Assembly: GCA_030610815.1 (NCBI GenBank)
Contig: JAUWRA010000004.1
Span: forward strand, 1 to 36,773
Length of the DNA: 36,773 nucleotides
Reading direction: 5' to 3'
Source of the DNA: Methanosarcinales archaeon
GTDB taxonomy: Archaea; Halobacteriota; Methanosarcinia; Methanosarcinales; Methanocomedenaceae
Shown here: positions 1 through 36,773 of the stretch, piece by piece
Layout of the letters: each line of letters starts with the position of its first letter
How positions within the stretch are numbered: the stretch's first letter is position 1
The notes under the pieces: generated by a model
Databases searched by the model: none
Told to the model about the DNA's origin: nothing
The model's input: only the letters and a program-made list of their open reading frames with translations
Position numbers and translations under genes: made by a program

Positions 1-360
1 TTCAAACTCACAGGAGAAACTATTGAGCTTGTCGCCAAATCGGATGGGATTCTCGTTGGTGGTCTTGTAGCAAATTGGACGAGTCCCATTGATCTCGAAA
101 TCCGTCATATTGCGGTCAATCCCGGTTCACAACGAATTGGAGTCAGAAAGGGGCTTGTTCACGCTTTAGCTGAGGCCATCTCTATAAGCGGGTGTGAACG
201 AATAACTACTATTGCTCGTAATACTTCGGTAAATTTCTTTAATAAGCTTGGATTCAATATTATTCGGGAAAATAAACCAACTGATCATCCCGATTTCCTG
301 AAACACGGAATTACTTTCGAATTCATGGAGAAAATGCTGATCAAAAAAGATAATTCATGA
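1..360 (+). CDS. GNAT-family N-acetyltransferase, C-terminal part
   Basis: The open frame enters at base 1 and stops at 358-360, giving about 119 residues. It reads as the C-terminal two thirds of a GCN5-related acetyltransferase. The stretch IRHIAVNPGSQRIGVRKGLV fits strand beta4 and the acetyl-CoA pyrophosphate loop, followed by ARNTSVNFFNKLGF, the usual end of the fold. The loop is degenerate, since the usual Q/R-x-x-G-x-G/A has a second basic residue instead of a small one. GNAT enzymes transfer acetyl groups from acetyl-CoA to amines; the substrate cannot be told. The start lies outside the window. Confidence 0.7.
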   Translation, partial: FKLTGETIELVAKSDGILVGGLVANWTSPIDLEIRHIAVNPGSQRIGVRKGLVHALAEAISISGCERITTIARNTSVNFFNKLGFNIIRENKPTDHPDFLKHGITFEFMEKMLIKKDNS

Positions 361-368
361 AAATACTA

Positions 369-441
369 CACCACAAAGAACACGATGAATGTAAAGTCAA
401 TGCAACAATGTCTTTGCGATCACACTGCGGCCTTTGCGGTG
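369..441. repeat. Imperfect inverted repeat, AACCRCA-type hairpin
   Basis: The left end CACCACAAAG (369-378) pairs with CTTTGCGGTG (432-441), 9 of 10 positions, with a degenerate centre. It resembles the arms of the hairpins at 5103-5164, 9904-9975 and 15452-15525. It lies between the acetyltransferase and the arsenic operon and is the most degraded of the four. Confidence 0.45.
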
Positions 442-534
442 AGTGTCTCATATATTGATACGTAACTATTTCACACTCGCTCCGCCACCCCTCAACATTA
501 GAACTCTATTATTAGTGACCCATTTGCACCCGAA

Positions 535-569
535 AGATATTTATGTATGTACATATATACATATATTAC
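535..569 (+). promoter_or_regulatory. arsR promoter with palindromic operator
   Basis: An inverted repeat TATGTA (546-551), six bases, TACATA (558-563) sits directly before the arsR start, within an alternating purine-pyrimidine stretch. A TATA-like AT-rich element lies at about 536-545. An archaeal TATA box there would start transcription close to 570, so the message may be leaderless, which agrees with the absence of a Shine-Dalgarno site. A symmetric element at this place is the expected binding site of a dimeric ArsR repressor; its identity is inferred from position. Confidence 0.5.
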
Positions 570-863
570 ATGGTAAAAAACAAAGTAAAGTTTTTCAAGG
601 CATTGGGGGATGAAACAAGACTTAGTATAGTAAGATATCTTTTGACAAAAGATTTTTGTGCATGTGAATTCTCATCTATGACAAAGAAAGACCAAACAAC
701 TGTTTCAAGACATCTCAAAGTATTGGTGGAAGCAGGGGTTTTAAAATATAAGAAAGATGGACGAAACATAATTTACAGCATTAAAGATAATAACGTGAAA
801 AAATCACTAATAGCTTTCGGAATAGAAGGCATAAAACATTGTTGTCAGGAGGAGTTAAAATGA
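570..863 (+). CDS. arsR: ArsR-family arsenic-responsive transcriptional repressor
   Basis: A 97-residue winged-helix repressor of the ArsR/SmtB family. [18 protein letters not shown] is the standard first helices and [15 protein letters not shown] the recognition helix. The metalloid site is visible as C30-A-C32 at the start of helix alpha3, equivalent to the CxC of classical ArsR, plus a C91-C92 pair near the C-terminus. Binding of As(III) is expected to release it from the operator just upstream. I chose ATG at 570 rather than 543, because the longer start reads through the palindromic operator and adds a non-homologous tyrosine-rich peptide. Its stop overlaps the next start (ATGA at 860-863), so arsR and arsM form one operon. 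An E/D-rich metal sensor of another SmtB type is less likely given the cysteines and the partner. Confidence 0.85.
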
Positions 864-1612
864 AAGGTAATAAGATAAAAGAAAATGTTAAAGAAGCATA
901 TTCCAAAATTGCAAGAAACAATAATAGTGGTTGTGGGTGTGGCGGATCTTCCTGTTGTGTGTCATCAAATCAGGATATCTCAAAGAGCATTGGTTATTCC
1001 GGGGAAGAAATAAACAATGTTCCAGAAGCAAATCTCGGTCTTGGATGCGGGAACCCTATTGCCCTTTCTAAAATCAATGAGGGAGATGTTATTTTAGATT
1101 TAGGGAGTGGTGCTGGAATTGATGTGTTTTTAGCCGCAAAAAAAGTTGGAAAGACAGGAAAAGTTATTGGTGTGGATATGACTGAAGAGATGATAAAAAA
1201 AGCGACAGAAAATGCACAGCGATATAATTATAGAAATGTGGAATTTAGATTAGGAGACATTGAAAATTTACCCATTGAAAGCAATTCTGTTGACATTATA
1301 ATAAGCAATTGTGTAATTAATCTTGCACCCAACAAGGATAAAGTATTTTTGGAAGCATTTAGGGTATTAAAAGATAAAGGAAAGATGTTTGTCTCAGATA
1401 TAGTTTTATTAGGAGAATTATCTGAAGAACAAAGGAACGATAAAGATTTAATTGCAGGTTGCGTTGGCGGTGCATTACAGATAGAAGATTATCTTTCTAT
1501 AATTGAAAGGGCTGGTTTTAAAGTGAGAATCTTAGGAGAAGACAAAGATATTAGCAAGAGACAATATGAGGGGATCCCTCTGGAAAGCTTGAAAATTGAA
1601 GCGTATAAATAA
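860..1612 (+). CDS. arsM: Arsenite S-adenosylmethionine methyltransferase ArsM
   Basis: A 250-residue class I methyltransferase that methylates As(III) with S-adenosylmethionine to mono- and dimethylated arsenicals. The SAM-binding motif I is [14 protein letters not shown] (80-93), with the acidic residue of strand 2 at GVDMTEEM. The three cysteines that bind arsenite in characterised ArsM enzymes are present: C63 in GLGCGNP, C151 in SNCVINL and C201 in GCVGGAL. An N-terminal cysteine cluster (C25, C27, C32, C33) occurs in many prokaryotic ArsM proteins. ATG at 860 has a strong site AGGAGG at 847-852; a TTG at 839 is open but would place that site inside the gene. It is translationally coupled to arsR and so induced by arsenite. 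Confidence 0.9.
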
Positions 1613-1621
1613 AGTTGCAAA

Positions 1622-1702
1622 TGGGCACTGTCCGGGATTATTGGTGCAGAGAGCAGTGGTCTGACAGATGTTGCCAGCAAACATAACCGCTACTTATATT
1701 GA
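1622..1702 (+). pseudogene. Remnant of an antitoxin C-terminus
   Basis: An open stretch of 26 codons without a start encodes a tail ending LTDVASKHNRYLY, the type of ending seen in small antitoxins paired with PIN toxins. It stops at 1700-1702, 17 bases before the start of a truncated PIN toxin. The spacing and order match a VapB-VapC pair whose front was lost. The assignment rests on the ending pattern and the neighbour, so it is tentative. Confidence 0.4.
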
Positions 1703-1719
1703 AATATTGAAGTGATCAA

Positions 1720-1782
1720 ATGCCTCAGGTCTTTGTTGATACAGGTGCGTGGTGCCAATATAAGGTATCGGGTACTAACTAA
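1720..1782 (+). pseudogene. PIN-domain (VapC-type) toxin, N-terminal stub
   Basis: ATG at 1720 begins a 20-residue frame, MPQVFVDTGAWCQYKVSGTN. The first eleven residues match the start of PIN-domain ribonucleases: strand beta1 carrying the first catalytic aspartate (VFVDTGAW). After that the reading departs from the family and meets a stop, so over 100 residues and the remaining acidic residues are missing. Together with the fragment just before it, this is a decayed VapBC toxin-antitoxin locus. Confidence 0.55.
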
Positions 1783-1859
1783 TTAGATGGGTGATAACCA
1801 TATGACAAAGATTGTAATAAATAATCGAAATCTTCACGAAGTGAAAATGAAACTGCGCG

Positions 1860-2621
1860 ATGTTCCGGGGAACAACAAAAACTTACATCCTCGACCGCAA
1901 GGATTTTGCCGGCGATCTCTACGCTATCTATGAAGAGGTGATGGTCTACTTGCAGGCTAAGCTGAATACTACGCTGATTCCTCATGCCAGAGGTCGGGAC
2001 GAACGGCTGGAGTTGCCTGTGGATGCCCTTCGGGAAGCTCTTGTCAATGCCATTGCGCACTGCGACTACCGTTCAACCGCCAATGTGCAGTTGTATATTT
2101 TCTACGACCGTCTTGAGATTGTGACGCCGGGCGGCCTGCCCGCTGGGATGCGCGAAGAGGATTTGGGAGTGAAGAGTGTGCCGCGCAATCCATTGCTGTT
2201 TGGGATGTTCTATCGTATGGGGATGGTGGAACAGGTAGGCAGTGGTATCAAACGAATCCGTGAGATGTGTCGCGATTATGGAGTGGCTGAGCCAGTGATC
2301 GAGGTCTCGGAGAACTGGGTGACAACCACGTTCAACCGACCGAACGGGCAAGTTGAAGACCAGGTCACATGTGAAGTCGCAGGTGAAGTCAAGCAACTGT
2401 TACATGCTCTCACCAGCGGCTCCATGATGAGAGCCGAACTGCAGGAAGCGCTCGATCTCAAGGGACAAGCAAACTTCAGGGATCGTTATCTAACGCCGGT
2501 ACTTGAAGTGGGCCTGATTGAGATGACCATTCCAGATAAACCAAATAGTCGCCTGCAGAAGTATCGCCTGACTGCCAGGGGTAAGGCGCTGCTCGCAGAA
2601 GTTGAGGGGGCACAAGAATGA
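1860..2621 (+). pseudogene. Truncated AlbA_2/HATPase_c_4 (RecG-like) transcriptional regulator
   Basis: A 253-residue frame equal to the C-terminal half of the regulator family often called RecG-like or divergent AAA-4 (AlbA_2 plus HATPase_c_4). The ATP-binding half is clear: LREALVNAIAHCDY (N box), LEIVTPGGLP (G1-like) and VGSGIKRI (G2-like). A winged-helix segment follows (LTSGSMMRAELQEAL). Homology begins abruptly at about 1854 and an in-frame stop lies at 1848-1850, so the N-terminal AlbA_2 domain of roughly 170 residues is missing. GC content and codon use are richer than in the arsenic operon before it. It overlaps the next fragment by ATGA, keeping the operon form of restriction loci. 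I call it a pseudogene, though a shortened product could be made. Confidence 0.65.
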
Positions 2622-2950
2622 ACCCATACCCCTACACCGAAGACACCTTCGTTCAGCAGACCACAGCCAACTACTTGGAGAAACAGCTTGGCTGGGACTC
2701 AGTCTACGCCTACAACAACGGGGACTTCGGACCGGACAGCCTGCTTGGCTGCGCATCCGACCGCGAGGTAGTGCTCACGCGCACCCTGCGCGAGAAACTC
2801 GTCGAACTGAACCCCGACCTGCCCGATGAGGCCTACGACGATGCAGTGCGCCAGATCACTGCCACCGACGCTGTGCGAGTGACCATTCGCGATTTCCGGA
2901 CCGATAAATATCAGGCCAGATGGAAGAGATTTTTCATTAATAATAAATGA
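2618..2950 (+). pseudogene. hsdR: Type I restriction enzyme R subunit, N-terminal fragment
   Basis: About the first 85 residues of this 110-residue frame match the beginning of HsdR, the ATP-dependent restriction and translocation subunit of type I systems (MNPYPYTEDTFVQQTTANYL, then DREVVLTRTLREKLVELNP and DEAYDDAVRQI). A full HsdR has about 800-1100 residues, with the PD-(D/E)XK nuclease and helicase motifs further on; all are missing. From residue 85 the sequence no longer follows the family, and it ends in a short AT-rich tail, so the join is a deletion or rearrangement scar. No hsdM or hsdS is nearby. Start by ATGA overlap with the preceding regulator fragment. Confidence 0.65.
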
Positions 2951-3004
2951 AGGTATGGAAGATACACCTCATTACTGATACGCTTGATACGTACAGCCTC
3001 AAGT

Positions 3005-3034
3005 AAAATAAAAATGGCGGGAATGGATCCCACC
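3005..3034 (-). terminator. Hairpin terminator of the CooS-family gene
   Basis: Read on the minus strand, a seven-pair stem (GGTGGGA / TCCCGCC, one G-T wobble, loop TCCAT; 3016-3034) is followed by the T-rich run ATTTTTATTTT. It lies 8 bases after the stop of the CooS-family gene. Confidence 0.6.
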
Positions 3035-3042
3035 ATATCTGA

Positions 3043-4941
3043 TCAGATCCCAAGCGCCTTTCTCTTCTCCATGATATGTGCTTCGATCCCATCAGCAGCC
3101 TCTACCATATCAGTCTCAACTGCCAATTTACCGCCGGTCAGACCTTCCACATCCCGGGTCAGGAGCTTCACAAGGTTTGGTGCCCCGGCGACAGGTGCAA
3201 GCGGTGCCACATGTGTATACAGACCGAACGCCACCGCGAACACGGCATCAATGGTCGCCTTCTGTTCCATATACTCAGGTGCGGTCACAGCCACAGGCAG
3301 CTGCGAGGGGTCAACCCCAAGAGCATCAGCAACAGCAGTGACAATATTGATTATCCTGCCTGTATCGGTACAGGTGCCCATACTCAGAACAGGAGGAATT
3401 CCAAGTGACTCGCATACGGCTTTCAACCTGTCGCCTGCAAGTTCCTGTGCATCAATGGTGGTAAGCCCCGCAACCTGGAGAGCAGCGTTCCCGCAGCCAG
3501 CACTCATGACAAGGATGTCGCGTTTGATGAGTTCCTTTGTAATGGCAATGGTATTGACATCCTGCCCGCTGTCCTTTAACGTTGTGCAGCTTATCAGTGC
3601 CACGATGCCCTTGATGTCGCCTTTTTTAATGACATCCAGCAAGGGGTCAAGTGTTCCGCCAAGTGCGGATACGATGGCTTCGGCAGAGAAACCTGTAAGC
3701 GTCTTCTGTCGGTTCAGGTCGTTCTTAGCAAGTCCTGCTGCCTTTCGTTTCTTGAAGTTTGCTATCGCAAGGTCGATAAGTTCCTGTACCTGTGCCTCTA
3801 CCTTCTCGGGCTTGTATGCGATCTGTCGGTCCATACCAGGCATGGCAACGAGTTTAGATACACTGACGAGCGTGACATTGTATTTGTCCTGATACTCCCC
3901 AAGTGCCGGAGGTGAGCAGTTCATGTCCATTGCAAAGACATCGATACCCTCAGTTGCCAGTGCTGCCTCGATACTGAGCCAGTTGCCGGTAAGTCCCACG
4001 AATACGTCATCCTTCTCAAATCGCTGCAGCAGTTCCTGACCTGTTTCGATCGAACCGATGATATGCAGCCCCTTTGCTCCCGCATCCTTTGCTTTTTGCT
4101 GGTTCCCAGCCTTTTTCGCAGCAGCGATCAATGCGGCACCTATGAATGGCTCATGCCCGTTGGCAACGATATTTATATATTCAGGGTCAATGATGCCCAG
4201 GTCCACCTCGTGTTCATGAGGTAACGGAGTGCCGAACAGTATGTCCTGCCCGAGTTCCAGCGGCACCAGGGAACCATAGATGGTTGCAATGCTCAAGCGC
4301 AGTGCCTTCTTTGCAAGAGACACGTAATCACCATCGATATTGGTCATGCTGCATGTTGTCATGTCCATGGACTCTTCAATTGGTCCGCCTGGCAGGATGC
4401 CAAGTTCTCTCCATACCTTCTGTCTTGATCCAGGTGCAAATATCCCGACCATCCCGAGCGCTTCATCGGAATCCGTGTGAATGCCTTGGAGTATGGCATC
4501 CCCGACCTTTACAGCCAGTTCATTGACAGATGGCTCTTCTGTGCCTGACAGCCCTTTCCCGCTATTGAGTCCGAGTTTGCCTGCAAAATCGCGCAGTTTT
4601 GTTTCGTCCCTGATGGTGAATGGTGTCTGCCCTTTACCAGTGGCTTTCAGGGTCATTGCCACCTCCTTGGCATGGTAGGTATACGCTGTTGTACCCATGA
4701 TGTTCAGGTGGAGGAAATTGCGCATTGCCATGCCGTCGGCATTGATCCCACATGCCCCACGGTCAGCTTTTTTGCTTATCCTGCACGGTCCGTTGCTGCA
4801 CAGCCGGCAGCTTACACCATCGCTGCAAAAGCGGCAGCGAACCCCCTGTGCCTCAAAACGGTCAAAAGTGTTCGTAACGCCGTCTGCATGCAGTTTTTCA
4901 TACATCTTTCGTACTGATTCGTGTGCACTGATATTTTCCAT
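3043..4941 (-). CDS. cooS: CooS-family (Ni-CODH-like) protein with Glu replacing the Cys295 ligand
   Basis: A 632-residue member of the homodimeric carbon monoxide dehydrogenase family, full length for CooS. The N-terminal B/D cluster cysteines are present (C36, C39, C45, C48, C53, C64). C-cluster ligands of true enzymes are found at H263 (NGHEP), C342 (MNCSPP), C452 (ISCTT), C483 (SAGCGN) and C524 (GTCTD), and the catalytic lysine at K561 (EQKA). The fourth cysteine is absent: the family motif GxCCTGNE reads GSIETGQE here, putting Glu299 at the position of Cys295. Hybrid-cluster protein has a glutamate ligand at the matching place, and the published CooS-V of Carboxydothermus, which lacks a canonical cysteine, carries an Fe-S-O cluster and no CO activity. 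CO oxidation is therefore doubtful. ATG at 4941 follows a GTGGTGA site; GTG at 4953 is possible. No cooC, cooF or ACS genes are adjacent. Confidence 0.85.
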   Translation of the reverse strand: MENISAHESVRKMYEKLHADGVTNTFDRFEAQGVRCRFCSDGVSCRLCSNGPCRISKKADRGACGINADGMAMRNFLHLNIMGTTAYTYHAKEVAMTLKATGKGQTPFTIRDETKLRDFAGKLGLNSGKGLSGTEEPSVNELAVKVGDAILQGIHTDSDEALGMVGIFAPGSRQKVWRELGILPGGPIEESMDMTTCSMTNIDGDYVSLAKKALRLSIATIYGSLVPLELGQDILFGTPLPHEHEVDLGIIDPEYINIVANGHEPFIGAALIAAAKKAGNQQKAKDAGAKGLHIIGSIETGQELLQRFEKDDVFVGLTGNWLSIEAALATEGIDVFAMDMNCSPPALGEYQDKYNVTLVSVSKLVAMPGMDRQIAYKPEKVEAQVQELIDLAIANFKKRKAAGLAKNDLNRQKTLTGFSAEAIVSALGGTLDPLLDVIKKGDIKGIVALISCTTLKDSGQDVNTIAITKELIKRDILVMSAGCGNAALQVAGLTTIDAQELAGDRLKAVCESLGIPPVLSMGTCTDTGRIINIVTAVADALGVDPSQLPVAVTAPEYMEQKATIDAVFAVAFGLYTHVAPLAPVAGAPNLVKLLTRDVEGLTGGKLAVETDMVEAADGIEAHIMEKRKALGI

Positions 4942-5035
4942 ATAATTCACCACTCTTTAATTATTTCAAATTTGATATAAGCTTTTTCGAACAACATCAT
5001 TATGCTGACATAACGATCAATGGTGCGGCAGCTAC

Positions 5036-5070
5036 GGGTATTGATGAGTTAGGCGGGGGCTCCGCCATGG
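5036..5070. repeat. 35-base hairpin repeat, copy 1
   Basis: The stem GGCGG (5052-5056) and CCGCC (5062-5066) with loop GGGCT is preceded by GGGTATTGAT and followed by ATGG. A second copy at 27515-27549 matches at 29 of 35 positions. In the stem the second copy has GGTGG with CCGCC, so one pair becomes a wobble. Confidence 0.5.
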
Positions 5071-5102
5071 TTGTGGGAATATATGACCTATGTAATATTT
5101 GA

Positions 5103-5164
5103 AACCGCAGAGGTTCGCAGAGCATTCTTGTTTTTCTCTGCATTCCTTTGCACACTCTATGGTT
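5103..5164. repeat. Imperfect inverted repeat, AACCGCAGAG type
   Basis: The left arm AACCGCAGAGGTTCGCAGAG (5103-5122) faces a right arm ending in CTCTATGGTT (5155-5164) and containing CTCTGCATTC. AATATT occurs outside both arms. It is a member of the same loose family as the hairpins at 9904-9975 and 15452-15525, more degraded than those. Confidence 0.5.
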
Positions 5165-5318
5165 AATATTGAAAAGATCCCAGCCCCGTTAGTTGCTTCA
5201 ATCTCTCGCCACCCGTCGTTATATCTGTAGCTGCGCTATCCCAGCACTTATGCGCCCCCTTCTGTAAAGGTAGTTAATTAGCAAAAGAATAACAATAATG
5301 AGACCGTAAACACATTAA

Positions 5319-6020
<702 letters not shown>

Positions 6021-6047
6021 TACCGGGCAGGGAAATAATATTTACAG

Positions 6048-6923
6048 TCAGTGGACTATCTTTGAGATATCAAGTTCAAGAATATCCTCTGCCCCCAATG
6101 CCTTGAGCTTTGGTATCAATATATTGATATCACTCTTATTTACCACGGTCTCCAGTGCATAGTAATCGGATTTGTAGAGCTGGCTCACTGTTGGGTTCTT
6201 CATGGCAGGAAGTGCTTCGATCACGGTATCCAGATCGTCCTTGTGCACATTAAGGACAATGAGCACTTTTCCCCTGGCCTCAATTACTGCCAGTAGCAGT
6301 GTCCTGATCTCTTCTATATCCTTTCGTTTTTCAGGATCATCCCAGCTCTTCTTGTTAGCGATCAGCTTGGTTGAGGATTCGGCTATTATATCCACGATCT
6401 TCAGACCGTTCTTCCTTAAGGTAGAACCGGTCTCGGTCAGGTCCACCACTACATCCACAAGTTCGGGAACCTTTGCCTCTGTAGCACCATAAGAATAGAA
6501 TATCTCAACCGGAACGCCCATTTTCTCAAAAAAAGCTTTGGTCATGTTGGGATATTCGGTGGATACCCTGCTGTTGGGTTTGATATCACTGGCACTCTTG
6601 ATAGAATCATCTGCCTGGGGTACGGCGATCACGATCTTGACATTGCCTGCCCCCTGTTTACTATAAGGAAGGTCTGCAACCTCCACAACATCGCTTTTGG
6701 ATTCTTTTACCCAGTCCAGTCCTGTTATCCCGATGTCAAAATATCCCTGTTCTACATATTTTGGGATTTCCTGTGGGCGCAGCACCTTAACTTTACTTAT
6801 CCTCGGGTCATTTATTTTCGGGTTGTATTCCCTGTCTGTTTTTTTTATGGTAAGGTCTGCCTGTTTGAACAGCAGTAATGTTTGCTCTTCCAGACTGCCT
6901 TTTGGTATAACTATATTGATCAT
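6048..6923 (-). CDS. hisG: ATP phosphoribosyltransferase, long form
   Basis: Catalyses the first step of histidine synthesis, joining ATP and PRPP to give phosphoribosyl-ATP. At 291 residues it is the long, HisZ-independent form. The N-terminal catalytic part starts INIVIPKGSLEEQTLLLF and includes GYFDIGITGLDWV. The PRPP loop is seen at VDLTETGSTLRKNGLKIVD. The last 75 residues (VLIVLNVHKDDLDTVIEALP onward) form the ACT-like regulatory domain that binds histidine. ATG at 6923 has GAGG about nine bases upstream. No other his genes are adjacent, as is common in archaea where his genes are scattered. Confidence 0.93.
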   Translation of the reverse strand: MINIVIPKGSLEEQTLLLFKQADLTIKKTDREYNPKINDPRISKVKVLRPQEIPKYVEQGYFDIGITGLDWVKESKSDVVEVADLPYSKQGAGNVKIVIAVPQADDSIKSASDIKPNSRVSTEYPNMTKAFFEKMGVPVEIFYSYGATEAKVPELVDVVVDLTETGSTLRKNGLKIVDIIAESSTKLIANKKSWDDPEKRKDIEEIRTLLLAVIEARGKVLIVLNVHKDDLDTVIEALPAMKNPTVSQLYKSDYYALETVVNKSDINILIPKLKALGAEDILELDISKIVH

Positions 6924-7000
6924 AATAAATCCTCAGGTTTTGGGGTTACAATACTTATTTGTGGATATTAAAGTTTTTTGTCCAAATTGATGAAACAGGT

Positions 7001-7052
7001 TTCATGTGAGCTTTTCATGTGAGTTCTTCATGTGAGTTCTTCATGTGAGTTA
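7001..7052. repeat. Tandem repeat, four 13-base units
   Basis: Four head-to-tail copies of TTCATGTGAGTTC at 7001, 7014, 7027 and 7040. Copies 2 and 3 are identical; copy 1 ends in CTT and copy 4 in TTA. It lies in the 165-base gap between the hisG start and the end of the second DUF116 gene, so it is upstream of hisG, behind any core promoter. Confidence 0.85.
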
Positions 7053-7088
7053 TACAATAGTCCCAACAACGATATAGGGGGTGCTCCC

Positions 7089-7709
7089 TCACGTACTAAA
7101 ATATTCCATTACTTCTATCATTTTACTGTAATCCAACTCTGTAGCGTAGCAACCATCGTTCAAAAGTGGAACACCATACGTCGTAATGTTCTTATTCTTC
7201 AAAGAGCGCATGACCTTGTTGAGTTCATAATTGCATGCTAAAAGAAGTGCACCATCAGCTGATTCCTTTTTGATGATATGCTTTACATACGAAGAACCTG
7301 CAACGATATAGAGGGTGTAGTTGAACTTCTCTGCATCTGCTTTTATCTTAGAGAAGATGCACTTTCCACATGAGACACACTCTATACCAAACCTTGTTGA
7401 TGCCGCCGGACAATCAAGTGATCGCATGCAATGGGGGGCAAGCAGTAAACGGTGTTTTGTTTTTTTAAAACCAGACCTGTGCGCCATGTTCTTAAGAGAT
7501 ACCACCCATCGTTCCAGCTTTTGGGTATCAGAATACTTCTGGAAGAGAGCTTTTATCGGCAGATAGAAAAAATCAAGTATGTTCACAAAAAAACCAGCAA
7601 GCCAGACATTTCTATGAAGACTGGCACGGCTCACAAACAAAGCTAAAATGACCAGGAAGATGGACGCAACCATGATCGTGATCAGTGCAATCCCGATTAG
7701 ATCATACAT
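7089..7709 (-). CDS. DUF116 membrane-anchored cysteine-rich protein (second of a pair)
   Basis: A protein of about 206 residues of the DUF116 family, function unknown. The N-terminal 30 residues are a hydrophobic membrane segment (LIGIALITIMVASIFLVILALFV). The soluble part holds the family cysteines: LAPHCMRSLDCPA, then GIECVSCGKC and, further on, LLACNYEL and NDGCYATE. The number and spacing suggest metal or Fe-S binding, though no metal is proven. ATG at 7709 overlaps the end of the upstream paralogue; a GTG at 7715 in the same frame is equally close to the GGAG site. It is co-transcribed with the first DUF116 gene, to which it is clearly paralogous. Confidence 0.8.
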   Translation of the reverse strand: MYDLIGIALITIMVASIFLVILALFVSRASLHRNVWLAGFFVNILDFFYLPIKALFQKYSDTQKLERWVVSLKNMAHRSGFKKTKHRLLLAPHCMRSLDCPAASTRFGIECVSCGKCIFSKIKADAEKFNYTLYIVAGSSYVKHIIKKESADGALLLACNYELNKVMRSLKNKNITTYGVPLLNDGCYATELDYSKMIEVMEYFST

Positions 7710-8343
7710 CGTCACATATCTCCATCTTATGAATCACTTCCGCAACATCTACTTTTGTATCATAACATCCATCCCTTATCAGGCAAATGCCTTGGACAGG
7801 CATGAATTTTGAGACTGCCTGCATTGACTCGGTCAGTTCCACATAACATGCTACTCCAAGACATGCGCCCGGGTCATAGGATTTTATGATCTTCCTGACA
7901 AAACTGTCGCCTGGCACAATAAACACTTTGAAATTATACTTATCTGCTGCTTCTACTATGCATTTAATATCACACTTGCCACATCTGGTGCATTCATACC
8001 CTACTATAGGGTCGCATCGCGCCCTGCATTCAGGATGCCTCATGCATTGTGGAAGGATAACAGCGCGTCTTACCTTTGTCTTTTTAAACTTATCAAGCAT
8101 AACTGCATTCTTGACCTCGATCAGGATCTCATCTACAATTTCTTCTTTAATAGAAAATATCCTGCAGATCCATTTTGCAGGCGAGTAGAAGAGATAAAGC
8201 ATAAATAAGATGTAATTCGGGAATATGATCTTGTGTTTCCTGATACTATAGGCACCAAACAGTAACGCTATTCCTGTCACAAGTATTACTGCGATTACCA
8301 GAAATACGAACAGTTTGCCTAGTAGTTCATAGGAGATTAGCAT
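7702..8343 (-). CDS. DUF116 membrane-anchored cysteine-rich protein (first of a pair)
   Basis: A 213-residue DUF116 protein with an N-terminal transmembrane segment (LLGKLFVFLVIAVILVTGIA) and a cytoplasmic cysteine-rich part: LPQCMRHPECRARCDP, YECTRCGKCDIKC, LGVACYVEL and RDGCYDTK. The four-cysteine cluster resembles a ferredoxin-like or zinc-binding knot. It overlaps the paralogue downstream, so the two are translated as a pair and may form a heteromeric membrane complex (inference). The first 46 codons and the upstream region occur a second time at 9676-9859 as a truncated copy. Confidence 0.8.
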   Translation of the reverse strand: MLISYELLGKLFVFLVIAVILVTGIALLFGAYSIRKHKIIFPNYILFMLYLFYSPAKWICRIFSIKEEIVDEILIEVKNAVMLDKFKKTKVRRAVILPQCMRHPECRARCDPIVGYECTRCGKCDIKCIVEAADKYNFKVFIVPGDSFVRKIIKSYDPGACLGVACYVELTESMQAVSKFMPVQGICLIRDGCYDTKVDVAEVIHKMEICDDV

Positions 8344-8386
8344 GAACTGAAAACAGTTATGTCGGTATTTAAGATTGTCGTGGGAT
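8203..8386. repeat. 184-base direct repeat, intact copy over the DUF116 start
   Basis: This covers the first 47 codons of the DUF116 gene and 43 bases upstream. It matches 9676-9859 in the same orientation with 8 differences in 184 positions. The six differences inside the coding part are all silent. Confidence 0.9.
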
Positions 8387-8610
8387 CAGGCCTTGGGATC
8401 ATAAACTAAAAAAAGTAAACAAAACATTCGGTATTCCTATCCATTTAGGAGCTATATTCATATTCATGCGCAAGGTTTTAATTTAAATGAGAAAGGTATG
8501 TCATAGAGTTGACTTGATAATCAGCTAATTCAAGATATATTTATCAGGTTGTGGAGTCCAAAAAACAATGTTGTTTATGTATATGATAATATTATATTGA
8601 GGGTTAATAT

Positions 8611-9597
8611 TTGGCTGAAAAAGAGATAAATATTTTAGGCGCTGGCATTAGTGGTCTAGCTTGCGGTATATTTCTTCGAAAAAATGGACATGCCGTTAAT
8701 ATCTATGAAAAAAAGTCAAATGTTGGCATGAGATTTAATAATGATTGGCAGACTCTCGAAAATTGGTCAGATGATATGGATGTCTTGAAACAGATAGAAT
8801 CATACGGTCTGGACATTTCTTTTGAATATGAGCCAATAAATTATCTTTATTTTCATTTTGGTAAAAAAAATAAGTTATTGCATGAAAAAAATGCTGCTTA
8901 TCTTGTGTGCCGTGGTAAAGAAAAAGGTTGTCTGGATACCGACTTGCTAAAACAGGCCAGGAATCTTGGAGTAAATGTCTATTTTAATAGTAAAATGGTT
9001 GATAATATTCATATCAATGCAACAGGGCCTAAAAAAGTAAGTATTTTGGCAAAGGGCATAACATTTTCGACAAAAAGTGCTGATTGCTATCATATGGCTC
9101 TTGGAGAAAAAATTGCGAAAGGATATTATTCTTATCTATTGATTAGAAATGGACATGGTACAATAGCAACGGTCTTCGGTCCGAAATATTCCAAAAAGGC
9201 CAATGAATTCATGGAAAATACTATCAATCAGTTTTCGGATTATATTGATATAAAAGAATTGTTGGATGGGAAAAAATTTGGAGGATACGGATGTTTTGAG
9301 ATTAAGGAAAATCTTCATGATAAGAATGGTGCGTTATTGATTGGTGAAGCTGGTGGTTTTCAGGATTATTTTTGGGGTTTTGGAATGAGATATGCAATTC
9401 GAACTGCATATTTAGCTGCAAGAAGTATAATGAACAATGAATCATATGAAGAACTTATAAAAGCAAATATTACAGCACAAATGAAACATTCTTTTAGAAA
9501 AAGAGTTATTTTTGAATCTTTAGGTAAATTGTCATATCCAATTTTGTATTATTTTAAGACAACAAAGCACATATTTCAAGATTCGGCGAATCTTTAG
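8611..9597 (+). CDS. Geranylgeranyl-reductase-like FAD-dependent oxidoreductase
   Basis: A 328-residue flavoprotein. The Rossmann fingerprint ILGAGISGLACGIFLRKNG at residues 8-26 binds the ADP of FAD, with E33 (IYEKK) taking the ribose. A second FAD motif, LLIGEAGGFQDYFWGFGMRYAIRTAY, matches the GD-x-A-G motif of the geranylgeranyl reductase family, with E replacing D. Relatives saturate isoprenoid chains of archaeal lipids or quinones; the substrate is unknown here. The start is TTG at 8611 with GAGGG seven bases before it. The gene is very AT-rich and stands alone between the DUF116 gene and its truncated copy, which suggests later arrival or a rearrangement. It is a distant relative of the next flavoprotein. 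Confidence 0.7.
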   Translation: MAEKEINILGAGISGLACGIFLRKNGHAVNIYEKKSNVGMRFNNDWQTLENWSDDMDVLKQIESYGLDISFEYEPINYLYFHFGKKNKLLHEKNAAYLVCRGKEKGCLDTDLLKQARNLGVNVYFNSKMVDNIHINATGPKKVSILAKGITFSTKSADCYHMALGEKIAKGYYSYLLIRNGHGTIATVFGPKYSKKANEFMENTINQFSDYIDIKELLDGKKFGGYGCFEIKENLHDKNGALLIGEAGGFQDYFWGFGMRYAIRTAYLAARSIMNNESYEELIKANITAQMKHSFRKRVIFESLGKLSYPILYYFKTTKHIFQDSANL

Positions 9598-9660
9598 CTG
9601 TCAATGGTCCAAGTGAGATGGTATGTATACAGCGCATCCGTCGCTTTTCACCCACATGAA

Positions 9661-9816
9661 TTAGCGAAGAGCCACAAATAAGATGTAATTCGGGAATATG
9701 ATCTTGTGTTTCCTGATACTATAGGCACCAAACAGTAACGCTATTCCTGTCACCAGAATAACTGCGATTACCAGGAATACGAACAGTTTGCCCAGTAGTT
9801 CATAGGAGATCAGCAT
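9661..9816 (-). pseudogene. Truncated second copy of the DUF116 gene
   Basis: The frame starts with ATG at 9816 and encodes the first 46 residues identically to the intact DUF116 protein (MLISYELLGKLF...). It then runs into five unrelated residues and a stop at 9661-9663. About 165 residues with all cysteines are missing. The nucleotide copy extends to 9859 upstream. All six coding differences from the intact gene are synonymous, so the divergence arose while both copies were under selection. Confidence 0.85.
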
Positions 9817-9857
9817 GAAATGAAAACGGTTATGTCGGTATTTAAGATTGTCGTGGG

Positions 9858-10028
9858 ATTATTAGAGACTTTTTAATTTCTTCTGATCTTTTGAATTAAA
9901 ACGAACCGCAGATGAACGCGAATGAACGCAGATTTCGCATGCAGTATCCGCGTTTATCTGCGTTCATCCGCGGTTAACAGAACTGATTAATAAGTGTAAC
10001 CAGAAAATAATAAAAAGTCTCGATTATT
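9858..10028. mobile_element. MITE-like palindromic element with central AACCGC hairpin
   Basis: An outer pair of 28-base arms (9858-9885 and 10001-10028) is inverted, matching at 22 of 28 positions; both contain GAGACTTTTTA. Inside is a second, stronger inverted repeat, 9904-9975, with arms beginning AACCGCAGATGAACGC and ending GCGTTCATCCGCGGTT. The inner arms show an internal 10-11 base rhythm of AACGCRGAT. No transposase is encoded. The left edge coincides with the point where similarity between the two DUF116 copies ends. The layout fits a non-autonomous element; the mobile nature is inferred. Confidence 0.5.
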
Positions 10029-10208
10029 AACTGAAAAAGAAACAGAAAGGTATTTGTTTAGCTCAAGCACAACTCTTGTTTGGTAAGTTGCTCCAATTCC
10101 TCTATTCCACTCTAAGCCTGTGGTTTCCAGTCCACCAACGAAGATTTAATGGGTTTGGTTTGTACACGTCTTGTGCTTTGGGACAACCTGGTAATAGGAA
10201 ATTATTGT

Positions 10209-11342
10209 ATGTATGATCTGATAATTATAGGTGGAGGTCCTTCCGGGTCTGCCGCTGGTAGAATTGCAGGAAAGAAAGGTTTGAAGACTCTATTAATTGA
10301 AAAAGAGATATTTCCAAGATATAAACCATGTGGGGGATGTCTTTCCGAACATGCAATGTCATATCTTGATTTTGAGATTCCTGAGTCTATGATTGAAAGA
10401 GATATATTTGGTGCAAGAGCCCACTTCAAAGGTCAGGTTGTCGAACAGCATAAGGATAGTAGGATTGCAGTTCTAATAACCAGAAGTATTTTGGATAATT
10501 ATCTGCTTGAAAAAGCCGGAGAAACCGGAATTGAAATTAAAATGGGAGAAAAGGTCCTTAAGTATCAGGAAAATACTGATTATGTAGAGATTTTTACTGA
10601 TAATGATACATATAAAGCAAAATTTATCATTATAGCAGAGGGTTCACAAGGTAAATTAAAATATCAAATTCGAAGAAAAGATCGAAAAGATGAATATGCA
10701 ATAGGTATTGTTGCAGAAATTGAAGCCGATAATGAATCAATAGATAAATATATACATAATGCAATTGACCTTCACTTTGGACGGTTTAAACAAGGTTACG
10801 GGTGGATATTTCCACATGAGAACTATTTTTCTGTTGGAATAGGTGGATTGGCAAAACACTTGCCCCATCCGAAAAAGACAATGTTGGATTTCTTAAATGA
10901 AAATAACTTTCATGATGATTATAAATTACATGGCCACATAATTCCGGCAGGAGGGATAAAAAGACGGATTACAAGTTCAAGAGTTGTTTTAAGTGGAGAT
11001 TCTGCTGGTTTTGTTGATTCTTTTCTTGGAGAAGGTATTGCTTATGCTATAAGATCCGGCCAGATCGCTGTAGAAGTTATTTCTAAATTAATGTTAAATA
11101 ATGATGATATAGAAACAATAAAGAATTATGAACTAATTTGTAAATCAGAATTCATTGACAACTTAAACTATTCATTAATATTTGTAAAATTAATGAATAG
11201 TTACCCTTCACTATTCTTAAAAATATTTACCAGTAATAAAGCAATTGAAAAATATCTTGAAGTTCCAGCAATGGAAATATCATATAAAAATTACATTAAA
11301 TGGTTAATTCCAAGAATGCCGATGTTTCTTTTAAGGTCATAG
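10209..11342 (+). CDS. Geranylgeranyl reductase family flavoprotein
   Basis: A 377-residue FAD-dependent oxidoreductase. YDLIIIGGGPSGSAAGRIAGKKG is the N-terminal dinucleotide fold. CGGCLSEHA follows, the cysteine region typical of the family. GYGWIFP near residue 200 matches the YxWxFP motif next to the substrate cavity, and GDSAGFVDSFLGEGIAYAIRSG is the second FAD motif. Characterised archaeal members hydrogenate double bonds of geranylgeranyl chains in membrane ether lipids, using ferredoxin or F420H2. ATG at 10209 is chosen since homology begins at once; an ATG at 10149 adds 20 foreign residues. It is AT-rich, like the flavoprotein at 8.6 kb. Confidence 0.82.
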   Translation: MYDLIIIGGGPSGSAAGRIAGKKGLKTLLIEKEIFPRYKPCGGCLSEHAMSYLDFEIPESMIERDIFGARAHFKGQVVEQHKDSRIAVLITRSILDNYLLEKAGETGIEIKMGEKVLKYQENTDYVEIFTDNDTYKAKFIIIAEGSQGKLKYQIRRKDRKDEYAIGIVAEIEADNESIDKYIHNAIDLHFGRFKQGYGWIFPHENYFSVGIGGLAKHLPHPKKTMLDFLNENNFHDDYKLHGHIIPAGGIKRRITSSRVVLSGDSAGFVDSFLGEGIAYAIRSGQIAVEVISKLMLNNDDIETIKNYELICKSEFIDNLNYSLIFVKLMNSYPSLFLKIFTSNKAIEKYLEVPAMEISYKNYIKWLIPRMPMFLLRS

Positions 11343-11367
11343 GAATTACCGGGAATAAAATATATCA

Positions 11368-11468
11368 ATATTAGTAACTTATGAATTACAATAACCTTTT
11401 TTAATGAGTAGCACGAAGTAGTGATTATTCTATTAGAATTTAAGGCAGTAAATCAATTTTACTAATAT
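11368..11468. repeat. Inverted repeat between flavoprotein and DUF22 genes
   Basis: ATATTAGTAACTTATG (from 11368) is matched in inverse orientation by the right arm 11448-11468, whose complement begins ATATTAGTAAAATTG; about 17 of 21 positions agree. Some 58 AT-rich bases separate the arms. It could be another small palindromic element, or part of the control region of the downstream gene. Confidence 0.4.
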
Positions 11469-11520
11469 AACGATTAAACATGATAATCTATTTATAGATT
11501 AACATCATATTGAAGGATGT

Positions 11521-11949
11521 GTGATAGATATGTCAGAAAATGTCAACATAGTTTCAAAAGAAGCGGGTAAGATCCATTCGAGGATTGTCCAGGCAACGCC
11601 ATATGAATTTACAATGGCCACCAGAGCTAAATGGGAGATGGTGATTGCCGATGAAGATATGACTATAGGTGCAGGCAGGTTTGAAAAGATCAAGGTCAAA
11701 AAGATCAATATCCAGAAAGATACACTGGCAATACCATGTGCCTTCAATCACCACGCACTTGCATCTGTATTGAAATTAGGAGGTAAAGGAGGTTCTTCGG
11801 CTCCTGTAGAACAGGACCGTGTCATAGAATCGGCTTACATTATGGGTGTCGAGTCAGGTGATATCAGGCGTGGCGACCTGCTTGCTGTGATCAACATATT
11901 CCCGATAATGTTCACAAGGGATGCCACAAACCCGGTTGAGATACTTTAG
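11521..11949 (+). CDS. DUF22 family protein
   Basis: A protein of about 140 residues of the DUF22 family, found in methanogens and related archaea, function unknown. The most typical part is YEFTMATRAKWEMVIADEDMTIGAG followed by a beta-rich stretch and IPCAFNHHALASVL. No signal peptide or membrane segment is present, so it is cytosolic. Two starts compete: GTG at 11521, only three bases after AAGGA, and ATG at 11530, twelve bases after it. The product is nearly the same. The zinc-ribbon gene follows five bases later, so the two are an operon ending at the terminator at 12460. Confidence 0.7.
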   Translation: MIDMSENVNIVSKEAGKIHSRIVQATPYEFTMATRAKWEMVIADEDMTIGAGRFEKIKVKKINIQKDTLAIPCAFNHHALASVLKLGGKGGSSAPVEQDRVIESAYIMGVESGDIRRGDLLAVINIFPIMFTRDATNPVEIL

Positions 11950-11960
11950 GGGGTATGCAT

Positions 11961-12458
11961 ATGGAAACATGTGTGATATGCCATCAACCCCAGGATACAA
12001 AGCATTTCCCTAACTACAATATCTGTACAACATGTCACGATCTGCTGGAGGACCTGATGAGTGAGTATTTCCTCCGGACCATACAGAAAAAAGGGAATGA
12101 TGTGTACAAAGGGTATCAAAAGTATCTTGAAAATAGCAGCCAGTACATTTCAGACTATAAGAAGATCCAGCGCAATTCAGGGCAACAGTTTAAGCAAATT
12201 GATGAGCGTTTACGCTCTGAACTGCAATCAGCGGGACCGAAACAACGGTATTTTGAACTGATGCTGGATACACTGGAATGGTTGAAGTCAACACCTGAGT
12301 TCTATAATTACTATTTCAAGGAATACTATGTCTGCCCAACATGCGGTGCCTCGATATTTGACCATTTCCACAAACATGATGTGGGTGACTGGCTGATCAT
12401 TTCCTGTGAAAAATGCGACACTGTAATAAAGAAATTCTATTCGCCGAAATTGGTATAG
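11961..12458 (+). CDS. Zinc-ribbon protein of unknown function
   Basis: A 165-residue protein with two pairs of metal-binding motifs. At the N-terminus are CVIC and CTTC (about residues 4-26), and at the C-terminus CPTC and CEKC. A charged helical middle (DYKKIQRNSGQQFKQIDERL) separates them. This layout suggests two zinc ribbons joined by a helical arm. I do not recognise a named family. ATG at 11961 lies seven bases after AGGGGG; ATG at 11955 is too near that site. It is in an operon with the DUF22 gene. Confidence 0.65.
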   Translation: METCVICHQPQDTKHFPNYNICTTCHDLLEDLMSEYFLRTIQKKGNDVYKGYQKYLENSSQYISDYKKIQRNSGQQFKQIDERLRSELQSAGPKQRYFELMLDTLEWLKSTPEFYNYYFKEYYVCPTCGASIFDHFHKHDVGDWLIISCEKCDTVIKKFYSPKLV

Positions 12459-12459
12459 A

Positions 12460-12487
12460 GCAGGGGGCTCACCCCTGCCTTTTTTTT
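12460..12487 (+). terminator. Intrinsic-type terminator after DUF22 operon
   Basis: The perfect seven-pair stem GCAGGGG / CCCCTGC (12460-12466 and 12472-12478, loop GCTCA) is followed by eight T. It starts two bases after the stop of the zinc-ribbon gene. Confidence 0.8.
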
Positions 12488-12505
12488 ATTTTATTGCACT
12501 GTGAT

Positions 12506-12793
12506 TCACAAAGGTACCAGCGGTACATTAAGGAGTCCCAGTAGAATGACGATTATCACACCTGGTATTCCTCCAATAGCGCAGATCAATATTGATACCC
12601 AATTGATATCCACTGAAAAACTCATGTTGAGCATTCCTAATACAAGGTTTGAGATGAATAGTAGTATCAAACCCACAATGGAATTTATGATAAGGTATTT
12701 TACAATTTTGAGGAAATAGTATACGGCGATGAATGCGGCAATTGCGACCACAAGAATAGCCAAACCGTTTGGTGTGATAAAGTCTAAAGCCAT
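12506..12793 (-). CDS. BofA-like small membrane protein
   Basis: A 95-residue, highly hydrophobic protein with three predicted membrane segments: residues 11-28, 33-53 and 66-88. The order LKIVKYLIINSIVGLILLFISN, then INWVSILICAIGGIPGVIIVILL fits the SigmaK-factor processing inhibitor BofA family (LLxNSxxGxxxL ... GxPGVxxxL). Archaea have no sigma factors, so the archaeal role differs and is unknown. It is convergent with the zinc-ribbon gene and transcribed alone. Confidence 0.7.
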   Translation of the reverse strand: MALDFITPNGLAILVVAIAAFIAVYYFLKIVKYLIINSIVGLILLFISNLVLGMLNMSFSVDINWVSILICAIGGIPGVIIVILLGLLNVPLVPL

Positions 12794-12969
12794 AATGTTC
12801 TATTCTCCTGATGTTTGTTAACAGTATCAATATAATATTATTTAATTCTTATCCAGCAGGCCGTCCCAAAAACAACTTTCAACGACACCTTGAAGTCCTA
12901 AGAGTTTTTACCACATAACCCCCGCCCCAACAGCACCTGCACCAACCCGGTAACAGCAATTCTTTACTC

Positions 12970-13017
12970 CATGAGCCGAATCCCTCATAAGCCGAATCCT
13001 TCATAAGCCGATTCGGG
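12970..13017. repeat. Tandem repeat, three 16-base units
   Basis: Three adjacent copies of CATAAGCCGAATCCTT-like sequence at 12970, 12986 and 13002. Copies 1 and 2 differ at two positions, and copy 3 changes toward its end. It lies between the BofA-like gene start and the end of the PAC2 gene. Confidence 0.75.
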
Positions 13018-13040
13018 TTTCCCGTCATCAGTTATATGTT

Positions 13041-13790
13041 TCAGCCGATATAACTCAGGTCTTCTTCTTTACTCTTCTTTTCCTGGATATCTTTCAGGTA
13101 CTTCTTAAATCCGTCGTCGAATTTCTTTGCTTCTTTCTCTATTCCACTCAGGTCTATTTCAATTCCAAGCAACTCAGAAGCTTTTCTTAATCCTGCATAG
13201 CATGCTTTTATATCCAGTGTTTCGGGAAAAGAAGTCTCTGCCAATAAAGCGATTCCTTTTAATCCCATACGCTGTGCATATTCGATAACCAGGCCGTTAA
13301 CTCCACCTATTTGCATACTGGTGTCAGCTATTTCTACAGACTCGGTTTTCAAATAATCCAATAGCTCCTGGGAAGTTGCAACCCCTAATACCTTTGGCTC
13401 TTCAACAAATCCTTGTATATGTGTTGCTATCACTGTATAAATAATATCGACATCACAGAGCTTTGCAGTTTCAACAATTTTCTCAGCCAGCTCATTGTCC
13501 TTTGCAATAGAACCGAACTGCATATCACCTGCGAACAGAATGATATTTTGCTCTTTTGAATAATAGAATTTAAAGAGGCTTACATCTCTTTCCATTGGCA
13601 TAACCAAGCCCTTTTCAAAGAACACAAGGGAAGGCGAGAGATGCGGTATGTAGATGTCTGCAAACATCTCAGGTTTCAGGAGTTCAATAAAAGAGGTAAC
13701 AGTATTCTTGGCGACCATTCCCATTCCGGGAAGACCTACCAGCATTCTGGGCTTTTCCATTTCTGGTTTGTTGTGAAATCGTATTTCCAT
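13041..13790 (-). CDS. PAC2 (proteasome assembly chaperone) family protein
   Basis: A 249-residue member of the PAC2 family. The N-terminal signature is MLVGLPGMGMVAKNTVTSFIE, with GDMQFGS and IYTVIATHIQGFVEEPKVLGVAT in the middle and QIGGVNGLVIEYAQRMG later. Eukaryotic PAC2 helps assemble the proteasome alpha ring. Archaeal members (about 240 residues) bind or chaperone related partners but are little studied. The C-terminal 50 residues are charged and helical (EKEAKKFDDGFKKYLKDIQEKK), as in archaeal relatives. Start ATG at 13790. Confidence 0.82.
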   Translation of the reverse strand: MEIRFHNKPEMEKPRMLVGLPGMGMVAKNTVTSFIELLKPEMFADIYIPHLSPSLVFFEKGLVMPMERDVSLFKFYYSKEQNIILFAGDMQFGSIAKDNELAEKIVETAKLCDVDIIYTVIATHIQGFVEEPKVLGVATSQELLDYLKTESVEIADTSMQIGGVNGLVIEYAQRMGLKGIALLAETSFPETLDIKACYAGLRKASELLGIEIDLSGIEKEAKKFDDGFKKYLKDIQEKKSKEEDLSYIG

Positions 13791-13833
13791 ATCGTTCAGG
13801 TCCTTCTCGACTTATTAGATATATTCTGAATTT

Positions 13834-13935
13834 GGGGTGTTATTCATGTTAGGGTGTTATCCGTGTTGGGTGTCATCCAGATTGGGGTGTTCATCCAGAT
13901 TAAGGGTGCTCATCCGGATTAAGGGTGTCATCCAA
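13834..13935. repeat. Degenerate tandem repeat, six 16-19 base units
   Basis: Six copies of a GGGTGTCATCCAGATT-like unit begin at 13835, 13852, 13868, 13885, 13904 and 13923. The last copy reaches into the 3' end of the lipoprotein gene: read on the minus strand it supplies the final glycine codon and the TGA stop. The array fills the gap between the PAC2 gene start and the lipoprotein stop. Confidence 0.75.
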
Positions 13936-14992
13936 GGTAAAAATATTCCTTTGTCAACGGGTCAATGGCAATTTTTTCGCCTTCAGGATTACCATCGTAG
14001 CCGGGATATCCATATTTTCCAGCCGTAGCATCGAGAACCACACATTTTTTCCCATCAATTTCATAGTAGGATATCTCCTGGTCTTCAAGTAGCTCATCTG
14101 GAGAGTAATAGAAATAAAACCTTATATCGAAGTCAACAATAGCTTCATTCTTATTCCTGTTCTCAAAGATCACACCGCCGTTTGTAGTTAAACCATTACA
14201 TTCATCGCTTGTCCATATAACATCCAGGTTCTGGCATGAAGGATAGTGGTCATATGGAAGGCGGTCTACCATTAGTTCATAATCTGTCCTGGACGGGACC
14301 ACATACACATTTAATGGGTTGGATGAAGAGACATCGTATTGTATATCCATGTACTCGATTGGCGGATTGAATTCTGAACCATCACCGCCATAATAATAGA
14401 GATAACCGGGTTTTAAGGTAAAGGTTTGTTGTTTTTGCTCTAAAATATATAGGTTACCGTTTTCCATAACTATATTCATATTCCCGGTTTGACCCAGGTC
14501 CTTTGAGTACTGGGCGAGAATGGGCTCCCCGATATATTCCAGTAAATGCTCAGTATCAACATCACATGCCAGACAGTAAGCATGGTCGGGTGTGAGTACC
14601 AGGTATGTTTGTATCCCTAGGTTCTCTAACAGCGACATAAGTAGGATCGTCAGGTCTTCACAATCTCCTCCATGTATATCCAGGGTTTCATATGGAGTCT
14701 GTATGAACTCCTCTTTCCTTGGGTCACTGTAATAAGAAAAGTCATCGATCACAAATCTATATAGCTTATTTATCTGGCATTCTTTGTCACCAGAAGGGCA
14801 TTCACTTACTATGGAAGAAGCCTGTGCCCGCAGGGTCATATCTTCAAAAATGATCTCATTTATGTATGGTTCTGCCCTTCTGACAACAGGGTCACCCATA
14901 AAGTTTGAAAGAGTTTCTTCTTCAATGCAGCCACTAATTATTAATGTGCAAATAATGAGAATAACCGCAAACAAGGTATTTTGTTTTTTCAT
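13928..14992 (-). CDS. Transglutaminase-like lipoprotein
   Basis: A 354-residue exported protein. The N-terminus has a lysine pair, a hydrophobic stretch and a lipobox (LIISGC, Cys22), so it is expected to be anchored outside the membrane. The body shows a transglutaminase/cysteine-protease fold: HGGDCEDLTILLMSLLENLG carries the catalytic Cys111, and PDHAYC carries His137; an aspartate soon after (CDVD) may complete the triad. The C-terminal half is beta-rich and acidic. Archaeal relatives are uncharacterised, with peptide or cell-envelope modification possible. The stop lies in a tandem repeat; the promoter must lie in or near the repeat region 14993-15936. Confidence 0.75.
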   Translation of the reverse strand: MKKQNTLFAVILIICTLIISGCIEEETLSNFMGDPVVRRAEPYINEIIFEDMTLRAQASSIVSECPSGDKECQINKLYRFVIDDFSYYSDPRKEEFIQTPYETLDIHGGDCEDLTILLMSLLENLGIQTYLVLTPDHAYCLACDVDTEHLLEYIGEPILAQYSKDLGQTGNMNIVMENGNLYILEQKQQTFTLKPGYLYYYGGDGSEFNPPIEYMDIQYDVSSSNPLNVYVVPSRTDYELMVDRLPYDHYPSCQNLDVIWTSDECNGLTTNGGVIFENRNKNEAIVDFDIRFYFYYSPDELLEDQEISYYEIDGKKCVVLDATAGKYGYPGYDGNPEGEKIAIDPLTKEYFYLG

Positions 14993-15234
14993 GGTATGTA
15001 AAGTATAAATTTCTCCTCAAATCTTGATATATTGAAATGCATTTATAGATTCCAGTATCTCAAGATAGAAAGGCAAACCCTCAAATATGAGGGAATGCCA
15101 TGCATGTTTAGCCACATGTAAGAGTTACTATCTCAGCAAGACATAAAAACTGTTCGTCCTCTTTCAGTTCGAATGATATTCGAGGACAATCATAATTGGG
15201 ATACATATAGCCTTGTTTTCAAAGATGTAGATGT

Positions 15235-15920
15235 CATCATTATGATGAAATTATTATAAAGTTAGATATATATTTCCACCGGAAATAAAGGGCCAGTCTC
15301 AATTTCTAATGTAAGTTCATGATAAAACCTGTAACAAAATAATCATACTTGTAACGAAGAGATCATAAGTCAAAAAAACGATAACGATTATAGTTAAAAA
15401 CCAAACAATATTAACTAATAAAATGCGAATTACAACAAGTGATAAGTAATAAACCACAGAGGGCACAGAGGACACAGAGAGTAAAATCAGATGCAAGCTC
15501 TGTGTTCTCTGTGTCCTCTGTGGTTAAATTATAATTGTTTGAAAATCAAAGTGTTAAGAGATTAGTATCAAATATTAGGTTCTTGACTATAAGCTATTAT
15601 CACCAAAAAGGATTTTATTTGTGATGGCAGAAATATCATCATTATGATGAAAATTGTTATAAAGTTAAATATATATTTCCACCGGAAATAAAGGGCCATT
15701 CTCAATTTCTAATGTAAGTTCATGATAAAACTTGTAACAAAATAATCATGCTTGTAACGAAGATATCATAAGTCAAAAAACGATAACGATCAAGCCATTA
15801 TCACTAAAAAGGATTTTATTTAAGATGGTGAAAATGCCATCATTATGATGCAAATTATTATAAAGTTGGATATATATTTTCACTTGAAATTATGGGCATG
15901 TCCCAATTTTTAATGACAGT
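15235..15920. repeat. Three long direct repeats in a 201-base register
   Basis: Each copy contains the perfect palindrome CATCATTATGATG, at 15235, 15637 and 15838; the distances are 402 and 201 bases. Copies 1 (15235-15388) and 2 (15637-15790) match over about 150 bases with few changes. Copy 2 (full unit 15591-15791) and copy 3 (15792 to about 15920) match from 46 bases before the palindrome. Each has an AT-rich TATA-like stretch after the palindrome; copies 1 and 2 then have ATTTCC-ACC-GGAAAT, and copy 3 a shifted form, TTTCA-CT-TGAAA. The extra 201 bases between copies 1 and 2 are a palindromic insertion. Confidence 0.85.
15389..15591. mobile_element. MITE-like palindromic insertion in the repeat array
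   Basis: Copies 2 and 3 of the surrounding repeat join directly, whereas between copies 1 and 2 this stretch of about 203 bases intervenes. Its ends are inverted: TATAGTTAAAAACC (15389-15402) against GGTTCTTGACTATA (15578-15591), 12 of 14 matching, and similarity goes on inward (AATATT...ACTAAT on both sides). In the centre is a hairpin, 15452-15525, with arms AACCACAGAGGGCACAGAGG and CCTCTGTGGTT. No protein is encoded. This matches the plan of the element at 9858-10028. Confidence 0.6.
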
Positions 15921-15936
15921 TCAGGGTACAATCCCA

Positions 15937-16392
15937 TTATACAGTGTTTTCCACTTTTTTCGATACATTTCCTATTGACTCCACCGACCCCACAAACCCC
16001 TGCACGATCTGGCGCAGTTCATCCGGATCACCATAACTCTGCACCACTACCTCCTTATTCCCCAGCACCATGGCTGATACATTTGAGCCCCGTTCATACA
16101 CACACAAAACAGGCTTTTTCAGGCCCACAGCATGGCATATCTCGTATCCGACACCGATAGAATGTACACTCACCTCTGCCACAAGGCAGTCGCACTGCTG
16201 TATGCCGCCCACATCCCGCATAAATATCTCTTGCTCGCTCATCCCCCTCTCATCATCAAACACCGTCTCCCAGGCCACATGTTCACTCAGCACCTCCACA
16301 CCCGCCGATAACATCACATCCGCCATGAACCTATAGGTTTCTACCAATCTGCGCCCACCACGTATGGAACCTGACAGGAATACCCGGCTCAT
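15937..16392 (-). CDS. 2'-deoxynucleoside 5'-phosphate N-hydrolase (DNPH1/Rcl-like)
   Basis: A 151-residue member of the nucleoside deoxyribosyltransferase superfamily, closest in pattern to Rcl/DNPH1. That enzyme splits the N-glycosidic bond of deoxynucleoside monophosphates to base and deoxyribose 5-phosphate. Visible are FLSGSIRGGR (6-14), the phosphate loop, SEHVA (36-40), MRDVGGIQQCDCLVAEVS (58-75) and SIGVGYEICHAVGLKKPVLC (78-97) with the catalytic glutamate E84, then VSAMV. It probably cleans the nucleotide pool of modified deoxynucleotides. Its ATG overlaps the stop of the U32 gene by one base (TAATG), so the two are one operon. Confidence 0.82.
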   Translation of the reverse strand: MSRVFLSGSIRGGRRLVETYRFMADVMLSAGVEVLSEHVAWETVFDDERGMSEQEIFMRDVGGIQQCDCLVAEVSVHSIGVGYEICHAVGLKKPVLCVYERGSNVSAMVLGNKEVVVQSYGDPDELRQIVQGFVGSVESIGNVSKKVENTV

Positions 16393-18929
16393 TACTGCAC
16401 ACCCCTGAAATAATGGCCAGTGGTCAGGTTACCAGGGAACATAATCTTCAGCCTGGACAGGTAGACACTTCCATCATACTGTGCCGGATTTTTCAAGTAC
16501 GTATCAATAGCCTGGGAGTATAACATTGTGACCTCTTCCACCTGTTTTGCATTATAGAACATTCCTTCTATCCTCAAGGATCCCACTCCAGCTTTTATAA
16601 TGCCAGGTATACTGTCTATCAGACCCAGTTCCTTTGAATTGTATATATGTGTCCTGCACTGGTTGTCATGTCTCAAAGGGAATACAAATCCTTTTTTATC
16701 CCTGATACTACACCCGGTAACCCCACCCTCAGTACTCCCGGGCTGGCAGGGTCTGGTGACCTGTTCAGTTGTTATGCTTCCCTTAACTTCACTCTTAACT
16801 TCAATTTGACTATCGCATCCCTTTCCGATTGGACTATTGCACCCTTTGATACCGCCTATCATGCAGTGTTCGGATACCATCAACTGCACACTTCCCTGGA
16901 CCAGGCATTCAATATCATAACCAGTAGAGATACTGGCAATCTCATCCAGGGTCAGTTCAGGAGATACGGTAATGCTGCACGCTCCCAGCCCGGTTAAAAA
17001 GTCCAGTCCCTGTGCATTGAATACATTAGCCGGATGATCTGCCGCCAGCGGTAGGTCATACATCTCCTTTAACCAGGATACCTGGTCAGGCCCGGCCGCC
17101 AGTATGCCGTCAACACCATGGAGTTTGTCTAATGTTCCTGTGACCAGAGTCATTTCTTTATCCTTCACAATATCAGGCAGGCGGATGAATACGGCTGCCC
17201 CGGCCCGGTGTGCCTCTTCAATGGCAGTATTGGTCGCAGGCTCGTTCCCGGTAATGCCCTCAATGTCAAGGTACACCCTGGCGGCCCCGCCTGAAACAGC
17301 AGCATTGACCCCCTCCGGCATTGCCACCCGGACCGATAATAGCGGCCTGCGGTCCTTAACATCAGGTGGATAAGTTGTTAGCAGCCCAACCGGACCACAT
17401 ACCCGGCGGTAATCTGCAAGTCGCAGCCGGCTGAGTTCTTCGATCGCCTCGCGCCTGGCCGAGTTGATCATGGATAGTGGAATGAAAATATCATCATCCA
17501 TTTGGATATTGATCGCTTCTGCCTGGAAATACGTGTCTCCCAGTTTACTGACCTGTTTCTCAAGTGCCTGTTCTTCCAGCGGCTGCTGCCTTGCAGAAGA
17601 GATCACATTTTCTGACCTGGATCCTCCAGTATTTCCCTTATGGTCACTCATCCGGACCAGTAGTTGATGACCTTTTATTGCTTCTACCTGTACGGTGACC
17701 GGGACCTTTCGTTGAACTGATCGGTATGTCTTTCTTGCTGAGGCGACCAGTATCGAATCAAATGTCTTGAACACGGGTGTGCCTGTGGCAATGGCAGAAC
17801 CGTAGGGAAAAGTAACAACTTCCCCTGCCCGTGCACTCTGAACCTTATGCCATCCCATCCACAGCAAGCGTATTAAAGTGCCTTTGCCACCAGCCATTAT
17901 ACCGTCACCCACATTGATCGGGGCATCCAGTTTCACGGTGATGGTCCCCCGTCCCGGATTGTTACCGGTAACGTGCCCCAACAGGATACCCCTGTTACCT
18001 GGAGTATCCATACTCATAAGCTTTCTTCCGGGGTCCCCGTTGAGATACCCTTCAGTAAAACCCCTGTTGAATATGACCTCAAGTCGCTGCATCTCATCCG
18101 GCGTGGCCCCGGCTGTTGGATCAGTGGAAAGCCGGTCCAGGATGTCACGATAGGTCCTGGTAACCACTGCCACATATTCGGGACGCTTCATGCGACCTTC
18201 GATCTTAATAGAATCCACTCCGGCATTGATAAGGTCAGGGAGGCGGGATGACAGGTTCAGGTCCCTCGGGCTTAGCAGGTATTTACTACTCATTGTACTA
18301 CTCATCCTGTTCCCTTCAAGTGAATATTCCTTCCTGCATGGCTGGGCGCAGTACCCCCTGTTTCCGCTCCTGCCGCCAATGAAACTGCTCATAATGCACC
18401 TGCCTGAATAGCATATACACATTGCACCGTGTACGAACACCTCAAGCTGGATATCGGTGGCTAAGCGTATGGTTTTTATCTCTTCAATATCCAGTTCCCT
18501 GGCAAGTACTGCCCGTTTTACACCCATTGACCCCAGCAGTTTTGTACCTGCACTGTTGTGGATACTCATCTGGGTACTTACATGGATAGGAAGTTCGCTC
18601 AGGTGTTCATTTAATATATTCAGGATTCCCGGATCCTGGACTATTACTGCATCAGCCCCGTGGTTGCACAGTTGTTCCAGGTATTGCACGACGTCTTCAA
18701 TTTCCTGCTCTTTCACCAGTGTGTTCACTGTGATATATGTCAACACATCCCGCTGGTGTGCAAAATCGATAGCTTCCAGTAGCTGGTCCCTGCTAAAATT
18801 ATCAGCATGTCCCCTGGCACTGAATTCCTTTGAACCAAGGTAAACTGCATCGGCTCCATTCTCTACTGCCGCTTTTAAGGACTCAGGGTTACCTGCCGGG
18901 GATAACAGTTCAGGAATAGTGTGCTTCAT
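16392..18929 (-). CDS. Peptidase U32 family protein, long form
   Basis: An 845-residue U32 family protein. The TIM-barrel part starts PELLSPAGNPESLKAAVENGADAVYLG. The Fe-S cysteine group of the family is C171 and C178 (GAMCICYSGRC), C194 and C198 (NRGYCAQPCRKEY); C173 is extra. KIEGRMKRPEYVA near residue 240 is another signature. Although named as peptidases, studied members (RlhA, TrhP/TrhO-linked) hydroxylate rRNA or tRNA bases using prephenate-related chemistry. The long C-terminal half includes a DUF3656-like part and a second set of barrel motifs (LRIEGMFYNAKQVEEVTMLY), as in large archaeal and bacterial members. The RNA target here is unknown. First gene of an operon with the DNPH1-type hydrolase. 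Confidence 0.85.
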   Translation of the reverse strand: MKHTIPELLSPAGNPESLKAAVENGADAVYLGSKEFSARGHADNFSRDQLLEAIDFAHQRDVLTYITVNTLVKEQEIEDVVQYLEQLCNHGADAVIVQDPGILNILNEHLSELPIHVSTQMSIHNSAGTKLLGSMGVKRAVLARELDIEEIKTIRLATDIQLEVFVHGAMCICYSGRCIMSSFIGGRSGNRGYCAQPCRKEYSLEGNRMSSTMSSKYLLSPRDLNLSSRLPDLINAGVDSIKIEGRMKRPEYVAVVTRTYRDILDRLSTDPTAGATPDEMQRLEVIFNRGFTEGYLNGDPGRKLMSMDTPGNRGILLGHVTGNNPGRGTITVKLDAPINVGDGIMAGGKGTLIRLLWMGWHKVQSARAGEVVTFPYGSAIATGTPVFKTFDSILVASARKTYRSVQRKVPVTVQVEAIKGHQLLVRMSDHKGNTGGSRSENVISSARQQPLEEQALEKQVSKLGDTYFQAEAINIQMDDDIFIPLSMINSARREAIEELSRLRLADYRRVCGPVGLLTTYPPDVKDRRPLLSVRVAMPEGVNAAVSGGAARVYLDIEGITGNEPATNTAIEEAHRAGAAVFIRLPDIVKDKEMTLVTGTLDKLHGVDGILAAGPDQVSWLKEMYDLPLAADHPANVFNAQGLDFLTGLGACSITVSPELTLDEIASISTGYDIECLVQGSVQLMVSEHCMIGGIKGCNSPIGKGCDSQIEVKSEVKGSITTEQVTRPCQPGSTEGGVTGCSIRDKKGFVFPLRHDNQCRTHIYNSKELGLIDSIPGIIKAGVGSLRIEGMFYNAKQVEEVTMLYSQAIDTYLKNPAQYDGSVYLSRLKIMFPGNLTTGHYFRGVQ

Positions 18930-18963
18930 TGGAATTCAATAAACAATTGATTCGGATAAAAAC

Positions 18964-19038
18964 CTACTCCATGACTACTTCAGGACTACTCCATGACTAC
19001 TCCATGGCTATTCCAGGACTACTCCAATGCTACTCCGG
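18964..19038. repeat. Degenerate tandem repeat of an 11-base unit
   Basis: About seven copies of GACTACTCCAT-like sequence (variants GACTACTTCAG, GCTATTCCAG, GCTACTCCGG), with some copies one base longer. It lies between the divergent starts of the U32 gene and the YHS-FrhB gene, where both promoters should be. Confidence 0.7.
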
Positions 19039-19126
19039 GACTTGATGGAATGATAACTTATGCCCCCCATCCACACCGTTAATAATATTACCCATTGACG
19101 CAGATTCAATTCAGGAAGTAACGAAT

Positions 19127-20284
19127 ATGCCAATTGATCCAATATGTAAACGCGAAGTACCTGCGGATACTCCATATACCTCTTATCACGACGGAAGAAC
19201 CTACTATTTCCATGACCCTGAATGCAAGAAAAAACTCAATGACATGGTGAAGAACATTGTCAGGGTCAAACGCAGTCTAAAGGACAAAGAAAAGATATCT
19301 TTCGGCCGGCTGCGCAAGGATATTATTAAACCCGGGATCTGTGCTGCCTGCGGTGCCTGTGCAGCAAGCTGCCCGTCAATTATCATGGAAGGCGAGAAAC
19401 CCAAGCTGGTCGGTCCCTGTACGGCATGTGGTATCTGCTATAACCAGTGCCCCCGTACCATTACCACAGAACAGGGACTCGTTGGCAATATCAGGCATCC
19501 TTATGCGGCCCGGTCAGCCCTGAAAGGGGTCAAGGGACAGGACGGGGGAGTAGTCACGTCACTACTGGCCTATGCACTGGAGGAAGGGCTGCTCGATTGT
19601 GCTATAGTTACAGTAAAATCCGAAGATGACCCCTGGAGAACCGTACCTGTCATTGCCACCACATACGACGAAATAATCGAGTCCGCAGGCAGTATCTATA
19701 CCCACAGCATGACCATACAGGCCCTGATGAACGCTGTACTGCAGGGTATGCGCAGTATCGCATTTGTAGGGCCTCCGTGCAATATTGATGCCGTCTATAA
19801 GATATACAAGAGCCCTTACGGTTTGCTGCATATGTTCATGCGTGCTAATATCTTTCCCCTTGGATTGTTCTGCATGGATACGTTCTCACACGAGGGGATT
19901 GAAGAGTTTGTGGCATCTAAGCACCTGGAACTGAAAGACATTGAAAGTATGAAGATATGGCGGGGAAATATTAAACTGGAGAAGGGGGGTGAGACCTTTG
20001 TTTACGATCTTAGTGAACTGGACCCATACAGGAGTTCTTCATGTAAATACTGCACAGACCTCACTGCCAGGCATGCAGCGATCAGTTTTGGTGGTGTAGG
20101 TACTCCTGACGGGTGGACCACGGTATTTACAAGGTCAGGACGGGGGTATGAGATATTCAATGAGGCGGTGGAGATGGGCTATATCGAATCCAGGGACCTG
20201 GAAGAAAAGGAGATGGCAAGGGTATTGAACCTTGCCAGGATGAAGAAGGTCCAGAAATACGGCATTATACGCAGGGAAAAATGA
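19127..20284 (+). CDS. YHS domain fused to F420 hydrogenase/dehydrogenase beta (FrhB) family protein
   Basis: A 385-residue protein in three parts. Residues 1-40 (DPICKREVP ... YYFHDPECKKKL) form a YHS metal-binding domain with C7 and C33. Residues 70-110 hold two [4Fe-4S] ferredoxin motifs, C72-C75-C78-C82 and C98-C101-C104-C108. The rest is the FrhB/FpoF-type domain: GQDGGVVTSLLAYALEEG, then FVGPPCNIDAVYKI, SSCKYCTDLTARHAAISFGGVG. Family members bind FAD and move electrons between coenzyme F420 and Fe-S partners. No frhA/G, fpo, or sulfite reductase gene is adjacent, so the partner is unknown. The YHS fusion suggests metal sensing or an extra metal site. ATG at 19127 with AGGAAG upstream. 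Confidence 0.85.
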   Translation: MPIDPICKREVPADTPYTSYHDGRTYYFHDPECKKKLNDMVKNIVRVKRSLKDKEKISFGRLRKDIIKPGICAACGACAASCPSIIMEGEKPKLVGPCTACGICYNQCPRTITTEQGLVGNIRHPYAARSALKGVKGQDGGVVTSLLAYALEEGLLDCAIVTVKSEDDPWRTVPVIATTYDEIIESAGSIYTHSMTIQALMNAVLQGMRSIAFVGPPCNIDAVYKIYKSPYGLLHMFMRANIFPLGLFCMDTFSHEGIEEFVASKHLELKDIESMKIWRGNIKLEKGGETFVYDLSELDPYRSSSCKYCTDLTARHAAISFGGVGTPDGWTTVFTRSGRGYEIFNEAVEMGYIESRDLEEKEMARVLNLARMKKVQKYGIIRREK

Positions 20285-20288
20285 ACAA

Positions 20289-20618
20289 TTAACCCATTAT
20301 TCCAAGGAAATCCTTAAGGGCTGCTAACCTGTGGGGTACCCTTTCATCAATTACCTCGAAAAAGGCATACATATCATCATCCAGTCCCCTGATATCCTCC
20401 TGTGCCTTGAGTGCCAGGTCTACCAGGTATTCCAGTTCGTCGTCTGTGAGCCGCAGCAGGCGCTCCTTGAAATCCTCGCTTGATCGGGCCAGCCTGTGGG
20501 ATACCGGGCGCAGAAGAAATAGGTACTGGTGTCCCTGGGGGGAATTGATATTGCCCTGCAGTTCAGGGGCCAGCTTGTTGAATATCTCGATATCTTTTTG
20601 CGTGAATTCTCTTGCCAT
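20289..20618 (-). CDS. Small acidic helical protein, unknown function
   Basis: A 109-residue protein I do not recognise. It is mostly helical and acidic, with EDFKERLLRLTDDELEYLVDLALKAQEDI as the best-structured stretch and no cysteines, membrane segments or signal. It is convergent with the FrhB gene, five bases apart, and divergent from aRF1. Codon use matches its neighbours, and the antisense frame contains no family motif, so I hold it to be a real gene. Confidence 0.55.
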   Translation of the reverse strand: MAREFTQKDIEIFNKLAPELQGNINSPQGHQYLFLLRPVSHRLARSSEDFKERLLRLTDDELEYLVDLALKAQEDIRGLDDDMYAFFEVIDERVPHRLAALKDFLGIMG

Positions 20619-20714
20619 AGAATGGTCTGGGTTTTTATTGCAAATATCAGTTTCCCTCTATAATGTGTCATGGAAACATTTTTCTCCAAAGTTTTTGGAC
20701 AGCCTGTTTACAAG

Positions 20715-20764
20715 AAAATATATAGACGATGCACTGTATCTACAACTGTCTTAGCAGGAGATAT
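20715..20764 (+). promoter_or_regulatory. Promoter and ribosome-binding site of aRF1 gene
   Basis: AAAATATATAG at 20715-20725 is a good archaeal TATA box, placing the start of transcription near 20750. AGGAGATATAA at 20757-20767 gives a strong Shine-Dalgarno site for the ATG at 20773, leaving a short leader. Confidence 0.5.
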
Positions 20765-20772
20765 AAACATAT

Positions 20773-22020
20773 ATGGCAGAATCAGATGCTCATAAACGAT
20801 ATGAATTCAAACGTCAGCTTGAAGAACTGCGGTCAAAGAAAGGCAGGGGTACCGAACTTATTTCCCTGTACATCCCGCAGGATAAGCAAATATCTGACGT
20901 AGTAGCCCAGCTCAGGGATGAACACGGCCAGGCAGCCAACATCAAGTCAAAAATCACCAAGACTAATGTCCAGAGTGCACTTGAGAGCCTGATGTCAAGG
21001 TTAAGGTACTTTCCCCGCTCACCCGAGAAAGGTGTGATCCTGTTCACCGGAGCTGTAGATGTAGGGGGCAACAAGACCGACCTGCAGAGTTTTACTGTGG
21101 AGCCGCCCGAACCCCTTATCTCATATAAATATCATTGCGATTCGGCTTTCTACCTTGAACCTCTTGAGGATATGCTGACAGATAAAATGACCTACGGCCT
21201 GCTGGTGTTGGACCGACGTGAGGCAACTGTCGGGCTGCTTAAGGGCAAGCATATAGAGACCAGGGACCACATGACCTCATCAGTGCCAGGTAAACAGCGA
21301 AAGGGCGGCCAGAGTGCCCACAGGTTCCAGCAGTTACGTCTTATCGCTATCCATGATTTCTACAAACGGATAGGTGATGCTGCCAGCAAAGTATTCATGA
21401 CAGTTGACCATAAGGACCTGGAGGCTGTGCTGATAGGTGGTCCTTCGCCTACCAAGGAGGAGTTCAACGACGGTGAATTCCTGCACCATGAACTGGAAAA
21501 GAAAATACTGGGCCTGTTTGATGTTTCCTATACTGACGAGAGCGGTTTGTTTGAACTGGTGGACAATGCTGCTGATGCCCTGATTAACCTGGATGTCATC
21601 AAGGAAAAGAAGTACATGGAACGCTTCCTTAAGGAACTTGTAGGGGATAACGGACTGGCAGCATATGGCGAGGAAGAGGTCAGGCAAAACCTCCAGATGG
21701 GGTCTGTGGAAGTGCTGATGATGTCTGAGGACCTGCGAAGGGAGAGACTGAACACTAAGTGTACCCAGTGTGGTGATGCGGATGCTGTGACCGTGACCCG
21801 TAGGCCGGGCGAGGATAAGCTAGAACTGGCTCCTTGTAAGAAGTGTAAAGGTACGGTCAAGGTCACTGATTCCACTGACGTGGTGGATGAACTCTCCACG
21901 CTGGCGGACCAGATGAGTACGCAGATAGAATTTATTTCCACTGATTTTGAAGAGGGCGCCCAGTTGATGAATGCCTTCGGAGGAATGGCAGCTATTTTGA
22001 GGTACAAGACAAGTGTATAA
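20773..22020 (+). CDS. prf1: Peptide chain release factor aRF1
   Basis: A 415-residue archaeal class I release factor that reads all three stop codons and frees the finished protein on the ribosome. The stop-codon recognition motifs are both there: NIKSK (56-60) and YxCxxxF as Y120-H-C122-D-S-A-F126. GGQ at 178-180 enters the peptidyl-transferase centre. The C-terminal domain includes a zinc mini-domain with CTQC and CKKC. The order of the three domains and the length are standard. The TPD nuclease-like gene begins 17 bases after the stop, in the same direction, so they are probably co-transcribed. Confidence 0.95.
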   Translation: MAESDAHKRYEFKRQLEELRSKKGRGTELISLYIPQDKQISDVVAQLRDEHGQAANIKSKITKTNVQSALESLMSRLRYFPRSPEKGVILFTGAVDVGGNKTDLQSFTVEPPEPLISYKYHCDSAFYLEPLEDMLTDKMTYGLLVLDRREATVGLLKGKHIETRDHMTSSVPGKQRKGGQSAHRFQQLRLIAIHDFYKRIGDAASKVFMTVDHKDLEAVLIGGPSPTKEEFNDGEFLHHELEKKILGLFDVSYTDESGLFELVDNAADALINLDVIKEKKYMERFLKELVGDNGLAAYGEEEVRQNLQMGSVEVLMMSEDLRRERLNTKCTQCGDADAVTVTRRPGEDKLELAPCKKCKGTVKVTDSTDVVDELSTLADQMSTQIEFISTDFEEGAQLMNAFGGMAAILRYKTSV

Positions 22021-22037
22021 CCTTTAGACTAAGAAAA

Positions 22038-22817
22038 ATGAATGAGCGAAAATACAAGAAGATATATGAAAAACTGAAATGTGCTGAAGACATCAACAGA
22101 ATGTCAAAGGCATATTCGGTTAACACAGGAGCTATCTCTAATATACTTCACCAGAAGACTGTAAGGAATGTTAGGAAATACCACAGCCGTATAGTTAATA
22201 AAGCTCCCACCCTGGTCAGGTCATGGAAACGGGGAGACACCATACTGGAACTTGCCAGCAAAAATAATTTCCCGCCAGTGCTCCTGGCATCTATCATGCT
22301 TAAGGAAATGGGTTATAAGAGCAAAACTGTGGTAAAAAACCCTGAAGTGCTTGAAGATAAACGGTTAAGATACGAACTGATAAAGGCAATTGATGTGGAT
22401 ATCTGTTACTCGCCCCGGGCGCATTCAGTGCAGAGTGGCCAGGGCAGGATGGGTGAAGACCTGATACATGAATGGCTTGAGCACTGTGACCTGGAATTTA
22501 TTACAGAATCTGATATGAGCAAGGAACCCAACACCAAGACTCCTGATTTCCTGCTTTCTGAGCCTTATAAGGTTGACGGGATCGATGTAAGGTGGGTTGA
22601 AAGTAAGGCTGTATTCGCTGATGAGAAAGAGCATAACAGGTACCAGCTAAAACAGTTTAGTTTCTATGAGGACCTGTACGGGCCAGGAATGGTGGTTTAC
22701 TGGTATGGTTTTCTTGATACCCTTGTCCCGAACAATTACTTGATAACGGACTATACGTTCTTTGAAATTATGGGTTATGATGTGGACAAGTTAATTAATC
22801 GCACAGTAACGTGGTAG
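22038..22817 (+). CDS. TPD-domain protein, archaeal homologue of CDIN1 (C15orf41)
   Basis: A 259-residue protein of the family of human CDIN1 (C15orf41), the codanin-interacting predicted nuclease. The N-terminal 115 residues are helical with helix-turn-helix-like repeats (NRMSKAYSVNTGAISNILHQK and TILELASKNNFPPVLLASIMLKEMG). The C-terminal part is a PD-(D/E)XK-type nuclease: GRMGEDLIHEWLE (136-148), K-TPD at 167-170 giving D170, and VESKAVF with E188 and K190. The nucleic acid substrate is unknown. It follows aRF1 by 17 bases, with no strong promoter between, so a job linked to translation or RNA decay is possible (inference). Confidence 0.75.
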   Translation: MNERKYKKIYEKLKCAEDINRMSKAYSVNTGAISNILHQKTVRNVRKYHSRIVNKAPTLVRSWKRGDTILELASKNNFPPVLLASIMLKEMGYKSKTVVKNPEVLEDKRLRYELIKAIDVDICYSPRAHSVQSGQGRMGEDLIHEWLEHCDLEFITESDMSKEPNTKTPDFLLSEPYKVDGIDVRWVESKAVFADEKEHNRYQLKQFSFYEDLYGPGMVVYWYGFLDTLVPNNYLITDYTFFEIMGYDVDKLINRTVTW

Positions 22818-22920
22818 TTGGGCTGGTGCAGGAAAGACCCTTCCACATACATTGATGCACCCGATTCTGCTATATATTCCCCTTATATTTTCTCCCAAGT
22901 GGATACCCCCATTTCTCCCA

Positions 22921-23403
22921 TTATCTGAAAGTCCCGCGCCCAGATATGCCGCCTACAACCTCTTCAAGTTCAAAGTCCGGACTTTCCGGGACACCTGCCC
23001 TGAATATATACACATTAAATCCCGATCTCCTGGCTTCGGCAATGGCATTTTGCTGCTGCTTGTTCAGGTCGGACTGCAAGGTCTTGACAATGCACATAGA
23101 CCTCTGGTCATTGATCTTAAGCAGGAAATCGAACATATCCGGGCAGGTCTGCAGCAGGCTGGCCAGAACGGTCAGTTTATCCCACCTGCTGGACAGGTGG
23201 AAGCTCTTTTCTGCCGAATTTTCAACATACCAGTCACGGCTCATATACGGATACTTGCAATACTGTTCATTTACAACCTCTACCGCACCTATGATCTTGC
23301 TGCCTGATAACCTGATGTCAGTAAATTTCCAGCCCTGTTCGGTAAAATACCTCTGTGCCAGTATATGCCCGATCTGTTCAATGTCCTCTGCCAGGAGATT
23401 CAT
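22921..23403 (-). CDS. Uncharacterised protein, possibly a degenerate nuclease fold
   Basis: A 160-residue protein with no named family known to me. The segment FDFLLKINDQRSMCIVKTLQSDLNKQQQNAIAEARRSGFNVYIF resembles the core of restriction-like nucleases (D, then x-x-K on a strand, a helix with glutamines, then a strand G-x-x-VYIF). The acidic residue expected before the lysine is replaced (CIVK). It may thus be inactive, or only similar by chance. It ends 1 base before the FBPase stop region and is oriented the same way, downstream of fbp, with which it is likely co-transcribed. Confidence 0.5.
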   Translation of the reverse strand: MNLLAEDIEQIGHILAQRYFTEQGWKFTDIRLSGSKIIGAVEVVNEQYCKYPYMSRDWYVENSAEKSFHLSSRWDKLTVLASLLQTCPDMFDFLLKINDQRSMCIVKTLQSDLNKQQQNAIAEARRSGFNVYIFRAGVPESPDFELEEVVGGISGRGTFR

Positions 23404-23404
23404 G

Positions 23405-24304
23405 CTATGTTCCAGACCCTTTTACAATTGATTCGATCAAAGCGATCTCCCGTTTCCCGCCCACATATATGGGTGTGCGGTCCGAGACCGAGGAGGGTTT
23501 TACATCCAGCAGGTTACCCCTTCCATTGGATATGGCACCTCCTGCTTCACTCACCATTTTACCCATAGGCGTCCCCTCGAACAGCAGCCTGAGTTTCCCC
23601 GAATCCTTGCCTGCAAATGCAGGGTAGGTGAACAAACCCCCTTTGTGCAGTATCTGGTGTACATCTGCTACAAATGACCCTGAGAACCTCAGTTTGTAAC
23701 CTTCGGATTCAAGCTGCTCGATGAACTGCTTATGGTAGGGCAGGTAATCCTTGCGCAATGCACCAGGGGCGTATATCTTGCCATCAGGGATTGTCAGGTT
23801 CTCCTGCATCAATGTGAAGCGCCCGTCCTCACCCATGACGAACTCATGCACGCCAGTGCCTGTGGTATAGGTAAGGGTGGTGAGGGGTCCGTACAGGATG
23901 TACAGGGCACCCACCATGGTATTACCCGGCTCTAGCACATGGCCCGGGTAAAGGCCCACGATCGTGCCAACTGCCAGGTTCACGTCTATGAGGGATGAAC
24001 CGTCCAGGGGGTCAATGGTCACACCGAACTGGTTAGCGGCACCTTCAACCTCGATGATATCCGGCTGTTCTTCTGTAGCTATCCACCTGACAAGTCTTGA
24101 TTCCCTTAGGGCATCTATCAATACCTCATCAGCCCATTTATCAAGTGCCATCTGTATTTCACCGTAGACGTTCTTTGTATCGGCTGCCCCTCTTGCGCTT
24201 AAAAAGCCTTCTTTGATAACTCCGGCCTGTTCACTGAACAGCATGATCAGCTGCGATAGTTTCTCATCTGTTCCTTTTTCCTTTAAAAAATCATTAAGTT
24301 TCAT
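23405..24304 (-). CDS. fbp: Fructose-1,6-bisphosphatase, class I
   Basis: A 299-residue class I fructose-1,6-bisphosphatase that releases inorganic phosphate from fructose 1,6-bisphosphate in gluconeogenesis. The metal and phosphate motif DPLDGSS is at 98-104, with the earlier metal ligands TEE at 77-79. [22 protein letters not shown] and [24 protein letters not shown] carry the substrate site. ATG at 24304 follows GGGAGG by nine bases; an open frame reaches 24433, but the added 43 residues are not family-like. Many archaea use the unrelated FBP aldolase/phosphatase, so a class I enzyme here marks a lineage that acquired or kept the bacterial/eukaryotic type. Confidence 0.93.
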
Positions 24305-24562
24305 ATTTCTATAACCTCCCTGCTCCATTGTCCGTTTCACTTTTAATAAAACTAAGGGAGATATTGGGCATAATTGATTATATCCATTTCGGTAAATAAA
24401 CATCATCAGTTGAAAGTGTAAAGCAGGTATCATCGGTTAAAAATGCAAAGCAGGTAGATAGATCCATGTAATACAACCACACACCGGGTGCAATCTTGTG
24501 TATCTGACCAGATCTGCTCTTGATATTTATACTCGGATTAATATATTAACATATATTAGCAA

Positions 24563-25108
24563 TTGTCATATAAGATAACGAGATTCTACACTCGTGTGTG
24601 GATTAATGACGAAGATGGAGCTGATGCGCTCCCTATGCGATTTGCAGCAGCAGCTGTGCTTATGGGAATCATAGTGGCATTATCTGCAACTGCACTGGCA
24701 GACCTTACGAGGGATGCCCAGGTTAAGCGGTTTTCCGGAGACCTGTCTGCACTTGAGGCCAGGGCATCTGCCATATACCAGCAGGGCGGTGCCAGGGATA
24801 TTTCAGATCCAGACGATAATACCGGCACCATGGAAATAATCCGGTTCAAAGTACCGGACGGGATAGAGGTGGTGGTATTCGGTGCTATGCCGCCGCAGGA
24901 TGGGACTATCCCTGTGTTGACCAGCCCAGACGAGAGAAATATCATTTATTATACCACGTATCAGGGAATTACCAAAACCGTGCCGTCAAAGGCAAAGTAT
25001 GCCGCAGTCCCTGACCTGGGCGGGCCGGTAGTACTGGTCCCTGGCTCCTATGAATTTACCATTGAACTGGTAAAGGACAACAACGGTACATATATTACAT
25101 TATATTGA
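24563..25108 (+). CDS. Pilin-like single-pass surface protein, operon gene 1
   Basis: A 181-residue protein with one N-terminal membrane segment (AAAAVLMGIIVALSATALA, about 28-46) after a short charged cytoplasmic part, and a beta-rich outside domain. The layout, helix followed by a small all-beta head, is that of archaeal type IV pilin-like proteins, without a clear class III cleavage motif. The annotated start is TTG at 24563; the next possible start is the ATG at residue 25 just before the helix. The domain carries no catalytic motif that I can see. It heads a four-gene operon of similar proteins. Confidence 0.6.
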   Translation: MSYKITRFYTRVWINDEDGADALPMRFAAAAVLMGIIVALSATALADLTRDAQVKRFSGDLSALEARASAIYQQGGARDISDPDDNTGTMEIIRFKVPDGIEVVVFGAMPPQDGTIPVLTSPDERNIIYYTTYQGITKTVPSKAKYAAVPDLGGPVVLVPGSYEFTIELVKDNNGTYITLY

Positions 25109-25117
25109 GGACAACGC

Positions 25118-25798
25118 ATGGCAGCGAGACTGAAAAACGAGAGACTGAATGATGAGGGACTGAAGGGTGGGAGAGTGAAGGACGAGAGATTGAAAAACAA
25201 GGGATTGAAGGACGATGAAAGGGCATGGGCCGATTATCTGATCACCAGAGTGGGACTGCTGTTATTCTGCTCCATACTGTTCATTTCTGCATTCAATATC
25301 CATCCGCTGTTCATACAGCAGGACGCTGCCGGGATGATGGATGCAAGTCTATCATCCCTTGCTTCATATATTGAGGATGTCGACAGCACAAGTATCCAGG
25401 GAGCCCATTATTACACGTTCGATATTGACCCGGACGTCACTATAGATATCTCAAGTAAGTATGTGTCCGCTTATTCTGACACAAAGATCGGCAGGGTCAC
25501 CAGGGCCAGGGCATTGATGACAACTTTTTATCCCCCGAACAGCTTATGGGACAGCAGGCCTGGACTGCTGGAAGCGATCGCAGACAGGTGCGGGGGCAGG
25601 ACCGGCCTGGGTGAGGATGTATTGGTAGAGGGTGACTGGCAGAGCATCAATGAAATGCTTGACCAGGCCGGGACCGAACTGGCGCAGGAGCCGTTCGTTC
25701 CCGATACCATGCAGCCGCTTCTCGTGGAAAAAGTGATGTTGAATATCCGGACCGCCGAAGGTGTGGAGAGAAGGGGGGTCACCATTGTTTACCAGTGA
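25118..25798 (+). CDS. Pilin-like single-pass surface protein with pentapeptide-repeat N-terminus, operon gene 2
   Basis: A 226-residue protein. Residues 4-33 are six pentapeptide repeats of the type RLKNE (RLKNE, RLNDE, GLKGG, RVKDE, RLKNK, GLKDD), encoded by a 15-base tandem repeat. A membrane segment follows (LITRVGLLLFCSILFISAFNI, about 42-62), then an outside domain of about 160 residues (WDSRPGLLEAIADRCGG). The charged repeats are before the membrane helix and so cytoplasmic. Start ATG at 25118, nine bases after the first operon gene. The last 14 bases overlap the next gene. Function unknown; likely part of the same surface assembly. Confidence 0.6.
   Translation: MAARLKNERLNDEGLKGGRVKDERLKNKGLKDDERAWADYLITRVGLLLFCSILFISAFNIHPLFIQQDAAGMMDASLSSLASYIEDVDSTSIQGAHYYTFDIDPDVTIDISSKYVSAYSDTKIGRVTRARALMTTFYPPNSLWDSRPGLLEAIADRCGGRTGLGEDVLVEGDWQSINEMLDQAGTELAQEPFVPDTMQPLLVEKVMLNIRTAEGVERRGVTIVYQ
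25127..25216 (+). repeat. In-gene tandem repeat, six 15-base units
   Basis: Six in-frame units of AGACTGAARRACGAG type run from 25127 to 25216, inside the second pilin-like gene. Copies have diverged at both silent and replacement positions. The reading frame is preserved because the unit is a multiple of three. Confidence 0.85.
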
Positions 25799-26237
25799 TG
25801 AGCGGGCCGTGGTTGAACCTAATTCCGACCTGATTGCCATGGCCCTTGCAGTCATCGGTTTTATAATATTTATCTCGGTTATGGCACATACGTACCAGGT
25901 ATACCAGGAGAAGACACTCATTGCACAGCATTATGGTGATGCGGCATCCCTGGCCGGACTGCTCAGGAATGACCCGGTGCTGACGGCCCCGGGCCGTCCT
26001 GACCTGATAGATGCTTACAGGGTAGAGTCGCTTGGTGCGGGAGATATCAGCGAATTGAAGGACAGATACAGCACACGTTATGATTTTTCATTTAAGGTCG
26101 AAGCGCCGCCAATTTACAGCAAGGTCGTGGGAACTTCGGAAGATCTGGGCGTATCGGCATCCATTCCTGTGACCATAAGGTTGAACGAGGCCGAAGAGAT
26201 GCCGGGCACACTGACGGTAAAGATATGGGAGAGATAG
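25785..26237 (+). CDS. Pilin-like single-pass surface protein, operon gene 3
   Basis: About 150 residues. A membrane segment (DLIAMALAVIGFIIFISVMAHTY, about 14-36) is followed by an outside domain of some 110 residues ending LNEAEEMPGTLTVKIWER. I chose TTG at 25785 because AAGGGGGG lies just six bases before it; a GTG at 25761 is also in frame but without a better site. Either way the gene overlaps the preceding one, so translation is coupled. No known domain is recognised. Confidence 0.6.
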   Translation: MFTSDERAVVEPNSDLIAMALAVIGFIIFISVMAHTYQVYQEKTLIAQHYGDAASLAGLLRNDPVLTAPGRPDLIDAYRVESLGAGDISELKDRYSTRYDFSFKVEAPPIYSKVVGTSEDLGVSASIPVTIRLNEAEEMPGTLTVKIWER

Positions 26238-26238
26238 T

Positions 26239-27411
26239 ATGCAGATGATCAAAGATACAAGGGGTTTTTCCAGTTCCATAGATGTTTTGCTATTCCTGGT
26301 GCTGGTATCGGTCAGTGCGGTGCTGCTGGCACCTGCAATGGTGGGCAACACCCAGTTAATGGCACTGCACGATACCAGTGCGGCCGAGCACAATTCACAG
26401 TTGCTGCTGTCCCTGCAAAATGGAAGGGTTGATGTTTTTTCCTATACTGTGGGTGGTGCCCAGATGGACTACCTGATGAACGAGACCCTGGGCCCCAGTG
26501 CTGTGGATTCGGGTATGTACCTGGCTGGCAAGAAACTGGTAGCGGGACGGGAGATAAATCATAAGACATTTGCAGATCTGGCAAGCGAGTCAGTGGCGTC
26601 CCAGTTTACTATATACCACAATGACAGTTCTGTGAGGCTGAACATGCTGACCGACGAGTACAGGGCAAACCTGGATGAACAGATGCAGGATTACCTTGAC
26701 ATGCAGATAGGTGATAGATATAATTACAATGTCTCTGTCGTATGGCGACCGTTTCGGGATGTGCCTATCGGGGGTGAGACCAATATGGGACGGCCGGTGC
26801 CAGATACTGCGTATGTGGAGAGTAGCTGGATCACTATGCCGTATCATACTGAATTTACCAGGTATTATGTGGAGAATTTGATCAATGGGGAGCTGAATGC
26901 TATCGGTCTTGACCTTGCGAATGCCAGTGTGGTGCCAAGGGAACAGACTGAAGAGCTGATCGCCGGGCATATCAACGATGCAATAAACAGGACCGTGGAT
27001 GATGCAGTAGGGACGATCGTTAAGATGACCATTGAACAGACTATTGAACGGGCGCAGACTGCCATAAACCAGCAGGTGGATAATGTGGTACCTGGCAATA
27101 ATTCGGGTATTAGTGACATTATCATAGATGAGATACTGGCTGAATTGAGGAATGACCCGACATTTATCGAGGATGCCACCCTGGGGCTCAGCGAGCAGAT
27201 CAAGGAGTATATGCAGGAGGTGGCCAGGGAGGAGGTGCATGCTGTTATTGCCGAGGATGTGGATGCACTGGCTTCGGATATTACCGACCAGATTGTGAGC
27301 AATGCTGCTACGGTTGAGGAGGCAAAGGGTGAGGTGCTGGATTATGTGTTTTCAAGGATTGATATCAGCAGGGCCAGGATGACGCTGGCGTTGTGGGATA
27401 AGAATTGGTGA
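26239..27411 (+). CDS. Large pilin-like surface protein, operon gene 4
   Basis: A 390-residue protein. The N-terminus KDTRGFSSSIDVLLFLVLVSVSAVLLAPAM has a positive residue and glycine before a long hydrophobic helix, which would fit a class III (pilin) signal with cleavage after the glycine; this is inference. The rest is outside, and from about residue 235 it is rich in heptad-like hydrophobic and acidic residues (INDAINRTVDDAVGTIVKM, then IKEYMQEVAREEVHAVIAEDVD), suggesting coiled coils. Start ATG at 26239, one base after the preceding stop. It is the final gene of the operon. A stalk or adhesin role is possible. Confidence 0.6.
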   Translation: MQMIKDTRGFSSSIDVLLFLVLVSVSAVLLAPAMVGNTQLMALHDTSAAEHNSQLLLSLQNGRVDVFSYTVGGAQMDYLMNETLGPSAVDSGMYLAGKKLVAGREINHKTFADLASESVASQFTIYHNDSSVRLNMLTDEYRANLDEQMQDYLDMQIGDRYNYNVSVVWRPFRDVPIGGETNMGRPVPDTAYVESSWITMPYHTEFTRYYVENLINGELNAIGLDLANASVVPREQTEELIAGHINDAINRTVDDAVGTIVKMTIEQTIERAQTAINQQVDNVVPGNNSGISDIIIDEILAELRNDPTFIEDATLGLSEQIKEYMQEVAREEVHAVIAEDVDALASDITDQIVSNAATVEEAKGEVLDYVFSRIDISRARMTLALWDKNW

Positions 27412-27514
27412 TGGTTTCTTGTTTGTTTTCTTATTCTATCATTCACACTCACAGAACAGGGTATGGCATGTGTCCCACGAATTCTTTCACCACTTCGACA
27501 TATCCAGCGGCTTA

Positions 27515-27549
27515 GGGTATTGATTCGTGCGGTGGGGGCACCGCCATGG
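27515..27549. repeat. 35-base hairpin repeat, copy 2
   Basis: GGTGG (27531-27535) and CCGCC (27541-27545) form the stem around GGGCA, preceded by GGGTATTGAT, as in the copy at 5036-5070. The hairpin lies between the convergent pilin operon and toxin gene, so it could end transcription; no T-run follows, however. Confidence 0.5.
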
Positions 27550-27565
27550 CCCTAAATATAAAAAT

Positions 27566-28054
27566 TTATATTTGGAATATAGTTAACTCAGCGCGTGCCC
27601 AAACATAAAGGTCAGAACTAACCCGGAAATCTCCCTTTGTCAGCTTATCGAGTATTTCAATTGCCCTCTCGTTTGATATCTTATTCGTTTTTACAGCTGC
27701 AACGAGTAGTCCTATTAGACCTGTATATCTCAAAGCCTTTGATTTTGCAAATCGTCTTGCGTTAGATCCATCAAGAATAAGTCTATCATTCGAGTTTGCA
27801 ACCAGGAACAAACTAGCCTCCCCAAGGTCAAGTCCATATTTCCTGAGTACAACTGGATCTCCTTTAAAATCAAGCAACTTAATCCATGTATCGAGTGCTT
27901 CCTTTATGATTTCTTCTTCAGGACTGTCAGCTTTCAGGATTTCATCCTTGATCTTAGTCGTAATATGTATAGTCCCGAAGATTTGCTTAAGTATGCCAAG
28001 TTCGCCAATCTTAGCCAGGGCAATAAGAGTCGATGAATCAATTAATATCCGCAT
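27566..28054 (-). CDS. PIN-domain toxin, DUF3368 type
   Basis: A 162-residue PIN ribonuclease of the DUF3368 type. Catalytic acidic residues fit D6 (MRILIDSSTLIAL), the acidic middle of TTKIKDEIL, LDLGEASLFLVA and LILDGSNARRFAK. The stretch RYTGLIGLLVAAVKTNKIS is characteristic of DUF3368 proteins. Expected to cleave RNA when free of its antitoxin. ATG at 28054 (MRILID) is chosen over an upstream start at 28084, which adds ten non-homologous residues. It overlaps the UPF0175 antitoxin gene by 17 bases, so the pair is translationally coupled. Confidence 0.85.
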   Translation of the reverse strand: MRILIDSSTLIALAKIGELGILKQIFGTIHITTKIKDEILKADSPEEEIIKEALDTWIKLLDFKGDPVVLRKYGLDLGEASLFLVANSNDRLILDGSNARRFAKSKALRYTGLIGLLVAAVKTNKISNERAIEILDKLTKGDFRVSSDLYVWARAELTIFQI

Positions 28055-28364
28055 CACTAAGCCAGCCTTCAGCTTCTTTTGCATCTCTCATTGTCTCTTC
28101 AATACTCTGCTTGAAAAAAGGAATGCCTTTTTGTGCAAGGTATTTAGCCATTTGCTGGATTGAAACATCAGCGAATTCAGCAGCTCTGCATAATGAAAAT
28201 TCTTCATCCAGATATTTTTCCATGGCTATTTTCATGCGTATATCTTTTATCCCTTCTTCCATTACCCTTCTTATGACCTCTGACCTGGATGAGTGAAGTG
28301 TTTCAGATAATGCCTTCAAAATATTGATATATTCATCGCCGATCCGGATTTGCACACTTTCCAT
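28038..28364 (-). CDS. UPF0175-family antitoxin with RHH-like N-terminus
   Basis: A 108-residue protein. Residues 1-40 (VQIRIGDEYINILKALSETLHSSRSEVIRRVMEEG) have a ribbon-helix-helix pattern, for DNA binding. Residues 45-100 match the UPF0175 domain (KYLDEEFSLCRAAEFADVSIQQMAKYLAQKGIPF). UPF0175 proteins are regularly paired with DUF3368 PIN toxins. It probably binds the toxin and represses its own operon. A perfect inverted repeat lies five bases upstream of its start. Confidence 0.82.
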   Translation of the reverse strand: MESVQIRIGDEYINILKALSETLHSSRSEVIRRVMEEGIKDIRMKIAMEKYLDEEFSLCRAAEFADVSIQQMAKYLAQKGIPFFKQSIEETMRDAKEAEGWLSDADIN

Positions 28365-28368
28365 GGTA

Positions 28369-28391
28369 ATTACATTGTAACCATATGTAAT
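28369..28391 (-). promoter_or_regulatory. Palindromic operator of the UPF0175/PIN operon
   Basis: ATTACAT (28369-28375), nine bases, ATGTAAT (28385-28391): a perfect 7-9-7 inverted repeat, five bases before the antitoxin ATG. The position overlaps the leader or the start of transcription, where an antitoxin repressor would block its own operon. Binding is inferred. Confidence 0.55.
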
Positions 28392-28588
28392 TTAACATTT
28401 CCCTGCACACTAAATTAAAATAACATACACCAATTCAGCCTAACGTTACATGGCCCACATCCATCCCAAAAAATATGTATATGGGATGGAGATATTCATA
28501 ATCTAGATTTGGAGGAATCAGGATGAAAAATAAATTCGACGATTGAAAGAGTGAATGAATTTACTAACTTATAGGGAGGTTTCCATAG

Positions 28589-29047
28589 ATGTCCGGCAGA
28601 TCAAAAAAATATGAATCTCAAATAAAGACAAAAGAGTCACATCATTATTTTTTCTTGAATCCTTATGAGGACATGGCTTTTACCCGCTGTCCGAAATGTG
28701 AAGAAAAAACAAAAATCAGAAAACATTGCTTAGTTATTCATGTTGAACCAAAATTTTTAGCATCTATAAACAAGTCTTGTCGATATTGTTCAAAATGTGA
28801 TCTTATTATTGTTAAACAAACAGATTTGGAAAGACTTCTTGTTACCATTTGCGAACAGAATGCACCTGACACCATAGGCAATGAATATCTTGTTTTTGGC
28901 ACAATGGATAGAAAAGATTGGAAAAACGGACTGACTGGTAAGATAAGTCAGCAAGAGGCAATAAAACGCACATATCCTTTTAAGGATGTTTGGAAATTCG
29001 AAGTAAGTCCGGGGGGGTGGTATCCTGAAAAGCAGGTTGAAGCCTGA
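28589..29047 (+). CDS. Uncharacterised protein with C4 zinc-binding motif
   Basis: A 152-residue soluble protein. CPKC (about residue 34) and CSKC (about 67) with a basic loop between them make a zinc ribbon. A conserved-looking C-terminal part follows (NEYLVFGTMDRKDW ... VSPGGWYPEKQ). I do not recognise a named family. GGGAGG eleven bases upstream of ATG 28589 supports the start. It is divergent from the toxin-antitoxin operon and AT-rich, like other accessory genes in the window. Confidence 0.6.
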   Translation: MSGRSKKYESQIKTKESHHYFFLNPYEDMAFTRCPKCEEKTKIRKHCLVIHVEPKFLASINKSCRYCSKCDLIIVKQTDLERLLVTICEQNAPDTIGNEYLVFGTMDRKDWKNGLTGKISQQEAIKRTYPFKDVWKFEVSPGGWYPEKQVEA

Positions 29048-29168
29048 AGTTGAGAAATATCTCATTAAGGACTGGGAGATCAGCTGCGAAAGGACTGAAA
29101 AGAGAAACATGCATATAAGGAGGGGCAATTTACTTTAGCGGCCATAGAGAATAGAACAGGCAGTCAAT

Positions 29169-30497
29169 TCAGAAATCCCCACTATCAAAGACCATGAAAC
29201 CCCTGCTTCGCAACTCCTCCTTGTTCTCGATCTTCCTCCCCAGTATTCCATAATACTCCTTCCTCGCATCATTATTCCATTGAACGTATCTTGATTTATC
29301 CTTCAGTTCTGCCAGTATCTTCCCCGCCTCACCATGCTTCAAGTCCTGCCATTTACTCTCCAAAAAAAGAATCTCGCCATTTAATTCGTTCATAGCTACC
29401 ACATCTATCTCCCGCTCCCTATGCCACCATTTACCAATTCTTGTAAAATTAAATATCTCATCCTTGTCCCTTATCAGGAATTGTTTTGCCACATGCTCAA
29501 AAATACCACCAAGATACCTATTGTAGTCACGTTTTATAAGGTCAATATCAAATATCCCTTCCTCAATGGCACTGACATTCGGATAAATATACCTGAACCA
29601 GAATTTCAGGAAATTGTCAGATATATAATACCTGCCCAGCCTTGATTTGGCTTTTTCAGTTATAGGGACCTCCCTTTTTATCATCCCCACTTCCATCAGG
29701 TTTCTAAGGTAAGGACTGATATCTGTCCTCTTAACTCCTATGAAATCCTTGATGTCACCCAGTTTTGTTTTACCGTAGGCAATGGCTTCCAGTATCAATT
29801 TATAGGTACTTACATCCTCAAATTCATACCTCATTATAAAATCCACTTCGTCTTTCAGAAAGCTGTTACTACCCCCTGTTTCCTTTCCAAGCCACGGCCA
29901 TAGACGATCATCGAGCTTTATGAGGTAGAAAGGAATTCCATCAGCAAAACCGTATATCTCAATAAGCTCTTTGACATTAAGGTCCGGATAGAACTTCTGA
30001 AGGTCAAAAAAGGATACAGCCTTCAGGTCAATAGACCCGGTACTCCGGCCGTAAAGCGGACTTTGGTAATCAAGTACTTTGGAAGTGATTATTGAGACAG
30101 ATGACCCAAGTATGAATAATTTCAATCTGGAATCAATAAGTACGGTGTCTGTGGCTGACTGGAATATATTGAGTATATTTGCATCTTCTATGATCATGTT
30201 CTGGAATTCATCGATGACAATCACATCTACCCTGTCCTTGAGGTATTCGAAGAGCACCTCCCAGTCCATTCTTAACTTTGAAACTTCCGGGTACTGCCGG
30301 GCACACAGGTCATAGAAGCGTTCCAGGTTCTTTGCGCCCACTGCCAGATAGTAGATCCTGTTAGTGTTTCTTGTTGCCTGGAGTATCAGTTCTGTTTTCC
30401 CGATCCTTCTTCTGCCATAGATGATAATAAATTCAAATGTATTGCTGTCCAGTATTTTGTTGATATTCGCCAGGTCATTTTCTCTATCTATAAACAT
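29169..30497 (-). CDS. Archaeal AAA ATPase with C-terminal DUF234 nuclease-like domain
   Basis: A 442-residue protein (450 if started at ATG 30521). The ATPase has Walker A IYGRRRIGKTELIL and Walker B VDVIVIDEFQN, and a sensor region LFILGSSVSII, the archaeal STAND-like ATPase type. A winged helix follows (LGDIKDFIGVKRTDISPYLRNLMEVGMI). The C-terminal DUF234 domain has WWHREREIDVVAMNELNGEILFLESKWQ, which has the D...ExK form of a PD-(D/E)XK nuclease. Such proteins are abundant in archaea with an unclear role, perhaps in mobile elements or defence. The internal ATG at 30497 starts right before the conserved IDRENDL; neither start has a clear Shine-Dalgarno site. Confidence 0.82.
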   Translation of the reverse strand: MFIDRENDLANINKILDSNTFEFIIIYGRRRIGKTELILQATRNTNRIYYLAVGAKNLERFYDLCARQYPEVSKLRMDWEVLFEYLKDRVDVIVIDEFQNMIIEDANILNIFQSATDTVLIDSRLKLFILGSSVSIITSKVLDYQSPLYGRSTGSIDLKAVSFFDLQKFYPDLNVKELIEIYGFADGIPFYLIKLDDRLWPWLGKETGGSNSFLKDEVDFIMRYEFEDVSTYKLILEAIAYGKTKLGDIKDFIGVKRTDISPYLRNLMEVGMIKREVPITEKAKSRLGRYYISDNFLKFWFRYIYPNVSAIEEGIFDIDLIKRDYNRYLGGIFEHVAKQFLIRDKDEIFNFTRIGKWWHREREIDVVAMNELNGEILFLESKWQDLKHGEAGKILAELKDKSRYVQWNNDARKEYYGILGRKIENKEELRSRGFMVFDSGDF

Positions 30498-30521
30498 GGT
30501 TTTGGATTTTTGTATAAACAT

Positions 30522-30833
30522 AATTATACTAATTCAAATTATACTATTCATCATTTTCCTCTTGTTGAGAATGTCATATCAAGAAGCAGACCTCTACCTT
30601 TGTAGGAGATATGCCATTACACAGTACCTGGGGACCTCATACGATAACCATTCATTCCACAGGATATGATAAACCGGATAATCGGTGCACACATATTTCG
30701 TTTCTTTTTTTTGTGTGTTGCTTACGCAACTTATTTATCTTATGGTGTGGTAATCTGACCACTTCGCCTTGCCACAATAATATATAACAGAATCGTAATA
30801 ATATTCAGGATTATCATAACCGGAGGAACATAT
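30522..30833. other. Intergenic region upstream of rps15
   Basis: A 312-base gap between divergent genes. AT-rich direct repeats of AATTATACTA (two copies between about 30528 and 30552) lie before the ATPase gene and may be its promoter. TATATAAC at 30781-30788 is a TATA box for rps15. A small hairpin GTTGC-TTAC-GCAAC lies at about 30716-30730. A 32-codon frame at 30570-30668 has no support. Confidence 0.5.
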
Positions 30834-31292
30834 TTGGCTAGAATGCATACCAGGAGAAAGGGAGTATCAAGGTCCACAAAACCCTTGAGAAATGAAGCCC
30901 CGCAATGGGTTACCCTTTCGTCAGAAGATATAGAGAAAAAAGTAGTGGAACTTGCCAAACAGGACAAAACTACCAGTCAGATAGGCATAATCATTCGGGA
31001 CACTTATGGTGTGCCGGATATCAAATTATCTACAGGTAAAAAGGTTACACGCATATTGAAAGACAATGATGCGGGCCCAAGCCTGCCTGAGGATATCTCA
31101 AACCTGATCATAAAGGCTTTGAGACTCAGGAAACACATAGTAAACAACCACAAGGACCGGCACAACAAGAGGGCACTGAACCTTACAGAGGCAAAGGTAC
31201 GGCGCCTGGGCAAATACTACAGCAGGAACGGTGTTATGCCGGTAAACTGGAAATACAGTCCTGACACTGCTGAACGATTAGTAGTCCAGTAA
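30834..31292 (+). CDS. rps15: Ribosomal protein S15 (uS15), archaeal
   Basis: A 152-residue small-subunit protein that binds 16S rRNA helices 20-22. MARMHTRRKGVSRSTKP is the archaeal/eukaryotic N-terminal extension absent in bacterial S15, and KDRHNKRALNLTEAKVRRLGKYY is the rRNA-binding part. The start is TTG at 30834, with GGAGG eight bases before it. It leads a run of co-directional genes (RecJ-like, pcc1, serS), an arrangement with S15, RecJ-like and Pcc1 that recurs in archaea. Confidence 0.95.
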   Translation: MARMHTRRKGVSRSTKPLRNEAPQWVTLSSEDIEKKVVELAKQDKTTSQIGIIIRDTYGVPDIKLSTGKKVTRILKDNDAGPSLPEDISNLIIKALRLRKHIVNNHKDRHNKRALNLTEAKVRRLGKYYSRNGVMPVNWKYSPDTAERLVVQ

Positions 31293-31349
31293 ATCAGTTG
31301 ATGGTTCATTCCATCAACTATTTCATCTATTTTTACCATTATTCCAGGG

Positions 31350-32657
31350 ATGACCGAAACGTTATTTTCTCTGGGCCGGGAAGCAGCAAAGGCACTTGAT
31401 AACTATAATTTTGTAAGGGTAATATCCCATAACGACGCAGACGGCCTGAGCGCTGCCGGAATAATGTCTACTGCCCTGCTAAGGGCAAATATCGTTTTCC
31501 ACACCTCCATTGTAAGCTCCCTGGACCAGGGAGTGATTGACATGGTCAATGCACAGGTATACGGGAAAGACGGAGCTGTGGTATTTTGTGATATGGGCAG
31601 CGGCCAGCCTGAACTTCTGGATATGGTAAAGGACGATTTGATCATTATCGACCACCACCAGGTAGTGGGTGACCACAGTGATCGTGTCCATGTCAATCCC
31701 CAGATGTTGGGTATTGATGGTTCAAGCCTGCTCTCTGCATCAGGTATGGCGTATTACGTGGCCCGTGGTATGGGCGATAACACAGACCTGGCCGGTCTGG
31801 CACTGACCGGGGCTGTAGGGGATAAACAGAGAATGGATGGCCCCAACAGCGAGATACTGGAAGAGGGGCTGGAAGCGGGCGTGATATCAATTAAGAAGGG
31901 GCTGAAGGTGCCGGACGGCCCTGTGGAAGACGTATTGCTGACACTTACAGAACCCTACCTGGACACAACAGGCGATAAGGCGGCCACCGAAGCTTTTCTC
32001 AGTGAACTTGGTGTGAACGGCACGATCCAGGATATGGGGGCAGAAGACCTTGGCAGGTTAGCCTCGGCCATGGCATTGAAGATCGCAGGCAGGGCAGACC
32101 CAACAGTTGTCAGGTCAATGGTTGGCGATGTGTTGGTACTGGAAAAGGAAGTAGTGCCTAATATTTACACCCTGGAATGGATGCTTAATTGCTGCGGTAA
32201 GGTGGACAGAGCGGACCTGGGATTATCATTGTGCCTGCGGGATGCGGGTGTGGTGGATGAAGCTGCGGCTCTGGCAGTAAAGTACCAGAAGACCATTGTG
32301 GAAAATATCAGGGAAGCCGAAGCCATGATCCGGGAGATGGGAAATATCAGGTACGTGGCCCTTGAGGATAATGCTGGTACCGGTATTATTGCAGGTACGT
32401 TGATCAGGTATGTTTGCCCTGACAAACCGTTCATCACATTGAACAAAGTAGATGACCTGATCAAAGTGTCTGCCAGGGGCACCAGGAAACTGGTTGACAG
32501 GGGGCTTGACCTTGCCGTTGCCATGCGGGAAGCTGCACAGGCGGCCGGGGGACAGGGCGGCGGCCATAATATTGCTTCAGGAGCAGGAATACCGGTTGGT
32601 TCCGAAGAAGGTTTCCTGGCAGCAGTGGACAGGATAGTGGGAGGGCAACTGGCATGA
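31350..32657 (+). CDS. DHH-family RecJ-like phosphoesterase
   Basis: A 435-residue archaeal RecJ-like protein. DHH motif I is SHNDADG with D29 and D31, motif II is D81 (FCDMGSG), motif III is D101-H102-H103 (IIDHHQ), and later acidic residues follow (GAVGDKQRMDG). The C-terminal DHHA1-like domain has GGQGGGHNIASGAG, the substrate-binding glycine loop. Archaeal relatives are manganese-dependent exonucleases on single-stranded DNA or RNA, some bound to the replicative GINS/MCM complex; which role applies is not determined here. ATG at 31350, 57 bases after rps15. The stop overlaps the pcc1 start (ATGA). Confidence 0.88.
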   Translation: MTETLFSLGREAAKALDNYNFVRVISHNDADGLSAAGIMSTALLRANIVFHTSIVSSLDQGVIDMVNAQVYGKDGAVVFCDMGSGQPELLDMVKDDLIIIDHHQVVGDHSDRVHVNPQMLGIDGSSLLSASGMAYYVARGMGDNTDLAGLALTGAVGDKQRMDGPNSEILEEGLEAGVISIKKGLKVPDGPVEDVLLTLTEPYLDTTGDKAATEAFLSELGVNGTIQDMGAEDLGRLASAMALKIAGRADPTVVRSMVGDVLVLEKEVVPNIYTLEWMLNCCGKVDRADLGLSLCLRDAGVVDEAAALAVKYQKTIVENIREAEAMIREMGNIRYVALEDNAGTGIIAGTLIRYVCPDKPFITLNKVDDLIKVSARGTRKLVDRGLDLAVAMREAAQAAGGQGGGHNIASGAGIPVGSEEGFLAAVDRIVGGQLA

Positions 32658-32917
32658 AGATAAAGGGGAATATCTCCATAAAAGCCGAAAATGCACCGGA
32701 TATGGCTGTTATGATCACACGCTCACTGGAACCTGACAACCTGAAAAGTATTACAACTGAATATGGGGAGGGGTCGGTGACCACGTTTTTCGAATCAGAA
32801 AAGATAGGAAGTTTAATTGCAACTGTGGATGATTATCTCATGAATGCAAGGATAGCTGCCGATATGCTAAAAACAGTTGAAAAAAATAACAAAGAATATT
32901 GTGAGGATGATAATTGA
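32654..32917 (+). CDS. pcc1: KEOPS complex subunit Pcc1
   Basis: An 87-residue protein of the Pcc1 family, the dimerisation subunit of the KEOPS complex, which makes the universal tRNA modification t6A37. The pattern [23 protein letters not shown], then [29 protein letters not shown] matches Pcc1: a two-strand, long-helix fold. ATG at 32654 overlaps the RecJ-like stop, and its own stop overlaps the SerRS start (TGATG). Translation of the three is thus coupled. Confidence 0.85.
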
Positions 32918-34425
32918 TGGAACTCCAGTTCAGGATCAAGGGAAAGTTCAGGACCAGCGCAGACCCGGCACCGGCCAGGCAAGAAATACTTGACATGTTA
33001 AAGGATGCAGAGGGCACTATTCTTTCAAAGGGTGCCCCGGAAGGTATGGGTGCCGGTATTACGTCAATGGACGTGGATGGGGACGGGGTCGAACTGGAGA
33101 TCACTTCAGGCAGGTATGTGCGGGCCCATGATGCCATACTGCGGCTTCGTAAACCCCTGGCCGAACTGCTGGGTAAAGGGCACAGGATCGGTGTGCGGGG
33201 ACTGGAGATATCCGAATATGTGGTCAGTATACCCTCAGAGCAGCCCCTGAAAGAATTCAAACTACCCTATGTGAACAGTATGGAATATGCTGACGGTGCC
33301 ATCACCCTGTCACTGGAGTTGGGGCAGTCCGAGATAGAGAACCGGGTGCCTGATCGCATTATATCACTTGTTGAGGATAAGGTGAAAGCCCAGTCCTATG
33401 GCGGTAAGGGTGAGCACTGGAACCTGATGTGGGAGAGCGGGAAAAAGGAGCATGTATTTGACAGTGACCCTACAGATGAACTGATGAAGCGGGGCTGGAT
33501 AAAGCGGGGTGCCAGCCGGGGCCAGTGGATACACGGGCCGCAGAGTGTGGCTGTGTTTCGGGCTTTTGAGCGTATTGTTATGGAGGAGATTGTCAAGCCC
33601 CTGGGTTACAGGGAGATGATATTCCCAAAGCTGGTGACCTGGGATGTGTGGCAGCGCTCTGGTCATGCCAAGGGTGTGTATCCTGAGATATACTATGTAT
33701 GCCCGCCCAAGACCCGTGATCCTGAGTACTGGGAGGAAGTGGCAGACCACTACAAGGTCACTCTTGAGGTCCCTCTTGACATGATCGCTGAGAAGATCGA
33801 CAAACCTATTGGCGGGCTGTGTTATGCTCAGTGCCCTCCGTTCTGGCCGTTTTTGCAGGGTGAGACTATGCCTGATGACGGGCTGCCCCTGTATGTGTTC
33901 GACCGCAGTGGAACATCGCACCGTTATGAGAGCGGCGGCCTTCACGGCATGGAGCGGGTGGATGAGTTCCACAGAATTGAACTGGTGTTCATTGGTACGC
34001 CTGAGCAGGTTGTGGCGCATTCAGAGGATATGCAAAAGAGGTATATGCATATTTTCAATGATATCCTGGACCTGGAGTGGAGGACGGCATGGGTGACGCC
34101 CTGGTTTATGGCGCAGGAGGGGCTGGCCGGACTGGCGAATGAGACCCGGGTGGGTACTATTGATTATGAGGCTGTGATGCCGTATAGGGGTGAGGATGGT
34201 GAGTGGCTGGAGTTCCAGAACATGAGTGTGAACGGGGATAAGTATCCGAAGGGGTTTAATGTGAAGAGCCAGAGCAATAAGGAGTTGTGGTCCGGGTGCA
34301 GCGGGATCGGGCTTGAGCGGTGGGCGAGTGCTTTTTATGCTCAGAAGGGGCTGGATGTTGATGGGTGGCCTGAGGCTTTCAGGGAGATTGTTGGGGAGCT
34401 GCCTGAGGGGATCAGGTTCCTTTAG
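32917..34425 (+). CDS. serS: Seryl-tRNA synthetase, methanogen type (type 2)
   Basis: A 502-residue seryl-tRNA synthetase of the rare type 2, restricted to methanogens and near relatives. It joins serine to tRNA-Ser (and tRNA-Sec where present). The three zinc ligands known from the Methanosarcina barkeri enzyme appear at identical numbers: C306 (YAQCPPFW), E355 (FHRIEL) and C461 (WSGCSGIG). The N-terminal domain differs from the long coiled coil of usual SerRS, as expected. Motif 2 and 3 regions are [11 protein letters not shown] and [13 protein letters not shown] at 32917 overlaps pcc1's stop; GAGG nine bases upstream. Confidence 0.96.
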
Positions 34426-34523
34426 ATGGGGTGGGGGTAAAAGATGGGGTATATACGCAGATGATGCCAAATGTAATTATTAAATACCTGCCAGACTAAT
34501 AAACACCTAAGGAGATATTAGAA

Positions 34524-34748
34524 ATGGAAAAATATACCCTTCCCGTAGTACTAGAAAAAGACGAACACGGCTATTTTGCAATGTGCCCGGCTTTGCAGGG
34601 CTGCTACTCGCAGGGGGATACCTACGAAGAAGCTCTTGAAAATATTAAAGATGCTATCCATCTGCATATAGAAGATATCCTCGAAAGCGGCGAAACTATT
34701 GAAAAGATCAGCTCTTTCAGCTTTGTTGCCCTTGAGGTAACCGCATGA
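34524..34748 (+). CDS. hicB: HicB-family antitoxin
   Basis: A 74-residue HicB protein with the partly degraded RNase H-like fold: LPVVLEKDEHGYFAMCPALQGCYSQGDTYEEALENIKDAI. No DNA-binding C-terminal domain is present, so it is the short HicB form. It binds and silences HicA. AAGGAG nine bases before ATG 34524, and a TATA-like TTATTAAATA near 34477-34486 support a promoter of its own. Its stop overlaps hicA (ATGA). Gene order antitoxin-toxin. Confidence 0.9.
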   Translation: MEKYTLPVVLEKDEHGYFAMCPALQGCYSQGDTYEEALENIKDAIHLHIEDILESGETIEKISSFSFVALEVTA

Positions 34749-34978
34749 GTGAAAAGTTACCAAGGGTAACTGCAAATGAGATGATCAAAATAGTTAATAA
34801 GTTGGGTTTTCATTTCTCAAGGCAATCAGGCAGCCATAAAATATACAAAAATGATGGAGGGAAAAGAGTAACCATTGCTTATCATAGTGGAAAAATCCTG
34901 CATCCGAAAGTTGTTAAAAGTATATTGGTCGATGCTGGATTATCTGTGGATGAATTTAAGAAGATGTTGAAAAAGTAA
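34745..34978 (+). CDS. hicA: HicA-family mRNA interferase toxin
   Basis: A 77-residue HicA (YcfA) toxin with a double-stranded RNA-binding-like fold. The catalytic histidine is H31 in QSGSHKIY. HSGKILHPKVVKSILVDAGLS is the family C-terminus. It is predicted to cut mRNA until bound by HicB. ATG at 34745 overlaps the hicB stop, so the toxin is made only with its antitoxin. Confidence 0.92.
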   Translation: MSEKLPRVTANEMIKIVNKLGFHFSRQSGSHKIYKNDGGKRVTIAYHSGKILHPKVVKSILVDAGLSVDEFKKMLKK

Positions 34979-35117
34979 ATCTTGCACTTATTCCGTGCTA
35001 CCTCCTATTTTTATAACAAAAACAATACGTAAGCGATAGAAACCTCATATCCATTTTTATTGGATTGTGCTGTAGTGATTTTTGCAAATTAAGTTTTTTT
35101 AATTTTTTTTTAATAAA

Positions 35118-35996
35118 TTAAATGATTGATGTGTTCATTTTTTTTATTAAATATGTTTTACATTCTCCTTTGTTCAAATCTCTGACATCAATAATTGCTT
35201 TACCATCTGATGAAATTGTTCCTTTTTCTATTGGAACATTATTTTCATAGATAATAAATGATTGATTTTTCCAAGAATCATACATTGTTGTATGAAAAAA
35301 TAGATTTGCGTCATCTGTTAATTCATAAGTTTTTCGTGCATATTTAATATCATAATCAGTATTTCTGATAAATAAATAAAATGAATCATTGGAATTCGGA
35401 GGCAAAGGCCGAAATACTATCGATGGTTGTTCTGGCTTTAGAATACGTTCTACATAAATTATATGAAGTAATACGGGATTTATTTCATCATCATTATATA
35501 TTAATACTGTTCGATTTGAAGAATTCACATAATTTTTAAACTTATATCCTCTACTATCATAAATATTATAAAAACCTTTTACATCAGTAAGTAATTCTAG
35601 TTTAATGTCATAAGCTGGTTTAAAATTTGAGATTTGTATTAAATATTCAGTATCATGAACTAAATCTGTGCCTCTATCAATGTAAGTTTGTGAACTTATT
35701 GGGGTTACACTTTGCCCCCATATTGGATAATCAGGTATTTCATATATGGCTAATCCTATCAAAACAATCGTAAAAATAGCTATAGCAATAGTAAGCAAAT
35801 AAAGACGCCGAGTCAATTTTTCTACTTTTTTTGATCCTTTTAAGTATAAATAACTCGCTAAAAAAATATTATCAGAATCCACACTGTGTTTATCAACAAC
35901 GCCTGCATTTTGTTCTAAATATTCCAAACAACTTTTTGCTCTGTCGTCTAATTTGTTTTCAGTGTCGTTGTTGATAGAATCATTCAAAATAATCAT
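35118..35996 (-). CDS. Single-pass membrane protein of unknown function
   Basis: A 292-residue protein without a family I recognise. The first 60 residues are charged and soluble (KLDDRAKSCLEYLEQNAG), then one membrane segment (YLLTIAIAIFTIVLIGLAIYEI, about 66-87), then a beta-rich domain of 200 residues (YLIQISNFKPAYDIKLELLTDVKG) that would face outward. The outer domain reads like an immunoglobulin-like or DUF-type fold. It is very AT-rich, and isolated between HicBA and the regulator at the end. Possibly a late arrival. Confidence 0.6.
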   Translation of the reverse strand: MIILNDSINNDTENKLDDRAKSCLEYLEQNAGVVDKHSVDSDNIFLASYLYLKGSKKVEKLTRRLYLLTIAIAIFTIVLIGLAIYEIPDYPIWGQSVTPISSQTYIDRGTDLVHDTEYLIQISNFKPAYDIKLELLTDVKGFYNIYDSRGYKFKNYVNSSNRTVLIYNDDEINPVLLHIIYVERILKPEQPSIVFRPLPPNSNDSFYLFIRNTDYDIKYARKTYELTDDANLFFHTTMYDSWKNQSFIIYENNVPIEKGTISSDGKAIIDVRDLNKGECKTYLIKKMNTSII

Positions 35997-36218
35997 TCAC
36001 CCTTTCCTTTTATTGAGCATCCGATACTCCATCTAAACATCTCACACCAAAAATGTATGTCATGTCTTTATCCACCAATTTGTTTAATGGAATATCTATT
36101 AACATAGAGTACTTAGTATTTTCTTTTTCTCTTTGTTCAATTTATTGTGCATATTTATTGGTTTTATCATTTATGCACCCACATGATGCCCTGCGTTTGT
36201 AACGAAGGGTTTTTCACT
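35997..36218. other. AT-rich intergenic stretch
   Basis: Between divergent genes; together with the operators and leader up to 36303 it makes 307 bases. I see no gene, repeat or hairpin in 35997-36218, apart from AT-rich promoter-like sequence for the membrane protein. Confidence 0.4.
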
Positions 36219-36269
36219 TTACCTATATAGGTAACCTATTTAAACCATATAAGTTACCTATATAGGTAA
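36219..36269 (+). promoter_or_regulatory. Promoter flanked by two identical palindromic operators
   Basis: The perfect 16-base palindrome TTACCTATATAGGTAA occurs twice, 36219-36234 and 36254-36269, 35 bases centre to centre. Between them is TATTTAAACCATATAA, holding the likely TATA box of the gene starting at 36304. Two operators on either side of the box would block TBP or polymerase when occupied. The operator function is inferred. Confidence 0.6.
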
Positions 36270-36303
36270 CGTACATAAACACATCATATTACCACCATAA
36301 ACA

Positions 36304-36773
36304 TGCGCGGAAAAATAAGAGACCGGATACTCAGGATACTCGCAAATAATCCGTCTGGAGATATCAGCAAATACAAGATTGCTAGGCAGGCTGACTGCTC
36401 TTACCCATGGGTGCGGGAATTTTTCCTAAAACTTGCCGAAATGGAACTGGTAAAGGATACTAAAGTCTTAGACTACCCTGCCCTGCTGCATTACTGGCAG
36501 TCTGTTCGCATCAAGCACAAACACAGGGAATACATGCTCAAAGACCCTTTGAAGCTCCTCAAACACACCCACCTATCCTATACATTGACCACATACCAGG
36601 CAGAAAATCTTGTCCAGAATTACCTGTTCCCAAGCAGGGTCGATATTTACATAAAAGAAAGTGATTGGGAGCAGTGGCATGATATACTCTCGAAAAAAGG
36701 ACTTGTAGGCAAAGGAAATGTGCGACTGATACTCTCAGATGAGCATGTTTTTTATAATTCCTTTGAAAAGGAT
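36304..36773 (+). CDS. Winged-helix regulator, AbiEi-antitoxin-like (partial)
   Basis: The frame from ATG 36304 is open to the window end, at least 156 residues. Residues 1-60 are a winged helix: IRDRILRILANNPSGDISKYKIARQADCSYPWVREFFLKLAEMELV. The following LHYWQSVRIKHKHREYMLKDPLKLLKHTHLSYTLTTYQAENLVQNYLFPSR is reminiscent of AbiEi-type antitoxins and related archaeal regulators, which often partner a nucleotidyltransferase toxin encoded next. That partner would be beyond the end of the window. The twin palindromes upstream fit negative autoregulation. It was missed by simple ORF calling because no stop is present. Confidence 0.6.

Follow-up and report, generated by a model that had tools for sequence, protein, structure and literature searches.

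On the minus strand of the window, by which is meant the whole 36,773-nucleotide stretch of DNA analysed (contig JAUWRA010000004.1, assembly GCA_030610815.1, of a Methanosarcinales archaeon of the Methanocomedenaceae), the open reading frame at 3043-4941 encodes a CooS-family protein of 632 amino acids (from ATG 4941) that is, judged from its sequence, an orthologue of CooS-V of Carboxydothermus hydrogenoformans. With a probability of roughly 0.6, based on sequence, a structural model and analogy, it would be a CooS-V-type hybrid-cluster protein built on a carbon monoxide dehydrogenase (CODH) scaffold, a low-potential Fe-S-O reductase that deals with NO/NH2OH or O2-derived stress. The glutamate that sets such proteins apart from CODHs has already been described; what is new here is the gene context of CooS-V orthologues.

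The plus strand across 3043-4941 is riddled with stops, and the coding strand, which the preliminary description had not named, is the minus strand. The frame ends with the stop at 3043 and comprises 632 codons if translation starts at ATG 4941 and 636 if it starts at GTG 4953. The sequence favours ATG 4941 because a GGTGA stretch sits 5 nt upstream, with the in-frame GTG 4953 as a possible alternative, and with the ATG start the residue numbers given earlier (H263, E299, C342, C452, C483, C524 and K561) are exact. Purifying selection acts on the gene (dN/dS 0.06-0.10 against five relatives). Since Glu299 is in addition invariant in 90 Glu-type rows from many phyla, it is neither a chance change nor a sequencing error.

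The GxCCTG motif of CODHs reads GSIETG in the window protein, GMCCTG or GLCCTG in the solved true CODHs, and GSIESG in CooS-V. Alignment to the solved CODHs bears out the earlier placement of Glu299 at the C-cluster ligand Cys295 of CODH-II (Table 1). A different cysteine at this position is excluded, as the segment aligns confidently and without gaps, and the residue preceding the glutamate is an isoleucine. Relative to Ni,Fe-CODHs, the C-cluster set of five cysteines and one histidine is thus incomplete (Cys295 to Glu299), and the acid-base His93 is replaced by Tyr87. The marks of CooS-V and of structural group D-1 are present: Glu299 for the first C-cluster cysteine, a second D-cluster cysteine (Gly41 to Cys, C36/C39 forming a CxxC), Tyr87 at the acid-base His position, and Glu559 two residues ahead of the catalytic Lys561. 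In the alignment with the hybrid-cluster protein (HCP), the hybrid-cluster residues Tyr, His, Asn, four Cys, the equivalent of Glu494, and Lys are all found in the window protein, the column of HCP Glu268 falling in a gap. The change of Cys295 to Glu is the published hallmark of the CooS-V subclade (PMC9311411) and the mark of structural group D-1 (PMC6344411). Because CooS-V and group D-1 share these marks, the GSIETG "deviation" signals membership of a known group; what had been presented as unusual in this archaeon is typical of a large group that already has a name, and CooS-V itself has Glu there. The link that had been drawn to the glutamate ligand of HCP is sound in substance (PMC6344411, PMC9311411), but the two glutamates are not aligned in sequence (PMC10502027).

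Table 1. Features of the cooS gene, its product and its flanks, in window coordinates.
Feature	Position	Strand	Basis
CooS-V-type (structural group D-1) protein, 632 aa	3043..4941	-	ORF, NCBIfam TIGR01702, PDB match, AlphaFold model
GGTGA, Shine-Dalgarno-like, 5 nt before ATG 4941	4947..4951	-	sequence
Cys36 and Cys39 (CxxC), subunit-bridging D-cluster, as in CooS-V	4825..4836	-	alignment
B-cluster cysteines C45, C48, C53, C64	4750..4809	-	sequence, alignment
Tyr87, at the site of the CODH acid-base His93	4681..4683	-	Tyr in 90/90 Glu-type rows
His263, C-cluster/hybrid-cluster His	4153..4155	-	alignment
Glu299, at C-cluster ligand Cys295 of CODH-II; Glu295 of CooS-V	4045..4047	-	alignment
Asn341-Cys342; Asn as in CooS-V/HCP, Gln in true CODHs; Cys a ligand	3916..3921	-	alignment
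Cys452, cluster ligand	3586..3588	-	alignment
Cys483, cluster ligand	3493..3495	-	alignment
Cys524, cluster ligand; persulfide Cys521 of CooS-V	3370..3372	-	alignment; PMC9311411
Glu559-Gln-Lys561; Glu is HCP Glu494 / CooS-V Glu556; Lys is CODH-II Lys563	3259..3267	-	alignment
tpiA, divergent upstream neighbour	5352..6020	+	Pfam TIM
HATPase_c_4 / Fic-like C-terminal ORF, convergent downstream neighbour, no CooS link	1860..2621	+	domain search

By sequence, the best match in the PDB is CooS-V (7b7q, 780 bits), with true CODHs reaching at most 393 bits. The NCBIfam model for CODH (TIGR01702) gives the window protein 782 bits (cut-off 478), and that for HCP (TIGR01703) gives 51.1 bits, below its family cut-off of 360.8. 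An AlphaFold (AF2) model of the window protein has a pLDDT of 91.7, and its closest fold by Foldseek is CooS-V (7b9a; rmsd 1.2 Å, TM 0.97, 57% identity over the whole length), true CODHs ranking after it (rmsd about 1.8-2.3 Å, 31-36% identity). The structure prediction that had been suggested as a check thus lies nearest to CooS-V and not to true CODHs, and the suggested alignment to CODH-II, CooS-V and HCP yields a string of ligand and second-shell residues identical to that of CooS-V.

CooS-V of C. hydrogenoformans (7B7Q/7B95/7B97/7B9A; WP_011342982; group D-1, clade D) shares with the window protein the ligands, including Glu295 and Glu556, the Tyr at the position of His93, the CxxC D-cluster and the fold. 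Unlike CooS-V, the window protein is archaeal, lies in an ANME subclade far from C. hydrogenoformans and is known here from its sequence, and orthologues of its gene neighbour genes for a flavodiiron protein (FDP), rubrerythrin, a ferredoxin:thioredoxin-reductase-like protein (FTR) and an HAO-type cytochrome. HCP, the hydroxylamine reductase, has the equivalents of Tyr87, His263, Asn341, the four Cys, Glu559 and Lys561 and, as published structures show, a Glu ligand, but differs in its N-terminal region, lacks a CODH-type D-cluster, and has potentials about 300 mV higher than those of CooS-V (PMC9311411). The Ni,Fe-CODHs (CODH-II, CODH-IV, and those of D. vulgaris and Thermococcus) share the fold, the B- and D-cluster sites, five of the six C-cluster ligands and Lys561, whereas the window protein has Glu for Cys295, Tyr for His93, Asn for Gln at 341, and Glu at 559. 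A Cys-type CooS of Methanoperedens, encoded close to or directly beside CooS-V (L028:2461, L225; resembling group D-4), has Tyr87, Asn341 and Glu559, yet keeps Cys at 295 (SMCTG) and has Gly (Gly41) at the second D-cluster position, a combination that reads as intermediate at the level of sequence.

In an alignment of 110 rows, 90 of them Glu-type (two of these, L103 and L157, being the same gene), the four B-cluster cysteines, Tyr87, His263, Ile298, Glu299, Asn341, the four cysteine ligands, Glu559 and Lys561 are invariant in 90/90 Glu-type rows, and the second D-cluster cysteine is absent from one of the 90. A tree computed after removal of the Glu column separates all Glu-type rows from the rest by a single branch (SH-aLRT 100, one state change), with the window protein in this Glu-type subclade. 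It is this position, together with the presence of all tested D-1 residues, that identifies the protein as a CooS-V orthologue. When HCP is left out of the tree, the Cys-type rows of Methanoperedens (e.g., L028:2461) branch as sister to the Glu-type. The window protein falls with ANME-3, ANME-2-cluster and Methanoperedens sequences into one clade of 32 rows (SH-aLRT 99) that is separate from the Glu-type of Methanosarcinaceae methanogens. Because ANME-3 shares its family (f4) with methanogens whose Glu-type lies apart, transfer of cooS between ANME lineages would be the simplest reading of these sequences. Rooting with HCP unites the Cys-type CODHs in a single clade (98/100) in which the Glu-type is not nested; a topology that nests the Glu-type together with the Cys-type of Methanoperedens as a derived clade is rejected only marginally (AU p 0.044), and monophyly of the Glu-type is not rejected (p 0.58). 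The HCP-rooted topology appears to fit the scenario of PMC10502027 better than the late change from Cys to Glu of PMC9311411, but this support for the direction of the change is weak, given the great length of the HCP branch and the thin sampling of CODHs. One Glu-type cooS of the Methanosarcinaceae (L157, G027) has an in-frame TAG at codon 86, where its relative L221 has TTG; this is either a nonsense mutation or a codon for pyrrolysine.

The assembly (2.37 Mb, 220 contigs) contains one CooS, the window gene, and one CdhA. No HCP was found in this genome, and mcrA was not found in the assembly, but is present in four of five genus-mates. No cooC, cooF or ACS genes lie near cooS in the window, and the earlier statement that the gene stands alone is accurate there, its flanks being tpiA and the Fic-like/HATPase gene; it does not extend to the nearest orthologues, which sit in an operon. 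The window cooS as part of an operon was rejected, the flanking tpiA and Fic-like genes having no plausible link to it. The cooS-tpiA pair recurs in the genus-mate G003, in which a frameshift and a TAA stop disrupt the orthologue (L149/L222, C39), and which also carries a Cys-type CooS on another contig. A rubrerythrin-FDP-FTR operon is found on a different contig of the window's own genome, at C187 (L148), without cooS.

The closest orthologues have a different context. In ANME-2-cluster and ANME-3 genomes, a rubrerythrin-like protein, FDP, FTR and CooS-V are encoded on one strand in an operon in which cooS is last. The four genes are present in L002-L004 (ANME-3 type; L002:5532-9736) and in L007-L010 and L012 (ANME-2 cluster), FTR and CooS-V stand at the end of a contig in L011, and FDP, FTR and CooS have contiguous coordinates in G006 (C14:33368-36898), G011, G012, G014, G015 and G016. 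The CooS-V of an ANME-3 genome (G180, contig DQIP01000183.1) is 87% identical to the window protein. The operon FDP resembles the anaerobic NO reductase flavorubredoxin (464 bits, below the cut-off). No mention of the rubrerythrin/FDP/FTR/CooS-V operon was found in the literature, and a 2026 survey reports no clear neighbourhood for clade D CooS (PMC13056359). An HAO-type multiheme cytochrome adjoins a Glu-type cooS in seven loci, six of Methanoperedens (L005, L017, L020, L028, L031, L032) and one of the ANME-2 cluster (L009); examples are L028:7905-11287 and L009:2792-6123. The cytochromes of L009, L017 and L028 have eight CxxCH motifs (octaheme), and those of L009 and L028 match HAO structures with E values of 1e-24 or better. 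Near and far counts at CooS-V loci are 10 and 0 for FTR, 7 and 0 for HAO, and 10 and 3 for cupin, figures that describe and do not test an enrichment because the families were picked from the surroundings of cooS and the loci are related and not independent. At 16 Cys-type cooS loci none of these neighbour families occurs, except for a ferredoxin in L028/L031 that is common to the Glu-type copy.

There are parallels with HCP loci. In the Methanosarcinaceae, a cupin lies directly beside HCP in 19/32 loci, and an FTR as well in 12/32 (among L112-L119 and L188-L211; the HCP-cupin-FTR tandem is seen, e.g., at L159:1748-4351). The cupin that precedes CooS-V in L216 belongs to the same family as the cupin of HCP loci (67% identical), and a related cupin is found near CooS-V at nine further loci, in varying positions and orientations. 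The cupin and FTR families are common to HCP and CooS-V loci of relatives, and are absent beside the window gene. Known regulators of hcp are HcpR (Crp/Fnr) and NsrR (Rrf2) (PMC1274295); an Rrf2 regulator is found in 7/32 and a Crp/Fnr regulator in 2/32 bacterial HCP loci, and in 9/86 and 5/86 CooS-V loci, respectively. A 243-aa ferredoxin neighbours CooS-V in 19 loci; its identification as the FrdX of HCP operons was not borne out, as only 2/32 bacterial HCP loci matched and no curated family names it. Within the order, HCP was recorded only in family f4 (88/186 genomes) and in neither the ANME families nor the ANME-3 genus, and just 2/38 genomes with near relatives of the window gene have it. 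Mutual exclusion of HCP and CooS-V was rejected as a rule, since methanogens of the Methanosarcinaceae have the two together, and HCP is present in 16/19 carriers of CooS-V-like proteins versus 46/61 others in the class of G209 (Desulfotomaculum-type bacteria; Fisher p 0.54). The two exclude each other only in ANME and certain close groups, and because those 16/19 carriers also have HCP, CooS-V is no simple replacement for it.

The earlier suspicion that the protein is perhaps not a CO dehydrogenase gains strong support from its orthology to CooS-V, which has the same glutamate. In agreement with the earlier description of that protein (an Fe-S-O cluster, no CO activity, slow reaction with hydroxylamine), CooS-V contains no nickel, neither oxidises CO nor reduces CO2, and reduces NH2OH slowly (PMC9311411), and the C295E variant of CODH-II is Ni-deficient and CO-inactive (PMC9311411). 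That the window protein is nevertheless a CO dehydrogenase, with Glu299 serving as a ligand for Cys295 and nickel inserted in the native host, is very improbable. Such a reading could draw on the score far above the CODH family cut-off, on the retention of the catalytic Lys and of all C-cluster ligands but one, and on the oxidation of CO by Methanoperedens, which has both Glu-type and Cys-type copies (PMC13079737); but the presence of the Cys-type copies weakens that last point, CooS-V has the same ligand set as the window protein, the acid-base His93 is a Tyr throughout the Glu-type rows, and the window has no adjacent Ni-insertion gene.

By analogy, the window protein is probably a protective reductase, since its active site carries the CooS-V change and the cooS genes of its relatives lie among genes that remove O2 and nitrogen oxides. 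CooS-V has potentials of -390, -170 and +80 mV, and its cluster opens to substrate only when reduced (PMC9311411), properties that argue for a reductase. If the window protein works as the structure of CooS-V suggests, it would form a homodimer in which a bridging [2Fe-2S] D-cluster and [4Fe-4S] B-clusters pass electrons to a nickel-free Fe-S-O active cluster with Glu299, Glu559, His263 and four Cys as its ligands. Once reduced, this active cluster would open a channel, bind a small oxidised substrate, give up its electrons and return to the oxo/persulfide state. From the neighbourhoods of the orthologues, the physiological substrate may be a compound that arises under nitrosative or oxidative stress (NO, NH2OH or peroxide), and it would be handled jointly with FDP, the rubrerythrin-like protein and the FTR-like disulfide reductase, or beside the HAO-type octaheme cytochrome. 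The earlier proposal of a reductase of N-oxides accordingly gains from the FDP, rubrerythrin, FTR, HAO-type cytochrome and cupin neighbours, but not from the hydroxylamine activity of CooS-V, which is very low (kcat 0.13 per s; PMC9311411); because that activity is so low and NO reduction was not detected (PMC9311411), the true substrate may differ. The solitary position of the window gene also counts against the stress reading. A more specific version is tentative, with the odds somewhat against it: in ANME without HCP, CooS-V may be the sole hybrid-cluster enzyme, the low-potential NO/NH2OH reductase of a rubrerythrin/FDP/FTR/CooS-V defence module that replaces the HCP-cupin-FTR set of methanogens.

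It is rather unlikely that Glu-type proteins reduce an unrelated low-potential substrate (e.g., a disulfide, sulfur oxyanion or peroxide) with the adjacent FTR as redox partner. An FTR-like gene does lie directly upstream in nine ANME loci (291-427 bp from its mid-point to cooS), FTR enzymes handle disulfides, and the potentials of CooS-V, ~300 mV below those of E. coli HCP, led its authors to see a different physiological role (PMC9311411). FTR may instead belong to FDP, however, because the two pair without cooS in the window's own genome, and the rubrerythrin and HAO neighbours suggest O2 or N-oxide stress. Redox sensing is an unlikely role as well; here CooS-V-type proteins would be regulators and not enzymes, signalling a redox-dependent change in cluster shape to partners. 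The very slow turnover of NH2OH and the reversible restructuring of the cluster (PMC9311411) are consistent with a sensor, a genome survey suggested regulatory roles for clade D (PMC13056359), and divergent V4R/ArsR, Rrf2 and Crp/Fnr regulators adjoin many Glu-type genes. Such regulators would more simply control cooS, as HcpR does hcp (PMC1274295), and the partners in ANME are enzymes, not regulators; the invariance of the electron-transfer clusters and of the active-site Lys, Glu and His is also what would be expected of an enzyme.

These considerations bear on annotation, as pipelines label Glu-type proteins as CO dehydrogenases, the window protein included. For Methanoperedens BLZ2, five CooS were counted and treated as CO-oxidising (PMC13079737); two weakly expressed CODHs were put in a different structural group, and the available part of that report does not discuss the missing Cys (PMC13079737). 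BLZ2 has at least two Glu-type copies, the one at 7905 in L028, with the HAO-type cytochrome next to it and a Cys-type copy opposite, and the one in L030. By analogy with CooS-V these should not oxidise CO, and they are probably not CO dehydrogenases. If the detoxification reading for ANME is true, part of the "cooS" of methanotrophic archaea that is counted as CO-oxidising would consist of detoxification genes. The operons and gene pairs, with FDP, rubrerythrin, FTR, the HAO-type cytochrome and cupin as partners, give CooS-V a concrete and testable role.

Other parts of the window deserve brief mention. An ArsR-like regulator and a methyltransferase, probably an arsenite methyltransferase, occupy 543-1612 at about 37% GC; the GC content at 2001-4000 is 53%, and the ~37% GC stretch was perhaps acquired. 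Two DUF116 genes (208 and 213 aa) overlap head-to-tail at 7089-8343. In the genus-mate, a small ORF of MNTLTW/MNTLAW repeats (L222:8973-9224) lies between genes that are adjacent in the window too.
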